NCBI RefSeq assembly: GCF_004358095.2
Contig: NZ_SMZJ02000005.1
Coordinates: 1 to 64,000 of the forward strand
Source of the DNA: Seonamhaeicola sediminis
GTDB taxonomy: Bacteria > Bacteroidota > Bacteroidia > Flavobacteriales > Flavobacteriaceae
Direction: 5' to 3'
Length of the DNA: 64,000 nucleotides
Notes under the pieces: model-generated
What the model was told of the DNA's origin: nothing
Database searches by the model: none
Seen by the model: the letters and a program-made list of their open reading frames with translations, nothing else
Translations under genes and position numbers: made by a program
Shown: positions 1-64,000 of the stretch, in pieces
How the letters are laid out: every line of letters starts with the position of its first letter
Numbering within the stretch: the first letter of the stretch is position 1

Positions 1-100
1 AAAAACCTTGCTCGTATTCAGATACAACCAAACGTTTGAAGTTCTCACTGTAATTTCTTGGGGACTCTTGCTTTTTTCTTAACTGCCTTTTGTTTCCCAT
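1..100 (-). CDS. IS3-type transposase OrfA, N-terminal fragment (runs off the left edge)
   Basis: An open frame reads leftwards from ATG at 98-100 to the window edge, 33 codons. The peptide begins MGNKRQLRKKQ and contains RNYSENFKRLVVSEYE, which resembles the opening helix-turn-helix of IS3-family OrfA transposases, where a basic N-terminus leads into 'YSE-FK-VV-EYE-G'. These proteins bind the ends of the element. Only the start is inside the window, so completeness, an OrfB partner and terminal inverted repeats cannot be judged. It is transcribed in the same direction as hppA, beyond the hppA terminator. A stand-alone HTH protein is possible but less likely. Confidence 0.6.
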   Translation of the reverse strand, partial: MGNKRQLRKKQESPRNYSENFKRLVVSEYEQGF

Positions 101-148
101 AGTTCTAAATGTTATGGTCAACTTTTTTCAGGACGAGACAACACATAA

Positions 149-178
149 AAAAACCACGCCGAGAATAGCGTGGTTTTT
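149..178 (-). terminator. Rho-independent terminator after hppA
   Basis: An 11-bp perfect stem (149-159 with 168-178, AAAAACCACGC/GCGTGGTTTTT) encloses an 8-nt loop and carries A/T tracts on both flanks. It lies 32 bp downstream of the hppA stop codon. The flanking tracts could let it work in both directions. Confidence 0.8.
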
Positions 179-209
179 AGTTTTAGTTAGTCTTATTTAG
201 TTTAATCAG

Positions 210-2546
210 TTAACTCTTCTTTACAGCATCAATATTTGCCTTTACTTCAGCTTCTGTTCCTTCAAAAGTTTCATACGTAGTTGACGCTTCCCCGTTTTCT
301 GTAGTTACAACAGTAACAACCGCTTTAACTGTGCCATCATTGTTATTACTCATATTCACTTTTATTTCTTTTGAAACCTCAACCATTTCAACATCATTAT
401 TACTATTAACATCATTGTAAGCCTGAACTGCTTCATCTGATACTAAACTTGGTGCAATTACCAAAGCAACCACACTCATTAACTTTAATAAAATGTTTAA
501 TGATGGCCCTGAAGTATCTTTAAAAGGATCTCCAACAGTATCTCCAACTACCGCAGCCTTATGAGCATCGGTTCCTTTTCTACCTTCTTCTTCAATAGTC
601 TTTTTAGCGTTATCCCAAGCTCCACCAGCATTAGATTGAAAAATAGCCATTAACACACCACAAGTAGTTACACCTGCAAGTAAACCTCCTAACATTTCAG
701 CACCTCCAATAAATCCAACAGCAACTGGAACAGCAATAGCTAACAGCCCAGGCAATACCATTTCTTTAATGGACGCCTGTGTTGAAATTTCAACACACTT
801 ATCATATTCTGCTACCCCATTAGCAGCATCAAAAATCTTTCTATCGGCATCCGATGCTTTAGTCATATCAGAGTTATATTTTCTCATAACATCTAAAGCC
901 GCTTTTAATTGAGGTATATCTCTAAACTGACGACGTACCTCTTCAATCATAGCCATAGCTGCTCTACCAACTGCATTCATTGATAAGGCAGAAAACACAA
1001 ACGGCAACATACCACCAACTAACAAACCAGCCATGATTTTTGGCTGTGAAACATCAATAGCAACTACACCAGCAGTTTCCATAAAAGCAGCAAATAAAGC
1101 AAGTGCTGTTAAGGCAGCCGAAGCTATAGCAAATCCTTTTCCAATAGCAGCAGTAGTATTTCCAACCGCATCTAACTTATCAGTGCGCTCTCTAACTTCG
1201 CTTGGTAATTCTGCCATTTCAGCAATACCTCCAGCATTATCAGAAATGGGTCCATAAGCATCAACCGCTAATTGAATTCCGGTATTAGCTAACATACCTA
1301 CAGCAGCAATAGCAATTCCATATAATCCTGCATAGTGATGTGATACTAAGATAGCGGCAGCAATTAATAAAATTGGAATCATGGTAGACATCATTCCAGT
1401 TCCTAAACCTGCAATAATATTTGTAGCTGCCCCCGTTTCAGATTGCCTAACAATAGCGTTTACCGGCTTTGTTCCAGTTCCTGTGTAATACTCTGTTATT
1501 TTTCCAACAGCTAAACCAGCAATTAAACCAGCAATTACTGCAATAAACACTCCTGTAGAACCATAAGGTAAACTTGATGTATCAGCTAACATAATATCAA
1601 TAATGAAATAAGAAGCTATCACCATTAGACCTGCTGAACCAAATTCTCCAAGGTTTAAAGCTTTGTGTGGAGACCCCCCATCTTTAACCTTTACAAAGAA
1701 AGTACCTATAATAGACATGATGATACCAACTGCAGCTAATACTAAAGGTAAGTATACAGCGCCTAGACCATCAAAATTACCAGTAGTGATTAAAGCCCCA
1801 AGTACCATAGTACCAATAATAGAGCCCACATATGATTCAAATAAATCAGCACCCATACCAGCAACATCTCCTACATTGTCTCCTACATTATCTGCAATAG
1901 TTGCAGGGTTTAAAGGGTGATCTTCTGGAATACCAGCTTCAACCTTTCCTACTAAGTCGGCACCAACATCTGCAGCCTTGGTATAGATACCCCCACCAAC
2001 ACGAGCAAATAATGCAATAGATGATGCTCCTAATGAGAATCCAGAAAGCACATTAAGCACCTCATTTATTCCCCAACCCATTTCACTATAAATCATAAAT
2101 AAGCCACTCAAACCTAAAACACCTAGTCCAACAACACCTAATCCCATTACGGCTCCACCAGCAAATGCCACCTCTAAAGCTTTACCCAAAGAGTTTCTTG
2201 CTGCACTAGTGGTTCTAACGTTAGCTTTAGTGGCTACTTTCATCCCAATAAATCCTGCTAAAGCAGAACAAATGGCTCCTACAATGAAGGATACAGCCAC
2301 CATACCATTAGAACCTTCTTCACTGTTACCTTTGAAGTATAATAGGATAGCTACAGCCACTACAAAAACAGCTAAAATTTTGTATTCTGCTTTAAGAAAT
2401 GACATGGCACCATCGGCAATATTTTTGGCGATTCTTTTCATGGTATCCGTACCTTGATCCTGCTTTGAGACCCAAGCACTTTTAATAAATACGAATGCCA
2501 AAGCTACAACACCGAACAACGGTAAAAAATCAACTATAAATTCCAT
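210..2546 (-). CDS. hppA: Membrane-bound ion-translocating pyrophosphatase
   Basis: Integral membrane pyrophosphatase that couples PPi hydrolysis to cation export across the inner membrane. The 778-residue, multi-helix protein carries the catalytic motif [11 protein letters not shown] at 193-203 and the acidic stretch DNVGDNVGD at 219-227. [10 protein letters not shown] at 462-471 has Ala466 and Gly469, the pattern of K+-dependent enzymes (K+-independent ones have Lys and Thr). Glu237 in LFESYVG matches the transmembrane-6 glutamate of Na+-pumping types, so Na+ or mixed Na+/H+ transport is inferred. The last ~75 residues (about 704-778) form a hydrophilic tail rich in Asn, Glu and Thr beyond the membrane core. 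The soluble pyrophosphatase gene lies just upstream but has its own promoter and terminator. Confidence 0.97.
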
Positions 2547-2596
2547 ATTTTAATCAGTTAGTTTATATTAATTATTTTTCAAGGCGCTAAAAATAG

Positions 2597-2628
2597 CAAA
2601 ATTAAAGTGATAAAAAAAACCTATACAA
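2597..2628 (-). promoter_or_regulatory. Flavobacterial-type promoter for hppA
   Basis: Reading leftwards, TTG (2626-2628) is followed after 21 nt by TAATTTTG (2597-2604). This matches the Bacteroidota sigma-ABfr consensus TTG-N17-23-TAnnTTTG. The hppA start codon lies about 50 nt downstream. Confidence 0.7.
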
Positions 2629-2762
2629 ATTAAAGATTTCATATTTAATCAAGCTTTAATTTATAATATTTACAATACAATGATATATGTTAGCTTTTTA
2701 CTATTGATGAATTCAAAATAAGCACCATTATAAAACCTAACTTTTAGATTTTGAACAAAAAA

Positions 2763-2790
2763 AAACCATCTTAAAAACTTAAGATGGTTT
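2763..2790 (-). terminator. Terminator after ppa
   Basis: A perfect 12-bp stem (AAACCATCTTAA with TTAAGATGGTTT) closes a 4-nt AAAC loop, 30 bp beyond the ppa stop. It separates ppa from the hppA promoter. Confidence 0.8.
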
Positions 2791-2819
2791 ATTCAATTAT
2801 CTATAATGATTTATTTTTA

Positions 2820-3347
2820 CTAAATGACAAAAGTACGTTTTTTCTTGTGCTCACTATCTTCATATCGTTTTACACATTCATGATAAATCCGGATAGCTTC
2901 TTCTGAGTTTCCCCATCCGCCAACATCAACCTTTTTCTTTTCTAAATCTTTATATACCTGAAAAAAGTGCTCTATCTCTTTTAACCTATGCGGATTTAAA
3001 TCTGAAATATCACTTCTGTGACTCCATACTGGATCTGACACCGGAACACAAATAATTTTTTCATCTGGTCCTTTTTCATCAGTCATATGAAACACTCCTA
3101 CTGGTCTAACCTCCATTACTACCATAGGATAAGAAGGCTCTGTAGATAAAACCAAAACATCTAATGGATCTTGGTCTAAAGCTAAGGTTTCAGGGATAAA
3201 TCCGTAGTCTCCCGGATACATCATTGATGAAAACAAAGTGCGATCAAAACGAATTTTGTTTAATGTGAAATCATATTCATACTTGTTTCTACTTCCTTTT
3301 GGAATTTCAATAAGAACATCAAAAGTAAGTTCTTTTTTCTTAGCCAT
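2820..3347 (-). CDS. ppa: Inorganic pyrophosphatase, family I (soluble)
   Basis: Cytoplasmic Mg2+-dependent enzyme that hydrolyses PPi to two phosphates and so pulls biosynthetic reactions forward. The 175-residue length is typical of bacterial family I enzymes. The metal-binding signature DQDPLDVLVL and the upstream YPGDYGFIPET block are both present. It sits directly upstream of hppA on the same strand, so the cell holds an energy-dissipating and an energy-conserving pyrophosphatase side by side. A terminator and a fresh promoter lie between them, which suggests independent expression. Confidence 0.97.
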   Translation of the reverse strand: MAKKKELTFDVLIEIPKGSRNKYEYDFTLNKIRFDRTLFSSMMYPGDYGFIPETLALDQDPLDVLVLSTEPSYPMVVMEVRPVGVFHMTDEKGPDEKIICVPVSDPVWSHRSDISDLNPHRLKEIEHFFQVYKDLEKKKVDVGGWGNSEEAIRIYHECVKRYEDSEHKKKRTFVI

Positions 3348-3366
3348 AGTTTTCTGTTTTAGGCTG

Positions 3367-3397
3367 CAAAGTTACTGAACCTATTAGCTTTTAACAA
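3367..3397 (-). promoter_or_regulatory. Promoter for ppa
   Basis: TTG (3395-3397), 20-nt spacer, TAACTTTG (3367-3374), read leftwards. The start codon ends at 3347, so the untranslated leader would be very short, roughly 10-15 nt. Confidence 0.7.
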
Positions 3398-3544
3398 CAA
3401 TAAATTCTCACATTTTAATATTTTTACAAAAGCATAAAGTTGATTTAACTTCTAAAGTAATTTGTTAAAAAGCCCTATCAATATTTGCTATATTGTGAGC
3501 ATTTATTGAATCTGACTACCTCAATTATTGTGTAATTAAACGTT

Positions 3545-4135
3545 TTATGCTTCATTTCTCTGGTGTTTTCTCTTAACATAAAAGCGCAAACACAACCCTG
3601 GAAAGGTTAATTTAAACCCTTTGATAATTTAATTATTCCTCCAAATAATTACCAAACAGCAATTGGAGCTACCGGAAAAGACTATTGGCAACAACGTGCT
3701 GATTATAAAATCAAAGCCGAATTAGACGAAGTAAACAACATTCTTTCTGGTGAGGAAACCATTAATATAACAAACACACCAGATGCTACTTATGGAGGCT
3801 TTTTATCTAGATTAGATGAATCTGAAGTGAGAAAACAACTTTCCGGTAAAAATATTTACAAAGTTACCATTAAAAACATAGGTGGCTTAGTAATGCCCGT
3901 TACAATTGAATGGGTATTTACAGATGGAACGAAAGCAATAGATAAACTTCAGGCTCAAATTTGGAGGAGAAATGAATATATAGTAACACAAACTTTCGTT
4001 AAATATAAAAAGGTTGAAACCGTAAGCTTAGACCCCAATTTTGAATTTCCAGACTCAGATGTATTCAATAATACTTTTCCTAAATTAGAAAGAGCCTCAG
4101 AGTTTGAGAAATTTAAAAATAATAACCGAAAGTAG
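3545..4135 (+). pseudogene. Decayed M1-family aminopeptidase (internal deletion, stop codon)
   Basis: One frame reads through an N-terminal piece and then a C-terminal piece of a Bacteroidota M1 metallopeptidase. The N-terminal part has a signal-peptide-like stretch ending KAQTQPWKG, then WQQRADYKIKAELDEV and SGEETINITNTPD. The C-terminal part has GGLVMPVTIEW, AQIWRRNEYIVTQTF and VSLDPNFEFPDSD. In complete family members these flank several hundred residues with the GAMEN and HEXXH motifs; here they are joined within about ten residues, so the catalytic domain is gone. TAA at 3608-3610 interrupts the frame after WKG, and the likely ATG (3547) is out of frame with the signal peptide. A GTG at 3827 could still open a 102-residue fragment, but nothing suggests it is functional. 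The left boundary is approximate. Confidence 0.75.
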
Positions 4136-4162
4136 TTGAATTGGGAATAGAGTTAAAAATTA

Positions 4163-4187
4163 AAATCCATGATTAAATCATGGATTT
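4163..4187 (+). terminator. Hairpin after the M1 pseudogene
   Basis: An 11-bp perfect stem (AAATCCATGAT with ATCATGGATTT) closes a 3-nt TAA loop, 27 bp past the pseudogene stop. It is probably the old terminator. A short AT palindrome (CGATTTTTAAAAAATCG) follows at 4193-4209. Confidence 0.5.
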
Positions 4188-4306
4188 CAATTCGATTTTT
4201 AAAAAATCGCACTTTTGAACTAACTCTAAACTAATCAATTATGTGAATAAATTTTTTCTAAACAATTTTTTTCCTTTTCTTTCTACAAATATAATATTTG
4301 AATTTT

Positions 4307-4331
4307 ATATATTTTTATTTATATTTTTTAT
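4307..4331. repeat. 25-bp AT-rich direct repeat, copy downstream of the isocitrate dehydrogenase gene
   Basis: These 25 bases are identical and in the same orientation to 5986-6010 on the other side of the gene. Weaker similarity continues for about 25 nt (ATAAATAT...TTTATG). Composition is almost pure A/T, so chance or slippage is possible. Confidence 0.5.
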
Positions 4332-4406
4332 GTTATATATAAATATTATTTATGATTAAATTAAGCTCTTTACAATGTTTTTAATTCATTTATTAAAATC
4401 ATTTTG

Positions 4407-5942
4407 TTATTCACCTTGCCCTAGTGAGAACGCTCTTTTACCATTAAACTCATAAAGATTTTCAGTTTTTATAACATCCATACCCTCACTATGTAGTTTT
4501 GAAAGCAGCGCAATAATCTGCTCAAATTCTACCGGCTTATATATTGGTATTCCTCCTTCTATATCTGCATCCATAGCAACAAATCTACAACGCCAATGGT
4601 CTGTACAATAGGTTTCCTTCAAGCCTTTTGGATATACTTTTACGCCCCTGTTAGTAATCATTTTTAACTTGAGTTTGAAAGCACTAATATTAGAAAGTAT
4701 CTCTCCTATTTCTTCAGGATTTGTTCCTTTCCAATCTATAAATACATCAACCCCCAACAATTGTTTATCAGCCTCTTTGCGCTTATAATCAGGAATACTG
4801 ATTTTTCCTGTACCACTAGCCATTGTACTTTTGGGTAACTTGCTTGGTTTTTCTCCTAACCTATCTATAACAGCATCTGCAAATTCTGAGGTAGATACTT
4901 TTTTAATACTGAATTTATTGTCATAAATATCGGCAGTATGATAGCCAGCTTCTAATGTGGATAACCAAGCATTTTTTACTATATCTGCTACCTCAGTCTG
5001 CCCTATGTAGGCTAACATATTAATAGCTGCATTTAATAACCCTGAAGGGTTGGCTACATTTTCTCCCGCAATATCAGGAGCCGAACCGTGTATAGCCTCA
5101 AACATAGCAATATTCTTCCCAATATTTGCAGATCCTGCCATACCAACCGAACCACCAATTTCAGCAGCAATGTCTGATATGATATCTCCGTATAGGTTTG
5201 ATGTTACAATCACATCATAACGTTCTGGATGGGCCGCTAAGTGGGCCGCACCAATATCTATAATTTGAGATTCATTAATAATATCGGGATATTGAGCTGC
5301 AATTTCTAAGAACACTTTATGGAATAAACCATCTGTTAATTTCATAATATTGTCCTTAATCATACACGTTACTTTCTTTCTACCAAAAGCTTTGGCATAT
5401 TCAAAAGCATAACGCACAATACGCTCACAACCTGGTCTTGTAATTAGTTTTAGGCATTGAACCACATCATCTGTTTGTTGGTGCTCGATGCCTGCATACA
5501 AATCTTCCTCATTTTCACGAATAATCACTACATCCATATCAGGAAAGTTAGTTTTCACAAAAGGGTGTAAAGCATTAACAGGACGCACATTTGCAAATAA
5601 CCCTAATGATTTTCGTAAAGTTACATTAAGACTTTTATAACCTTTACCTTGCGGTGTAGTTACAGGTGCCTTTAATATTATTTTTGTATCACCAATAGTT
5701 TCCCAAGCTTTAGTTGAAATACCTGAAGTATTTCCAGATAAGTATACTTGCTCTCCTAACTCAATGAAATTGGGCTCTATATTAGCGCCTGCCGCCTCAA
5801 GGACTTTAAGTGTTGCATCCATTATTTCAGGCCCAATGCCATCTCCTTGGGCAACAGCTATTTTTACTTTGTTATTAGTTTCATTAAGCTTTTGACTTAC
5901 ACTATTCTTCTTAAAACTACCATTTAATAATTCTGCTTCCAT
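4407..5942 (-). CDS. icd: Isocitrate dehydrogenase with C-terminal extension; NAD+ use predicted
   Basis: TCA-cycle enzyme converting isocitrate to 2-oxoglutarate and CO2. The 511-residue protein has the isocitrate-binding set S-x-N-x3-R...R in SLNVTLRKSLGLFANVRP, the GDGIGPEI start, NLYGDIISD, and a ~130-residue C-terminal extension like the long Thermus-type enzymes. The cofactor loop reads HGSAPDIAGENVANP. Asp-Ile at this site is typical of NAD+-dependent members of the isocitrate/isopropylmalate dehydrogenase family, whereas NADP+ enzymes such as E. coli Icd have Lys-Tyr. Isopropylmalate dehydrogenase is less likely because of the serine-containing substrate motif and the extension. A -7-like TAATTTTG box lies at 5965-5972. 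Confidence 0.9.
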   Translation of the reverse strand: MEAELLNGSFKKNSVSQKLNETNNKVKIAVAQGDGIGPEIMDATLKVLEAAGANIEPNFIELGEQVYLSGNTSGISTKAWETIGDTKIILKAPVTTPQGKGYKSLNVTLRKSLGLFANVRPVNALHPFVKTNFPDMDVVIIRENEEDLYAGIEHQQTDDVVQCLKLITRPGCERIVRYAFEYAKAFGRKKVTCMIKDNIMKLTDGLFHKVFLEIAAQYPDIINESQIIDIGAAHLAAHPERYDVIVTSNLYGDIISDIAAEIGGSVGMAGSANIGKNIAMFEAIHGSAPDIAGENVANPSGLLNAAINMLAYIGQTEVADIVKNAWLSTLEAGYHTADIYDNKFSIKKVSTSEFADAVIDRLGEKPSKLPKSTMASGTGKISIPDYKRKEADKQLLGVDVFIDWKGTNPEEIGEILSNISAFKLKLKMITNRGVKVYPKGLKETYCTDHWRCRFVAMDADIEGGIPIYKPVEFEQIIALLSKLHSEGMDVIKTENLYEFNGKRAFSLGQGE

Positions 5943-5985
5943 GTCTTATTTTTTTTATGTAAGACAAAATTAAAACAAAGAAATG

Positions 5986-6010
5986 ATATATTTTTATTTA
6001 TATTTTTTAT
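5986..6010. repeat. 25-bp AT-rich direct repeat, copy upstream of the isocitrate dehydrogenase gene
   Basis: Identical in sequence and orientation to 4307-4331. The two copies bracket the gene, this one about 45 nt upstream of the start codon near the putative promoter. Confidence 0.5.
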
Positions 6011-6114
6011 TAAAAACATAAATATATTTTATGTGAAATTGATTTTTTCAGTAAAATAAAACAGACTAATAAATTAAAATGAGAGATAAATTTATTTCAA
6101 TTGAAACAAATCCA

Positions 6115-8616
6115 TTAAAAATTAAACCCAAAACTTCCCGTTACTCCAAATTTTCTGGCGTTTGGATATAACGCTTCATCTTTATAGTTTCCTCGGAAGT
6201 TAAAATCAATTCTAAAAACTTTAAATATATTACCAATCCCAAGCCCGTATTCATAGTAAATTTTATCGCTAGGAGCTACCAAAGGGATATTAAAAGGGTT
6301 ATTGGTTGTGCTTAAGGCCACATTTTCATCAGATATTTCTCCCCAAACGCCACGAACACTCACAATTTCTCTTAAATTAAATTTCCTTAGGAATGGAATT
6401 CTAGAAAATAAGCGTCCGTTAAAGTTATGCTCTATATGAAATGAAGTATACGTATCTGATACAAATTCATAAAAATCTAGTTGCGAGAAGGTATTGTAAA
6501 TAGAAAAGTACGATTGGTTACCGGGAATAACACTCAACAAACCAAGAGGTACTTCTCCAAAAGTCTTACCTGCTTCAATAGAGGTGGTTAACCTACCAAA
6601 GCCACCCAACTGCCAAGGTTGCACATAGGAGCATTGTACTTTGGTGTAATCAAAATCACTATTAAACATACTTCTATCTCCCCGACTAACCTGCGCAAAA
6701 ACACGCGCATAATCGTCGTTAGCATCATAACGCTCTACTCCAAAACCAGTCATTTTTCTACCTGGAAAAAAGTATAGTGACGCCGTGGTTTCAAATTGTT
6801 TAATCTCAGATGCTATACCATTTGGCGTATTGTAATCTAAAGTAAAGGTTGGTGAGGCCGACTCTAAAGTTCTATAATTAGCACCCAATCTTAAAATTAG
6901 GTTTTTAAAAGGCTCTGCTTCAATTGCAAAACTTGTAAGATTGATTGTTGTTAATTTATCATTAGCACCTGCGGTTACTACAGCTGAAGAAGCTAGACTT
7001 CGTCCCAGAACATCGGTTGAATTTGTTAAACTAGCACCCATTTGCTCAACATCACGACGATTTCCTCCAGAAATAATCAATCGGCTCTTTTTGTCTAGCA
7101 ACCACTTTCCTGAAATGCCATATTTGAATTTATCATCTCTAAATCCGTATGCTAAAAACCCTTCTAAACGCCATAAATCATTTCTACCAAAATAAGTTCG
7201 CCCTCCAGTACGCAACCTTAGCCCCTCAACTTCATTAAAACCAAAAGTTGAAAAAATGGGGCCATAATCTAGAGGTAATGTATTAAACTCTATGTATCCA
7301 GAAGATAAAATACTGCCCAGATTATACATCTGCTTAAACTTTTTAACAGTCTTTAAGGTATCTAGCATTTTATAGACCCCTTTTTCGTCTTTATTTAAAG
7401 CCTCTAAACGGTTCTTTTCCCAAAAGGCATCATCTCTGTCATAAACATCTTTGTCATAATTATAGACTTCAGCATCATAGAATTTTTTATCCTTTTGAGC
7501 ATTAAATTTATAGTTATCGTAAAGAGTGGTGCGCTTTCCATAAACGCCTCTTGATTTTTCCTTTTTACTTAAAGCAAAATCAGACATCATATAATCTCGC
7601 TTTACTAAGAAAATAGAATCATTCAATACTTCAAACTCCTGCTCAATATAAATTTCTTTTACCCAGTTTATATTCGCACTCTTTGAGGCTTGTAAGTTAA
7701 TCTCCTTAACTGCGTAGGTGGTATCTGCTACCCAAAAATCACCTTTAAAAGTGAGTTCGTTTTTACGCCTTGGGTAGTAAATAATATTAAAGCATAACTT
7801 ATTATCAATATAAGCACTATCAGACAACACATAGTTATAAGTATTGATACCCGTTCTTGATAATGGGCTTACAAAACTCTTATCAAAAAACTTAAGATAG
7901 TTATCATACACATTATAATCGGAGTATAGGTCATCAACAAAATCAATAATTACTTGATTATCATTAAACCCAGAGTTCTTATTACCTTTTAAAACTTCCT
8001 TTTCTTTGTTAATGACATTGTCACCATAAACTCTTGACGCCGCTTCATTTATAAACATGGGCAGATAAGTTTTGCCAGTAACGCGAGAGGTATCTACTTC
8101 ATTAAAAACAAACTCCATACCTCTAAATAATTTACTTTTTATCAAAGCACTATCTATGGTATTAATATCAAACTCTACTTTTTCGTATTTATCGTATTCA
8201 TATTGTTTAAAACGTCTAAGACCATTTTCTCGTTTATTTTCCCAAATTTTTCTAAGGATATCAATGGCAGGATTGTTTTTTTTAGATTGCTTTCCAGTTA
8301 ATAAAACCACAGCATCTAATTGAGCAGCTTCTTCTTTAAGTATAAATTTTAAATTGTAGTTTACTTTTTTATCCAATGAAATTTTTAAGGTTTCATAACC
8401 AATAAAAGAAATAGTTAGCACACCCCAAGTATCCTCAGACTCTAAATAAAATTTACCATTTTCATTAGTAGTTGTTCCTTCTGTAGAGCCTTGAAATATA
8501 ACATTAGCAAAAGAAATGGGTTGGTTGTATTCATCAAAAACATGACCACTCACTTTAGTTTGGGAAAACGCACTAAAGCAAATAAAGTAGAATATGCTAA
8601 GTAATCTCAACTTCAT
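6115..8616 (-). CDS. DUF5686 outer-membrane protein with carboxypeptidase-regulatory-like N-terminus
   Basis: The start MKLRLLSIFYFICFSAFSQ at 8616 gives a clean signal peptide and is preferred over the ATG 24 nt upstream. A beta-sandwich CarboxypepD_reg-like domain follows (VSGHVFDEYNQPISFANVIF through FIGYETLKI, about residues 20-100), then the long DUF5686 region. The strand-rich C-terminal half ends in GVTGSFGFNF, typical of outer-membrane beta-barrels. The protein is ~833 residues. Family function is not established; association with outer-membrane biogenesis or uptake is only a guess. It lies 65 bp downstream of pdhB on the same strand and is probably cotranscribed. Confidence 0.85.
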   Translation of the reverse strand: MKLRLLSIFYFICFSAFSQTKVSGHVFDEYNQPISFANVIFQGSTEGTTTNENGKFYLESEDTWGVLTISFIGYETLKISLDKKVNYNLKFILKEEAAQLDAVVLLTGKQSKKNNPAIDILRKIWENKRENGLRRFKQYEYDKYEKVEFDINTIDSALIKSKLFRGMEFVFNEVDTSRVTGKTYLPMFINEAASRVYGDNVINKEKEVLKGNKNSGFNDNQVIIDFVDDLYSDYNVYDNYLKFFDKSFVSPLSRTGINTYNYVLSDSAYIDNKLCFNIIYYPRRKNELTFKGDFWVADTTYAVKEINLQASKSANINWVKEIYIEQEFEVLNDSIFLVKRDYMMSDFALSKKEKSRGVYGKRTTLYDNYKFNAQKDKKFYDAEVYNYDKDVYDRDDAFWEKNRLEALNKDEKGVYKMLDTLKTVKKFKQMYNLGSILSSGYIEFNTLPLDYGPIFSTFGFNEVEGLRLRTGGRTYFGRNDLWRLEGFLAYGFRDDKFKYGISGKWLLDKKSRLIISGGNRRDVEQMGASLTNSTDVLGRSLASSAVVTAGANDKLTTINLTSFAIEAEPFKNLILRLGANYRTLESASPTFTLDYNTPNGIASEIKQFETTASLYFFPGRKMTGFGVERYDANDDYARVFAQVSRGDRSMFNSDFDYTKVQCSYVQPWQLGGFGRLTTSIEAGKTFGEVPLGLLSVIPGNQSYFSIYNTFSQLDFYEFVSDTYTSFHIEHNFNGRLFSRIPFLRKFNLREIVSVRGVWGEISDENVALSTTNNPFNIPLVAPSDKIYYEYGLGIGNIFKVFRIDFNFRGNYKDEALYPNARKFGVTGSFGFNF

Positions 8617-8681
8617 AATACAAAAAAACTTCATCAGCAATTACTTACTAATGAAGTTTATATAACGTAAAAAAAATTCTT

Positions 8682-9659
8682 TTATTGATACAATACTTTC
8701 TTCACAGCTTTGATAACATCTTCACTATTTGGCAACCATTCTTTCAGTAATACCGGAGAATATGGTGCGGGCGTATCAGCTGTGTTTAATTTAATTACAG
8801 GTGCGTCTAGATAATCAAATGCTTCAGACTGAACCAAATATGTAATCTCTGTTGCCACACTTCCAAAAGGCCAAGCTTCTTCTAGCACTACCAATCTATT
8901 AGTCTTCTTTACAGACTCTATTATAGCTTTTCTATCCATTGGACGAACAGTACGTAAATCAATGATTTCACAGGAAATATCTTCTTTAGCTAATTCATCT
9001 GCTGCCTTGTAAGCTTCCTTAATAATTTTTCCAAATGATACAATGGTTACATCGTCACCTTTTCTTTTTATATCAGCAACACCTATAGGAATTAAGTACT
9101 CTCCTTCAGGGACTTCGCCCTTATCACCATACATTTGTTCACTTTCCATAAAAATGACTGGGTCATCATCTCGAATCGCAGATTTCAACAACCCTTTAGC
9201 ATCAGCAGGATTTGAAGGCACTACAACTTTTAAACCAGGCGTATTAGCAAACCAGTTTTCAAAAGCCTGAGAGTGGGTAGCTCCTAACTGACCCGCAGAA
9301 GCTGTTGGCCCACGAAACACGATTGGACATTTAAACTGACCGCCAGACATTTGCCTAATTTTAGCGGCGTTATTAATAATCTGGTCAATACCAACTAGAG
9401 AGAAGTTAAAGGTCATGTATTCTACAATAGGTCTATTACCAGTCATGGTAGACCCAATGGCAATACCTGCAAAACCAAGTTCAGCAATTGGGGTGTCTAT
9501 AACACGCTTAGGACCAAATTCATCCAACATTCCTTTTGAAGCTTTATAAGCTCCATTGTATTCTGCTACTTCCTCGCCCATTAAATATACGCTTTCATCT
9601 CTACGCATTTCTTCACTCATAGCTTCGCAAATAGCCTCTCTAAATTGAATTGTCTTCAT
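8682..9659 (-). CDS. pdhB: Pyruvate dehydrogenase E1 component, beta subunit
   Basis: Thiamine-diphosphate enzyme subunit that with E1-alpha decarboxylates pyruvate and passes the acetyl group to E2. The 325-residue protein starts MKTIQFREAICEAMSEEM and shows the family blocks PIAELGFAGIAIGS, FRGPTASAGQLGATHSQ and DLRTVRPMD. The branched-chain 2-oxoacid homologue is the main alternative, but the sequence fits pyruvate dehydrogenase better. E1-alpha and E2 genes are not adjacent, so the complex is encoded at split loci. A -7-like box, TATTTTTG read leftwards, lies at 9682-9689. Confidence 0.93.
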   Translation of the reverse strand: MKTIQFREAICEAMSEEMRRDESVYLMGEEVAEYNGAYKASKGMLDEFGPKRVIDTPIAELGFAGIAIGSTMTGNRPIVEYMTFNFSLVGIDQIINNAAKIRQMSGGQFKCPIVFRGPTASAGQLGATHSQAFENWFANTPGLKVVVPSNPADAKGLLKSAIRDDDPVIFMESEQMYGDKGEVPEGEYLIPIGVADIKRKGDDVTIVSFGKIIKEAYKAADELAKEDISCEIIDLRTVRPMDRKAIIESVKKTNRLVVLEEAWPFGSVATEITYLVQSEAFDYLDAPVIKLNTADTPAPYSPVLLKEWLPNSEDVIKAVKKVLYQ

Positions 9660-9891
9660 TAATCTTGTTTTATTCGAGATGCAAAAATAAGAATTATTGA
9701 TTATAATTAACTATAAAACTTTGTAGTAAAATAGCAGCGCAGTGAAAATTGATAATTTAACAGAAATCATTTAATTATGATGAAAAATTACTATTTAAAA
9801 TAAGTTCTATTATTTAATTGATTCTTTAGTTTATTTGTAGTGATCTTTAGAATTAATGAAGAAATACACACTATTTTCTGTTTTTTTGTAA

Positions 9892-9935
9892 TATTTATAA
9901 AAAATACTATGCGCGCATAGTATTTTTTATAAATA
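9892..9935. promoter_or_regulatory. 44-bp perfect palindrome upstream of etfB (probable operator)
   Basis: Every base from 9892 to 9913 pairs with 9914-9935. The core is ACTATGCGCGCATAGT, flanked by symmetric AT arms. A -7-like box TACCTTCG lies at 9943-9950, so the -33 region would fall inside the right half of the palindrome. This suits a repressor site for a dimeric regulator. It lies 52 bp upstream of etfB. The rest of the 327-bp pdhB-etfB gap shows only the pdhB promoter box. Confidence 0.7.
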
Positions 9936-9986
9936 AAATAATTACCTTCGTAGCCATAAAAAATTGTCTATTTTAAACGTATATTT

Positions 9987-10733
9987 ATGAATATTTTAGT
10001 CTGTATTAGCCATGTTCCAGACACAACTTCTAAGATAAATTTCACAGAGAACGACACCAAATTTGATACCAATGGTGTACAATTTGTTATAAACCCTAAT
10101 GATGAATTTGGTCTAACGCGTGCCATGTGGTTTAAAGAAAAGCAGGGAGCTAAAGTTACCGTTGCAAATGTTGGTGGATCTGAGACAGAACCTACACTTA
10201 GAAAAGCTTTAGCTATTGGCGCTGATGCTGCTATTCGTGTTAATACGCAAGCTACAGATGGTTTTACGGTTGCTAAACAATTAGCAAAAGTAATTACCGA
10301 TGGCGGTTTTGATTTAGTTATTGCAGGTAGAGAGTCTATAGACTATAATGGTGGCATGGTACCGGGTATGATAGCTGGTTTAACCAATGCCAATTTTATA
10401 AACAACTGTATTGGCTTAGAGGTTGATGGTAATACTGCTATAGCTACCAGAGAAATTGATGGCGGGAAAGAAACAGTTTCTTTAGAGCTACCTCTGGTTA
10501 TTGGTGGACAAAAAGGATTAGTTGAAGAAAGTGAACTACGCATCCCTAATATGCGTGGGATTATGATGGCACGTCAAAAACCCTTAACAGTTATTGCCCC
10601 TCTAGAAAGTAATCCAGAGACATCTTCAGTTAAGTTTGAAAAACCAGCGCCTAAAGGAGCAGTAAAGCTAGTATCTGAAGACAATTTAGATGAGTTAATT
10701 AATTTACTTCACAATGAAGCAAAAGTAATTTAG
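9987..10733 (+). CDS. etfB: Electron transfer flavoprotein, beta subunit
   Basis: With EtfA forms the soluble FAD/AMP heterodimer that takes electrons from acyl-CoA and related dehydrogenases and passes them to ETF:quinone oxidoreductase. The 248-residue protein starts MNILVCISHVPDTTSKINF and has the family features INPNDEFGLTRAM, DLVIAGRESIDYNGGMVPGM and LPLVIGGQKGLVEESELRIPN without its longest run being exceptional. etfA follows 108 bp later, separated by a palindromic repeat. The long palindrome upstream suggests repression tied to fatty-acid or amino-acid oxidation. Confidence 0.95.
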   Translation: MNILVCISHVPDTTSKINFTENDTKFDTNGVQFVINPNDEFGLTRAMWFKEKQGAKVTVANVGGSETEPTLRKALAIGADAAIRVNTQATDGFTVAKQLAKVITDGGFDLVIAGRESIDYNGGMVPGMIAGLTNANFINNCIGLEVDGNTAIATREIDGGKETVSLELPLVIGGQKGLVEESELRIPNMRGIMMARQKPLTVIAPLESNPETSSVKFEKPAPKGAVKLVSEDNLDELINLLHNEAKVI

Positions 10734-10742
10734 TATCAACTT

Positions 10743-10830
10743 TTCCGAATTGATTTCGGAATCCTTTCAGTAAAAAAATAATGAAATCTTGAAATCCAAT
10801 GTGCATTGGAATAAGTTCAGGATGACAAAA
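10743..10830. repeat. REP-like palindromic element between etfB and etfA
   Basis: The gap contains TTCCGAA-N5-TTCGGAA (10743-10761) and TCCAATG-TG-CATTGGA (10795-10810), the second inside a larger imperfect inverted repeat (CTTGAA...TTCAGG) ending AAGTTCAGGATGACA. A related ending (GGTTCTGAATGACA) occurs near 53090-53104. The arrangement resembles dispersed intergenic palindromes of flavobacteria. It could stabilise or punctuate the etfBA transcript. Confidence 0.5.
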
Positions 10831-10841
10831 AAGAAAATATT

Positions 10842-11801
10842 ATGTCCGTTTTAGTATATACAGAATCAGATCAGGGAAAATTTAAAAAAGGGGCTTTTGA
10901 AGTAGCCTCATACGCCAAAGCAGTAGCCAATCAATTAGGAACAACGGTTACAGCAGTTTCTATAAATGCAGATGACACTTCACCGTTGGGAAATTATGGT
11001 GTTGATAAGGTCTTAAGTGTTTCAAATTCAGAATTAGGATTGTTTAATGCTAAAATTTATGCTGATATTATCAAACAAGCTGCAGAAAAAGAGAATACTA
11101 AAATAGTTATAGTGAGTTCCAGTGCAGATAGTAAGTATTTGGCACCACTTTTAGCTGTTGGCCTAGAAGCAGGTTATGCCTCTAACGTCATTGAATTACC
11201 TAGTAATACATCTCCATTTACAGTAAAAAGAAATGCCTTTACAAACAAAGCGTTTGAAATCACTCAAATTAATACCGATATTAAAATTGTTGGGGTATCT
11301 AGTAATGCTTTTGGTTTAGTTGAAAGTAATGGCAGTGCTTCTTCCGAAGACTTTTTGCCTGTAATTGAACCGTCTAATCTAAAAGTTGAATCAGTTGACA
11401 GAACTACTGATAAGGTAACCATTGCCGATGCTGACATTGTTGTATCGGGTGGACGTGGTCTAAAAGGTCCAGAAAACTGGGGCTTGATTGAAGAATTAGC
11501 CAATGTTTTGGGTGCCGCCACTGCTTGTTCTAAACCAGTTTCAGATTTGGGCTGGAGACCACATAGTGAACATGTTGGGCAAACTGGAAAACCTGTTGCA
11601 TCCAACCTTTATATTGCTATTGGTATATCTGGAGCTATTCAACATTTAGCTGGTGTAAACGCTTCAAAAGTAAAAGTAGTTATTAATACCGATGCCGAAG
11701 CGCCATTCTTTAAAGCGGCAGATTACGGTGTGGTTGGAGACGCCTTTACAGTAGTACCTGCACTCATAGAAAAATTAAAAGCGTTTAAGGCTCAACAGTA
11801 A
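10842..11801 (+). CDS. etfA: Electron transfer flavoprotein, alpha subunit
   Basis: FAD-binding partner of EtfB. The 319-residue protein has the C-terminal FAD signature VVSGGRGLKGPENWGLIEEL, then DLGWRPHSEHVGQTGK, YIAIGISGAIQHLAG and INTDAEAPFFKAADYG. The N-terminal half is the alpha/beta domain that packs on EtfB. Order and orientation (etfB then etfA) are the usual ones. It is probably one transcript with etfB despite the palindromic element in the gap. Confidence 0.96.
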   Translation: MSVLVYTESDQGKFKKGAFEVASYAKAVANQLGTTVTAVSINADDTSPLGNYGVDKVLSVSNSELGLFNAKIYADIIKQAAEKENTKIVIVSSSADSKYLAPLLAVGLEAGYASNVIELPSNTSPFTVKRNAFTNKAFEITQINTDIKIVGVSSNAFGLVESNGSASSEDFLPVIEPSNLKVESVDRTTDKVTIADADIVVSGGRGLKGPENWGLIEELANVLGAATACSKPVSDLGWRPHSEHVGQTGKPVASNLYIAIGISGAIQHLAGVNASKVKVVINTDAEAPFFKAADYGVVGDAFTVVPALIEKLKAFKAQQ

Positions 11802-11919
11802 TTTTTTTCATAACTTGTATCCTCTAATTACATGGAATAATTTGGTAGATTTCATCTAAATGTGTGTTTAGCAGTTGGTAAATTCCAAATTTAAACAGTT
11901 CTTTGTGCTTTTATAAAAT

Positions 11920-12540
11920 ATGAGTTTAGTTCGATTAAATATAAAGGGAATATCTTACAGTCAAACCCAAAATGGTGCTTATGCACTCATACTAAACGAA
12001 GTAGATGGCGAACGAAAACTTCCTATTGTTATTGGTGCTTTTGAAGCTCAATCCATCGCTATTGCTTTAGAAAAGGAGATTCGTCCACCCAGACCATTAA
12101 CACATGATTTATTTAAAAATTTTGCAGACCGGTTTGATATTGTAGTAAAACAGGTTATCATCCATAAATTGGTTGATGGTGTGTTTTTTTCAAGTTTGAT
12201 ATGTGAGCGTGATAAAATTGAAGAAATCATTGATGCTAGAACCAGTGATGCTATTGCCTTGGCGTTGCGCTTTGAGGCTCCTATTTTTACTTATAAAAAT
12301 ATTTTAGATAAAGCCGGGATTTATTTAAAAGTTAATCCAACAAAGGATGACGAAAGCGAATCTACAGAAGATAGCGTTTTAGTAGATGATTTGATGGCTA
12401 GCGAATTAGAACCATCTCCCCGAGAAAATTACGCCAGCAAAACGTTAGAAGAACTAGAAATATTATTGGACGAAGCTGTTACAAACGAAGATTACGAAAA
12501 GGCAGCTCATATTAGAGACGAAATTTCTAAACGAAAATAA
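11920..12540 (+). CDS. Bifunctional nuclease (BFN/DUF151) family protein with UVR motif
   Basis: The 206-residue protein starts MSLVRLNIKGISYSQTQNGA and has the BFN core with RKLPIVIGAFEAQSIAIAL, RPLTHDLF and RTSDAIALALRFEAPIF, about residues 5-125. An acidic linker follows, then a UvrB/UvrC-like helical motif at the C-terminus (LDEAVTNEDYEKAAHIRDEI). The family has been described as having RNase/DNase activity, but the physiological role is unclear. The stop codon is 6 bp from the next gene, so it is likely translated in one operon with the nucleoside transporter. Confidence 0.88.
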   Translation: MSLVRLNIKGISYSQTQNGAYALILNEVDGERKLPIVIGAFEAQSIAIALEKEIRPPRPLTHDLFKNFADRFDIVVKQVIIHKLVDGVFFSSLICERDKIEEIIDARTSDAIALALRFEAPIFTYKNILDKAGIYLKVNPTKDDESESTEDSVLVDDLMASELEPSPRENYASKTLEELEILLDEAVTNEDYEKAAHIRDEISKRK

Positions 12541-12546
12541 GTACCA

Positions 12547-14055
12547 ATGATGAAACAACTTTTTCTGACTATTCTTGTGGTTTTTTTAGTTTTTTCAACT
12601 TCAATATCAGCACAAGAAACAGAAAAAGTAACACCTCATAAAGTTACCGCCACAGTTCAAGAGACAGAAATTAACAATACTTCTAATACTACTTTAGTTA
12701 ATCATGCTTTAGAAGTCAAAACTACAAATGGAACTATAATCCCTAGTCAAGGATTTTCGCTCAACAGTTTATGGCGTGGTGTGCTGGGTATGATTTCTTT
12801 AATCTTTATCGCCTTTATTTTTAGTAGTAACAAAAGAGCAATAAACTGGAAAACCGTTGGTATTGGTTTGTCTTCCCAATTGATACTTGCCATTTTAATT
12901 TTGAAAGTCCCTTTTGTTAAATCAATTTTCAATTACTTGGGTAAAGCCTTCAACAAGGTTTTAACATTTACTGAGGCTGGAACAAAATTTTTGTTTAGTG
13001 CATTTTCAACTGGGGAAATTGAAAACCCTTTGCTAAATTTCGCTGTTACTATACTTCCAACAATCATATTCTTTTCAGCACTTACTTCGGTGCTGTTTTA
13101 TTTAGGAATTATTCAAAAAGTGGTAAAAGCCCTAGCTTGGTTACTCACCAAACTGTTGCAAATATCAGGAGCAGAAAGTTTAAGTGTTGCTGGTAATATT
13201 TTCTTAGGTCAAACCGAATCTCCTTTAATGATAAAAGCCTATTTAGAAAAAATGAATAAATCTGAAATGCTTTTGGTAATGATTGGAGGCATGGCAACTG
13301 TTGCCGGAGGTGTTTTAGCTGTTTATATACAATTTTTAGGAGGCGATGACCCTGTTTTAAGAGAATACTTTGCCAGTCATTTACTTGCTGCCTCTGTAAT
13401 GGCAGCCCCAGGTGCTATTGTAATTTCAAAGATATTATATCCTCAAACAGAAGCCATTAATAAAGATGTGAAAGTTTCTGCAGACAAAATAGGCTCAAAT
13501 ATTTTAGACGCTATTGCAAACGGAACTACCGAAGGTTTAAAATTAGCTGTAAACGTGGCCGCAATGTTATTGGTTTTTGTAGCTTTTATTGCTATGATAA
13601 ACTACGGCTTGTTTAAACTTGGAACCATAGGAGGCATTAACGATTGGGTAGCTAATAATAGTCCTTATGATAGTTTAAAACTTGAATCCATTTTAGGAAC
13701 TGTATTTGCGCCACTAATGTGGTTAATTGGAGTAGCGAAAGAAGACACCATGATGATGGGGCAATTAATAGGAATCAAACTTGCAGCCAGTGAGTTTATT
13801 GGATACATCCAGCTTGTTGAATTAAAAAACATAAATAACACTTTACATCTTAACTACCAAAAGTCTATAGTAATGGCCACATATATGCTCTGTGGGTTTG
13901 CAAATTTCGCTTCCATAGGTATTCAGATTGGTGGTATTGGATCTTTAGCACCCGGGCAACGTAAGCTTCTATCAAAATTTGGCATGAAAGCTTTATTAGG
14001 CGGCACAATAGCTTCTTTGGTTTCAGCAACTATTGCTGGCATGATAATAGGGTAA
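12547..14055 (+). CDS. Concentrative nucleoside transporter (NupC/CNT family)
   Basis: Inner-membrane ion-coupled importer of nucleosides. The 502-residue protein begins with a cleavable-looking signal (MMKQLFLTILVVFLVF...SAQ) and a ~55-residue Thr/Glu-rich periplasmic stretch. The CNT core follows with GNIFLGQTESPLMIKAYL (substrate/Na+ site region), MIGGMATVAGGVLAVYI, AAPGAIVISKIL, and CGFANFASIGIQIGGIG near the C-terminus. The secretory extension before the first core helix is longer than in E. coli NupC. It follows the BFN gene by 6 bp and precedes thyA, in keeping with a nucleoside-salvage theme. Confidence 0.92.
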   Translation: MMKQLFLTILVVFLVFSTSISAQETEKVTPHKVTATVQETEINNTSNTTLVNHALEVKTTNGTIIPSQGFSLNSLWRGVLGMISLIFIAFIFSSNKRAINWKTVGIGLSSQLILAILILKVPFVKSIFNYLGKAFNKVLTFTEAGTKFLFSAFSTGEIENPLLNFAVTILPTIIFFSALTSVLFYLGIIQKVVKALAWLLTKLLQISGAESLSVAGNIFLGQTESPLMIKAYLEKMNKSEMLLVMIGGMATVAGGVLAVYIQFLGGDDPVLREYFASHLLAASVMAAPGAIVISKILYPQTEAINKDVKVSADKIGSNILDAIANGTTEGLKLAVNVAAMLLVFVAFIAMINYGLFKLGTIGGINDWVANNSPYDSLKLESILGTVFAPLMWLIGVAKEDTMMMGQLIGIKLAASEFIGYIQLVELKNINNTLHLNYQKSIVMATYMLCGFANFASIGIQIGGIGSLAPGQRKLLSKFGMKALLGGTIASLVSATIAGMIIG

Positions 14056-14104
14056 TAATCACTTTTTTTAAAGGAACCTCTTCAAAAAACTTACCTAAAA
14101 GATA

Positions 14105-14137
14105 TTTTTGATACAACAATCAAAAAGTTTTTTTTTA
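14105..14137 (+). terminator. Terminator after the nucleoside transporter
   Basis: An 8-bp stem (TTTTTGAT with ATCAAAAA, loop ACAACA) is followed by G and a run of T residues. It lies 50 bp past the stop. AT-only pairing makes it weaker than the other terminators here. A small ACGGTT-AAA-AACCGT hairpin lies at 14159-14173. Confidence 0.5.
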
Positions 14138-14306
14138 CTTGATATACTATCTATAGGCACGGTTAAAAACCGTTAATAACTTTTTATATCTACATCTTAA
14201 TTACTAAAAATAGTACATCTCTTTTTTACTAAATTGCGAAACACATTCGTAAAAATTTGCACTATTGTTTAATTAAAACAAATACCTTCTTTTATAGGAA
14301 ATAGAT

Positions 14307-15131
14307 ATGAAGCAATATCACGACTTAGTAAAACATGTTTTAGAAAACGGAAACGAAAAAGGAGACAGAACAGGAACAGGAACGAAAAGCGTTTTTGGTT
14401 ACCAAATGCGTTTTGACCTAAGCGAAGGTTTTCCTATGGTTACTACCAAGAAACTCCATTTAAAATCTATTATCTATGAACTCCTTTGGTTTTTAAAAGG
14501 TGATACCAACATTAAATATTTAAATGAAAATGGCGTTAGAATCTGGAATGAATGGGCCGATGAAAACGGTGATCTAGGTCCAGTTTATGGACACCAATGG
14601 CGTAATTGGAACAGTGATGAAATAGATCAAATTAAAGAGGTTATTGATACACTTAAGAACAATCCTAACAGCCGAAGAATGTTAATTTCTGCTTGGAACC
14701 CTTCGGTATTACCTGATACATCAAAAAGTTTTGGTGAAAATGTAGCCAATGGTAAAGCAGCATTACCACCGTGTCATGCCTTTTTTCAGTTTTATGTAGC
14801 CGATGGAAAGTTATCTTGCCAGTTATATCAACGCAGTGCTGATATCTTTTTGGGTGTTCCTTTTAACATAGCATCCTATGCCTTGTTCACCATGATGATG
14901 GCGCAAGTTTGCGGTTACCAACCAGGTGAATTTATACATACCTTTGGCGATGCCCATATTTATAGTAATCATTTTGAACAGTTGGAATTACAACTTTCTA
15001 GAGAGCCAAGACCATTACCAAAAATGATCTTGAACCCAGATATCAAAGATATTTTCGACTTTACTTTTGAAGATTTTACATTATTAGATTACAATCCGCA
15101 CCCACATATAAAAGGGGTTGTGGCCGTGTAA
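14307..15131 (+). CDS. thyA: Thymidylate synthase
   Basis: Methylates dUMP to dTMP using methylene-tetrahydrofolate, releasing dihydrofolate. The 274-residue protein has [12 protein letters not shown], the nucleophile Cys156 in [31 protein letters not shown] and the C-terminal IKGVVAV. A short insertion (about 138-150) precedes the active-site loop compared with E. coli ThyA. The DHFR needed to recycle dihydrofolate is encoded 1.5 kb downstream as a fusion protein. Confidence 0.97.
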
Positions 15132-15141
15132 AAGTCATTTT

Positions 15142-15984
15142 ATGTTTTTAAAACTTCTTACCTTTTTCATTTTAGCACTTCCATTCTCAAGAAGTTATTC
15201 TCAAAATGAAGAGATGGTAGAATATAAAAGAGACTTCATATTATTTGAAGGTTGTGACATTGAAAAACATCTAGAACGCTGTTTCGAAAAAAAGTTTCAA
15301 GATTTTATAACTAAAAATATTAAAGAAGAAGATATTGAAACCATAATAGAATCTTCTAAGAAAGATACTATACTATTTTATTCAAATTTATTTATTGATA
15401 AGAAAGGAAAACTTGTAAAAAACAAATCTTTCTTATCAGTTGTCTATGAGGAAGAAAAAGCGCTTTCTTTAATGTACATATTAAAAAAACTTCCCGAAAT
15501 TAAACCTCCATTAGATAAATTCAATAATAAAGTTTCAATAGAACTTGATAATATTTTTGGTTTTAAAATAAACAGACTAAAAAAAAGAATACATCCCATT
15601 TATGGTTTTAAGTCAATTGAAGCCCCCTTAAATTTCCTAGACAGACTCCCTCTTTATGATGGTTGCAGTGAAAATCTAACAAATGAAGAAACCCGACAAT
15701 GTATCAGCAATAAAATTTCTGAACTCTTTTCTAATCATTTTGATTTAGATATCCTATATGATTCTAAACTACCAAATGGTTTAGTTAAAATTTATTTGGA
15801 TTTTAAAGTTGGTAAAAATGGAGAAATAAAAAATATAAAAACTAATGTAACTGATAGCAGAGTAAAAAAAGAAACTATTAGGGTAATTAAACTAATACCA
15901 AAATTTATAAAATCTGGTATCTACAAAGAAGAGGAGGTCGTAGTTTCTTTTTCTCTACCTATCTTATTAAGTTTAGAAAGATAA
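15142..15984 (+). CDS. Secreted protein with TonB_C-like domain, function unknown
   Basis: The ATG at 15142 gives MFLKLLTFFILALPFSRSYSQ, a good signal peptide, 10 nt after the thyA stop; an earlier in-frame ATG inside thyA would spoil it. The mature protein has two related halves with Cys-containing motifs (FEGCDIEKHLERCF and YDGCSENLTNEETRQC). The second leads into KIYLDFKVGKNGEIKNIK and ends VVSFSLPILL. This resembles the TonB C-terminal-like domains common in Bacteroidota periplasmic proteins. No transmembrane anchor or proline-rich linker is seen, so it is unlikely to be an energising TonB. Confidence 0.6.
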   Translation: MFLKLLTFFILALPFSRSYSQNEEMVEYKRDFILFEGCDIEKHLERCFEKKFQDFITKNIKEEDIETIIESSKKDTILFYSNLFIDKKGKLVKNKSFLSVVYEEEKALSLMYILKKLPEIKPPLDKFNNKVSIELDNIFGFKINRLKKRIHPIYGFKSIEAPLNFLDRLPLYDGCSENLTNEETRQCISNKISELFSNHFDLDILYDSKLPNGLVKIYLDFKVGKNGEIKNIKTNVTDSRVKKETIRVIKLIPKFIKSGIYKEEEVVVSFSLPILLSLER

Positions 15985-15999
15985 AAGCCTAAAAAACAC

Positions 16000-16027
16000 A
16001 AAGCGCCCCCTAAAAAGAAAGCGCTTT
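16000..16027. terminator. Convergent terminator
   Basis: A 7-bp stem AAAGCGC/GCGCTTT with a 14-nt loop and a T-rich exit, 16 bp past the secreted protein's stop. The CBM48 gene converges from the other side, so it may serve both strands. Confidence 0.55.
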
Positions 16028-16051
16028 TTATTAAAATATGTTGTTTTTAAC

Positions 16052-16348
16052 TTAAACAGTTACAATACTGTTTTCTGCTCCTGCAAAATCATTCCAAGCA
16101 TATGCATCAGCAGCAACATCGTTTACATATTCTCCATCTACCAAATACTTAAACTCATAAGAGCTATCTTTGTCTAAATCTATAGTTCCTTTAAATACAC
16201 CACTCTTTAATTTTTTTAGAGGTGCCTTTTTTGCATTCCAATCATTAAAACTTCCAACTACAGAAACTTTTTTTGCGTCTTCTGCCTCTATAGAAAAAGT
16301 AACCTTACATACTGGTTTACTTTTTAAGTATTGTTTTTTAATAGCCAT
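16052..16348 (-). CDS. Small CBM48/AMPK-type glycogen-binding-domain protein
   Basis: The 98-residue protein is a single early-set beta-sandwich. VTFSIEAEDAKKVSVVGSFN with DWNAKKAPLKKL, then FKGTIDLD and YEFKYLVDGEYVND, match the carbohydrate-binding core of isoamylase N-termini and AMPK beta. The conserved W of the FNDW motif is present. There is no signal peptide or catalytic domain, so it presumably acts in the cytoplasm as a polysaccharide-binding or regulatory module. No glycogen genes are nearby. A TAAATTTG -7 box read leftwards lies at 16382-16389. Confidence 0.85.
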   Translation of the reverse strand: MAIKKQYLKSKPVCKVTFSIEAEDAKKVSVVGSFNDWNAKKAPLKKLKSGVFKGTIDLDKDSSYEFKYLVDGEYVNDVAADAYAWNDFAGAENSIVTV

Positions 16349-16652
16349 AATTTAAATTTTTTTGCGTGTTGTTTTATGGTGCAAATTTATGAAACAATCC
16401 CCTACTAGTCTATATTAAAAGCTCTTAAACCAAAAGAATTATTAATTTAGTAATATTTAATATCAATAATTTGCGGTATTGAAAAAATTATGTGAAAAAA
16501 ATAACGTATTATCAACAATAAAAATAATGCTTTAACGCTGATTTTCAGATAATTTAACACTACATCGTTTGCGAAAAACACCGTTTTATGTAACAATTCA
16601 AACTAAAAGGTCTCATATAAAATAGTAACTTTACAGTCCTTATTTTAGAAGT
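16349..16652. other. Divergent intergenic region
   Basis: This gap between the CBM48 gene and the DHFR fusion holds a TAAATTTG -7 box for the leftward gene (16382-16389) and a weaker TAACTTTA for the rightward gene (16626-16633). No TTG was found at the right distance for either. No other gene or RNA structure was seen. Confidence 0.4.
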
Positions 16653-17567
16653 ATGTTCGGAAAGAAAAAAAATGTGGCTCAAATAGACAAAGAGCAACTA
16701 GAATTAATTGAAAATGCCCAAAGACGTATTAAACAGAAAAAACGTTTATACATTCATTTTGTATTATTTCTTATAGGATCTATTTTATTAATAGCGGCTA
16801 ATACAGTTTTGGGTATTGGCAAGGATTTTACACCATTTGAAAAAGAATGGTTTGTATTTGCTGTTATCATCTGGCTCTTTTTGCTACTTTATCATACCTT
16901 TAATGTATTTGTAACCCATAAATTCATGGGTAAAACCTGGGAACAAAAACAACTAAACAAGCTAGTTGCTGAACAAAAAACTAGGATTGAAAAAATAAAG
17001 AAAGAACTAATAAAAGAAGCACCTCATATTGCTGAGAGTGAAATTTATAATGAAGAACTTTCCTTAAAAGATAAAACTTCTGAACTCACTATTATTGTTG
17101 CTGCTGCTGAAAACAATGCCATTGGAAAAGACAACAAACTCATTTGGCATTTAAGTAATGATCTAAAAAGGTTTAAAGCTTTAACAAATGGTCACCATAT
17201 AATTATGGGCCGAAAAACATTTGAGAGCTTTCCAAAGCCTTTGCCCAATAGAACACATGTTGTCATTACAAGGCAAACAGACTATAAAGCTCCTGACGGT
17301 ATAATAATAGTGAACAGTTTAGAAAAAGCCATTGAAGTTTCAAAAAATGATTCACAACCTTTTGTTATTGGTGGTGGTGAAATTTACAAACAAGCCATGG
17401 CTATTGCAGATAAAATTGAAATCACCAGAGTGCACGAAACGTTTGACGCTGATGCCTTTTTCCCTGAAATAGATTCTAAAATTTGGAAAGAAACAGCTAA
17501 TGAATTTCACCAAAAAGACGAAAATCACGATTATGAGTTTTCTTTTTTAACTTACATTAGAATCTAA
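16653..17567 (+). CDS. Membrane-anchored dihydrofolate reductase (2TM domain-DHFR fusion)
   Basis: Reduces dihydrofolate to tetrahydrofolate with NADPH, replenishing the cofactor used by ThyA. Residues 1-30 are basic; 31-90 form two transmembrane helices (YIHFVLFLIGSILLIAA and WFVFAVIIWLFLLLYHTF), matching the 2TM domain; 91-140 look like a charged helical linker. DHFR spans about 144-304 with IVAAAENNAIGKDNKLIW, catalytic Asp170, IIMGRKTFESF and GGGEIY. No internal Met or GTG offers a separate DHFR start in the linker, so this is a true single-frame fusion. In many relatives I recall the 2TM protein and DHFR as separate neighbours. The catalytic domain should face the cytoplasm. Confidence 0.88.
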   Translation: MFGKKKNVAQIDKEQLELIENAQRRIKQKKRLYIHFVLFLIGSILLIAANTVLGIGKDFTPFEKEWFVFAVIIWLFLLLYHTFNVFVTHKFMGKTWEQKQLNKLVAEQKTRIEKIKKELIKEAPHIAESEIYNEELSLKDKTSELTIIVAAAENNAIGKDNKLIWHLSNDLKRFKALTNGHHIIMGRKTFESFPKPLPNRTHVVITRQTDYKAPDGIIIVNSLEKAIEVSKNDSQPFVIGGGEIYKQAMAIADKIEITRVHETFDADAFFPEIDSKIWKETANEFHQKDENHDYEFSFLTYIRI

Positions 17568-17571
17568 AAAT

Positions 17572-18870
17572 ATGAGAATTCTAAGCTCTACGATTATATT
17601 TTGTTTAATCCTTGTGTCATGCAAGTCAAGTTCTCAGGTTAAAGACCAATGGATTGATAAAAATGAAGATGAAAACTACACTGCTCGCCATGAATGTTCT
17701 TTTGTTCAAGCTGGAGACAAATTTATCATGTTTGGAGGCCGAGAATCTGCCCATAAATTAGATCTTTACGATTTTAAAAGCAATACTTGGACAACCGCAA
17801 AGAGTAGAGCTCCTAAAGAATTTAACCACTTTCAGGCTACGTTCTTCAAAGGTTTTATTTGGGTAATTGGATCCTTTAAAACTAATAATTTCCCCAAAGA
17901 ACTTCCCGAAGAAAATGTTTGGCTATATCATCCAGCTAACGACGTTTGGATTAAAGGACCTGAAATCCCTGAGGACAGAAGACGTGGTGGTGCTGGTTTA
18001 GTAGTTTACAATGACAAATTTTACTTAGTTGGAGGTAATACAATAGGCCATGATGGTGGTTACGTAAATTGGTTTGATGAATATGACCCAATAAATAATA
18101 CATGGACTGTTTTAGAAAATGCCTCTCAGGCAAGAGACCATTTTAGTGCAGCTGTTATTGACAATAAACTATACGCTGTTGCTGGAAGGCATTCTGGTGG
18201 GAAGGGAGGCGTTTTTGGACCCCTTGTAAGTATTGTTGATGTTTATGATTTTAATACCAAAACATGGTCTACATTAAAAAATGATATACCTACGCCGCGA
18301 GCAGCTCCTGGTGTTTCAGTTTTTAACAATGAATTATTGGTAATGGGCGGTGAAGGCGAAGAAAAAGGGCCGGCTTATAAAATTGTAGAAGCCTTTAACC
18401 CGAAAACTAAAAAATGGTCTAATAAAGCCAACATGAACCATCCAAGGCATGGTACGCAGGCTATACTTTCTGGGAAAGGTATTTACATTGCTGCAGGCTC
18501 ACCCACCAGAGGTGGTGGCAGACAATTAAATATGGAGGTGTATAACGAAGATACTCCATCTGGATTCTCTTTAACCAGTTCACATTTAAAAGCACCCGAA
18601 ATAGTTACCATAACCAGAGGATCATCAACCTCTATTGATATTAAAAATGAAGGTGGCAATACAGGTAGCTTTATCACTTCAGTTAATATTACAGGAGTAA
18701 ATGCACCTGCTTTCAAAATAGAATCAAACCATAAATTTACTTTGGTGGATGCTAATGGTAGTTTCAATATAAAAATAAAACATCTTTCAGATGTATCTAA
18801 TGATAAGGCAACTTTAGAAATAAGTTATAATGGCAACGCCAAAAAAATCATTAATCTGGTAAGTAACTAA
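17572..18870 (+). CDS. Kelch-repeat lipoprotein
   Basis: The N-terminus MRILSSTIIFCLILVSCKSS is a lipoprotein signal with Cys at 17. About five Kelch blades follow, recognisable by repeated FxxxGG/VVGG and NTWT/KTWS/KKWS motifs, for example DKFYLVGGNTIGHDGG and NELLVMGGEGEEKG; these predict a beta-propeller. The last ~100 residues form an Ig-like or ASPM-like all-beta domain (TITRGSSTSIDIKNEGG...). Substrate or partner is unknown; a carbohydrate-binding or surface role is a guess. The start lies 4 bp after the DHFR stop, so the two are probably cotranscribed. Confidence 0.83.
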   Translation: MRILSSTIIFCLILVSCKSSSQVKDQWIDKNEDENYTARHECSFVQAGDKFIMFGGRESAHKLDLYDFKSNTWTTAKSRAPKEFNHFQATFFKGFIWVIGSFKTNNFPKELPEENVWLYHPANDVWIKGPEIPEDRRRGGAGLVVYNDKFYLVGGNTIGHDGGYVNWFDEYDPINNTWTVLENASQARDHFSAAVIDNKLYAVAGRHSGGKGGVFGPLVSIVDVYDFNTKTWSTLKNDIPTPRAAPGVSVFNNELLVMGGEGEEKGPAYKIVEAFNPKTKKWSNKANMNHPRHGTQAILSGKGIYIAAGSPTRGGGRQLNMEVYNEDTPSGFSLTSSHLKAPEIVTITRGSSTSIDIKNEGGNTGSFITSVNITGVNAPAFKIESNHKFTLVDANGSFNIKIKHLSDVSNDKATLEISYNGNAKKIINLVSN

Positions 18871-18879
18871 AAATTCATG

Positions 18880-18887
18880 TACTTTTG
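18880..18887 (+). promoter_or_regulatory. -7 box of the fabD promoter
   Basis: TACTTTTG matches TAnnTTTG exactly. The expected -33 position has CTG instead of TTG about 21 nt upstream, overlapping the end of the Kelch gene. Start codon 24 nt downstream. Confidence 0.5.
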
Positions 18888-18910
18888 CCACACTAAAAAA
18901 ACGAACTAAT

Positions 18911-19792
18911 ATGAACGCATATATATTTCCTGGTCAAGGTGCACAATTCTCTGGAATGGGACTGGATCTTTATGAGCAATCTGCTGAAGCACAAGAATTA
19001 TTTGAACAAGCCAACAATATACTAGGTTTTAATATTACAGATATCATGTTTGAAGGTTCTGCTGATGATTTAAAGCAAACCAAGGTTACCCAACCTGCTA
19101 TCTTTCTCCACTCGGTGATTTTAGCAAAAACATTAGGCGACTCTTTTAAACCAGATATGGTTGCTGGTCATTCACTTGGCGAGTTTTCTGCTCTGGTAGC
19201 CAATGGCACTCTAAATTTTGAAGACGGATTAAAATTGGTATCCCAACGTGCCATGGCTATGCAAAAAGCTTGTGAATTACAACCAAGTACCATGGCAGCT
19301 GTTTTAGGTTTAGATGATGACATTGTAGAAAAGGTTTGTGCTTCTACCGAAGGTGTGGTAGTTGCAGCTAACTATAATTGCCCTGGTCAATTAGTTATTT
19401 CTGGTGACATTGATGCTATCAATAAAGCTTGTGAAACTTTAAAGGAAGCTGGCGCCCGCAGAGCTTTGGTATTACCTGTAGGAGGAGCATTCCATTCTCC
19501 ATTGATGGAGCCCGCTCGTGAGGAATTGGCTGCAGCTATAGAAAACACCTTGTTTACCAAACCAAACTGTCCTATTTATCAAAATGTAACCGCTAATGCA
19601 GTTACAGATGAAACTTCGATTAAAACCAACTTGATATCACAATTAACAGCACCTGTTCGTTGGACCCAATCTGTTCAGCAAATGATTGCTGACGGCGCTA
19701 CTTTATTTACAGAAGTTGGTCCGGGTAAAGTATTACAAGGTTTAGTTAAAAAAATTAATAGAGAATCTGAAGTTGCCTCGGCTACTTTATAA
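18911..19792 (+). CDS. fabD: Malonyl-CoA:acyl carrier protein transacylase
   Basis: Loads malonyl groups from CoA onto ACP for fatty-acid synthesis. The 293-residue protein has the FPGQGAQFSGMG start, nucleophile Ser88 in AGHSLGEFSAL, substrate-binding Arg113 in SQRAMAMQ, and catalytic His195 in GGAFHSPLM. It also has the C-terminal EVGPGKVLQGLVKKI. Length is normal. lspA follows 10 bp later and is likely in the same transcript. Confidence 0.97.
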   Translation: MNAYIFPGQGAQFSGMGLDLYEQSAEAQELFEQANNILGFNITDIMFEGSADDLKQTKVTQPAIFLHSVILAKTLGDSFKPDMVAGHSLGEFSALVANGTLNFEDGLKLVSQRAMAMQKACELQPSTMAAVLGLDDDIVEKVCASTEGVVVAANYNCPGQLVISGDIDAINKACETLKEAGARRALVLPVGGAFHSPLMEPAREELAAAIENTLFTKPNCPIYQNVTANAVTDETSIKTNLISQLTAPVRWTQSVQQMIADGATLFTEVGPGKVLQGLVKKINRESEVASATL

Positions 19793-19802
19793 ATTTTAAT
19801 AA

Positions 19803-20306
19803 ATGAAGATTTCTCGTCGGTCGGCATTCATCATATTAATAGTTATTGGCTCTATAGCTTTAGATCAAATTTCTAAAGTTTGGGTTAGAGCCAATGTAAA
19901 AGCAGGGAGTGTTTCCGAAATTTTCGGACATTATTTCACGTTGCATAATGTTGAAAATGAGGGCGCTTTTTTAGGTATGGGCAGTGATTTGAATGAAACA
20001 CTAAGAGTGATTCTATTATTAATTCTACCTGTAGTTGTTTTAGGACTTGTGCTTAGATATGTGTTTAAAGACAAAAGTTTAAGTAATTGGTCACTTTTTG
20101 CTTTTGCTAGCATTATAGGTGGTGGTATAGCCAATGTATATGACCGCTTTATGTACGGTAGCGTTACTGATTTCTGGCATATCAAATTAACAGACACATT
20201 AAGGACTGGCATTTTTAATGTAGCAGATGTATTTGTTAGCACTGGAATGATTATTCTAGTTTTTATTGCGCTGTTTAAAAAGAAACCTGCAGATATAAAA
20301 CAATAA
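19803..20306 (+). CDS. lspA: Lipoprotein signal peptidase (signal peptidase II)
   Basis: Inner-membrane aspartyl protease that cleaves the signal peptide of diacylglyceryl-modified prolipoproteins, of which this window encodes many. The 167-residue protein has four hydrophobic segments and the family motifs ALDQISKVW, NVENEGAFLG, GGGIANVYDR, SVTDF (Asp123) and FNVADVF (Asp142). The last two carry the catalytic dyad. Its stop codon lies inside the terminator palindrome. Confidence 0.96.
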   Translation: MKISRRSAFIILIVIGSIALDQISKVWVRANVKAGSVSEIFGHYFTLHNVENEGAFLGMGSDLNETLRVILLLILPVVVLGLVLRYVFKDKSLSNWSLFAFASIIGGGIANVYDRFMYGSVTDFWHIKLTDTLRTGIFNVADVFVSTGMIILVFIALFKKKPADIKQ

Positions 20307-20338
20307 AAGCTGATTAAATATTTAATCAGCTTTTATTG
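20301..20338. terminator. Bidirectional terminator between lspA and galE
   Basis: A 38-bp perfect palindrome (20301-20319 with 20320-20338) with a GC-containing AAAAGCTGATTAAAT arm and flanking T tract. It includes the last codons of lspA and ends 16 bp before the convergent galE stop, so it can end both transcripts. Confidence 0.8.
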
Positions 20339-20354
20339 TTTATATTATTTGTAA

Positions 20355-21374
20355 CTAACCTCTCACTTTTTGCTCCCACTTCCAAGCAGAAAGCATTGCT
20401 TCATCCAGAGATATTTGGGTTTTCCAACCTAATACTTGATTAGCATTTGTGGTATCGGCATATGCAGCGGTTATATCACCCTCTCTTCGGCCTACAATTT
20501 TATAATTTAACTTTTTGCCAGAAACACGCTCAAATGAGTTAATAACTTCTAAAACAGAACTTCCTTTTCCAGTGCCTAAATTGAAAGTCTCGTAAGTAGC
20601 TTTGTTTTTGTTTTTTAACAATCTTTCTAAGGCTACAACATGAGCTTTTGCCAAATCTACTACATGTATATAATCTCTAATACAGGTACCATCTGGTGTT
20701 GGATAATCATCTCCAAAAACAGACAACTGCTCTCTAATACCAATGGCGGTTTGCGTTATAAATGGCACTAAATTTTGCGGAACCCCTATAGGTAGCTCTC
20801 CAATCTCTGTTGAAGGATGCGCTCCAATGGGATTAAAATAACGCAATGCAATAGCTTTCAAAGTTGGCACCACCTTGCATGTGTCTCTTATAATTTCTTC
20901 ACCAATTTGTTTGGTATTCCCATAAGGAGACTCAGCTTTTTTTACTGGTGCGCTTTCAGTTATAGGCAACTCATCGGCTTGTCCGTATACCGTACAAGAA
21001 GAACTAAATATAAAACTTGCTTCTGGTAGGTTTTTTAACTCCTTTAAGAGATAAACTAGTGTACCAATGTTATTCTCATAATATAATAAAGGTTTCTGAA
21101 CACTCTCACCAACCGCCTTACTAGCTGCAAAGTGAATCACGCCTTTTACATCACTGTGTTTTTTGAAAAAGGCCTCTACAGTATCTTTTTCCTTTAGATC
21201 AATTTTTTCAAAAATTGGTGTTTTACCCGTTATAGTGGTAATACCATCAAGTACATTTTCTGAAGAGTTTGATAAATCATCAATAATAACAACCTCATAA
21301 CCTGCCTCTTGCAATTCTACAACGGTGTGAGATCCTATAAATCCCAATCCACCGGTTACTAATATTTTATCCAT
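20355..21374 (-). CDS. galE: UDP-glucose 4-epimerase
   Basis: SDR-family enzyme interconverting UDP-glucose and UDP-galactose for surface polysaccharides. The 339-residue protein has the NAD+-binding GGLGFIGSH at 8-16, SSSCTVYG around 124-131, catalytic Tyr151 and Lys155 in YGNTK, and RYFNPIGAHPS. The start overlaps the end of the upstream aminotransferase by 8 bp, which indicates translational coupling. A related UDP-GlcNAc epimerase activity cannot be excluded from sequence alone. Confidence 0.93.
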   Translation of the reverse strand: MDKILVTGGLGFIGSHTVVELQEAGYEVVIIDDLSNSSENVLDGITTITGKTPIFEKIDLKEKDTVEAFFKKHSDVKGVIHFAASKAVGESVQKPLLYYENNIGTLVYLLKELKNLPEASFIFSSSCTVYGQADELPITESAPVKKAESPYGNTKQIGEEIIRDTCKVVPTLKAIALRYFNPIGAHPSTEIGELPIGVPQNLVPFITQTAIGIREQLSVFGDDYPTPDGTCIRDYIHVVDLAKAHVVALERLLKNKNKATYETFNLGTGKGSSVLEVINSFERVSGKKLNYKIVGRREGDITAAYADTTNANQVLGWKTQISLDEAMLSAWKWEQKVRG

Positions 21375-22521
21375 TTATAAATTTTATAACTGTTGATGTA
21401 ATATATGCTATCTGTTCTTCATCCAATTCTGTGTGCATTGGTAATGAAATAACTTCTTTCACTAATTGATTGGTTACTTTAAAATCGTCTTCATTATAGC
21501 GTTCATCTAAATACGCCTTTTGCTTATGAAGAGGAATTGGATAATAAACACCACACGGAATCCCCTTTTCATTTAAATGTTTCACAAGAGCATCTCTATC
21601 AACATCAGTTACTCTAAGCGTATACTGATGAAATACATGACAATCGCAATTGCTACAAATACTGTCACAATTATTAGAAATTTGAGGAACAGTTATGGAA
21701 TCAATGTCTTTAAACGCTTCATTATATTTTTTTGCAGCATGCTGCCTAGCTTTATTGTAATCATCTAAATAAGGTAATTTAGCATCTAAAACTGCTGCTT
21801 GAATACTATCTAAACGTGAATTAACCCCAACTACATCGTGGTGATAACGCTCATACATCCCATGGTTAACAATTCCTCTAATGGTATGTGCTAATTCATC
21901 ATTATTAGTAAAAATGGCACCGCCATCTCCATAACATCCAAGGTTTTTTGATGGAAAAAAAGATGTGGCACCAACATCACCTATAGTACCTGCCTTAACT
22001 TTATCTCCGTTGGTATAAGTATAGTTAGCACCTATAGCCTGTGCATTATCTTCAATCACATATAAATCATGAGTTTTGGCAATTTCCATAATGGCTTCCA
22101 TATTAGCACACTGACCAAACAAATGCACTGGAACAATGGCTTTTGTTTTTGGTGTTATTGCTTTTTTAATGGCTTCAATATTTATATTGAAATCATCAGG
22201 ATTTACATCAACCAAAACAGGTGTTAGGTTCAACAAAGCAATTACCTCAACAGTAGCAGCAAAAGTAAAATCTGCGGTTATAACCTCATCTCCAGGCTTT
22301 AAACCTAGTCCCATCATTGCTATTTGTAATGCATCGGTACCATTGGCACAAGGTATAACATGTTTAACACCTAAATAGTTTTCTAAATTTTTTTGAAACT
22401 CATGAACCTTGGGTCCATTAATAAAAAAAGCAGAATCAATTACCTCTTGAATAGAAGGGTTTACAACATCTTTTATGCTGTTATACTGACCTTTAAGGTC
22501 AACCATTTGAATTTTCTTCAT
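21367..22521 (-). CDS. DegT/DnrJ/EryC1-type sugar aminotransferase with Cys-rich insert
   Basis: PLP-dependent aminotransferase likely acting on a nucleotide-linked keto-sugar for LPS or capsule. The 384-residue protein has CANGTDALQIAM, Asp158 in VIEDNAQAIGA, the Schiff-base Lys192 in FFPSKNLGCYGDGG, and SRLDSIQAAVL. Unusual is a cluster C285-x3-C289-x2-C292-x-C294-H295 just before the conserved VFHQYTLRV strand. Such a cluster could bind a metal, or be a flexible loop. It overlaps galE by 8 bp, so the pair probably contributes to one surface-glycan pathway with the Kdo transferase encoded divergently next door. Confidence 0.88.
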   Translation of the reverse strand: MKKIQMVDLKGQYNSIKDVVNPSIQEVIDSAFFINGPKVHEFQKNLENYLGVKHVIPCANGTDALQIAMMGLGLKPGDEVITADFTFAATVEVIALLNLTPVLVDVNPDDFNINIEAIKKAITPKTKAIVPVHLFGQCANMEAIMEIAKTHDLYVIEDNAQAIGANYTYTNGDKVKAGTIGDVGATSFFPSKNLGCYGDGGAIFTNNDELAHTIRGIVNHGMYERYHHDVVGVNSRLDSIQAAVLDAKLPYLDDYNKARQHAAKKYNEAFKDIDSITVPQISNNCDSICSNCDCHVFHQYTLRVTDVDRDALVKHLNEKGIPCGVYYPIPLHKQKAYLDERYNEDDFKVTNQLVKEVISLPMHTELDEEQIAYITSTVIKFING

Positions 22522-22636
22522 CTGAAAAAATTATAACTCAAAACACCGAGTTTAGAAGCCACGAAATTACAAAAAACGTAATGCTAAACCAATGAATTTA
22601 CTTAAAGAAATGTATTTTAGCAGCAAATAAACAATA

Positions 22637-23872
22637 TTGAGTTTTCTGTACAACATTGGCATTAATTTTATTAGTTCTGGTTTAAAATGTGTAGCGCCTT
22701 TTAATCATAAAATTAAATTAGGTGTAAGCGGAAGAGCTAAAACCTTTACCCTTTTAAAAAATAGTATAACCAGTAAAGACAAAACGTTATGGTTTCATTG
22801 TGCTTCTTTGGGAGAATACGAACAAGGGCTTCCTGTTTTTAAAGAATTGAGAAAACATTATGTAAATCATAAAATTGTACTTAGTTTTTTCTCTCCTTCT
22901 GGTTTTGAAATACGAAACAACTCACCTATTGCAGATTTAGTTGTTTATTTACCAATTGACACACCAAAAAACGCAAAACAATTTATAGACATTGTAAATC
23001 CTGAACTCACCATTTTTGTTAAATATGATATTTGGCCCAATTTTTTAAACACTCTTAAAAAAAAACAACTAAAAGCCATCTTAATTTCTGCTAGTTTTAG
23101 AAAAAATCAATCTTATTTTAAGTTTTATGGCAAAAAGATAAGGAAAGCTCTATTTGCTTTTGATCATATTTTTACTCAGAATGAAGCATCTAAGGCACTC
23201 CTCAATTCTATAAATTACAAAAATGTAACTGTTTCTGGAGACACTCGCTTTGATAGGGTTTTAAGTCAGCTGGAACAAGACAATATGTTAGATTTTATTG
23301 AAGAATTCAAAGATGACAAACTATGTATTGTTGCAGGAAGTACATGGCCAGTAGGAGAAGCCTTTTTAACAGACTTCATAAACTCAAATATCTCAAATGA
23401 AGTAAAGTTTATTGTTGCACCACATAACATTAAGCCAAATCAGATAAATAACCTTAAAGAAAAACTAAACACTAAAACCGTTTTATTTTCTAAAAAAGAA
23501 AATAACAATTTAAAAGAAGCCCAAGTTTTTATTGTTGATACCATAGGTATCCTTTCTAAAATTTACAGTTATGCCAGTATTGCCTATGTTGGAGGAGCTC
23601 TAGGCAATACAGGGTTACATAATACTTTAGAACCTGCTGTATTTGGGGTTCCAATAATTATTGGAAATCATCATAATAAATTTCCTGAAGCGCAAGCTAT
23701 GATTAATAAGGGCGGTATGTTTTCGGTTTCAAATCAAAAAGATTTCACTTTAATTCTAAATAAACTAATCGACGACAGTGACTTTCGTGTAAAAAGTGGG
23801 TCAAAAAACAGAGAATATATTGAGGAAAATAGAGGAGCCGTCATCCAAATCCTCGATTATTTACGTATATAA
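22637..23872 (+). CDS. waaA: 3-deoxy-D-manno-octulosonic acid (Kdo) transferase
   Basis: GT-B glycosyltransferase that adds Kdo to lipid A precursors at the inner membrane. The 411-residue protein has WFHCASLGEYEQGLPV, LVVYLPIDTPKNAKQFI, FVKYDIWPNFLN and, in the C-terminal domain, YVGGALGNTGLHNTLEPAVF and PIIIGNHHNKFPEAQ. The start is TTG at 22637: an in-frame TAA lies just upstream and MSFLYNIGINF aligns with the usual N-terminus, so no ATG is available. It is divergent from the DegT gene. Confidence 0.94.
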   Translation: MSFLYNIGINFISSGLKCVAPFNHKIKLGVSGRAKTFTLLKNSITSKDKTLWFHCASLGEYEQGLPVFKELRKHYVNHKIVLSFFSPSGFEIRNNSPIADLVVYLPIDTPKNAKQFIDIVNPELTIFVKYDIWPNFLNTLKKKQLKAILISASFRKNQSYFKFYGKKIRKALFAFDHIFTQNEASKALLNSINYKNVTVSGDTRFDRVLSQLEQDNMLDFIEEFKDDKLCIVAGSTWPVGEAFLTDFINSNISNEVKFIVAPHNIKPNQINNLKEKLNTKTVLFSKKENNNLKEAQVFIVDTIGILSKIYSYASIAYVGGALGNTGLHNTLEPAVFGVPIIIGNHHNKFPEAQAMINKGGMFSVSNQKDFTLILNKLIDDSDFRVKSGSKNREYIEENRGAVIQILDYLRI

Positions 23873-23983
23873 ATAGATTTTGAATTATAAATAATTTAAC
23901 AGAATCATTTAAATATTGGATAAAACCTATTACATTAGTAATCAAATATTTAAAACCCTTTAATTAACACTAAAACAAAAATT

Positions 23984-24283
23984 ATGAAAAAACTAATTTT
24001 TAGTACTGCTATTTTATTAGCTATGAGTTTATCTCTAAACTCTTGTAGAGACACTAAAAAGGCAGAAGAAACTCAAGATGCTATTGAAGAAACTGTCAAT
24101 GATGCTGCTGAAGCTGTTGAGGAAACTGCAAACGACGCTGCTGACGCCATAGAAGAAGCTGCAAACGATGCCGTTGATGCTGCCCAAGAAGTTGTTGAAG
24201 AAGCTGCTGAGGCCACTGGTGAAGCTGTGGACAATGCTGCTGAAGCTGCAAAAGATAAAATAAAAGAAGCTACAGGACACTAA
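23984..24283 (+). CDS. Small lipoprotein of tandem 11-residue repeats
   Basis: The 99-residue product has a lipoprotein signal (MKKLIFSTAILLAMSLSLNSC, shown here only as its region 1-21). Then come six in-register undecads of the type A-I-E-E-T-V-N-D-A-A-E, covering roughly residues 33-98. Ala alternates with Glu/Asp/Asn, giving an acidic amphipathic helix like LEA group 3 or apolipoprotein 11-mers. It is probably an extended helical rod anchored in a membrane. The repeats are also visible in the DNA (GAAGAAACTG/GAGGAAACTG). A desiccation, osmotic or envelope-spacing role is only an inference from composition. It stands alone with its own terminator. Confidence 0.72.
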   Translation: MKKLIFSTAILLAMSLSLNSCRDTKKAEETQDAIEETVNDAAEAVEETANDAADAIEEAANDAVDAAQEVVEEAAEATGEAVDNAAEAAKDKIKEATGH

Positions 24284-24309
24284 TTGTTCTAAACTTTTTA
24301 AGAAGATAG

Positions 24310-24333
24310 AAAAGCAGCCAAAAGGCTGCTTTT
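24310..24333 (+). terminator. Strong terminator after the repeat lipoprotein
   Basis: A 10-bp stem AAAAGCAGCC/GGCTGCTTTT with an AAAA loop and following T residues. The DUF4861 gene converges 30 bp beyond. Confidence 0.85.
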
Positions 24334-24362
24334 TTAATATCTAAAACTCAAATTATTATTGG

Positions 24363-25517
24363 TTATTTAACCAACTTAACTTCCAAAGGGGTATTTAATT
24401 TTTTAGCAAAATCATGTAAATACTGTTCCCAACCATTTTGATTCTTAAACTGGTTACTTTTGCTCCAAGTAAAACCAGCGTAATAAACTACTTTATTGCT
24501 TATCACTTTTAAGTGCATGAAAGCGTTACTCAAATCCTTTTGTTCCGTTTCGTATTTTTCTGTACCCAAAAAATAGGCAGGGGTAGTAACTATGGCTGTC
24601 CCTAATTCTGCATCGTCATGAGGTTGCCAATAGTTTAACCAAGTTTCTTCTTTATTAGAAGTAACCACTCCATCTTTTTCATGTAATGTTAAACCAGCTG
24701 AAATACTATCAACACCTTCAATAGAAATTTCAAACTTTGATAGGTTGTTACCGTAATCTAGGGTTATTTTTTTAGACTCTTTAATCAACGTATCTCCTGC
24801 TTCCCAAGTACCATAATCTAGAGTAAAGCTGGTTCTAAGCGGCCCAGTAGTTATAGTTTTATAGTTTAAAAAGTTTTTTGAAATATAAAACGTACTATCC
24901 TTTTTATAAGCAATGCCTCCAACCCCTCTACTACTTCCTACATGAAAATTATCCAATCCTTCGCCAGTATCCTTATGATAAGTACCTGTCTTTTCAGTGT
25001 ATTTCTTATACCACTTATCAATTATGGAGTATTCAACTCGTTTCAACCAAGCGTCTATTCCACTGGATAAGGTACCTTCTTTAAGTTTGTTTTCAAATCT
25101 ATATTGTGCATTAGGCCCATAAGTTCTAAAAGCTACTTTATTGTTTTCCCAAGCATAATCATCGGTTCGTTCAGGAACAAATCTTGAATAGCAAACTACC
25201 TCAGCTGTATCTACAGCGACCTTGGTAACCTGATAATTATTTGTGGCTCCAGCCGGCACATTTGGCTGAAACAACAAAACGTCATTTACACCATCACCAT
25301 CATTATCAACTAACTGAGATGTTAAAAGTTTATTAGTCTCTAAATCCTTAACCCCCAAACCTTCAAGATTCTCTAACTCTAAAAAGCCTTTAGAAAGCTC
25401 TACAGTTTCATATTTCCTTTCTATGTCAAGGCTATTAGTTATTTCAATGACTATCTGGTTTTTTTCTTGACTGCAAGATAAACATAAGAACAGTATCAAT
25501 AATTTTAGAACTTTCAT
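24363..25517 (-). CDS. DUF4861 lipoprotein of the uronate locus
   Basis: The N-terminus MKVLKLLILFLCLSCSQ gives a lipobox with Cys15. The 384-residue beta-rich protein matches my recollection of DUF4861, a family found in polysaccharide-utilisation loci for uronic-acid-containing glycans. Recognisable stretches are LVDNDGDGVNDVLLFQ, GSSRGVGGIAY and LNYWQPHDDAELGTA. The enzymatic function is not known to me. It lies 13 bp downstream of kduI on the same strand, so it is surely in the same operon and probably acts outside the cytoplasm on the same substrate. Confidence 0.8.
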   Translation of the reverse strand: MKVLKLLILFLCLSCSQEKNQIVIEITNSLDIERKYETVELSKGFLELENLEGLGVKDLETNKLLTSQLVDNDGDGVNDVLLFQPNVPAGATNNYQVTKVAVDTAEVVCYSRFVPERTDDYAWENNKVAFRTYGPNAQYRFENKLKEGTLSSGIDAWLKRVEYSIIDKWYKKYTEKTGTYHKDTGEGLDNFHVGSSRGVGGIAYKKDSTFYISKNFLNYKTITTGPLRTSFTLDYGTWEAGDTLIKESKKITLDYGNNLSKFEISIEGVDSISAGLTLHEKDGVVTSNKEETWLNYWQPHDDAELGTAIVTTPAYFLGTEKYETEQKDLSNAFMHLKVISNKVVYYAGFTWSKSNQFKNQNGWEQYLHDFAKKLNTPLEVKLVK

Positions 25518-25530
25518 CTTAAAAACTATA

Positions 25531-26370
25531 TTATCTTAAATCTGGAATATTAGCCACATCCATATCACCATAATCTAAATTCTCTCCTGCCATTCCCCAT
25601 ATAAACGTATAGTTACTAGTTCCTGACCCTGAGTGTATAGACCAAGGTGGCGAAATTACTGCCTGTTCATTCTGCATCCATATATGTCTGGTTTCGTCTG
25701 TTTGCCCCATAAAATGACATACAGATTGTCCCTCTGGAACATCAATATAAAAATACACTTCCATGCGTCTGTCATGAACATGCGCTGGCATAGTATTCCA
25801 AACACTACCTGTTTTTAAAGAAGTCATTCCCATTTGCAATTGGCAAACATCAACAACACTATTTACAATATACTTTCTAAGCGTTCTGGCATTAGCTGTT
25901 TCTGGTGCACCTAGTTCAACAACTTCTACATCATTAGTTCCTATTTTTTTTGTAGGATAGGCTTTGTGTGCTGGTGTTGAGTTTAAGTAAAACTTGGCAG
26001 GATTACTTTGAGATTCACTAGAGAAAACAACTTCTTTATTTTCTTTTCCAATATACAGAGCCTCTTTATTATCTAAACTGTATGTTGTTCCATCAACAGT
26101 AACAGAACCTTTTCCTCCAATGTTTATGATACCTAGCTCTCTTCGTTCTAAAAAGTATTCTGATTTTAATTGGTCTACCGTTTCCAGCTTTACATCGTTT
26201 ACAGGAACAACCCCAGCGGTCATGAATCTATCATAATGCGAATAAACCCAATTTATACCATCAACTGTCATGACATTTTCAATTAAAAACTCATCTCTTA
26301 ATTCTTGAGTATCCATCCTTTTTACTTCTCTAGGAGAAGCTGCATAACGCACTTCACTATTTTTCACCAT
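25531..26370 (-). CDS. kduI: 5-dehydro-4-deoxy-D-glucuronate isomerase
   Basis: Isomerises 5-keto-4-deoxyuronate, the unsaturated product of uronate polysaccharide lyases, to 2,5-diketo-3-deoxygluconate. From ATG at 26370 the protein is 279 residues, as in E. coli (278); an upstream in-frame ATG (26484) would add 38 low-complexity residues that cross the operator and promoter, so it is rejected. The metal ligands are present as His197, His199 and Glu204 in AHVHDRRMEVYFY, and His246 in WSIHSGSG. Expression should be controlled by the divergent LacI regulator through the palindrome between them. KduD is not encoded in the window. Confidence 0.94.
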   Translation of the reverse strand: MVKNSEVRYAASPREVKRMDTQELRDEFLIENVMTVDGINWVYSHYDRFMTAGVVPVNDVKLETVDQLKSEYFLERRELGIINIGGKGSVTVDGTTYSLDNKEALYIGKENKEVVFSSESQSNPAKFYLNSTPAHKAYPTKKIGTNDVEVVELGAPETANARTLRKYIVNSVVDVCQLQMGMTSLKTGSVWNTMPAHVHDRRMEVYFYIDVPEGQSVCHFMGQTDETRHIWMQNEQAVISPPWSIHSGSGTSNYTFIWGMAGENLDYGDMDVANIPDLR

Positions 26371-26394
26371 ATCAATGTTTAAATTTAACAACCG

Positions 26395-26459
26395 TAAAAG
26401 TAATAAATAAATCCCAATAATCCAATCGATTGGATTATTGGGATTTATTTTTATATTTG
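26395..26459. promoter_or_regulatory. Divergent kduI/lacI promoters around a 46-bp palindromic operator
   Basis: 26405-26450 is a perfect palindrome centred on CpG with core ATCCAATCGATTGGAT, as expected for a LacI-family operator. Rightwards: TTG (26430-26432), 19 nt, TATATTTG (26452-26459) for the regulator. Leftwards: TTG (26423-26425), 20 nt, TACTTTTA (26395-26402) for kduI. Both -33 elements lie symmetrically in the operator core, so one bound dimer would block both promoters. Confidence 0.8.
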
Positions 26460-26492
26460 TTATTGTGGTACATTTCACTTCCACTTCAAAAT

Positions 26493-27506
26493 TTGAAAAA
26501 GCAAAAGATAACGATACATGATATTTCCAAGGCTCTCAAAATTGATAGTTCAACAGTATCAAGAGCATTAAATGACAGTTCTCGTGTTTCGTTAAAAACC
26601 AAACAAAAGATTCTTGATAAAGCCGAAGAACTTGGTTATCAGCGCAATATATTAGCATCTAACTTACGTACAAATAAAACAAATACCATTGGTGTTATAG
26701 TTCCCAGAATCTCCAGAAGTTTCTTTTCAAGTGTTATTTCTGGAATTGAAGACACTGCTCAAAATAGTGGCTACAATGTAATTATTTGCCAGTCTTTTGA
26801 GAGTTTTGAAAGAGAAAAAAAAATAATGAATACGCTACTATCCAATAGAGTAGACGGCGTTCTAATTTCAATTTCAATGCAAACAACTTCTTTTGATTAT
26901 TTAAAACCTTATTTAGATTATGGTGGTCCTATTGTATTTTATGACAGACCCTGTAGTTTTGAAAACTGTTCTAGTATAAGTGTTAATGATTACAAAGCAA
27001 GTTACACAGTAACAGAACATTTAATACAATCTGGGTGCAAAAATATAGTCCATTTTGCAGGTCCTCAGATTATAGATTTGTACAAAAACAGAAAACAAGG
27101 GTATGTTGATGCCATAATTAACAATGGATTAGAATTTAAAGAAAGTTATTGTTTTGAGTCTAAACTAGCAGAGGAAGACGGTGTAGCCTTTGCCAAAAAA
27201 ATTATATCAATGGAAAATATAGATGGTGTTTATTCCTCTAACGACACCGCAGCTATAGGCGCCATGCAATATTTAAAATTCATGGGAGTTAAAATACCCG
27301 AAGATATTGCTGTAGCTGGATTTAACAATGACCCTATTTCATCTGTAATAGAACCGGGCTTAACCACCATTAATCAACCTGATTTTGAAATGGGAAAAAT
27401 AGCAGCTAATATGCTTATTGAGCAAATTAAAAACGAAACTACTAATAAAGAAAGTAAAGTTTTGGATGTAGAATTGATAATAAGAAATTCATCTCAAAAA
27501 AATTAA
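26493..27506 (+). CDS. LacI-family transcriptional regulator of the uronate locus
   Basis: DNA-binding repressor or activator, probably sensing a uronate-derived sugar. TTG at 26493 gives MKKQKITIHDISKALKIDSS, a classical LacI helix-turn-helix (SSTVSRALND), hinge helix (LASNLRTNKTNTIGVIVP) and a periplasmic-binding-protein-like ligand domain. The latter includes VDGVLIS, FYDRP, DGVYSSNDTAAIGAM and AVAGFNNDP. An in-frame ATG far upstream (26430) lies within the operator and is unlikely. The 337-residue length is normal. It should bind the palindrome immediately upstream, and so autoregulate. Confidence 0.9.
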   Translation: MKKQKITIHDISKALKIDSSTVSRALNDSSRVSLKTKQKILDKAEELGYQRNILASNLRTNKTNTIGVIVPRISRSFFSSVISGIEDTAQNSGYNVIICQSFESFEREKKIMNTLLSNRVDGVLISISMQTTSFDYLKPYLDYGGPIVFYDRPCSFENCSSISVNDYKASYTVTEHLIQSGCKNIVHFAGPQIIDLYKNRKQGYVDAIINNGLEFKESYCFESKLAEEDGVAFAKKIISMENIDGVYSSNDTAAIGAMQYLKFMGVKIPEDIAVAGFNNDPISSVIEPGLTTINQPDFEMGKIAANMLIEQIKNETTNKESKVLDVELIIRNSSQKN

Positions 27507-27545
27507 TTTGCTTCGAAATACAAATACCTGATTAATGGAAACAAA

Positions 27546-27573
27546 AAAGCCTTACTAAAATTAGTAAGGCTTT
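27546..27573. terminator. Bidirectional terminator between lacI and tRNA-Leu
   Basis: A 13-bp stem AAAGCCTTACTAA/TTAGTAAGGCTTT with a 2-nt loop, 1 bp from the 3' end of tRNA-Leu and 40 bp past the regulator stop. The same stem core recurs at 59039-59070. Confidence 0.75.
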
Positions 27574-27574
27574 G

Positions 27575-27659
27575 TACTGAAGGCGGGACTTGAACCCGCA
27601 CGGCCATAATGGCCATTGGATTTTAAGTCCAACGTGTCTACCAATTCCACCACTTCAGC
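27575..27659 (-). tRNA. tRNA-Leu (anticodon UAA)
   Basis: Read leftwards, 85 nt fold as a class II tRNA. The acceptor is GCTGAAG with CTTCAGT. The anticodon stem-loop TTGGA-CTTAAAA-TCCAA places TAA at the anticodon. A long variable arm (TGGCCATTATGGCC region) and GGTTCAAGTCC in the T arm follow. CCA is not encoded. Confidence 0.95.
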
Positions 27660-27693
27660 ATCGCTTGATATTTTGAACTTAAGAAAGTATCAG

Positions 27694-27765
27694 AGCGAAA
27701 GACGGGATTTGAACCCGCGACCCTCACCTTGGCAAGGTGATGCTCTACCCCTGAGCTACTTTCGC
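27694..27765 (-). tRNA. tRNA-Gly (anticodon GCC)
   Basis: Read leftwards, 72 nt. Acceptor GCGAAAG/CTTTCGC, anticodon stem-loop TCACC-TTGCCAA-GGTGA with GCC, T arm GCGGGTTCAAATCCCG. CCA is not encoded. It lies 34 bp upstream of tRNA-Leu in one transcript. Confidence 0.95.
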
Positions 27766-27805
27766 AGTCTTTGTTTATGAACATACAATCTCTCGATTGC
27801 GGATG

Positions 27806-27834
27806 CAAATTTAAAATATTTCCAGTAATTGCAA
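27806..27834 (-). promoter_or_regulatory. Promoter of the tRNA-Gly/tRNA-Leu unit
   Basis: Leftwards: TTG (27832-27834), 18 nt, TAAATTTG (27806-27813). It lies about 40 bp before tRNA-Gly, in the gap after the mutS stop. Confidence 0.7.
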
Positions 27835-27864
27835 AGCCTTTTACCAAAATAAATAAAATTTATT

Positions 27865-30477
27865 TTACGCCTGTTTTTTCTTAACCAACATCCGTTTTAT
27901 TTCATTAAGCTTCATGAGTGCTTCTACAGGTGTAAGCGTATCAATGTCTGTATGTATAATTTCGTCTTTTATGTTTTCAAGTAACGGGTCATCAAGATTG
28001 AAGAAGCTAAGTTGCATATCATTTTGAATAGATTTCACCTTATCGGTAAGTTCTTCACTAGAGTGAGATTGCTCTAATTTCTTTAAAATCTTGTTAGCTC
28101 TATGCAACACCTGCTGTGGCATTCCCGCCATTTTAGCCACATGAATACCAAAACTATGCGCACTCCCCCCTTCAATAAGCTTTCTTAAAAACAACACATT
28201 GTCTTTGAGTTCTTTTACAGATACGTTGAAATTTTTAATACGTTCAAAGGTTTCAGACATTTCATTAAGTTCATGATAATGCGTTGCAAATAGGGTTTTA
28301 GGCTTTGCAGGGTGTTCATGCAAATACTCACTGATGGCCCAAGCAATGGAAATACCATCATAAGTACTTGTACCTCGTCCAATTTCATCCAAGAGTACTA
28401 AACTTCTATCAGAAATATTATTTAAAATAGAAGCCGTTTCATTCATCTCTACCATAAAAGTAGATTCGCCCATTGATATATTATCACTGGCTCCAACTCG
28501 AGTAAAAATCTTATCAACTAAACCAATTCTTGCCGATTGTGCCGGTACAAAACTTCCAATTTGAGCCAACAACACAATTAAAGCGGTTTGACGCAAAATA
28601 GCCGATTTACCAGACATATTAGGGCCTGTAATCATAATGATTTGTTGGTCAACCCTATTTAAAAAAACATCATTTGCAATATATGCTTCTCCTAAAGGCA
28701 ATTGCTTTTCAATAACTGGATGGCGACCATCTTTAATATCTAAATCAAAAGATTCATCAATCATGGGGTAGATATAATTATTATCTTTGGCCAACTGACC
28801 GAACCCACACAAACAATCTAGTTGCCCAATTAAATGAGCATTTTGTTGAACCACATTTATATATTGGTTCATCCATGTTACCAATTGTGAAAACAATTTT
28901 TGTTCTATAACTTGAATTCTATCTTCTGCCCCTAAAATTTTAGCTTCGTATTCCTTTAACTCTTCAGTAATATAACGCTCGGCGCTTACTAAAGTCTGCT
29001 TTCGTATCCAATCCTGAGGCACCTTATCTTTATGGGTATTTCGCACTTCAATATAATACCCAAATACGTTGTTGGAAGCTATTTTTAAAGAAGGTATTCC
29101 AGTACGTTCACTTTCGCGTTCCAACATATTATCAAGATAATCCTTTCCTGATTTAGATAAACCTCTTAATTCATCCAATTCTGAAGAAAAACCAGGAGCA
29201 ATGGTATTACCTTTTAAAATATTAACCGGTGCTTCTTCATTAAGTGTCTCTTTTATTTTTTCACGGAGTACCTCACAACTTTGAAGGTTGTCTCCAATAA
29301 CTCGTAACGATTCATTTTTAGAATTGGAAGCAATACTTTTTATAGGCACTATGGCTTCTAGGGAATTTTTAAGCTGAATGACCTCACGCGGATTCACCTT
29401 GGCAGTAGCTATCTTCGATATTAATCGCTCCAAATCGCCAATATGCTTTATATATCCTTGAATCTTATGATGAACCTCATCATGTTTAGTTAAAAAATCA
29501 ACAACTTCGTGACGTTGCTTAATCTTATCTAAACTCTTTAAAGGCAATGCCAACCAACGCTTAAGCATACGTCCGCCCATAGGCGAAATAGTTTTATCAA
29601 TAATATTTAACAACGTAACCGCATTGTTATTGGTAGAATGATATAGCTCTAAATTTCTAATGGTAAACTTATCCATCCAGACATAATCATCTTCAGCTAT
29701 TCTGGAAATAGAAGTAATATGCTGTAATTTATGATGCTGTGTTTCACCCAAATAATGTAAGATAGACCCTGATGCTATAATACCTTCGTATAAATCTTCA
29801 ATACCAAAACCTTTTAGAGTTTTAGTATTGAAATGCTTCGTTAAAGTCTCATAAGCATAATCGGTTTGATACACCCAATCTTCTATATAAAACGTATGAA
29901 AATCTTCACCAAAAGTTTCTTTAAAAAGACTTCTTTTTTGTTTTGAAACCAGAACTTCACTAGGATTAAAGTTTTGAAGTAGTTTATCAATGTATTCAGC
30001 ATTACCTTGCGAGGTTAAAAACTCACCTGTTGAAATATCTAAAAAAGACACTCCAATATATTTTTCATCAAAATAAACCGAACACAAGAAATTATTTGAT
30101 TTAGACACCAAAACTTCATCATTTAATGCTACGCCTGGAGTTACCAATTCAGTAACACCACGTTTCACAATTTTTTTGGTGAGTTTAGGATCTTCAAGCT
30201 GGTCGCAAATAGCTACACGCTCACCAGCCTTTACCAGTTTAGGCAAATAAGTATTTAATGAATGGTGCGGAAAACCAGCCAATTCTGTTTCACTTTCACT
30301 CCCAGCTCCCCGTTTGGTTAAAATAATACCTAAAATACCTGCTGCTTTAACCGCATCTTGACCAAAAGTCTCATAAAAATCACCTACACGAAACAATAAT
30401 AATGCATCAGGATACTTTGCTTTTATAGCATTGTACTGTTTCATTAAGGGGGTTTCTTTTTTTGCTTTTTTAGCCAA
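27865..30477 (-). CDS. mutS: DNA mismatch repair protein MutS
   Basis: Recognises mismatches and recruits MutL. The 870-residue protein has the mismatch-contacting GDFYETF near the N-terminus, the connector and lever domains, Walker [10 protein letters not shown] near residue 617, [14 protein letters not shown] (Walker B region) and ATHYHEL. The C-terminal end ([14 protein letters not shown]) is the usual dimerisation region. It is complete, with no insertions. A 17-bp palindromic repeat lies just upstream. Confidence 0.97.
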
Positions 30478-30507
30478 TGGTCAAATAGTTTTTAAGTCTT
30501 ACTTTTG

Positions 30508-30525
30508 TCCCGATAACTATCGGGA
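30508..30525. repeat. REP-like palindrome TCCCGATA-AC-TATCGGGA
   Basis: An 8-bp perfect inverted repeat with a 2-nt spacer between divergent mutS and the SpoU methyltransferase. Sequences of this shape (CCCGATAG-CTATCGGG) are, as I recall, dispersed through many flavobacterial genomes. It lies where the mutS promoter should be. Confidence 0.5.
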
Positions 30526-30618
30526 TGTAAGCATGCAATGTACTATTAATTTCATGTTTTTTGAAGCTGAAAAACCATAAGTTATCTACAATTACAACGA
30601 GATTTTAACAATAGAAAC

Positions 30619-31152
30619 ATGCGGAAACTAAAAAACAGTGAACTAGACAGACTTAGTATTGAAGATTTTAAAACCGTTGAAAAGACACCAATTATTATAA
30701 TTTTAGATAATATTAGGAGTTTAAACAACATTGGTTCGGTGTTTAGAACGAGTGATGCCTTTTTAGTTAAAAAAATTTACCTCTGCGGTATCACAGCAAC
30801 ACCCCCTCATAAAGACATTCATAAAACAGCCTTAGGAAGTACAGAATCTGTTGATTGGGAATATGCTAAAGACACACTTGAAGTTGTTGAAAAACTAAAA
30901 AATGACAATATAAATATTTGTTCTATTGAACAAGCTGAAAGTGCTATTATGCTCAACGATTTTAAACCAAAACCACAAACAACCTATGCCCTTGTTTTTG
31001 GCAATGAAGTAAAAGGTGTCTCTCAAAATGTAGTTTCTGCCAGTGATGCAGTAATTGAAATCCCTCAATACGGCACCAAACATTCTTTAAATATTTCAGT
31101 GAGTTGTGGCGTGGTGGTTTGGGATCTTTTTAGCAAGCTAAACCCAAACTAA
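30619..31152 (+). CDS. SpoU/TrmH-family RNA 2'-O-methyltransferase
   Basis: SAM-dependent trefoil-knot enzyme that methylates a ribose in tRNA or rRNA. The 177-residue protein has IIILDNIRSLNNIGSVFRT (motif 1), LVFGNEVKGVS (motif 2) and IEIPQYGTKHSLNISVSCG (motif 3). The N-terminal extension is short, and the substrate cannot be told from sequence. It is followed after 6 bp by a second methyltransferase gene, so the two are probably cotranscribed. Confidence 0.92.
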   Translation: MRKLKNSELDRLSIEDFKTVEKTPIIIILDNIRSLNNIGSVFRTSDAFLVKKIYLCGITATPPHKDIHKTALGSTESVDWEYAKDTLEVVEKLKNDNINICSIEQAESAIMLNDFKPKPQTTYALVFGNEVKGVSQNVVSASDAVIEIPQYGTKHSLNISVSCGVVVWDLFSKLNPN

Positions 31153-31158
31153 AATCAA

Positions 31159-31821
31159 GTGGTTAAAAAAAGAAAAATACCTTGGCCTACAAAAGATGTT
31201 ATGAATCAAATCTATGAAAAGCATCTTTGGGGTGGCAATGAATTTGATTTTTACTCTGGTGTGGGTTCGCATAACCCAGATATTATAAATCCTTATCTAG
31301 AAACTGTAATTACATTTTTAAAATCATTTGAAACCCCACTATTAGTTTGTGATTTAGGCTGTGGCGATTTTAATATCGGAAAACATTTAGCTCCACACAC
31401 TAAAAAATACATTGCCATAGATATTGTTAAACCTCTTGTTGAACGAAACAAAAGACTATTTAAAGAGGCTCATTTAGAGTTTCATTGTCTAGATATCTCC
31501 AAAGACGAACTGCCCTTTGCAGATTGCATTATTTTAAGACAAGTTTTACAGCACTTATCCAACTCTGAAATTGAAAAAATTATTAAAAAACTAATTAATT
31601 ACAAATATATTATCCTAACAGAGCACATCCCTATGGGTAATTTCATTCCCAATGTAGATATCATTTCTGGACAAGGCAACAGAACTAAAAAAAACAGTGG
31701 AGTTAATATTTTACTGCCGCCTTTTAATTTAAAAGTTAAAAAAGAAACATTTTTAACTGAACATATTATGAGAAACAATAGAGGGCGGATTGTAACCACA
31801 TTATATCAAAATGCCATTTAA
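31159..31821 (+). CDS. Class I SAM-dependent methyltransferase, substrate unknown
   Basis: The start is GTG at 31159, giving MVKKRKIPWPTKDVMNQIYE; the next ATG would remove the basic/PWPT segment. The 220-residue protein has the SAM motif VCDLGCGDFNIGKHL, an acidic IAIDIV at the end of strand 2, LDISKDELPFADCIILRQV and YIILTEHIP. It resembles small-molecule or sugar methyltransferases of the Methyltransf_25 type. No close function is recognised. Linkage with the RNA methyltransferase may be positional only. Confidence 0.78.
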   Translation: MVKKRKIPWPTKDVMNQIYEKHLWGGNEFDFYSGVGSHNPDIINPYLETVITFLKSFETPLLVCDLGCGDFNIGKHLAPHTKKYIAIDIVKPLVERNKRLFKEAHLEFHCLDISKDELPFADCIILRQVLQHLSNSEIEKIIKKLINYKYIILTEHIPMGNFIPNVDIISGQGNRTKKNSGVNILLPPFNLKVKKETFLTEHIMRNNRGRIVTTLYQNAI

Positions 31822-32153
31822 AAGAAAGCCATATTTTAGATTTCAAAACACCACAAAAAATTATCAAACCCTATTATTACCCCAATCAAATTTTTGAAGT
31901 CGTATCTTTTAAAGTAGATGTGAATACAAAAATAACTGAAAAAAACTCAGTAACCCTCATTAAAAACACACCCTTTTAAAACTCTGTTCCTTAATAAAGA
32001 ATCAATTCATTTATTCGTTTATCAATATTTAAACTACTATTTTTTACTCATAGAAATTGATCAACATCTTTGGCTTGCACAAAATTTTTAAATCATGTAC
32101 ATTTATAATCCTATCTATCTTTCCATGTTCTGCTTACCCACAAAACCAAAAAC
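31822..32153. other. Gap with a possible gene relic
   Basis: No complete gene is seen. One frame stays open for about 55 codons to TAA at 31976-31978 (...KIIKPYYYPNQIFEVVSFKV and on to IKNTPF) but has no start codon of its own and overlaps the methyltransferase end in another frame. It may be the tail of a decayed gene. The rest is AT-rich leader for the cytochrome. Confidence 0.3.
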
Positions 32154-33113
32154 ATGAAAAAAATTTTAAAGATTTTAGGTATTGGCATTGCCGCAATATT
32201 AGGCCTAATTGCCATTTTTCTACTCTACATTGGCTTAACCGATATTCCATCATACAAAGTTGAACAAATTGATTTTCATGCTAAAAGCACACCTCAAGCC
32301 CTTGAAAGAGGAAAGAAATTAACAATGATGTTATGCGCCAATTGCCACATGAATAGCGAAACAAGGAAACTAACAGGTAAAAGAATGCTTGATGCTCCTC
32401 CTGAATTCGGCAAAATATATTCACAAAATATTACTCAAGACAAGGAATACGGTATAGGAAATTGGACAGATGGAGAAATAGTGTACCTATTAAGAACTGG
32501 TATTAAAAAAAATGGACAGTATAGTCCTCCATACATGGCAAAATTACCCAAGATGGCTGATGAAGATATTAATGCTATTATTGCATTTTTAAGATCAGAC
32601 GACCCAATGGTTGTCTCTAGTGCTATTCCTGATACCCCAACAAAACCCTCTTTTTTAACAAAACTACTATGTCGCGTAGCATTTAAGCCATTTTCAATGC
32701 CAAATAAAACAATAGAAATGCCAGACCCCAACAATGATATTGAACTGGGCAAATATTTAGCTCATAACTTAGATTGTTTTTCTTGCCACTCGGCAGATTT
32801 TAAGACAAATAACTATATGGATCCTTCTTTAAGCGAAGGCTATTTTGGAGGTGGCAACAAGCCTTTGAATGAAGAGGGCCGTGTGATGTTGACGCAAAAC
32901 TTAACACCCGATAAAGAAACTGGAATTGGAACTTGGACAAAAGAAGACTTTATAAACACTGTAAAATACGGAATTAAAAAAGGTGAAAACGCCATGAGGT
33001 ACCCCATGGCCCCCTATACACAGCTAACAGACAAAGAGGCTGGTGCTATTTTTGAATATTTACAAACCATACCAGCAATTAGCAATAAAGTGGAACGCTC
33101 TTTTTACAACTAG
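32154..33113 (+). CDS. Membrane-anchored diheme cytochrome c
   Basis: Periplasmic electron carrier held by an N-terminal helix (ILKILGIGIAAILGLIAIFL). It has two heme sites, CANCH at 61-65 and CFSCH at 208-212. Two related domains repeat the pattern SQNITQDKEYGIGNW / TQNLTPDKETGIGTW, with possible Met ligands near PPYMAK and RYPMAP. The architecture resembles cytochrome subunits of alcohol or sugar dehydrogenases. No dehydrogenase gene is adjacent, so the partner is unknown. Length is 319 residues. Confidence 0.88.
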   Translation: MKKILKILGIGIAAILGLIAIFLLYIGLTDIPSYKVEQIDFHAKSTPQALERGKKLTMMLCANCHMNSETRKLTGKRMLDAPPEFGKIYSQNITQDKEYGIGNWTDGEIVYLLRTGIKKNGQYSPPYMAKLPKMADEDINAIIAFLRSDDPMVVSSAIPDTPTKPSFLTKLLCRVAFKPFSMPNKTIEMPDPNNDIELGKYLAHNLDCFSCHSADFKTNNYMDPSLSEGYFGGGNKPLNEEGRVMLTQNLTPDKETGIGTWTKEDFINTVKYGIKKGENAMRYPMAPYTQLTDKEAGAIFEYLQTIPAISNKVERSFYN

Positions 33114-33522
33114 AATAAACGAAAAACCCCACGAAAAGAAATGCACAACATCAATGTGCTAGTCTTTATATCTTGTTTGACTCCTCTCGACCTGAAAAAA
33201 GTTTAACATTATATAAAGGCAGCTATTTACTTTTTAACATCTTTTGAAAACCTTTTAACCAAATATATTCCTGTAAGTCGTTTCATTCCTAATAAAAATT
33301 ATCTTCTCTGGTCAAGGGATTCATCTAAAACAAAATAGCTGCGTTGATTTATTAAAACCTCCAATTTAATTTAAAAATAATTATGCGAAACACCTAACGA
33401 TATATGTAGTAGAAACCCACTAAAAATCAAATTATCAACATATTATATCAATTACCCTAAAACTTTTCATATTCACTTGTACCTCCTAAATAAACAGTAT
33501 ACACTTCTAATTCAAATTCAAA
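33114..33522. other. 409-bp gene-free gap
   Basis: AT-rich, with stops in every frame. No tRNA, palindrome or clear TTG/TAnnTTTG pair was recognised. Two genes converge here (cytochrome from the left, lipoprotein from the right), and no convincing terminator was found. Confidence 0.4.
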
Positions 33523-34473
33523 TTAGTTTTGAACTCTATCATGCGTAGTATTTGCCCATCTAATTTGTGCTCTACCACCTCTAACTCGGTATGCTCCATA
33601 TCTAATTTTCGATTGTGTTCCTCTTTCAGGGTCTGGAATATTCCAATTAAATGCTTCACCACCAATTATGGCGTTACAATAGTGTATTTTTTTTGAAGAA
33701 TCGTTTGGGTCAACTTTAAAACCTACCTCTAACACAAAAGAAGTTATTTCATTTTTATTTACTCTTTTCAGTAGAACAACTTCTCTACCGCTGCCCGATC
33801 CACCACGTTCTAAGATACGCTCTGCATAAATATCGAAAGCAACTTGCTTGTCTGCGTTACTACCTGTACCGTAAACAGGATGAGCTCTATATAAACAAAT
33901 AGCAGGATCTGGAGAACCACCACCACCAGTATGTTGGCCCTTAGCCTGTGCTATATAACTTCCACTAGAACCAAAAGAGCCTGTATCTCCTACTTCTAAT
34001 ATTCTAAAGTCTCCTGTAAATTTGACAGATGATCCAACATTAGAGTCAGCTACAGGTAATGAACGTTCTATTCTTGGTTGTAAGGTGTTTGCAGCGTCTT
34101 GATTATTAGAGCCGGCTGTTATATTATATATTCCCCATGTAAGTCCATCAATTTCAACTTCTTTGTAATTGGCATAACAACTCCTATCATCAATAGTCCC
34201 AACATTAACAGGGTTTGGAAGATCGTTTGATGTTCTAGTAGCATTTTCACCATCTGGGTTACATGTTGTATAAGGACCTGTATCTTCATCAACTATTACT
34301 TCTGGGTCTGGATCTGGATCTGGATCTGGGTCTGGATTTGGATTTGGATTCTCTACAATGACTTCCTCTACATCTTCGGAAGTTTCACCTTCAGTTTGAC
34401 AAGACAAAAATATTCCGAAAATCAAAAAAGTCACAGCAAGCGCTAGGGTGTAATTAAATTTTAAATTTTTCAT
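33523..34473 (-). CDS. Secreted lipoprotein, possible polysaccharide lyase
   Basis: ATG at 34473 gives [19 protein letters not shown] followed by FLSC, a lipobox; an ATG 24 nt upstream adds residues before the signal. A Glu/Val and Asn-Pro/Asp-Pro linker ([14 protein letters not shown]) leads to a ~240-residue beta-rich domain. Notable stretches are [46 protein letters not shown] and [18 protein letters not shown]. The pattern suggests a jelly-roll like that of several polysaccharide-lyase families, but I cannot assign one. The kduI locus 7 kb away makes a uronate lyase attractive; a carbohydrate-binding protein is the alternative. A -7-like TATTTTTG lies at 34495-34502. Confidence 0.5.
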
Positions 34474-34663
34474 ATCAATCGCAATTATTTTTTCCAAAAA
34501 TAATGTTTAAAAGCCTACAAACTATCCTGCTCCATTATGGTTGGATAATTTCAATATCAAAAAAAAATCTAAGTTATTTTTCTGAAAAACAAACGATTGA
34601 AGCATTATAAAAAACAACTTAAATAGAAATTTACACAGAATCTATTGAAGTCTGTTGCAAAAA

Positions 34664-35794
34664 TCATTCCTTACAAACTTCTCCTAATAAATTTAAATAA
34701 TCACTTCGGTTTTTTACAAAATCCTTATCTGAGATATCGATGATTTTCACACTAAAACTGGACTGGGTTTTTAAAAATTCTAAATAGCCTGTGTTAATTT
34801 TTTCTAGGTAGTCATCTTGAATATTTTGCTCATAGTTGCGTCCTCGCTTTTTAATATTCTCTTGTAAGCGTGGTGTATTTTGATAAAGGTATACATACAA
34901 ATCGGGCTTTGCTATGTCTTTATACATTAAGTTAAATAGTTTTCTGTAGAGTTTAAACTCGTCTTCTTGCAAAGTAATTTTTGAAAAAATAAGCGATTTA
35001 AATATATCATAATCACTTACAATAAAATCCTTAAACAAATCTAGCTGAGATAAATCATCAGAAATTTGTTGATACCTATCTGCTAAAAATGACATTTCCA
35101 GTGAAAAAGCGTAACGCGCCGCATCTTTGTAAAACTTTGGCAAAAACGGGTTGTCAGCAAACCTTTCTAAAATAAGTTTTGCATTGAAATCTTGAGAAAT
35201 CATAGTTGCTAAACTGGTCTTGCCAGCTCCTATGTTTCCCTCAATTGCTATATAATTGTACTTAGAGAAGTTAAAGGCTTTTCTTGGGTTTTTTAGCCAA
35301 ATATTGATAGGTTCTAAAATGGAATCATCCCCACACTCCTTCAATAATACAGATACTTCTTTAGATAACTTGGGATGTTTGAATTTAGGTGCAATATCAT
35401 TTAATGGCAAGAGCACAAAACGCCTTTGTTGCATTTCAGGGTGTGGCACTTGTAATGTTTTTGTATTGATTATTTCATCACCAGCAAAGACTATATCTAA
35501 ATCTATAATGCGTGCCTCGTAGCCCTTACCTTTTTTCCTAGTGCGCCCTAGTAATTTTTCAATCTTCAACAATGCTTTTAAAACCTTTTGAGGCTTTAAA
35601 TTACTTTCTAACACCAAGCATGCATTTAAAAAATCATCACTTTCAAAACCAAAAGCTGGTGATTTGTAGACCTTAGAAATTAGTTTGATGTTTCCAATTT
35701 CAGTATGAATGGCATCTACCGCTAATTGCAGGTTTTTAAACTTATCGCCTTTATTGCTTCCTAGGGCTATATGAAACGTGGTAGGTTGCATCAT
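34664..35794 (-). CDS. folK: Fusion: HPPK (folK) and deoxynucleoside kinase
   Basis: Residues 1-160 are 6-hydroxymethyl-7,8-dihydropterin pyrophosphokinase of folate synthesis: ALGSNKGDKFKNL, SPAFGF, GRTRKKGKGYEARIIDLDIV, VPHPEMQQRRFVL. Residues 178-376 are a deoxynucleoside kinase: P-loop GNIGAGKT at 186-193, LERFADNPFLPKFY, FLADRYQQ, VSDYDIFKSLIF and RLQENIKKRGRNYEQ. One continuous frame encodes both, with no internal start candidate between them. The fusion links folate synthesis with deoxynucleotide salvage, matching thyA and the nucleoside transporter elsewhere in the window. It is divergent from yhhQ. Confidence 0.93.
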   Translation of the reverse strand: MMQPTTFHIALGSNKGDKFKNLQLAVDAIHTEIGNIKLISKVYKSPAFGFESDDFLNACLVLESNLKPQKVLKALLKIEKLLGRTRKKGKGYEARIIDLDIVFAGDEIINTKTLQVPHPEMQQRRFVLLPLNDIAPKFKHPKLSKEVSVLLKECGDDSILEPINIWLKNPRKAFNFSKYNYIAIEGNIGAGKTSLATMISQDFNAKLILERFADNPFLPKFYKDAARYAFSLEMSFLADRYQQISDDLSQLDLFKDFIVSDYDIFKSLIFSKITLQEDEFKLYRKLFNLMYKDIAKPDLYVYLYQNTPRLQENIKKRGRNYEQNIQDDYLEKINTGYLEFLKTQSSFSVKIIDISDKDFVKNRSDYLNLLGEVCKE

Positions 35795-35863
35795 AGATAG
35801 GCAAAATAAGAAAAAGTAAATGGTTTCCTTTATATTTACAAAAGGTATTTATTCACAATTTGC

Positions 35864-36568
35864 ATGACTCAAAAAGACAAACTAGCTGCACAACGTATTT
35901 ATATGCTTTTAGGTGCATTATTTATTACATCGTTGGTAGTCTCTAATCTGATTTTTCAAAAATTCTTTTATTGGTATCCAGTTGATGTTGAAATTTTTGG
36001 AAGTAAGCTATTCGAAATTTCGGTTGGCATTTTACCCTATCCTATTACCTTTTTGATTACCGACTTAATTAGTGAAATATATGGTAAAAAGCGTGCAAAT
36101 CAAGTAGTTGTTACTGGCATTTTTGCCTCCTTTTTTTCGCTTTTAATTGTTTATTCATCAAGTTTAGTTCCTGCTACTCCATGGTCTCCTGTTAGTAATG
36201 ATATGTTTAACACTGTTTTTGGAAATACTATTTTAGCGGTTTTTGCCAGTATGATGGCCTATCTTTTTGCTCAATTTGTTGATATTCAAATTTATCATTT
36301 CTGGAAAAGATTGACTCATGGCAAACACTTATGGCTAAGAAACAACTTTTCTACTTGGTTCTCGCAGTTTGTTGATACATTCACTGTTGTTGGCCTTTTA
36401 TGTTTGTTTAATATCATAGCTTGGGATAAATTTTTGGGACTTCTATTAAGCGGTTTTATTTTTAAAGTTTTGGTTGCTGCTTGCGACACCCCCTTTTTGT
36501 ATTTGGGAGTTTATATTTTCAGGACAAGGTTCAAACTTAAAGTCAATGAAGAAATAGAATTACTTTAA
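35864..36568 (+). CDS. yhhQ: Queuosine precursor transporter (YhhQ/VUT family)
   Basis: Inner-membrane protein of the energy-coupling-factor-like VUT family, which imports preQ0/preQ1 or queuine for tRNA modification. The 234-residue protein has six or so helices and the family features YPITFLITDLISEIYGKKRA, FAQFVDIQIYHFWKR, LRNNFSTWFSQFVDT and a DTP motif near the last helix. No riboswitch is apparent in the 69-bp upstream gap. The divergent neighbour is the folK fusion. Confidence 0.92.
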   Translation: MTQKDKLAAQRIYMLLGALFITSLVVSNLIFQKFFYWYPVDVEIFGSKLFEISVGILPYPITFLITDLISEIYGKKRANQVVVTGIFASFFSLLIVYSSSLVPATPWSPVSNDMFNTVFGNTILAVFASMMAYLFAQFVDIQIYHFWKRLTHGKHLWLRNNFSTWFSQFVDTFTVVGLLCLFNIIAWDKFLGLLLSGFIFKVLVAACDTPFLYLGVYIFRTRFKLKVNEEIELL

Positions 36569-36664
36569 AACAAGTTAAATTTAAATTAAACTTTCATTGG
36601 TTTTCAACCAAACCGCTTAGTCTTCCGTATATTTATTAAAAGAATTTTCTGTATGAAACGAGTG

Positions 36665-36688
36665 TTAATAAATTTCAAAATTTATTAA
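36665..36688. repeat. Inverted repeat upstream of the AsmA gene
   Basis: TTAATAAATTT-CA-AAATTTATTAA is a perfect 11-bp inverted repeat ending 11 bp before the GTG start. It could be an operator or an mRNA hairpin. Pure A/T content lowers its weight. Confidence 0.4.
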
Positions 36689-36699
36689 AATTTAAACGT

Positions 36700-39378
36700 G
36701 TGAAAAAAGCCCTAAAAATAACCGGAATTGCCATTCTTATAATCACATCACTTTTAATAATGCTTCCCTTTGCTTTTCAAGGTAAAATTAAAGATATGGT
36801 GAAACGCTTTATCAACCAAAATCTTAATGCTAAAGTAGAGTTTAGTGATGTAAGTTTGAGCTTTATAAGAAACTTCCCCCAAGCTCAAGTACGTGTAAAC
36901 GATTTGATAATTACCAATTTTAAGCCATTTAAAGATGAAACTTTTGCTACTGCCAAGGATATTTCATTTACCATATCTATTAAAGAATTATTTAAAAAAG
37001 TTAGTGACGACCCTATTGTGATTAACACAATTAGTATTGATGAGGCATTATTGAATTTGAAAACCGACAAACTTGGGAACAACAATTACGATATTACCAA
37101 AGAGAAAGAAAATCAATCTAACTCTGAGAGTAAAGGCAACTTTACCTTTGATATTCAGGATTATAAAATAAACAATAGTGCTTTCTATTACATTGATGAA
37201 GGATCCGATATTTTAATTCATATTACAGAATTAAATCATGAAGGTCATGGCTTCTTTTCAACAGAAGTTTCAGAATTAAATACACAAAGTAAAGCTAATT
37301 TGAGTATTAGTTTAGACAGTACAAACTACCTAAATAGTAATCCTATAAAGTTGGATGCATTAATTGATCTGGATTTAGAAAATTCAAAATATAGCTTCAA
37401 GGATAATAAAGGCTACATTAACGATTTACCTATTGAATTTCAAGGATTTGTAAAGCTATTAGAAAATGGCCAACAGATTGATATTACATTTGAAAACCCA
37501 GAATCAGATTTTAAAAATTTCCTTGCTGTTATTCCAAAAACCTATTCAAAAAACATTGAAGATGTTCAAACTTCAGGAGAGTTTAAGGTAAAAGGTAGCA
37601 TAAAGGGTTTAAATTCTGAAGAAACTATTCCTAATTTAGATATTAAGATTTCATCTAATAACGCTTCGTTTAAATATCCAGATTTACCAAAAAGAGTAAG
37701 TAATATTTCTATTGAGACTGAATTAAAAAACGAAACAGGGCATATTAACGATACTTACATTAACATTAATGCCTTAAATTTCAAGATAGATGAAGACGTA
37801 TTTAAATCTTCAGCTACTCTAAAGAATCTAACCAAAAATATGTTAGTTAATGCCAAGATTGATGGTGTTTTAAATTTAGAAAACATTACTAAAGTGTATC
37901 CTTTGGAGCTAAAAAACCCTTTAACAGGCGTTTTAAAAGGAAATATTCATACGTCTTTTGACATGAATGCTATCGAAACCAATACCTATCAACGCATTAA
38001 AAATAGTGGCTCTGTTAGTATTACTGATTTTGTGTTTTCTTCTGAAGATATTGTAAACCCAATTCATATTTCTCAAGCAAATATGACCTTTAATCCTGGA
38101 ACCGTTTCACTTAAAAATTTTAAAGCTAAAGCTGGTGAAAGCGATATAAGTGCCACTGGAACCATTAATAATTTACTTGGGTTTTTGTTAAGTAACAATA
38201 CTTTAAAAGGCAACTTCAATGTAAATTCTAACTTATTTAAGGTAAGTGATTTTATGAATGAAGACAAAACAGTTTCTGAGAATAATAAAACTAGCGGAGA
38301 TAAAGAATCACTTAAAATTCCAGACTTTTTAGAGTGTATTATAAGCACTACTGCACAAACAGTAGTATACGATAATTTAAATTTGAAAAACGTTACAGGA
38401 ACACTCTTTATAAAAGATCAAAAAGCATCACTCCAAAATATGACATCTTCAATTTTTGACGGCAAACTAGCCATTAACGGAGACGTTTCAACAATAGAAA
38501 AGACCCCTATATTCAATTTAAATATAGGTGCTAGTGATTTTGATATTTCCCAGTCTTTTAAAAACCTAGAGTTATTTCAAAATTTAGCGCCCATTGCTAA
38601 GTTACTTCAAGGAAAATTAAATACGTCTTTAAATCTTTCAGGCAGTTTAGATGAAGAATTCTCACCAGTGTTAAGTTCTGTTTCTGGTGATGCTTTAGCT
38701 GAATTATTAACTACAAAAATTAATATTGAAGATGGAATTTTGAGCAAATTAGGGAGTTCAATTAACTTTATAGATTTTGAAAAATTAGATTTAAAAAATG
38801 TAAAAACTAAGTTAGAGTTTGCTAACGGAAAAGTTGCTGTAAAACCTTTTAATTTTAAATATCAGGACATAAAGATTGAAGTTTGGGGTGCCCACGGTTT
38901 TGACAAATCTCTAGATTATAATGCCGTATTTAATGTGCCTGCAAAATATTTAGGCAGTGAAGTCAATCGACTTATTAGTCAAATTAATGATGTACAAGTA
39001 AACAATATTACAATTCCTGTTACAGCAAATATTACTGGCATTTTTACCAAACCCATTGTAAAAACCGATTTAACCAGCGGTGTTAAAAACCTAACAAATC
39101 AGCTTATTGAAATTCAAAAGCAAAAGCTATTAAACCAGGGTAAAGACAAGGTAAAAGATCTTATAGGCGATGTTATTGGAGGCAACAAAACAAAAACAGA
39201 TTCTATAAAAAAGCAACAAAACAATACCGTTGAAACTGTTTTGAATGACATTCTTAAGAATAAAACTCCGCAAGATTCTACTGCTACCGACAGCACAAAG
39301 GCTACCAAAAAGATTATTAAAAATGTACTTGGAGGCTTAATAGGCAACAAGAAAAAAGATAAAGATACTGTGAATTAG
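36700..39378 (+). CDS. AsmA-family protein
   Basis: A single N-terminal transmembrane helix (ITGIAILIITSLLIMLPFAF) precedes a long periplasmic region of beta-rich repeats. It opens with LNAKVEFSDVSLSFIRNFPQ and ends in an AsmA C-terminal-like domain (DGILSKLGSSINFIDFEKL through GHGFDKSLDYNAV-like residues, here AHGFDKSLDYNAVF). Large AsmA-like proteins are thought to bridge the periplasm and affect lipid transport to the outer membrane. The start is GTG at 36700. At 892 residues it is normal for Bacteroidota members. The C-terminal ~80 residues are low-complexity Lys/Asn/Thr. Confidence 0.88.
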   Translation: MKKALKITGIAILIITSLLIMLPFAFQGKIKDMVKRFINQNLNAKVEFSDVSLSFIRNFPQAQVRVNDLIITNFKPFKDETFATAKDISFTISIKELFKKVSDDPIVINTISIDEALLNLKTDKLGNNNYDITKEKENQSNSESKGNFTFDIQDYKINNSAFYYIDEGSDILIHITELNHEGHGFFSTEVSELNTQSKANLSISLDSTNYLNSNPIKLDALIDLDLENSKYSFKDNKGYINDLPIEFQGFVKLLENGQQIDITFENPESDFKNFLAVIPKTYSKNIEDVQTSGEFKVKGSIKGLNSEETIPNLDIKISSNNASFKYPDLPKRVSNISIETELKNETGHINDTYININALNFKIDEDVFKSSATLKNLTKNMLVNAKIDGVLNLENITKVYPLELKNPLTGVLKGNIHTSFDMNAIETNTYQRIKNSGSVSITDFVFSSEDIVNPIHISQANMTFNPGTVSLKNFKAKAGESDISATGTINNLLGFLLSNNTLKGNFNVNSNLFKVSDFMNEDKTVSENNKTSGDKESLKIPDFLECIISTTAQTVVYDNLNLKNVTGTLFIKDQKASLQNMTSSIFDGKLAINGDVSTIEKTPIFNLNIGASDFDISQSFKNLELFQNLAPIAKLLQGKLNTSLNLSGSLDEEFSPVLSSVSGDALAELLTTKINIEDGILSKLGSSINFIDFEKLDLKNVKTKLEFANGKVAVKPFNFKYQDIKIEVWGAHGFDKSLDYNAVFNVPAKYLGSEVNRLISQINDVQVNNITIPVTANITGIFTKPIVKTDLTSGVKNLTNQLIEIQKQKLLNQGKDKVKDLIGDVIGGNKTKTDSIKKQQNNTVETVLNDILKNKTPQDSTATDSTKATKKIIKNVLGGLIGNKKKDKDTVN

Positions 39379-39670
39379 TTAGTTCTAGTACGTTCCTGTT
39401 TAGGAGCTTTGTTTTCGGCTTACTATTTTACCTTGTTAAAAGTTAACTACTAGAATTGTAAATGTAGAATTCTTTACTAAATACGCTTGGTGTGAATGGT
39501 CTATTGATAATAGAACCAAAAATCACCAAAAACAGCTAAAACGCATCTAAAAAGTGTCATTTTAATCAATTTTAGGTCATTTTTTAACAAAAAAGGTTAA
39601 TTTTTTGGATTTTACAGTTTTTATTATAGGTTACATAGAAGTATAATACTAAAACATTTAAATAACTTTT

Positions 39671-40534
39671 ATGAGGCAATTAAAAATCACAAAACAAATT
39701 ACCAACAGATCATCTAAATCACTAGATAAATATCTACAAGATATTAGTAAACTAGAATTGATTACGGCAGATGAGGAGGTAGAGCTAGCACAACGGATTA
39801 AAAATGGTGACCAAAAAGCCTTGGATAAACTTGTGACAGCCAATTTAAGGTTTGTGGTTTCGGTTGCTAAACAGTATCAAAATCAAGGATTATCCCTACC
39901 TGATTTGATTAACGAGGGAAATGCTGGTTTAGTAAAAGCTGCAAAACGCTTTGATGAAACCAGAGGATTTAAGTTTATTTCTTATGCTGTTTGGTGGATA
40001 AGACAATCCATTTTACAGTCCATTGCAGATCAAGCACGTGTAATAAGATTACCACTAAATAAAATTGGCTCCATTAATAAAATAAGAAAAGCCTATTCAC
40101 ATTTAGAACAAACACATGAGCGCGAACCCAGTGCCCATGAAATTGCCAAAAGCCTAGACATAGGTGTAAATAATGTAAAGCAATCTATGAGAGTGAGTGG
40201 TGGACATCTATCTATGGACGCACCATTTCAAGAAGGTGAACATTCTAATTTGTATGATGTAGTAAAGTCTGAAGAAGCACCACAGCCTGATGCTGCATTA
40301 ATGAAATCGTCCTTGAATATTGAAATGAATCGAGTTTTAGAAACTTTGTCTGAAAAAGAAGCACATGTAATCAAACACTTTTATGGTATTAGTGTAAAAC
40401 GCCCTAAGAGTCTGGAAGAAATTGGTGATAATATTGGATTCTCTAGAGAGCGTGTCAGACAAATTAAAGAGAAGGGGATTCGTAGATTGCGACATTCTTC
40501 AAAAAACAAAGTTTTAAAAATGTATTTAGGGTAA
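39671..40534 (+). CDS. RpoD-like sigma-70 factor lacking region 1.1 (likely paralogue of the housekeeping factor)
   Basis: Directs RNA polymerase to promoters. The 287-residue protein has region 1.2 ([20 protein letters not shown]), region 2 (53-122, with [16 protein letters not shown]), region 3 (131-207) and region 4 (about 217-275, with [19 protein letters not shown]). Size and start MRQLKITKQ match the Bacteroidota primary factor. However, several normally constant positions differ from the housekeeping sequence I recall: [21 protein letters not shown] replaces ADVIRLYFGLG...TLEEI, and DQARVI replaces EQSRIV. I therefore favour a second RpoD-like factor. It is followed after 15 bp by an S21-like gene. 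A weak TTG-N19-TAGGTTAC pair lies at 39605-39634. Confidence 0.9.
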
Positions 40535-40549
40535 CTAAAAAATAAAAAT

Positions 40550-40744
40550 ATGTTAAAAATAATAGTAAAAGAAGGCGAAAATATTGAGCGTGCCTTAAAA
40601 CGGTACAAACGAAAACACCGAAATGTTAAGGTCATGCAAAACCTAAAAGAAAATCAATATTTCACTAAACCCTCCGTTAAACGCCGACAGGAAATTCAAA
40701 AAGCAGCCTATATCCAAAAGCTGAGAGATACTGAAGATATTTAA
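40550..40744 (+). CDS. rpsU: Ribosomal protein bS21 (probable paralogue)
   Basis: The 64-residue protein has the bS21 signature: MLKIIVKEGENIERALKRYK, then the basic helix and FTKPSVKRRQEIQKAAYIQ. bS21 sits near the 16S rRNA 3' end; in Flavobacterium johnsoniae it helps occlude the anti-Shine-Dalgarno sequence, which explains leaderless-type initiation in the group. Tyr54, which I recall as an important contact, is kept. The sequence diverges from typical flavobacterial bS21, and the gene sits behind a sigma-factor gene. The 15-bp gap contains no Shine-Dalgarno (TAACTAAAAAATAAAAAT), unlike the autoregulated main rpsU of F. johnsoniae as I recall it. Confidence 0.9.
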   Translation: MLKIIVKEGENIERALKRYKRKHRNVKVMQNLKENQYFTKPSVKRRQEIQKAAYIQKLRDTEDI

Positions 40745-40836
40745 ATAAATTCTATCCCAATAAGTAATCTTGTTAATAGCATATCTACTTATTGGGTTTC
40801 AAGCGGTATTACTAAATAATTGCCTTTTATTAAAGT

Positions 40837-41061
40837 CTATTTATGATAATTAAAAGGTCTATCTTCATAAAAATTTTCAAAAGTTTTGTCAGTAGTATAT
40901 TGGTCTTTTAAAACTTTATAAACCATTATACCAACCATAACTTGCCCTAAGCACATGGTGTAAAACACCCATGTAAAGCCCATATTCATAGAAACCACAA
41001 ATATTAAAAGCAATAAAAGACACGTGGTAAGTCCCACATAAAACATTACTGGAATTTTCAT
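40837..41061 (-). CDS. Small two-helix membrane protein, unknown
   Basis: The 74-residue product has two hydrophobic segments (VGLTTCLLLLLIFVVSMNMG and FTWVFYTMCLGQVMVGIMV) and a charged C-terminal tail ending FENFYEDRPFNYHK. I do not recognise a family. Codon use and a plausible start make it a likely real gene, and its tail is not low complexity. It converges on the S21 gene and lies 60 bp downstream of DUF2797 on the same strand. Confidence 0.6.
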   Translation of the reverse strand: MKIPVMFYVGLTTCLLLLLIFVVSMNMGFTWVFYTMCLGQVMVGIMVYKVLKDQYTTDKTFENFYEDRPFNYHK

Positions 41062-41121
41062 AACTTTTTGTTACAAGATACTAAATAAACAATTGTTAAA
41101 CCGTTAGCATCTTGTTAAAAG

Positions 41122-41916
41122 TTAGTGCATTGAAATGCGAACCACCAGCCCTTCATTACCCCTAACATTAAACACTGTTTCGTCTTCAAAAATCAAATAT
41201 TGTGCTTTCAAACCTACCAGTTTACCAGTATAAGATTGTTCTTTTACTATATTTAAGCTCCTTGGTTTCTCAGGATATTTAAACACAGGAAATTCTAGGT
41301 TGGTTTCAGAATTACTCTGAATAAAATAGTCTTTTGCTTCCTCTGGAATATAAGTTCTTAATTGCTCTCTCCATTCTACCAAATTTTCGTCTTTAATTTC
41401 ATTCTTCAACATGGTACGCCAGTTGGTTTTATCACTAACATGATCCTTTAAAGCTACCTCTGTAATACCTGCTAAATACCTGTTAGGCACTTCTACAATT
41501 TCAATAGCTTCATGAGCGCCTTGATCTATCCAACGTGTTGGTACTTGACTTTTTCTAGTCACCCCAACCTTTACATTACTAGAATTTGCCAAATACACAA
41601 TATGCGGCTGTAATTGGGTCTTTTTCTCAAACTCTAAATCACGGTCTTCAATACCCAAATGAGCTTTACTCAATTCTGGTCGCATCACCCAATCTGCTGC
41701 CTGAGGCACTTCATAAAAACACTGCTTATCAAACCCTTGACGATAAATAGGTTTATCCTGTCCACAATTTAAACATTGGTATTTAACAAACTTCATAGTT
41801 ATGGTTTTGTTCAACAGCTGATTCAGATTTATAAAATCGTTTTCAAACACCAAATAATATTGGATGGGATTTGCAAATTCCGTTTCCATTTTTGTTAAAG
41901 CACCTTGGTAGAACAT
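41122..41916 (-). CDS. DUF2797 protein
   Basis: The 264-residue protein starts MFYQGALTKMETEFANPIQY. It has a Cys motif CLNC with a later Cys in DKQCFYEVPQAADWVMRPEL, which may bind a metal, and a GIY-YIG-like segment (IVYLANSSNVKVGVTRKSQV then TRWIDQGA). Function is unknown; nucleic-acid binding or cleavage is an inference from the GIY-YIG resemblance. It is divergent from GH3, with only 43 bp between start codons. Confidence 0.8.
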   Translation of the reverse strand: MFYQGALTKMETEFANPIQYYLVFENDFINLNQLLNKTITMKFVKYQCLNCGQDKPIYRQGFDKQCFYEVPQAADWVMRPELSKAHLGIEDRDLEFEKKTQLQPHIVYLANSSNVKVGVTRKSQVPTRWIDQGAHEAIEIVEVPNRYLAGITEVALKDHVSDKTNWRTMLKNEIKDENLVEWREQLRTYIPEEAKDYFIQSNSETNLEFPVFKYPEKPRSLNIVKEQSYTGKLVGLKAQYLIFEDETVFNVRGNEGLVVRISMH

Positions 41917-41959
41917 GGAAAAAAAGTATTATTTTTAAAATCTTAAAGATAGAATAAAT

Positions 41960-43474
41960 ATGCCAATTCCTTTAGTAAATTCTATTGCATCTTGGTTTCT
42001 AAAGAAGCGCTTTCATCAAATTGAATTGTTTTTAAAATACCCTAATGAAGTACAATTAGAATTACTACATAATCTTGTAGGGTTTGCAAAAGACACTGAA
42101 ATGGGTAAAAAATATGACTTTGCCTCAATTAAAAATTATGAAACTTTTGCTGAGCGCATTCCAATTATGAATTACGATGGTTGGCGAGAATATATTTCAC
42201 GTTCCAGACATGGTGAGCCTAATATTTTTTGGCCAACCCCTATTAAATGGTTTGCTAAATCTAGTGGCACCACCAGATCTAAAAGTAAATTCATTCCTGT
42301 GAGCGAAGAATCTTTAGAAGATTGTCATTACGCCGCAAGTAAGGATTTATTGTGTATGTATTTAAATAACAATGAAGATTCACAATTATTTACAGGAAAA
42401 AGTTTAAGGTTAGGAGGAAGCAAAGAACTTTATAAGGAAAACGGTACTGTTTTTGGAGATTTGTCTGCTATATTAATTGATAACATGCCTTTTTGGGCAG
42501 AGTTTAGCAGTACACCAAGTAGTAAAGTATCCTTAATGAGTGATTGGGAGTATAAAATGCAGGCGATTGTAGATGAAACCATAAATGAAAATGTAACTAG
42601 TTTAGCGGGTGTACCATCATGGATGTTGGTTTTGTTAAATAATGTTTTAGAAACTACAGGCAAAGTCCACTTATTTGATGTATGGCCAAATCTAGAAGTT
42701 TACTTTCATGGTGGAGTAAGTTTCACACCCTATATAGATCAGTACAAAAGAATTCTGCCGAAAAAAAACTTCAGATATTATGAAATTTATAATGCTTCGG
42801 AAGGTTTTTTTGCAATTCAGGATCAAAACAATTCTAGTGAATTGCTGTTAATGCTAGACTATGGTATTTTCTATGAATTTATTCCTATGAATATTTATGG
42901 AACGCCCGATGAGAAAGCCATTCCTTTAAGTGATGTTAAACTCCATCAAAATTACGCAGTCATCATTACTACTAATGCTGGTTTATGGCGTTACAAGATT
43001 GGCGACACTATTCGTTTTACATCCTTAAATCCCTATCGAATAAAAATTTCAGGGCGAACTAAACATCATATTAATGTATTTGGTGAAGAGTTGATCATTG
43101 AAAATGCAGAAGAAGCGCTTAAAAAAGTATGTAAACGCACAAAGGCTGAAATTGTTGATTTTACCGCTGCTCCAATTTTTATGGATGGTAAAGAAAAGGG
43201 GGCACATGAATGGCTCATTGAATTTAAAACACCACCAAAAGACATTCATTATTTTAGTGAATTATTTGATAATGCTCTAAAGGCTTTAAACTCTGATTAT
43301 GAAGCTAAGCGTTACAACAATATTACTTTAAAAAAGCCCAAAATAAATATAGCGCGTCATCAATTATTTAGAGATTGGTTAAAAAAGAATAATAAGTTGG
43401 GTGGCCAACACAAGGTACCAAGGCTCTCTAATACCAGAGATTATATGGATGACCTTTTAAAGCTAAATTCTTAA
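41960..43474 (+). CDS. GH3-family acyl-adenylate/amidosynthetase-like protein
   Basis: Bacterial member of the plant GH3 superfamily, which adenylates carboxylic acids and conjugates them to amines or amino acids. The 504-residue protein has the phosphate-binding WFAKSSGTTRSKSKFIPV, YNASEGFFAIQD, AVIITTNAGLWRYKIGD and FGEELIIENAEEAL in the C-terminal domain. Substrate is unknown. It forms its own unit downstream of a divergent promoter region shared with DUF2797. Confidence 0.88.
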   Translation: MPIPLVNSIASWFLKKRFHQIELFLKYPNEVQLELLHNLVGFAKDTEMGKKYDFASIKNYETFAERIPIMNYDGWREYISRSRHGEPNIFWPTPIKWFAKSSGTTRSKSKFIPVSEESLEDCHYAASKDLLCMYLNNNEDSQLFTGKSLRLGGSKELYKENGTVFGDLSAILIDNMPFWAEFSSTPSSKVSLMSDWEYKMQAIVDETINENVTSLAGVPSWMLVLLNNVLETTGKVHLFDVWPNLEVYFHGGVSFTPYIDQYKRILPKKNFRYYEIYNASEGFFAIQDQNNSSELLLMLDYGIFYEFIPMNIYGTPDEKAIPLSDVKLHQNYAVIITTNAGLWRYKIGDTIRFTSLNPYRIKISGRTKHHINVFGEELIIENAEEALKKVCKRTKAEIVDFTAAPIFMDGKEKGAHEWLIEFKTPPKDIHYFSELFDNALKALNSDYEAKRYNNITLKKPKINIARHQLFRDWLKKNNKLGGQHKVPRLSNTRDYMDDLLKLNS

Positions 43475-43646
43475 AGTTACTATATTCCCGACTAAATACA
43501 AATCGAAAAGTCCTTAAACGAGTATTTCTTCTAATAATCTAAAAATTAAAAAAAACTTTTGAAGCCTTGTTAAATAAGTATATTTTTATTCCAAATTAAA
43601 AAACTGATTAAAATTTAAATACAGTATTAATTAATAATCCAAAAAC

Positions 43647-43678
43647 AAAAAAACTAGGCTTAAAAGCCTAGTTTTTTT
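43647..43678 (-). terminator. Terminator after clpX
   Basis: A 15-bp perfect stem with AACTAGGCTT/AAGCCTAGTT core, a 2-nt loop and A/T tracts, 26 bp past the clpX stop. The tracts suggest it also works from the GH3 side. Confidence 0.85.
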
Positions 43679-43704
43679 ATATCTTTACCTAGATGTAAAT
43701 TAAT

Positions 43705-44937
43705 CTAAGAAACAGCTTTTAATTTCTTTAAAGTGTTCTTAGTCAATTTATCCTCTGCATAATTTTTAGTTACATTCAATTTCTTTTCATCAGAACTTGG
43801 CAGTTCAAACATCGCATCAGTTAAAATTTCTTCACAAAGCGAACGCAACCCTCTTGCTCCTAACTTGTACTCTATCGCTTTATTTACTATAAAGTCTAAT
43901 GCTCCATCGGTTATGGTAAAATCAATATCATCCATCGCAAATAACTTCTTATATTGTTTAATGATAGCATTTTTGGGTTCAGTTAAAATGGCTCTTAGCG
44001 TTTTTGAATCTAAAGGATCCATATATGTTAATACAGGTAAACGACCAATAATTTCAGGAATCAACCCAAAGTCTTTTAAATCCTTAGGTATGATATACTG
44101 TAATAAATTATCCTGATCAATTATCTCATCAGATTTTGAAGCGCTATAACCAACTGCTTGCATATTTAAACGCTTGGTAATATTACGTTCAATACCATCA
44201 AAAGCACCTCCTGCAATGAATAATATATTTTCGGTGTTAACCTCAATAAATTTTTGATCAGGGTGTTTTCTACCTCCTTTTGGTGGCACATTAACAATAG
44301 TACCTTCTAAAAGTTTTAAAAGCGCTTGCTGCACACCCTCTCCAGAAACGTCACGTGTAATGGATGGGTTATCACTTTTTCTAGCAATTTTATCAATTTC
44401 ATCAATGAATACAATGCCTCTTTCGGCTTTCTCTAGATTATAATCTGCTGCTTGTAACAATCTAGTTAAGATACTTTCAACATCTTCTCCAACATAACCT
44501 GCTTCGGTTAAAACAGTGGCATCAACAATTGCCAACGGAACATTTAACATTCTGGCAATAGTTTTTGCCATTAAAGTTTTACCTGTTCCCGTTTGTCCAA
44601 CCATAATAATATTGCTCTTTTGAATATCAATATCATCTTTTGAAGAGGATTGTAATAAACGTTTATAATGGTTGTACACAGCAACAGACATGACCTTTTT
44701 GGTCATGTCTTGCCCAATGATGTACTCATCAAGAAATACCTTAATTTGTTGAGGTTTACGAAGTTTTAACTCCGCCGATAAATCACTGCTATCATTTTGC
44801 TTTGATTCTTCAAGTACAATACCATGTGCCTGTTCAATACATCTGTCACATATATGAGCGTCTAAACCTGCTATTAATAAGTTTGTTTCTGGCTTTTTTC
44901 TACCACAAAATGAACATTCTAATTCTTCCTTTGCCAT
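43705..44937 (-). CDS. clpX: ATP-dependent Clp protease ATP-binding subunit ClpX
   Basis: AAA+ unfoldase that feeds substrates to ClpP. The 410-residue protein has the N-terminal zinc finger ([10 protein letters not shown]...[11 protein letters not shown]), Walker A GQTGTGKT, Walker [12 protein letters not shown], the pore-loop region AGYVGED and the sensor/IGRLPV segment. Length is typical. It follows clpP by 76 bp on the same strand. Confidence 0.98.
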
Positions 44938-45013
44938 TAATCTAATTCAATTTTAGAGAGCTTTAAATTATTAAATCCCTCTGTAACAATATATTAAAAT
45001 TACGAATTTTTAT

Positions 45014-45688
45014 TTATACTCTAGTTAAAATCTCGTCAATCATACCATACTCCTTGGCTTTATCAGCTTTCATCCAGTAATCTCTATCACTATCTTCGTA
45101 AACTTTGTCGTAATCCTGTCCAGAATGCTTACTAATAATTTGATATAACTCTTCCTTTAACTTTAAAATCTCTCTTGCCGTAATTTCAATATCACTAGCC
45201 TGTCCTTGTGCACCACCTAATGGCTGATGAATCATCACCCTAGAATGAGGTAATCCACTTCGTTTACCTTTTTCTCCGGCACATAACAAAACAGCTCCCA
45301 TAGAGGCTGCCATACCAGTACAAATAGTAGCTACATCTGGCTTTATAAACTGCATGGTATCATAAATACCTAGACCAGCATAAACACTACCTCCAGGAGA
45401 GTTAATATATATTTGAATGTCTTTACTAGAGTCTGTACTTTCTAAAAACAATAATTGCGCTTGAATGATATTAGCAACCTGATCATTGATAGCCGTTCCC
45501 ATAAAAATAATTCTATCCATCATTAAACGCGAGAATACATCAAAAATAGCAATATTCATTTGACGTTCTTCAATAATGTTTGGCGTTAAATTAGTGGGAT
45601 ACATACTACTTATTATTTGGTTGTAATAAGTACTGCTTATACCTTGATCTTTTGTAGCGAATTTTTCAAACTCTTTTGCGTAATCCAT
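45014..45688 (-). CDS. clpP: ATP-dependent Clp protease proteolytic subunit
   Basis: Serine protease that forms the tetradecameric chamber of ClpXP. The 224-residue protein has the oxyanion region [15 protein letters not shown] and the catalytic triad: Ser129 in [11 protein letters not shown], His154 in MIHQPLGG, and Asp199 in EDSDRDYWM. The first ~30 residues are a propeptide-like extension. Trigger factor is not adjacent upstream, unlike in many bacteria. Confidence 0.98.
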
Positions 45689-45862
45689 AGTAACAAATTA
45701 ATGAGATTTTAATGCGTAAATATAACAACTATTAGTTAAATAACTATTGTTTTATTTAAGAGCAATTGGTCTACTATTCTTCACTCTGGAATTTGAATAA
45801 TAAAATTTTACATATGCTTTATTACTGGGGTTTAGGAATACTAAGGTAAGTTATGATGTATC

Positions 45863-46870
45863 TTACTCAAGCAAACCTAATTTTTTTAAATCATGATAAA
45901 AAAATGTTTTATCATTATTCATACTAACAAATAAGCCATTTGGGAAACTATCCCCTAGAGCAACGGTAGTAAGATCACAACCATCGGTTTCTGTTGTTCC
46001 TAAATTAATCTCTTTTATAAAAGCATTAGTTTTTAAATCAAAAACATTAAAAGTTCCTGCTTGCTGGTTGGATACAATTAAAAAGGAATTATTTTGATAA
46101 TGTGCAATGGCAATACCTTCAATATCCTCTTTAAAAAATTCTCCACCAAAGCAGTAAATCTGCTTATCTCCCTTGGATGGTTCTGCATAGTACTTACGAA
46201 TACCATGACCTTCATCAGAATAATAAACGATGCCATTTTTATCATCAACGGCAATAGCTTCAATTTCCTTTTTTTCACTAAATTCTCCAAACTTCCTAAC
46301 TAAATTGGCGTGTACACCCAAACTATCAGAAACAAATTCATACTGATACAAATACCCGTTTTTAGGTCCCGATTTTCTACCAACAATGGCATATACTTTT
46401 TTCGTCCTTGGTGATTTGTAAATTGCAATTCCCATTGGCAGCTTATACTCAGGTAATGTAGCATCTTCAAATACCTTAAAACCTCCATTGTCTAAAGGCT
46501 TCATATCTGGCACAGAAAATAATCGAATTTGTTGACGTTCTCTTTCTGTAAATGCAATAACATCAACTTTGATAGAATCGTTCAGTTTAAAACCATATTC
46601 CAAATCAACATTGTTTGGGCGCTTTAACCCTCTAATGGTTTTATTTTCAATGATTTTTCCATCTAAATCAAAAGCATAAATGGCACCATCAGTTTCTTTA
46701 TCAGTACCAAAAACGATGCTCTTAGAAGCATCGTTTGGGTTTATCCATATAGCAGGATCATCAGTATCATGTAATGTCTTTTCGGTTATTACATCGGGTG
46801 CAATAACCGGCAACGTTTTCCCACATGACACCATCATTACTCCAACTATAAAAACTATATTTTTTTGCAT
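45863..46870 (-). CDS. Beta-propeller phytase, lipoprotein
   Basis: Removes phosphate from phytate at the cell surface or in the periplasm, normally Ca2+-dependent. A short lipobox (IVGVMMVSCGK) precedes the six-bladed BPP domain: HDTDDPAIWINP, IVFGTDKETDGAIYAFDLDG, RPNNVDLEYGF, IEAIAVDDKNGIVYYSDEGH and QQAGTFNVFDL. The acidic clusters fit Ca2+ and phosphate sites. Length is 335 residues. It starts 6 bp after the TonB-receptor gene, so the two form one operon, as seen for many Bacteroidota BPP phytases. Confidence 0.92.
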   Translation of the reverse strand: MQKNIVFIVGVMMVSCGKTLPVIAPDVITEKTLHDTDDPAIWINPNDASKSIVFGTDKETDGAIYAFDLDGKIIENKTIRGLKRPNNVDLEYGFKLNDSIKVDVIAFTERERQQIRLFSVPDMKPLDNGGFKVFEDATLPEYKLPMGIAIYKSPRTKKVYAIVGRKSGPKNGYLYQYEFVSDSLGVHANLVRKFGEFSEKKEIEAIAVDDKNGIVYYSDEGHGIRKYYAEPSKGDKQIYCFGGEFFKEDIEGIAIAHYQNNSFLIVSNQQAGTFNVFDLKTNAFIKEINLGTTETDGCDLTTVALGDSFPNGLFVSMNNDKTFFYHDLKKLGLLE

Positions 46871-46876
46871 GTATTT

Positions 46877-49720
46877 TTAGTTCTTTCTCTTGAATAAATC
46901 ATACTTTAAACCTACAGATAATCTCTGGCTATAGTATTCCATTTGCATGGTTCTACTTTTCACACCTTGGAAATATCTTAAAGGTTGATCTGTAATATTG
47001 TTCAAATCTACATACAAACGTAAATTATCACTAAATGCATATGATGCATTAAAATCTAAAAACAATTGTTGGTCATAATATCTGTCTTCAAACGCATTAC
47101 CTCCAATTTCATCAATGTATGCATCAGAGAAGTTTAATGATAAGCGTAAGTTTAATTTTTTACCACCATAAGAAAGCGAACCGTTAAACATATTTGGTGC
47201 AGTTCCTGGTAAATCTAAATCGGTACGTTCGTCACCGTCTTCGTTTCTTATACCATCGGCACTTGATGATAAATAGGTATAGTTCAAGAAAACGCTTAAA
47301 TTTTTAGCAAAACCAGGAAGGAAGTCTAACTGGCGTTGGAAAGACACCTCTGCTCCAGTAATTGAGGCATCGTCACCATTTTGAGGCTGAAACGCATCAA
47401 AACCTGTAGCGCTATCTGTGAACTGTGATGTATAAATAAAATCTTGAATGTTTTTATGAAACACTCCTGCTGATATTAATCCAACACTTTTAAAATAATG
47501 CTCTGCCATTAAATCAAAATTCATAGATTTTGTAGCGCTTAATTCTGGGTTACCAATGCTTACCTCTTCATCTTCTCTTACTACATTTCTAAATGGCACT
47601 AAATCTATATAGTTAGGTCTTGCCAAAGTATTTGTCCATGCAAAACGTAACACTGTATTATTGGCAACATTATATTTAAAGTGTACACCTGGTAGGATAT
47701 TAACATAAGAATTATCATCTTTAATTTCTCCAGAAGCGTTCGGATCGAAATCACCATCTTCATCAAAAACCACTAAGTTTCCATTAGTTTCAATTTCTGT
47801 ATTCTCAATACGAACACCCGCTAAAACAGACAATTTATCTGATACTTGTTGGTTAATCATAGCGTAGCCAGCATATACATCTTCTTTTACAAGATAATTT
47901 CCTGATAAAAACTCATCAACAATTGATTCACTTTCAAATAAGTTTGAATTTTGTAAATCTAAACTTCCTAAGTACTCAGGATCTACATAAGCACCAGCAA
48001 CATATTGACTTCCTGCTAAGAAATCTGCATCTGTTTGATCTACTAAGGGCAATAATGCTAAATTATCGAAATTGCTTGTTTCTGGTGAAAACTCAAAGAA
48101 GTTATTGTCTCTGTTTTTTTCTTTAAAACGTAAACGGCCACCAACTTTAATAAAGCCTTCTTTCTCTTTTACTAGGGAGAATGGTATTTGTAAATTTGTA
48201 AAGAAATTCCAGTCCTTCTCTTCAGTAAACTGATTTTCTTCAGTAATTCCGTTTAAACTATATCTACTTAAAAGCACATCGCTAGAATTGGCTGGTACAA
48301 TTACAGGAAATCTAGTGTTAGAAAAATCTGCATTAAAAGGTATCGGGTCACTATCAACCGTTTCCTCTAATTCATACTCAATATATCGCTCGTTTAAACG
48401 TTCTTCAGAAGCACTAGCGTAAGACCCCATCCAATCTAACTTAATTTTTCCTATTAAATGCTCACCACCAAAAGTATAGTTTTGCATACGCTGGTCTTCC
48501 AAACGTGCATTTTTGTTTCTATCGTTGTCAATACCACCTTTTGTTTCTCTTCTAATTTCACCTTGAAAGCCAGTGATAGTTTCTGTACCATCTTCAAAAA
48601 TAGGTTCAATGGAGCGGTAGCGTAATCTGTATCGGTTTTCTCTATCGTCTCTCCAGTTGTACATGGTTTTTAAGTACAACTTATTATTTGGATTGAAAGC
48701 ATAATCAAAATTAGCGGAAAAGCTTCTTCTCACTCGCTGCACCAAATAAGTTCTAATATCTGATTCTTCAACAAAAGGATCAACTTCTATATCATCTCCA
48801 GATAAAGGACTTTCTGCTTCGTTTACCCATTCAGCTTCTACGTTATCTGAACCAAAATCGGTATCATTAATTGAGGCAGAAAACATATAACCAAACTTCC
48901 CGTTGTTAGTTCTATCTCCTATTAAGAAAGAACCATTAACAATACGCTTATTAGTAATAAAGTTTACTCCAGAACCAGCGGTAGCAGCCACTCTAAATCC
49001 GTTAGGCGACGTTCTTGTTACTAAATTAACAGAACCACCAAGTGCATCACCATCCATATCAGGTGTAACAGCTTTGTTTACCTCTATTAACTGAATCATA
49101 TCTGCCGGAATAAGGTCCATTTGTATGTTTCTGTTATCACCTTCGGCAGAAGGAATACGGCTTCCATTTAAAGTTACTGAGTTTAATTGAGGAGCTAAAC
49201 CACGAACGATAATATTACGAGCCTCTCCTTGATCTACCTGCATGGTAATACCAGGAATACGTTTTACCGCATCACCGATGTTAGCATCTGGAAATTTACC
49301 AATTTGATCTGTTGAAACTACATTGGTTATGTTCTGCTTATTTTTTTGAGCATTCAATGCCTTTGCTTGTCCGCTATTATAACCGTTAATTACAACACCA
49401 TCTAATTCTAAAGCTTTTGCAGTAATGGTTACGGTTACATTGGTAGTTATTCCTTCTGTCACCTCTACTTCTACATCAGTATCAGAATACCCTAAATAAA
49501 CAACTTTAATGGTTTGCTTACCAGATGGAATATTTAAAAACAAAAACTTTCCGTCTGCATCAGAAATTACTCCTTTATCCAGTGATTCTAATAAAACACT
49601 TGCAAAGGGCACTGCAAGTCCTTTTTCGTCAATAATGGTACCTTGAATATTTCCGTTTTGAGAGAATCCAATTAACGAAAACACCATGGCTAAAAATAAA
49701 ATTACGTATTGTTTTTTCAT
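46877..49720 (-). CDS. TonB-dependent receptor paired with phytase
   Basis: Outer-membrane 22-strand barrel for energised import. The 947-residue protein has a signal peptide ending SLIGFSQ, a CarboxypepD_reg-like domain (IQGTIIDEKGLAVPFASVLL...), the plug (FPDANIGDAVKRIPGITMQV, IIVRGLAPQLNSVTLNG) and a barrel ending RLSVGLKYDLFKRKN. No SusD partner follows, so it is not a classical Sus system. The partner gene suggests a substrate such as inositol phosphates, or a product of phytate degradation. This is inferred from context only. Confidence 0.92.
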   Translation of the reverse strand: MKKQYVILFLAMVFSLIGFSQNGNIQGTIIDEKGLAVPFASVLLESLDKGVISDADGKFLFLNIPSGKQTIKVVYLGYSDTDVEVEVTEGITTNVTVTITAKALELDGVVINGYNSGQAKALNAQKNKQNITNVVSTDQIGKFPDANIGDAVKRIPGITMQVDQGEARNIIVRGLAPQLNSVTLNGSRIPSAEGDNRNIQMDLIPADMIQLIEVNKAVTPDMDGDALGGSVNLVTRTSPNGFRVAATAGSGVNFITNKRIVNGSFLIGDRTNNGKFGYMFSASINDTDFGSDNVEAEWVNEAESPLSGDDIEVDPFVEESDIRTYLVQRVRRSFSANFDYAFNPNNKLYLKTMYNWRDDRENRYRLRYRSIEPIFEDGTETITGFQGEIRRETKGGIDNDRNKNARLEDQRMQNYTFGGEHLIGKIKLDWMGSYASASEERLNERYIEYELEETVDSDPIPFNADFSNTRFPVIVPANSSDVLLSRYSLNGITEENQFTEEKDWNFFTNLQIPFSLVKEKEGFIKVGGRLRFKEKNRDNNFFEFSPETSNFDNLALLPLVDQTDADFLAGSQYVAGAYVDPEYLGSLDLQNSNLFESESIVDEFLSGNYLVKEDVYAGYAMINQQVSDKLSVLAGVRIENTEIETNGNLVVFDEDGDFDPNASGEIKDDNSYVNILPGVHFKYNVANNTVLRFAWTNTLARPNYIDLVPFRNVVREDEEVSIGNPELSATKSMNFDLMAEHYFKSVGLISAGVFHKNIQDFIYTSQFTDSATGFDAFQPQNGDDASITGAEVSFQRQLDFLPGFAKNLSVFLNYTYLSSSADGIRNEDGDERTDLDLPGTAPNMFNGSLSYGGKKLNLRLSLNFSDAYIDEIGGNAFEDRYYDQQLFLDFNASYAFSDNLRLYVDLNNITDQPLRYFQGVKSRTMQMEYYSQRLSVGLKYDLFKRKN

Positions 49721-49884
49721 GATTAATTAGTGATAAATTATTTCAGCGAAATAACAAAATCATCTAACCAACCCTATTAATTAGATTTTAACATAATGTT
49801 ATAAATACTTATTAAAAAACACATATTTTAAATTAATTTAACATTTCAAAAATATTTAGAAAACACTCAAAATAGAAGCATAAA

Positions 49885-49914
49885 AAAACCCTTTCCAAAT
49901 TTGGAAAGGGTTTT
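49885..49914 (-). terminator. Terminator after rpmA
   Basis: A 30-bp perfect palindrome (AACCCTTTCCAAA/TTTGGAAAGGGTT core) with A and T tracts, 22 bp past the rpmA stop. It separates the ribosomal operon from the phytase receptor promoter region. Confidence 0.85.
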
Positions 49915-49936
49915 AATCTTTATTAAATCCTTAGTC

Positions 49937-50197
49937 TTAAGCTTCAAAAGGCTCTATAGACACGTAAGATTTATTGTCTTTCTTTTTTGTGAATTTTACA
50001 ATACCATCTACTTTAGCATGTAATGTATGATCTTTTGAAGAATACACATTTTCACCTGGGTGGTGTGTGTTTCCTCTTTGTCTTACGATAATGTTTCCTG
50101 CAATTGCAGCTTGACCACCAAAAATCTTAACACCTAAGCGTTTCGATTCTGATTCTCTACCGTTTTTCGAACTTCCGACTCCTTTTTTATGTGCCAT
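49937..50197 (-). CDS. rpmA: 50S ribosomal protein L27
   Basis: Ribosomal protein near the peptidyl-transferase centre. The 86-residue protein starts [20 protein letters not shown] without the cleaved leader peptide of Firmicutes, and has [16 protein letters not shown] and HPGENVY. It follows rplU by 40 bp in the usual order. Confidence 0.98.
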
Positions 50198-50237
50198 TTT
50201 ATTTCGATTTTATATTGTTAAAGTTAGCAGTTAGCTA

Positions 50238-50906
50238 TTAAGCTTTACCACCGTCTAATTCGTCTTGCCATTTTTTAAGTTCATCCCACTTACCTTCAGC
50301 AGCTAATTTAGCTTGTGCTGGCCAAGTATCTGTAACATGATTACCACGAACACCTGAAATAATTTCAGATATTTTTGCAGCATCAGTTTTTGCTAATTCT
50401 GCAAAAGTTGAAATTCCTGCTTCTACTAATGTTGAAGCAATTTTAGGTCCAATACCTTCAACTTTCTTTAAATCGTCAGCTTTTCCAGTTGCTTTTTTAG
50501 CAGCAGCCTTAGGCGCAGCCTTTTCCGCTTTTGGTGCCTCAGCTTTAGGAGTCTCTTTTTTAACTTCTTTAGCTGGAGCAGCTTTTTTAGCTCCTGAAGC
50601 AACAATACTATCAATTACTATTTCTGTTAAAGCTTGACGGTGACCATTTTTCACACGGTAACCTTTACGTCTTTTCTTTTTGAAGACGATTACTTTATCA
50701 CCTTTTAGGTGCTTAACGACTTTTGCTCCTACTTGAGCACCGTCTATAGCCGGGGCGCCTACAGTTACTTTGTCTCCGTCTGCAACTAAAAGAACATTGT
50801 CAAAAGCTACTTGCTTTCCTTCTTCAGTTTGTAAACGGTTAACAAAAACTTTTTGGTCTTTTTCAACTTTAAATTGATGCCCTGCTATCTCTACAATTGC
50901 GTACAT
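50238..50906 (-). CDS. rplU: 50S ribosomal protein L21 with C-terminal helix-hairpin-helix extension
   Basis: Residues 1-103 are a normal bL21 ([37 protein letters not shown]). Residues 104-143 are an Ala/Lys/Pro/Glu-rich linker. Residues 144-222 form a helix-hairpin-helix-like domain ([20 protein letters not shown], then [28 protein letters not shown]). Ordinary L21 is about 103 residues, so this protein is twice the usual size. The extension is the type seen in other flavobacterial L21 and DUF4332-like proteins and would be solvent-exposed on the ribosome, possibly contacting nucleic acid. A promoter lies at 50971-51000. Confidence 0.95.
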
Positions 50907-50970
50907 AGCGTAACGTTTTTATTAGTTAATTCTATTATATAAATTACCTCAGAGCCTTCTAAGGCGGGTG

Positions 50971-51000
50971 CAAATATACTGCTAAATAATTAAACTACAA
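50971..51000 (-). promoter_or_regulatory. Promoter of rplU-rpmA
   Basis: Leftwards: TTG (50998-51000), 19 nt, TATATTTG (50971-50978), a perfect consensus match. The ~60-nt leader contains GCCTTCTAAGGC (50954-50965), which can form a short hairpin of unknown importance. Confidence 0.8.
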
Positions 51001-51005
51001 ACGTT

Positions 51006-51470
51006 TTATTGTTTTTGAGGAATATTTCTGCTATTCTTAAAAAGCTGCATAACAGACAAGGTAGCTACTACTGATGTGGCCAACCCCATAACAGCTACTA
51101 TAAAGGTTACCATGCCAATATCAATATCAAATTTTCTATGTAATGTTTGCATTAAATGAGGTAAGAAATTTGAATCTATCTCTGTAGTGTAAAACAAAAA
51201 GAAAAGTGTAAATACTAATGTAGCAACAAAGCCAGTAATAATACCTGTTTTAAATCCTTCTGTATAAGAAAAAGAATTAGGTAATTGTAACTTATACAAC
51301 CTTACCGCTTCATAAATACCAAAACCTGTTATGAAGGCATTAAAAAAACTAAAAGCAGGATTAATATGTTTGTTAAACAACGATAAAACTAGAAAATACG
51401 CTATTAAAACCGCACTTGTAACCAGTCCAAACCTTATGGGAAGCGATACTTTTTTCATCGATTTTAACAT
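51006..51470 (-). CDS. DUF4199-like membrane protein
   Basis: The 154-residue protein has four hydrophobic helices and an intervening TEGFKTGIITGFVATLVFTL segment, resembling DUF4199 membrane proteins of Bacteroidota. The function is unknown. MKKVSLPIRFG, 12 nt into the frame, is an equally good start. It ends only a few bases from the rplU promoter's -33 element. Confidence 0.7.
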   Translation of the reverse strand: MLKSMKKVSLPIRFGLVTSAVLIAYFLVLSLFNKHINPAFSFFNAFITGFGIYEAVRLYKLQLPNSFSYTEGFKTGIITGFVATLVFTLFFLFYTTEIDSNFLPHLMQTLHRKFDIDIGMVTFIVAVMGLATSVVATLSVMQLFKNSRNIPQKQ

Positions 51471-51538
51471 TTAGTGTTTTCTTAAATTTCGGAAAAAAAT
51501 CTGAGAATTAATAATATAACTCTAAATATTTGAGATAA

Positions 51539-52420
51539 TTACCTTTTTCTTTTTTGTGCTAAGTATACACCAATAAGAATAATTACTGTTGAAATAGTTT
51601 GTAAAAAACTAAAGCGTTCCCCATCTAAAACTCCCCAAAAAACTGCCACAATTGGCATTAAATAAGCTACAGAAGAACCAAAAACAGGCGTTGAGACTTG
51701 TATCAATTTATTAAATAACACTTTAGCTACGGCTGTACCAAACAAAGACAAGAGTAACATATACAATAACGCTGGTTTTAATTGCTCTTTAGCTAGGGTT
51801 TCTTCCTTAAAAAAACCACTTGAAATTAAAACTATAATGGCGGGAATCATAATAACCATAAAATTCCCTACAGCAATTGTTAGTGCATTAACATGCTGAA
51901 GATAGTACTTTATAATATTGGAGCTTGCAGCATACATGATAGTGGCTATTACAACCAAAACGGCATAAAAGTAGTTTTGGGTAGGGTTTAATGAAACGCC
52001 ATTCATTATGAGAATTAATGTTCCTATTAAACCAATAAAAACACCTAGAACCTGTTGTTTAGTTGATTTTATTTTAAAAACTAAAAGACCTATCAAAATG
52101 GTGTTTATAGGCACTAAGGAGTTTATTATAGAAGCTACAGCACTATCAATCTCTGTTTCTGCAAAAGCAAAAAGGAAAGAAGGAAAAAAAGTACCTAAAA
52201 GCCCCGTAAGCACAATACCTTTCCATTCTTTGGTACTTTTTATTTCTTTAATTTTCCTAAACCCAATAATAAAGAGAAATGTTCCTGTAAAAATAATCCT
52301 AACCGCCCCAAGTTGCATGGGAGTTAAACCCACTAGCCCTTTTTTTATAAGCATGAAAGAACTACCCCAAATTAATGAAAGTATAAATAAATAAATCCAC
52401 TTAGAGTGCAACGCTTTCAT
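51539..52420 (-). CDS. EamA/DMT-family transporter
   Basis: Inner-membrane drug/metabolite-type permease. The 293-residue protein has ten hydrophobic helices in two EamA repeats: IYLFILSLIWGSSFMLIKKG at the start and, in the second half, AVLVVIATIMYAASSNIIKY and GSSVAYLMPIVAVFWGVLDG. The substrate cannot be predicted. It stands next to DUF4199 on the same strand with a 68-bp gap. Confidence 0.9.
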   Translation of the reverse strand: MKALHSKWIYLFILSLIWGSSFMLIKKGLVGLTPMQLGAVRIIFTGTFLFIIGFRKIKEIKSTKEWKGIVLTGLLGTFFPSFLFAFAETEIDSAVASIINSLVPINTILIGLLVFKIKSTKQQVLGVFIGLIGTLILIMNGVSLNPTQNYFYAVLVVIATIMYAASSNIIKYYLQHVNALTIAVGNFMVIMIPAIIVLISSGFFKEETLAKEQLKPALLYMLLLSLFGTAVAKVLFNKLIQVSTPVFGSSVAYLMPIVAVFWGVLDGERFSFLQTISTVIILIGVYLAQKRKR

Positions 52421-52576
52421 TGGTGATTTGTTTGAGGCACAAAATTCAACTTTTTAACCTAATAAAACAGCTTTATTTAGTAATTTTGCACAATAATAGT
52501 TGTTAAATTGTACTTAAGTTATCTCGTATTAACTCTATTTTATCTAAATTGATTATAATTTTAAAACACAATACTA

Positions 52577-53071
52577 ATGAATACATTAAAGAACACCTTA
52601 GTTTTAGTAATACTAGTTTTATTTGCTTTTAGCTGTAAAAATAAGGTTGAAGCAGAAGTAAAAACTGTAGAAGTTTCCTCTGAAGCTAAAAAAACAATTG
52701 ATCCTAATGCTACCTTTGCCAAAGCGGAGTTTACTATAGACGGAATGACCTGTGAAATTGGTTGTGCTAAAACCATTGAAAAGAAAATTGCCAACATGGA
52801 AGGCGTAAAATCTGCTAAGGTAGATTTTGATAAAAAACTAGCTATGGTAGAATATAATGAAGCTAAAGTAACACCTACATCTTTAGAAGAAACTGTTACC
52901 AATGTTGCTGATGTTTACAAAGTAAGTGACATGAAAACCGTAGATATATTTTCTACCACAAAAAAATGCTCTGCTGATTGTAAAGAAGCTTGTTGTTCCA
53001 ATAAAACTGAAGCTGATAAAAAGACGTGTGCCACAGATTGTAAAAAAGCATGTTGTATTCAAAAGGCGTAA
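52577..53071 (+). CDS. HMA-domain lipoprotein with duplicated Cys-rich tail
   Basis: The N-terminus MNTLKNTLVLVILVLFAFSC is a lipoprotein signal with Cys20. A heavy-metal-associated domain spans about 50-115 (FTIDGMTCEIGCAKTIEKKI, VKSAKVDFDKKLAMVEY). Its metal site is C59-x3-C63 rather than the usual C-x2-C. The tail carries two copies of C-x3-C-x3-CC 20 residues apart (131-140 and 151-160), giving eight more cysteines. This looks like an envelope metal buffer or chaperone for Cu, Zn or similar. It is a lone gene with its own terminator; no efflux ATPase is adjacent. Confidence 0.85.
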   Translation: MNTLKNTLVLVILVLFAFSCKNKVEAEVKTVEVSSEAKKTIDPNATFAKAEFTIDGMTCEIGCAKTIEKKIANMEGVKSAKVDFDKKLAMVEYNEAKVTPTSLEETVTNVADVYKVSDMKTVDIFSTTKKCSADCKEACCSNKTEADKKTCATDCKKACCIQKA

Positions 53072-53111
53072 ATACTATGATTCTGAACTTGGTTCTGAAT
53101 GACATTTTCAT

Positions 53112-53148
53112 AATAAAAAAGCTTCTCCTTTTTAGAAGCTTTTTTATT
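53112..53148. terminator. Bidirectional terminator between the HMA gene and gldD
   Basis: A 15-bp perfect stem (AATAAAAAAGCTTCT/AGAAGCTTTTTTATT) with a 7-nt loop. It overlaps the gldD stop codon (53144-53146) and ends both convergent transcripts. A REP-like GGTTCTGAATGACA precedes it near 53090. Confidence 0.8.
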
Positions 53149-53722
53149 TCCAATTAATTGTTTCCATAATATGGATAATGTCTTTTTGCAAATAGTTGGC
53201 TGCCGGAAGAATGGAATCATAATTAGGCCTTGCGTAAAAGTATAAAGACCCTGTTAAAAAATGATTTACACTATCTGTTACATAGAACTGAACTGGAGAG
53301 GCCACATTTCCTCTCACCTCAGATAATGCCCCATATACTTTTTGATAGCTGTTTTCATATGGTGTTACCGGGATTTCATCTGCTTTCTTTGTATGCTCTA
53401 ATGTGAATTTTTGGGCATCTCTTAAAAAGTTCTCCAAATTCTCTTCATTAGCTTCCACTGCCTTGTATGTTAAAAATATGGTACCTTTGAGTGATGGGTA
53501 TTCTAAATTAACACCATAACTTTCAGTTGGCGCCTCTATTTTTTTCAATGAAATTTTTTTAGCCAACAAATTAGCTTCAAAAGTAAAAGGAACCTCAATA
53601 TTAGAAGTAACATATTTAGCCTCAGGGTACTCTAACCTTAAAAATGCTTTAGGTTTTGGCTTGTAATCTTCACCACACGCAACACATATAAGAATTAAAA
53701 AAAGAAATAAATATCGGCTCAT
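53144..53722 (-). CDS. gldD: Gliding motility lipoprotein GldD
   Basis: Lipoprotein required for gliding in Flavobacterium johnsoniae. The 192-residue protein has a lipobox (LFLILICVACGED), then KPKAFLRLEYPEAKY, ESYGVNLEYPSLKGTI and a C-terminal YLQKDIIHIMETINWK. Its start codon overlaps the gldE stop by one base (TAATG), so translation is coupled. gldD, gldE, ssb and mutY in this order are the known flavobacterial arrangement. Confidence 0.95.
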   Translation of the reverse strand: MSRYLFLFLILICVACGEDYKPKPKAFLRLEYPEAKYVTSNIEVPFTFEANLLAKKISLKKIEAPTESYGVNLEYPSLKGTIFLTYKAVEANEENLENFLRDAQKFTLEHTKKADEIPVTPYENSYQKVYGALSEVRGNVASPVQFYVTDSVNHFLTGSLYFYARPNYDSILPAANYLQKDIIHIMETINWK

Positions 53723-55026
53723 TAAGCAATTGTGAATTTTACAAGTTTAATACGTTTTCTATCTAAAGCTTCAATAGTAAAAACGTAATTTCTGAAATTT
53801 ATTTTACTATTAAGCTTAGGAAAGCTGCCAGAAATTTCCAATACAAACCCAGCAATAGTTTCGGCTTCACCTTTGTTTTCTTCAAAAAGATATTCATCTT
53901 CAATTTTGGTAATCTTATAAATATCTTTTAAAGCTGTTTTTCCTTCAAATACGTAATTATTGTTATCAAGTTTTGAATATTGTAAATCTTCGTCATCAAA
54001 CTCATCACTAATATCTCCTACAATTTCCTCAATAATATCTTCCAAAGAAATTAAACCAGAAGTCCCACCATATTCATCAACAACGACAGCCAAATGTACT
54101 TTCTTCTCTTGGAACTCCGCCATTAAATCATCTAACTTTTTATTTTCAGGAACAAAAAAAGGTTCTTTTATTAAGCTAACCCAATTAAACTGTTTTTTAT
54201 TGATGTGAGGTAATAAATCTTTAACATAAAGAATACCTTTTATTTGATCAATATTCTCCTCATAAACAGGAATTCTAGAATAACCGTTAGTAATTATTTC
54301 CGGCATGATTTCAGCATATTTCTGTTGAATATTTAAAGCAAAAATATCAATTCGCGGACGCATTACCTGTTTGGTATCGGTATTTCCAAATGACACAATC
54401 CCTTGCAGAATCTTATGTTCCTCTTTAGTTGTATCTTCATCACTGGTTAGTTCTAAGGCTTGCGACAGCTGATCTACACTTAAATTAGATTTACGTTTAC
54501 CTAATTTATTGTGAATTGCTAAGGTTACACTCTGCATTGGTGAACTTACAGGTGAAAGAATTACATCTAAAACTTTTAATGGATACGCCATAAAAGAAGC
54601 GAATTTTACGTTATTCCTACTGGCATAAATTTTAGGCAAAATTTCACCAAAAAGTAAAATAAGGAAGGTAATCACAATTACTTCTAAAACAAATTTTACT
54701 TTGGGATTTGCAATGTCTCCAAAAATAAAGTCACCCAGATAGGCAAACAAAATTACCGTTGCAATGTTTATGAAATTGTTAGCTACCAAAATGGTTGCTA
54801 GTAACTTTTTAGGACGTTCAACCAGCAGAGAAACCACTTGCATGCGTTTAGAATTTTCTTCTAAGCCAGCTTCTACATCATTTTTTGTAAGTGAAAAAAG
54901 AGCCACTTCGGCACCAGAAATAAGCGCAGAACAGACTAGGAGCAAAATCAGTAGTACAAAACCAGAAACAATTGAAAAATCAATTGCAATAAATAAATTT
55001 AAAAAACTGGAAGGGTCGGGGTCCAA
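53722..55026 (-). CDS. gldE: Gliding motility-associated protein GldE (DUF21/CBS/CorC_HlyC)
   Basis: Membrane protein of the hemolysin C/CorC type associated with GldD. The 434-residue protein has an N-terminal DUF21 domain with several helices (VSGFVLLILLLVCSALISGA...), two CBS motifs around VMRPRIDIFAL and YSRIPVYEENIDQIKGILYV, and VVDEYGGTSGLISLEDIIEE followed by a CorC_HlyC domain. It may influence ion transport or membrane assembly of Gld proteins. It sits between ssb and gldD. Confidence 0.93.
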   Translation of the reverse strand: MDPDPSSFLNLFIAIDFSIVSGFVLLILLLVCSALISGAEVALFSLTKNDVEAGLEENSKRMQVVSLLVERPKKLLATILVANNFINIATVILFAYLGDFIFGDIANPKVKFVLEVIVITFLILLFGEILPKIYASRNNVKFASFMAYPLKVLDVILSPVSSPMQSVTLAIHNKLGKRKSNLSVDQLSQALELTSDEDTTKEEHKILQGIVSFGNTDTKQVMRPRIDIFALNIQQKYAEIMPEIITNGYSRIPVYEENIDQIKGILYVKDLLPHINKKQFNWVSLIKEPFFVPENKKLDDLMAEFQEKKVHLAVVVDEYGGTSGLISLEDIIEEIVGDISDEFDDEDLQYSKLDNNNYVFEGKTALKDIYKITKIEDEYLFEENKGEAETIAGFVLEISGSFPKLNSKINFRNYVFTIEALDRKRIKLVKFTIA

Positions 55027-55074
55027 ATACGTTGGTTTTAGTTAAACAAAAGTCTAGTAGCAGACTCATCAATA

Positions 55075-55527
55075 TTAAAACGGAAGGTCATCATTTTCTT
55101 CTTCAACTGTAGGCTCACTAACAGATTGTTGCTTATTTGATTCAGGCTGTTTTGGGCTTGCTGCCGCCTGAGCATTTTGCTCACTTTCTTTTTTTGTGGT
55201 TAAAAAAGTGAAATCTGTACATTGAATTTCAGTGCTGTAGCGTTCGTTACCAGAATCATCTTGCCACTTACGGGTTTTTAATCGTCCTTCAATATAAACC
55301 TTATCGCCTTTACTTAAATATTTTTCACAAATTTCGGCACCTTTATTTCTAACCACTATGTTATGCCATTCTGTATTAGTAACACGCTCATTTGTTTGCC
55401 TGTTTGTATAAGTTTCATTGGTTGCCAAAGGAAATCTTCCAACGCAACCACCACCTTCAAAATAATGCATTTTAACCTCATCTCCCAAATGCCCTATTAG
55501 CATTACTTTATTTAATGTTCCTGACAT
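55075..55527 (-). CDS. ssb: Single-stranded DNA-binding protein
   Basis: Coats single-stranded DNA in replication and repair. The 150-residue protein has the OB-fold (MLIGHLGDEVKMHY, TEWHNIVVRNKGAEICEKYL, KGDKVYIEGRLKTRKWQD), a Gln/Ala/Pro-rich linker and an acidic tail ending EEENDDLPF that recruits partner proteins. It lies between mutY and gldE. Confidence 0.96.
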   Translation of the reverse strand: MSGTLNKVMLIGHLGDEVKMHYFEGGGCVGRFPLATNETYTNRQTNERVTNTEWHNIVVRNKGAEICEKYLSKGDKVYIEGRLKTRKWQDDSGNERYSTEIQCTDFTFLTTKKESEQNAQAAASPKQPESNKQQSVSEPTVEEENDDLPF

Positions 55528-55614
55528 ATCTTAATTAATTATAGATTGCAAAATTACTTAATTGTAACTCATTTTTAAAATTAATAAAAAAATATGATTA
55601 GCTAATATTTTGTA

Positions 55615-56655
55615 CTAAAATCTGAATGACTCTATAAAGTTTCCAATTAAGATAGGAACCGCATAGTCCTTGATGTTATTTATTGAAACCCCTTTTGTTT
55701 CTAGATTTTTAACATTAATTATCCAAAACTTTGTATATAAATGTTGGTGAGATAATTTATGAACGATACTAGTCTCATTATAAAAAGACAAATCAAATGA
55801 ACTATTTTTAAGAAGTTCATGATTATCTATATGCTTTTTAAAAGTGTTAAAGTCCATTTCTGATTTTGTTTCTACCAACGGAAACTGATAGAGATTTTGC
55901 CAAATGCCCTTTGTTTTTCTCTGTTCTAAAATTGTTTTTCCGTCTTCAGAAATAAATACTAAAAAGTTAAAATATTTCTTTTTTGCTTTTACTGCTTTAA
56001 TCTTAACTGGTAATTGATCTATTCTATTTTGCTTTAAGGCCACACAGGAAATGTTTAGTGGACAAACTGAACAATCAGGATTTTGAGGTTTACATTGTAT
56101 GGCACCAAACTCCATAATAGATTGATTAAAATCGGCAGGCTTTTTTTTATCAATTAGTTCCTGAGCCAATAATTTAAATTCCTTAATTCCTTTGGTTGAA
56201 TTAATGGGTGTGTCAATTCCAAAATAACGAGATAAAACGCGGTATACATTGCCATCAACCACAGCAGCAGGTTCGTTAAAACAAATGGAGGCTATAGCAC
56301 TAGCTGTATAATCGCCAATTCCTTTTAATTTTATGAGCTCTTTAAAGGATTTTGGGAATTCACCATTCAATTCATTGACAACATACTTAGCCGTAGCATG
56401 CAGATGTCTTGCTCTGGAATAATAACCAAGTCCCTGCCACAACTTTAACACGTCACTTTCATTGGCGTTGGCTAATTGGAATACAGAAGGGAATTCTCTT
56501 AAAAAAGCTTCATAATAAGGTAAACCTTGTTTAACCTGTGTTTGCTGTAAAATGATTTCTGAAAGCCAAATAAAATATGGATCTTTAGTTTCCCGCCAAG
56601 GAAGACTTCTCTTATTAATTGAATACCAGTTAATTAAAGTTTTTGAAAATTGCAT
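55615..56655 (-). CDS. mutY: A/G-specific adenine glycosylase
   Basis: Removes adenine mispaired with 8-oxoguanine. The 346-residue protein has the catalytic Glu in WLSEIILQQTQV, the helix-hairpin-helix LKGIGDYTASAIASICF with catalytic Asp in AVVDGNVYRVL, the 4Fe-4S ligands in QCKPQNPDCSVCPLNISC (C-x6-C-x2-C-x5-C), and a NUDIX-like 8-oxoG recognition domain (KYFNFLVFISEDGKTI...). It is complete. Confidence 0.96.
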   Translation of the reverse strand: MQFSKTLINWYSINKRSLPWRETKDPYFIWLSEIILQQTQVKQGLPYYEAFLREFPSVFQLANANESDVLKLWQGLGYYSRARHLHATAKYVVNELNGEFPKSFKELIKLKGIGDYTASAIASICFNEPAAVVDGNVYRVLSRYFGIDTPINSTKGIKEFKLLAQELIDKKKPADFNQSIMEFGAIQCKPQNPDCSVCPLNISCVALKQNRIDQLPVKIKAVKAKKKYFNFLVFISEDGKTILEQRKTKGIWQNLYQFPLVETKSEMDFNTFKKHIDNHELLKNSSFDLSFYNETSIVHKLSHQHLYTKFWIINVKNLETKGVSINNIKDYAVPILIGNFIESFRF

Positions 56656-56718
56656 GAGTGCTTTTTAGACAAAGCGCTAAAATAAACCTTTATAATCTTA
56701 AATTTTAATGAATTAGGT

Positions 56719-56750
56719 TTGAAATATTGAATATTTAATTCCTATATTTG
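56719..56750 (+). promoter_or_regulatory. Promoter of the HU gene
   Basis: TTG (56719-56721), 21 nt, TATATTTG (56743-56750), a perfect consensus match, about 46 bp before the start codon. Confidence 0.8.
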
Positions 56751-56796
56751 CATCCCTTAAAAATAGTATATAGTAATTATAAAATAACAATTTAAA

Positions 56797-57087
56797 ATGA
56801 CGAAGGCTGATTTAGTAGCAAAAATTTCTGAGAAATTAGGAATTGAAAAAGGAGATGTTCAAGCAACTGTTGAATCTTTCATGGAAGAAGTAAAAACTTC
56901 ACTAGAAAGTGGTGATAATGTTTATTTAAGAGGTTTTGGAAGCTTCATTATCAAAACCAGAGCTGAAAAAACAGGAAGAAACATTTCTAAAAATACTACA
57001 ATTAAGATTCCTGCTCACAACATTCCTGCGTTTAAGCCTGCGAAAGTTTTTGTTGAAGGAGTTAAAACTAACGTAGAAGTAAAGTAA
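56797..57087 (+). CDS. HU-family DNA-binding protein
   Basis: Nucleoid-associated dimer that bends DNA. The 96-residue protein has MTKADLVAKISEKLGIEKGD, GDNVYLRGFGSFIIK and the DNA-arm region KTGRNISKNTTIKIPAHNIP followed by AFKPAK. HU versus IHF cannot be separated with certainty; the single-gene context favours an HU homodimer. The COX24-like basic protein follows 36 bp later. Confidence 0.95.
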   Translation: MTKADLVAKISEKLGIEKGDVQATVESFMEEVKTSLESGDNVYLRGFGSFIIKTRAEKTGRNISKNTTIKIPAHNIPAFKPAKVFVEGVKTNVEVK

Positions 57088-57123
57088 AAACAAAATAAAT
57101 TATTAATTTAAAAGACACTATTT

Positions 57124-57216
57124 ATGCCAAGTGGTAAAAAACGCAAAAGACATAAGGTAGCGACGCATAAGCGTAAAAAACGTAGACGCGCTAATCGTCA
57201 TAAAAAGAAAAAATAA
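57124..57216 (+). CDS. Tiny basic AURKAIP1/COX24-domain protein
   Basis: ATG at 57124 opens 30 codons: MPSGKKRKRHKVATHKRKKR and then RRANRHKKKK. More than half the residues are Lys or Arg. It matches the short AURKAIP1/COX24 (mS38-like) domain proteins of Bacteroidota, whose mitochondrial relatives are small-subunit ribosomal proteins bound near the decoding region. A ribosomal or RNA-binding role is inferred. It lies 36 bp after the HU gene with a terminator 4 bp downstream, so the two share a transcript. Confidence 0.85.
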   Translation: MPSGKKRKRHKVATHKRKKRRRANRHKKKK

Positions 57217-57220
57217 ATCG

Positions 57221-57247
57221 AAAAAGTAGTTAGGTTAACTACTTTTT
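57221..57247 (+). terminator. Terminator after the HU operon
   Basis: A 12-bp stem AAAAAGTAGTTA/TAACTACTTTTT with a GGT loop and T tract, 4 bp past the basic protein's stop. Confidence 0.85.
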
Positions 57248-57391
57248 TGGTTAAAAAACTAAACGTTCTTTGAAATGAGTTCTTTAAGAACTCCACGGGT
57301 AAAAAATCCTGTGATGATTATCTAAATTTATATTTTGATAATCAAAAAAATATTGTTTAATCCATCTGTACAACTGCAGTTTTTAGTTATT

Positions 57392-57419
57392 AGTTGTTAG
57401 TTTTTAGTTGTTAGTTTTT
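57392..57419. repeat. Tandem 14-bp duplication
   Basis: AGTTGTTAGTTTTT occurs twice in tandem, inside a longer TTAG/TTTTAG-rich stretch (57378-57430) upstream of the RNase G gene. It fills much of the 273-bp gap (57217-57489), which otherwise holds only the HU-operon terminator. Confidence 0.6.
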
Positions 57420-57489
57420 AAAACTTTTAGCTATTTTACTTTTTACTTATAGCTTTTTCACTAAAAGTGTATGGATAAAAATTAACGAA

Positions 57490-59034
57490 ATGGATAAAGA
57501 ATTGATCATCCGATCTAGTTCCGATACTGTTGATTTTGCCTTATTAAAAGATGGAAAACTAATTGAATTACAAAAGGATGAAGATGAGAACAATTTTTCG
57601 GTTGGTGATGTGTTTATAGCCAAAATAAGAAAAACAGTTCCTGGGTTAAATGCTGCATTTGTTAATGTAGGTTATGAGAAAGATGCTTTTTTGCACTATC
57701 ATGATTTAGGCCCAAAATTACCTTCACTTTTAAAATTCACAAAACGTGTAAGCACAGGTAAACTAAAAGATTTTTCTTTAAAAAATTTCCCATTTGAAAA
57801 AGATATTGATAAAGACGGCAAAATTGTCGACGCATTAAAATCTAATCAATCGCTATTAGTACAAATAGTAAAAGAACCCATATCTACAAAAGGCCCAAGA
57901 ATAAGCTCTGAGCTTTCAATTGCCGGCAGATATATTGTTTTAGTTCCTTTTTCTAGTCGTATTTCTATTTCACAAAAAATAGAAGACCGTGAAGAAAAAG
58001 ACCGCTTAAAACGATTGGTAAAAAGCATAACACCTCAAGGGTTTGGAGTTATTGTTCGTACAGTAGCACAAGGCAAAAAAGTAGCCGAACTAGATAAAGA
58101 TTTACAGAATTTGCTTAGTCGTTGGACCGCAATGTGTAAAAAATTACATAAAGCCCATCATCCAAGTAAAGTGTTAGGAGAAATGAATAAAGCCTCGTCT
58201 ATTTTACGAGATATTTTTAATGACACCTTCACTGGAATAACAGTTGATGATGAAGAGCTTTATTATCAAGTAAAAGATTATCTGCAAGAAATTGCACCAA
58301 AGAAAGAATCAATAGTTAAATTGTATCAATCTAAAGTACCTATTTTTGAAAAACATGGTATTGAAAGACAAATAAAGACCTCATTTGGCAGAACCGTTTC
58401 TATGGCAAAGGGTGCCTATTTAGTAATAGAGCATACTGAAGCTTTACATGTAATAGATGTAAATAGCGGAAACCGTTCTAACAAAGCCAATAACCAAGAG
58501 GAAACTGCATTGGAAGTTAACTTAATTGCTGCTTCAGAAATTGCTCGCCAGTTACGATTACGAGACATGGGCGGTATTATAGTAGTGGATTTTATTGATA
58601 TGACTAATGCCGAAAATAGGCAGAAGCTCTTTAATCATCTACGTGAAGAAATGCAAGACGACAGAGCAAAACATAAGATTTTGCCTCCAAGTAAATTTGG
58701 ATTGATACAAATTACAAGACAGCGTACGCGCCCTGAAATGAATATAAAAACTAGGGAGGAAGACCCAAATGGAATCAACGGATCTGAAGTTGAAGCTCCA
58801 ATTGGAATTGTTCAAAAAATAACGCATGATCTTGAAGTATTGCTTCGAAAAGACTATAAAAAGTTGACTTTAAACACACATCCTTTTATAGCAGCCTTTT
58901 TAACTAAAGGTTTTCCATCTATACGTTCAAAATGGTTTTTTGAACACAAAAAATGGGTGAAAATTTTACCAAGAGATGCTTACACATATTTAGAATATCA
59001 TTTTTTTGACAAAGATGGTAATCAAATTAAATAA
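57490..59034 (+). CDS. rng: Ribonuclease E/G family protein (RNase G-like)
   Basis: Endoribonuclease for rRNA maturation and mRNA decay. The 514-residue protein has an N-terminal S1-like domain (DVFIAKIRKTVPGLNAAFVN), an RNase-H-like region, catalytic Asp residues in LHVIDVNSGN and IIVVDFIDM, and ITRQRTRPEM. The C-terminal RNase E scaffold is absent, fitting RNase G. The two zinc-link cysteines of E. coli RNase E (CPxCxGxG) are not apparent; the C-terminus instead runs PFIAAFLTKGFPSIRSKWFF. Confidence 0.93.
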   Translation: MDKELIIRSSSDTVDFALLKDGKLIELQKDEDENNFSVGDVFIAKIRKTVPGLNAAFVNVGYEKDAFLHYHDLGPKLPSLLKFTKRVSTGKLKDFSLKNFPFEKDIDKDGKIVDALKSNQSLLVQIVKEPISTKGPRISSELSIAGRYIVLVPFSSRISISQKIEDREEKDRLKRLVKSITPQGFGVIVRTVAQGKKVAELDKDLQNLLSRWTAMCKKLHKAHHPSKVLGEMNKASSILRDIFNDTFTGITVDDEELYYQVKDYLQEIAPKKESIVKLYQSKVPIFEKHGIERQIKTSFGRTVSMAKGAYLVIEHTEALHVIDVNSGNRSNKANNQEETALEVNLIAASEIARQLRLRDMGGIIVVDFIDMTNAENRQKLFNHLREEMQDDRAKHKILPPSKFGLIQITRQRTRPEMNIKTREEDPNGINGSEVEAPIGIVQKITHDLEVLLRKDYKKLTLNTHPFIAAFLTKGFPSIRSKWFFEHKKWVKILPRDAYTYLEYHFFDKDGNQIK

Positions 59035-59038
59035 CTTT

Positions 59039-59070
59039 AAAAGCCTTACTATTTGTTTAGTAAGGCTTTT
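59039..59070. terminator. Bidirectional terminator between rng and the aldo/keto reductase
   Basis: A 13-bp stem AAAAGCCTTACTA/TAGTAAGGCTTTT with a 6-nt loop, 4 bp past the rng stop and 25 bp before the convergent reductase stop. The stem sequence matches that at 27546-27573. Confidence 0.85.
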
Positions 59071-59094
59071 TTGATTAATTGGTAATCTGTAAAC

Positions 59095-60132
59095 TTATGG
59101 AGCAGGATTAGGTATAACATCATGCACTTTATTAATAGCCTCAATAACTTCCTTATTTAAATCTACATTAATACTATCAATGTTCTCTTTAAGTTGTTCT
59201 AAATTAGTAGCCCCAATAATATTACTGGTTAAGAATGGTTGCTGATTTACAAAAGCCAAAGCCATTTGACTAATTGATAAATTATTGTCCTCCGCAATTT
59301 TTAAATACCGCTCTGTTGCCTCTGTAGATTGCTCGCCACTATACCGCGCAAATCTTGGAAACAATTTTAAACGAGCATTATCAGCGGCTGTACCTTTAAT
59401 ATATTTACCAGACAAGACACCAAAAGCCATTGGTGAATAAGCTAGTAAGCCTAAATTCTCTCTAATGGAAACTTCTGCCAAATCACCCTCAAAAGTCCTA
59501 CATAATAAGGAATAAGGATTTTGAATGGTTATTGGTCTGGGTAAATTATTACGCCTACTTTCTTCTAGATAACGCATGGCTCCCCAAGCTTTTTCATTAG
59601 AGAGCCCTATATAGCGAACTTTTCCACTTTCAATAACATCTTGTAAGGTATTAAGAACTTCATTGAAATTATCTGTCCAATCATCATTGTAATCATGTTT
59701 ATAATCCCTAACTCCAAAAGTATTCGTTTGTCGCTCCGGCCAATGTAATTGAAATAAATCTATATAATCTGTTTGTAATCGTTTTAATTCATTATCAACA
59801 GCCTGATGAATAGCCTCACTGCTAAATCCCGTTTTACGGATATGTGCCGTATAGTCTCCTGGACCAGCAATTTTACTAGCAATAATAAGCTTGTCTCTTT
59901 TCTTTGTTTTTTTTAACCATGTCCCAATTATTTCACTTGTTTTTCCTTGAGTTTCAGGTGAGGCCGGTACTGGATATAACTCCGCAGTATCAATAAAGTT
60001 TACACCTTGATCAATGGCATAATCTATTTGAGCATGTCCTTCTGCTTCTGTATTTTGATTCCCCCAAGTCATAGAGCCTAAACAAATTTTACTAACCTTT
60101 ATGTTGGTGTTTGGCAATACTGTATACTTCAT
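59095..60132 (-). CDS. Aldo/keto reductase (Tas-like)
   Basis: NADPH-dependent oxidoreductase with a TIM barrel. The 345-residue protein has SKICLGSMTWGNQN, the catalytic Asp-Tyr in NFIDTAELYPV, LIIASKIAGPG (Lys), LFQLHWPERQ (His) and C-terminal SNIIGATNLEQLKENI for cofactor binding. Long loop insertions resemble E. coli Tas and YghZ-type enzymes. The physiological substrate is unknown. Confidence 0.93.
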   Translation of the reverse strand: MKYTVLPNTNIKVSKICLGSMTWGNQNTEAEGHAQIDYAIDQGVNFIDTAELYPVPASPETQGKTSEIIGTWLKKTKKRDKLIIASKIAGPGDYTAHIRKTGFSSEAIHQAVDNELKRLQTDYIDLFQLHWPERQTNTFGVRDYKHDYNDDWTDNFNEVLNTLQDVIESGKVRYIGLSNEKAWGAMRYLEESRRNNLPRPITIQNPYSLLCRTFEGDLAEVSIRENLGLLAYSPMAFGVLSGKYIKGTAADNARLKLFPRFARYSGEQSTEATERYLKIAEDNNLSISQMALAFVNQQPFLTSNIIGATNLEQLKENIDSINVDLNKEVIEAINKVHDVIPNPAP

Positions 60133-60297
60133 TTATAAAGTTTTTTGTAGTGTTAAAAATTGAATAAAATGGTATTTTATTAGTAACAAAAATAAAAACC
60201 TTTCCAGTAAATTACATTACTAAAAAGGCTTTTGTCATGTATGATATTGTTTCGAATTATAAAATGATTATCAAACTATAAATCTGTAAAATAATGA

Positions 60298-61257
60298 TTA
60301 ATTCTCATTTAACAACCTAGATAGTTCATCCAATTTAGGTGTTAAAATAACTTCTATGCGTCTATTTTTTGCTTTTCCTTCAGGAGTGTCATTCGTAGCA
60401 ACTGGCGCATACTCACCTCGTCCCGCAGCGGTTAAATTTTCTGGATTGATAGCTGCATTCTCTCTAAGTATGTTTACAATGGCGGTGGCACGTTTGGTAG
60501 ACAAATCCCAGTTACCACTTAACTGACCGCTACCTTTATACGGTACATTATCTGTGTGGCCTTCAATTAAAACAGCAATTTCTGGATTATCTCCCAACAC
60601 TGTACCAAGTTGCTGAACAGCTCTACGCCCTTCGGTATTTACAGCCCAACTTCCTGAACTGAAAAGCAGCTTATTTTCCATAGAAACGTACACTTTACCA
60701 TCGCGTTGCTCTACGGTTAAACCTTTTCCTTCAAAATCGGTCAAGGCTCTTGAAATGGCATCTTTTAAAGCACTCATAGCTGCATCTTTATTGGCAATTA
60801 CTTTTTCTAGCTCTGCAACTCTGTTAGAACGATCTTCTAATTCTTTTTTAAGTTTTTCTAAACGAGCACTTTCTGCTGCCAAAGCTTGTTCTTTAGCTTC
60901 TAATTGGGCTAATAGTTCTCTATTCTTTTGCGAATTTTTAGCAATGGCTGCGGAACTATTCTTTTCTAAAGCTTCATAAGAAGCCTTTAAAGCATCATAA
61001 TTAGACTTCATAGCGTTACAATCGGCTCTCAGTTTATCTCGATCTGCTAATGCCTCTTCATATGCTGCTTGAATTTGTTTCAACTCATTGGCTGCCGCAT
61101 TTTTAGCCTTTAAGAGAGCCTCATTTTCATCAGATAGTTTTCGGTTCTCATTCTTTAAGTTATTGTATTTACCTTCCAGTTCTTTATAAACTTTAGGTGA
61201 CACACAAGAAGCAAAAACCGCTAGGGTTAATACTAATACTGAAATTCTTTTAATCAT
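60298..61257 (-). CDS. OmpA-family lipoprotein with coiled coil
   Basis: The N-terminus MIKRISVLVLTLAVFASCVS is a lipoprotein signal. Residues ~22-165 form a long coiled coil rich in Glu, Lys, Ala and Leu. Residues ~185-300 are an OmpA/MotB peptidoglycan-binding domain (VLIEGHTDNVPYKGSGQ, NWDLSTKRATAIVNILRE, GRGEYAPVATNDTPEGKAKN, RRIEVIL). It probably tethers the outer membrane to peptidoglycan. It follows exonuclease III by 32 bp on the same strand. Confidence 0.93.
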   Translation of the reverse strand: MIKRISVLVLTLAVFASCVSPKVYKELEGKYNNLKNENRKLSDENEALLKAKNAAANELKQIQAAYEEALADRDKLRADCNAMKSNYDALKASYEALEKNSSAAIAKNSQKNRELLAQLEAKEQALAAESARLEKLKKELEDRSNRVAELEKVIANKDAAMSALKDAISRALTDFEGKGLTVEQRDGKVYVSMENKLLFSSGSWAVNTEGRRAVQQLGTVLGDNPEIAVLIEGHTDNVPYKGSGQLSGNWDLSTKRATAIVNILRENAAINPENLTAAGRGEYAPVATNDTPEGKAKNRRIEVILTPKLDELSRLLNEN

Positions 61258-61289
61258 TAGGTTAGGTTTTTGGGTTTGACTGAATTTAA

Positions 61290-62054
61290 TTAATGTTCAA
61301 TTTCTAAAAGTATAGGACAATGGTCACTATGAACCGCATCCTGAAGTATAACGGCTCTTTTGATATTTTCTTGTAAAGGTTTAGCAACCATGGCATAATC
61401 TAATCGCCAACCTTTGTTATTAGCGCGTGCATTAGCCCTATAACTCCACCAACTATATTGTTGCTTTTCAGGGTTTATAAATCGGAAAGAGTCAACAAAT
61501 CCATTATTTATAAAGGCGCCAATCCACTCACGTTCCACTGGTAAAAATCCTGAAACATTTTTAAGCCCTTTAGGATTATGAATATCAATTTCTTCATGGC
61601 AAATGTTATAATCGCCACAAATAATAAGATTCGGGATGGTTTCTTTAAGGTTGTTTATGTAGTCTTGAAACATGGCCATGTATTCCAACTTATGTTCCAA
61701 CCTAGCAATATTTGTGCCAGAAGGCAAATACAAACTCATAATAGAGCAATTATCAAAATCTACTCGTAAATTTCTACCTTCAAAATCCATAGATTCAATA
61801 CCGGTTCCATATTCAATATGATTGGGTTTGCTTTTACTTAAAACAGCTACACCACTATAGCCTTTCTTTTGGGCACTAAACCAGTAATGGTGTTTATATC
61901 CAGCTTCCTCAAAAACTGCTAAATCTAATTGTTCTTTTAATGCCTTTATTTCTTGTAAACATATCACATCTGGACTAGCTGCTTTTAACCAATCTAAAAA
62001 ACCCTTATTAATTGCAGCTCTAATTCCGTTTACATTATACGATATGATTTTCAC
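61290..62054 (-). CDS. xth: Exodeoxyribonuclease III / AP endonuclease
   Basis: Cleaves DNA at abasic sites and degrades 3' ends. The 254-residue protein has ISYNVNGIRAAINKGF, catalytic Glu in CLQEIKALKEQL, NLIICGDYNICHEEIDIHNP (Asp/Asn), and RLDYAMVAKPL with SDHCPILLEIEH at the C-terminus. Length and motifs are typical of the ExoA/Xth class. Confidence 0.96.
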   Translation of the reverse strand: MKIISYNVNGIRAAINKGFLDWLKAASPDVICLQEIKALKEQLDLAVFEEAGYKHHYWFSAQKKGYSGVAVLSKSKPNHIEYGTGIESMDFEGRNLRVDFDNCSIMSLYLPSGTNIARLEHKLEYMAMFQDYINNLKETIPNLIICGDYNICHEEIDIHNPKGLKNVSGFLPVEREWIGAFINNGFVDSFRFINPEKQQYSWWSYRANARANNKGWRLDYAMVAKPLQENIKRAVILQDAVHSDHCPILLEIEH

Positions 62055-62223
62055 TTGATTCTCTTTTGTTTTCAGCTAAAATAAATAATACATTACTTTT
62101 ACACCATAGCTTTATCAAGCATTTATACAGAAAACTATCAACATACTATTTTAGACTTATTTTAGTTTAAATATCTAATGAAAGCTTTGAATAAGATTTA
62201 GTAATTACCAAAACTTGTTTTAT

Positions 62224-62332
62224 CCCAAACTATGGGCGATTTCTTTGTTATCAAAAATTTTAAGTCCCCCCAACCAAAAGGTTGCTGCGGGTTAAAATTT
62301 TATCTTGTCTTGAACTCATCACATAGTTTGGG
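62224..62332. promoter_or_regulatory. Nested inverted repeats at the start of the last gene
   Basis: Three symmetric pairings share one centre: CCCAAACTATG (62224-62234) with CATAGTTTGGG (62322-62332), AAAATTTTAA (62254-62263) with TTAAAATTTT (62292-62301), and CAACC-AAAA-GGTTG (62271-62284). The transcript could fold into one long interrupted stem. Whether it is leader or coding sequence depends on the start codon of the following gene. It may be an mRNA structure or a small decayed palindromic element. Confidence 0.45.
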
Positions 62333-64000
62333 TTATTCAAAGCTTTCATATTATCCTGTTTTGCTTTTTTTATTCATTTGTTATTTTAGTTTTTCACAAA
62401 ACCAAAATTCTAACTACAAGTCTATTAAAATAGCAGTAAAAGAGTCTATTAAAATTGATAGTGTTAGTATTAATTCCAGTAGTTTTTCAATACAAAGAAA
62501 AGACCAAACTTTAGTAGACTCATCCTATTATCACATTGATTTCCCCAAAGCACTTTTAACCTTTAAAAAGCCTATTGAAACAGATTCTATTATTATAAAC
62601 TATCTAAAATTCCCAGAGTTCTTAACCAAAACCTATATGCAGTTAGATGAATCTATCATCATTTCTGATAACAGCAGTGCACAAACTTTATATAAATTAT
62701 CGCAACCAAATAATAGCAACATATTTACACCTTTTGATGGGTTAACTACATCGGGGAGCATTTCTCGAGGCGTCACCATTGGAAACAATCAAAACTCTGT
62801 ACTAAATAGTGAATTGGACTTACAAATTACAGGAAAATTAAACAATAAGGTCTCTTTAAGAGCCTCTATTCAAGATGCCAATATTCCTTTGCAAGAAAGT
62901 GGATATAGCCAACGATTAGATGAATTTGACCAAGTTTTTATTGAACTTTTTAGTGACTCGTGGAATATCAGAGCCGGTGATATTGATCTACAAAATAATA
63001 ACTCCTATTTTGCAAGCTTCTCTAAGCGTGTGCAAGGGTTATCGGTTAATGCTAATTTAGGAACTAATGACTCTCAAAATAATGTTTTTGCAGCAGGAGC
63101 TATTGTACGCGGACAATTTACCCGAAGCCAGTTCACAGCCCAAGAAGGTAATCAAGGACCCTATAAATTACAAGGTACCAATGGTGAATTGTTTGTACTT
63201 ATTGTATCTGGAAGTGAAACCGTTTATGTTAACGGTGTGCCTGTAAAACGTGGTGAAGACCAAGATTACATCATAGATTATAACGCTGGAGAAATAATTT
63301 TCAACTCCACCTACCCTATCACTTCTGAAATGCGGATCACGGTAGATTATCAATTCAGTGAACGCAACTATTCTAGATTTGTAGCATACGGAGGAGGAAA
63401 TCTTAACAGTGATAGATTGAAAATTGGAGTTTCTGTATATTCTGAAAGCGATGCTAAAAACCAACCTCTACAACAAAATTTGTCTGATGAACAAATTCAA
63501 ATTCTGGCAGATGCTGGAGACGACAGAACCCAAATGGTGGCCCCTTCAGAAGTTCAAGAAGCTTTAAATGAAAACCGCATTTTATATAAAAAAGAACTTA
63601 TTGGTGGTATTGAAGCTTTTGTTTTTTCTAATGACCCTAATGATGAATTATATCGGGTAACTTTCACTCAAGTTGGCACTAATAAAGGTGATTATGTACT
63701 AAGCAGCACCAATACTGTGAACAATATTTACGAATATGCAGGTGTTAATCAAGGAAATTATGCTCCCATAGTTCAATTGGTAGCCCCAACTAGACTTCAA
63801 ATTGCCGTTATTAATGGTAGCTACAAACCGCATGAAAAAACTAATATAAACTTTGAATTGGCTGGTAGCAAAAACGATTTAAACCTTTTTTCAAGTTTAG
63901 ATGATAATAACAACAACGGTGTTGCCGGTAAGATAAACATAGAACAAAGTCTCGTGAAAAAAGATAGTCTATGGTCTTTAAATGTATTTGCAAACACAGA
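62232..64000 (+). CDS. Large outer-membrane beta-barrel protein, partial (runs off the right edge)
   Basis: One frame stays open from ATG at 62232 to the window end, about 590 codons. The signal peptide is the hydrophobic stretch LSYYPVLLFLFICYFSFSQ; a TTG at 62328 (MGYSKLSYYP...) would place it properly at the N-terminus, so the true start may be there rather than at the ATG. The mature part is strand-rich, with repeated GDIDLQNNNSYFASFSKRVQ, FVAYGGGNLNSD and VRGQFTRSQFTAQEGNQGP. The motif SLRASIQDANIPLQESGYSQ resembles large flavobacterial outer-membrane proteins related in style to SprA. I cannot name the family. Confidence 0.7.
   Translation, partial: MGDFFVIKNFKSPQPKGCCGLKFYLVLNSSHSLGYSKLSYYPVLLFLFICYFSFSQNQNSNYKSIKIAVKESIKIDSVSINSSSFSIQRKDQTLVDSSYYHIDFPKALLTFKKPIETDSIIINYLKFPEFLTKTYMQLDESIIISDNSSAQTLYKLSQPNNSNIFTPFDGLTTSGSISRGVTIGNNQNSVLNSELDLQITGKLNNKVSLRASIQDANIPLQESGYSQRLDEFDQVFIELFSDSWNIRAGDIDLQNNNSYFASFSKRVQGLSVNANLGTNDSQNNVFAAGAIVRGQFTRSQFTAQEGNQGPYKLQGTNGELFVLIVSGSETVYVNGVPVKRGEDQDYIIDYNAGEIIFNSTYPITSEMRITVDYQFSERNYSRFVAYGGGNLNSDRLKIGVSVYSESDAKNQPLQQNLSDEQIQILADAGDDRTQMVAPSEVQEALNENRILYKKELIGGIEAFVFSNDPNDELYRVTFTQVGTNKGDYVLSSTNTVNNIYEYAGVNQGNYAPIVQLVAPTRLQIAVINGSYKPHEKTNINFELAGSKNDLNLFSSLDDNNNNGVAGKINIEQSLVKKDSLWSLNVFANT

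Follow-up and report, generated by a model that had tools for sequence, protein, structure and literature searches.

Ravcheev et al. (2014, PMC4052901) report 1303 motifs of LacI-family regulators, of which 1251 are palindromes of even length, 16-22 nt. The site described here is an even, CG-centred palindrome beside the gene of its putative regulator and in this respect resembles the autoregulated local operators of that report. It departs from them in that its symmetry reaches 46 bp, and the main text of the report mentions neither Flavobacter nor kdu. A second likeness is to the KdgR, UxaR and UxuR regulons of Bacteroides, in which LacI-family regulators control hexuronate and 2-keto-3-deoxygluconate pathways, likewise within the Bacteroidota (PMC3878776, PMC4052901). 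The Bacteroides regulators are described for the catabolism of glucuronate, galacturonate and ketodeoxygluconate; kdu does not occur in the main texts of the two papers.

The extra symmetry of the site finds its closest likeness elsewhere, in quasipalindrome template switching, where an imperfect inverted repeat is perfected by copying one of its arms and multi-base paired changes arise in one step (PMC7202029, PMC8794818). Mutation of this kind at quasipalindromes is known from E. coli reporters (PMC7202029), and template switching has been proposed for RNA genes (PMC8794818). The settings named in these papers are reporter genes, mutation hotspots and RNA genes, whereas in the present case a repressor operator would act as the seed, and promoter spacers would be part of what is copied. 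Among the papers listed in searches of the open-access literature, none was, by its title and the beginning of its abstract, on this operator or on template switching at operators, which is weak evidence of absence.

The kduI-lacI locus

The window, that is the whole stretch of DNA analysed, comprises 64,000 nt of Seonamhaeicola sediminis. The palindrome is located in the gap between two divergent genes, kduI and the gene of a LacI-family regulator (lacI below). The features of the locus, with the promoter elements as predicted, are the following.

24363 to 25517, minus strand: DUF4861 / BT3233-family polysaccharide utilisation gene, 13 bp downstream of kduI
25531 to 26370, minus strand: kduI, 5-dehydro-4-deoxy-D-glucuronate isomerase (NCBIfam PRK00924, 440.7 bits against a cut-off of 250)
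26395 to 26402, minus strand: TACTTTTA, -7 box of the kduI promoter, predicted start at about 26390
26405 to 26450, no strand: perfect loop-free palindrome of 46 bp, two 23-nt arms, centre 26427/26428
26420 to 26435, no strand: ATCCAATCGATTGGAT, putative LacI-family operator, with the conserved core CAATCGATTG at 26423-26432
26423 to 26425, minus strand: TTG, -33 element of the kduI promoter, spacer 20
26430 to 26432, plus strand: TTG, -33 element of the lacI promoter, spacer 19
26452 to 26459, plus strand: TATATTTG, -7 box of the lacI promoter, predicted start at about 26464
26493 to 27506, plus strand: LacI-family regulator of 337 aa, probable TTG start

The start codon of kduI is the ATG at 26370, and kduI alone in the whole genome matches the KduI family (PF04962). 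It probably forms one operon with the DUF4861 gene. The regulator, for which the TTG at 26493 is the probable start, carries a LacI DNA-binding domain (PF00356, 38.4 bits) and a sugar-binding domain (PF00532, 111.6 bits), both above cut-off. A search of the genome for kduD gave no match above the curated cut-off, the best scoring 231.8 against 338.85 bits. In some relatives (L043-L047 and L049) an SDR gene is found between kduI and the DUF4861-type gene and, to judge by its sequence, may be kduD. Another contig carries genes that, named by eye, are presumably ulvan-lyase-like and rhamnosidase-like, and because of these the uronate may originate from ulvan.

The palindrome is rare in its length. 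Six loop-free perfect palindromes with arms of at least 12 were found in 464 kb of the genome (the window and 20 stretches of 20 kb), and only one of the others, of 50 bp, is longer; two are 44 bp long.

Predicted divergent promoters

The initial annotation had described a perfect 46-bp palindrome between kduI and the LacI-family gene, the TTGs in its centre serving two divergent promoters. The palindrome is confirmed as 2 x 23 bp, and the promoters fit, with good -7 boxes at spacers 20 (kduI) and 19 (lacI) and a conserved box placement. Taking the -7 box to span -12 to -5 (PMC9723704) leads to the predicted starts at about 26390 and 26464. The predicted leaders are about 20 nt (kduI) and 29 nt (lacI) long. 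Relative to these starts, the palindrome covers about -14 to -60 of both promoters and the 16-bp core about -30 to -45. Because the palindrome lies between the two -7 boxes, upstream of both predicted starts, it is contained in neither predicted transcript.

Box placement was compared in 43 non-redundant sites with a kduI start within 250 bp, a box being defined as TA plus at least five of the six letters of TAnnTTTG. Of the 43 sites, 34, the window included, have a kduI-side box beginning at arm position 24-26, whereas 500 shuffles of the arms produced 2.2 on average and never more than 8. On the lacI side the box starts at position 24-28 in 24 sites (mean 4.2 and maximum 10 in as many shuffles). 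It is closer, at position 14-15, in several sisters of the locus L079, so that the central TTG is not the lacI -33 element in every relative. An alternative kduI box, TACGGTTG (26396-26389), was rejected; it would require a spacer of 26 to the central TTG, and the relatives retain a box of the TACTTTTA type.

The putative operator core

The central part of the palindrome has the marks of a LacI-family operator: it is an even palindrome, has a CG centre and lies near a regulator gene. A CC/GG pair stands beside the core in the window, where the relatives usually have AC/GT, and the usual form in the relatives is ATACAATCGATTGTAT.

Conservation was followed in two sets of loci. A scan with one genome per species yielded 14 related loci from Seonamhaeicola, Hyunsoonleella, Ochrovirga, Wenyingzhuangia, Lutibacter and further Flavobacteriaceae. 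Each of the 14 contains exactly one CAATCGATTG, which lies beside kduI in 13. In L036, L037 and L041 the lacI gene is 2.9-3.5 kb away, yet the site keeps a distance of 55-68 bp to the kduI start; in L042 the site is upstream of lacI alone, with no kduI in the flanking DNA examined. The second set, overlapping the first in part, consists of regulator matches at E up to 1e-100, which occur at 45 places in 44 of 397 family genomes drawn from the larger family, the window included. The core is present in the flanking DNA examined for 44 of these 45 matches. It is found within 260 bp of both the lacI and the kduI starts in 33, beside lacI only in 4 and beside kduI only in 3, and the other 4 cores stand over 1 kb away from the lacI start, no start of kduI being seen close to them. 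The exception, L095, has no core within the 8 kb examined. Some of the family loci are not oriented; in these lacI and kduI are divergent, not tandem. The recognition helix is almost invariant among the loci.

A LacI operator that overlaps both -33 elements and provides autoregulation, as the initial annotation had proposed, is well supported by this conservation at the level of sequence. The wider regulon that it had also suggested found no support. Allowing up to three mismatches, ATCCAATCGATTGGAT has 17 sites per strand genome-wide and the reversed control 14, which is no enrichment. The shorter CAATCGATTG occurs four times in the genome, as the operator copy and as three copies inside reading frames, and the core CCAATCGATTGG at 26422-26433 occurs once in 3.54 Mb. 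The site stays with kduI where lacI has moved, and the other core copies sit in reading frames; this points to a local switch under autoregulation, not to a regulon motif.

Hybrid operators with the halves TACAATC and GATTGGA are found in L077, L084 and L092, where the GG half of the window is present on the lacI side only.

The outer arms

Outside the core the symmetry varies widely. The perfect arm length ranges from 5 to 30 across the 43 sites; it is under 15 in 33 of them and at least 15 in 10, and the whole palindrome measures 10-30 bp in 34. The longest palindromes are those of L056 (60 bp, from a 76%-complete draft genome), L079 (58 bp) and the window (46 bp). Their outer letters differ, each lineage having perfect arms of its own. 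Copies of other rows (L006, L009, L065, L066, L067, L101 and L102) were left out before counting, and for the pairing test the near-copies L046, L047 and L049 were dropped as well.

As a control, left arms were paired with right arms from other loci. Within loci 10 of 43 sites have arms of at least 15; in 5000 such pairings the average was 0.33 and the highest count 3. The longest perfect arm was 30 as observed and 18 in any of the 5000. The sites are phylogenetically related, and these figures are no strict probability. Summed over positions 9-40, the pairs number 611 against 565 (sd 16) across loci, with 18 of 5000 as high. Leaving out the three longest palindromes gives 545 against 526, which is not significant (586 of 5000 as high), so that the case for copying depends on unbroken perfect runs and on a handful of strong examples. 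The excess of pairing consists of contiguous runs that extend from the operator outward and then end, the pattern expected from copying that proceeds outward from the core. On the LacI tree, built from 46 regulators and with good support for 26 of its 43 inner branches, the state of having long arms requires at least seven changes, which may include losses; such arms are also mildly clustered, 24 of 500 shuffles scoring as low.

Comparison of the window with its genus relatives L036-L038 revealed paired changes. Over arm positions 6-17, the left arm is changed at 6, 10, 13, 14 and 15, and the right arm is changed at the same five positions, all of them complementary. The chance of five coinciding changes is about 5e-6 under simple independence, a rough value computed after seeing the data. 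Further out, at positions 18-26, the arms share changed positions only at 23 and 26, and the changes at 26 are unpaired. The arms of the window hold a CCC/GGG block that is absent in the three relatives.

In L079 (genome G067) both -7 boxes are at position 22, inside the 58-bp palindrome. Its six sisters have perfect arms of 5-11, with the lacI box at 14-15 and the kduI box at 24-25. It is as if the kduI-side promoter had been copied onto the lacI side, a direction suggested by the box spacing.

A palindrome upstream of etfB

At the kduI site only paired changes are seen. Replacement of an arm is found at another site of the window, a clearer candidate case of arm copying.

9892 to 9935, no strand: perfect palindrome of 44 bp, in the divergent gap upstream of etfB

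The gap separates a transketolase-type gene and an electron-transfer-flavoprotein (etfB-like) gene, which are divergent, and the etfB start is 73 bp from the centre of the palindrome. A short core (TATGCGCGCATA or close) is kept in all seven genus members examined. The perfect arms are 22 in G000, 21 in G002, which is the nearest relative by etfB DNA (86%), and 0-6 in the other five. Over 40 bp, five relatives have a right arm with 90-97% identity to that of the window, and the sixth, G001, has one with 53%. For the left arm the identity is 88% with G002 and 50-60% with the other five, and in both G000 and G002 this arm is the reverse complement of the right one, as arm replacement by template switching would leave it. 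Within the shared 21 bp one pair differs between G000 and G002, on both sides. Because the right arm is widely conserved and the left arm is similar in G002 alone, the right arm was probably copied onto the left. A single copying step in the common ancestor of G000 and G002 would explain the etfB arms simply. The palindrome itself is possibly the binding site of some regulator.

Origin of the symmetry

The reading that best accommodates the kduI site has two parts, an ordinary one, operator function, and an additional one, the extra symmetry, which is best explained by quasipalindrome template switching. The central 16 bp would be the operator of the adjacent LacI-family regulator, and a dimer bound there would cover the -33 elements of both divergent promoters and repress kduI-DUF4861 together with the regulator's own gene, until an intermediate of the uronate pathway released it. 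The outer 15 bp on each side would not be read by the repressor. They would have become symmetrical when the short operator palindrome allowed a nascent strand, in the course of replication, to fold back and use one flank as the template for the other, an event placed in the lineage of the window and probably repeated independently in others. Taken jointly, a central operator and outer arms made symmetric by fold-back copying are considered likely.

The most serious rival holds that the whole 46 bp is one protein target, bound by extra dimers, a tetramer or a second symmetric protein, and that selection keeps it symmetrical. Symmetry selected by some further protein could also yield paired changes, pairing exceeds the cross-locus level at arm positions 10-17, and palindromes of 30-32 bp with a -7-like box inside accompany some paralogous LacI genes of the genus, three of them in nearly the same letters. 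This rival is nevertheless rather unlikely, as the outer letters differ among the long-arm lineages, 33 of 43 sites manage with perfect arms under 15, and published LacI-family motifs are overwhelmingly confined to 16-22 nt (1251 of 1303, PMC4052901). The initial annotation had considered that the outer arms might bind a tetramer, which was not borne out. No C-terminal tetramerisation helix was detected in the 337-aa regulator, whose match to the NCBIfam LacI model PRK09526 (152 bits, below the cut-off of 340) stops at model position 333 of 358, before the C-terminal end. The part missing from the match is presumably that helix. A tetramer is unlikely, and since the letters of the outer arms are not conserved, contact of the repressor with them appears unlikely as well. 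The other role that had been offered for the arms, a hairpin, stands in part. The 66 nt from 26395 to 26460, folded as single-stranded DNA, reach -19.7 kcal/mol, where shuffled versions average -4.97 (z -7.5; none of 200 as good), and a DNA hairpin is possible; a transcribed one is unsupported at a site upstream of both predicted starts. Selection of the palindrome as a hairpin or cruciform, or as a transcription terminator or insulator between the genes, would profit from this strong fold and from the terminator-like position of two of the other five long palindromes in the 464 kb, between convergent genes. It is improbable for a site that lies between two -7 boxes and is absent from both predicted transcripts, and the short arms of most orthologous sites (under 15 in 33 of 43) speak against it too.

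The outer symmetry might also be a by-product of two similar AT-rich promoters that face each other, their arms evolving uncoupled. Both arms do have AT-rich spacers and similar boxes, cross-locus pairing reaches 0.3-0.6 at most positions from 10 to 31, and the summed pairing is not significantly raised once the three longest sites are removed. Cross-locus pairs, however, are under the same constraints and never exceeded 18 in 5000 trials, against the 30, 29 and 23 observed, and the CCC/GGG block of the window is missing from its three genus relatives; there is little likelihood of a by-product. An assembly error would be conceivable in a draft of 50 contigs, but it is very improbable for an internal palindrome with different flanks and intact divergent genes, given that the 58-bp case comes from a single-contig genome (G067) and the etfB palindrome is common to two genomes.

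The site offers a clean, testable repressor-operator pair for the control of a uronate isomerase in marine Flavobacteriaceae. A more general proposal is that operator palindromes seed repeated fold-back overwriting of one promoter flank, turning switches into mirror-image bidirectional promoters that evolve in concert, as in G067. It is tentative, its chances being somewhat short of even. If arm copying were general, it would be wrong to take symmetry outside a bacterial operator's core for protein contact, or paired changes for selection of a hairpin, and a one-step route would exist that makes divergent promoters equal.

Other palindromes

The survey of 464 kb contains no palindrome with arms of 12-14, while its six palindromes have arms of 15-25. 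The missing lengths are odd and point to selection or copying. Two further palindromes lie in the window. One, of 44 bp, is located at 20298-20341 between the convergent genes lspA and a sugar-nucleotide epimerase gene and is probably a bidirectional terminator. The other, of 30 bp, is intergenic (49885-49914), upstream of a gene for 947 aa at 46877-49720; both are perfect.

Paralogous LacI loci have palindromes of their own. Just upstream of the gene starts in L113 (10739-10768, in the window's own genome and at the same place as L015), L012 and L018 there are palindromes of 30-32 bp, TATATTTGCTTAAACGTTTAAGCAAATATA, which combine a -7-like box with an operator-like centre. In three paralogous loci of the genus, L014, L016 and L017, 30-bp palindromes differ by paired changes on both arms, with AACGTT against ATCGAT in the centre and TACTTTTG against TATTTTTG in the arms.
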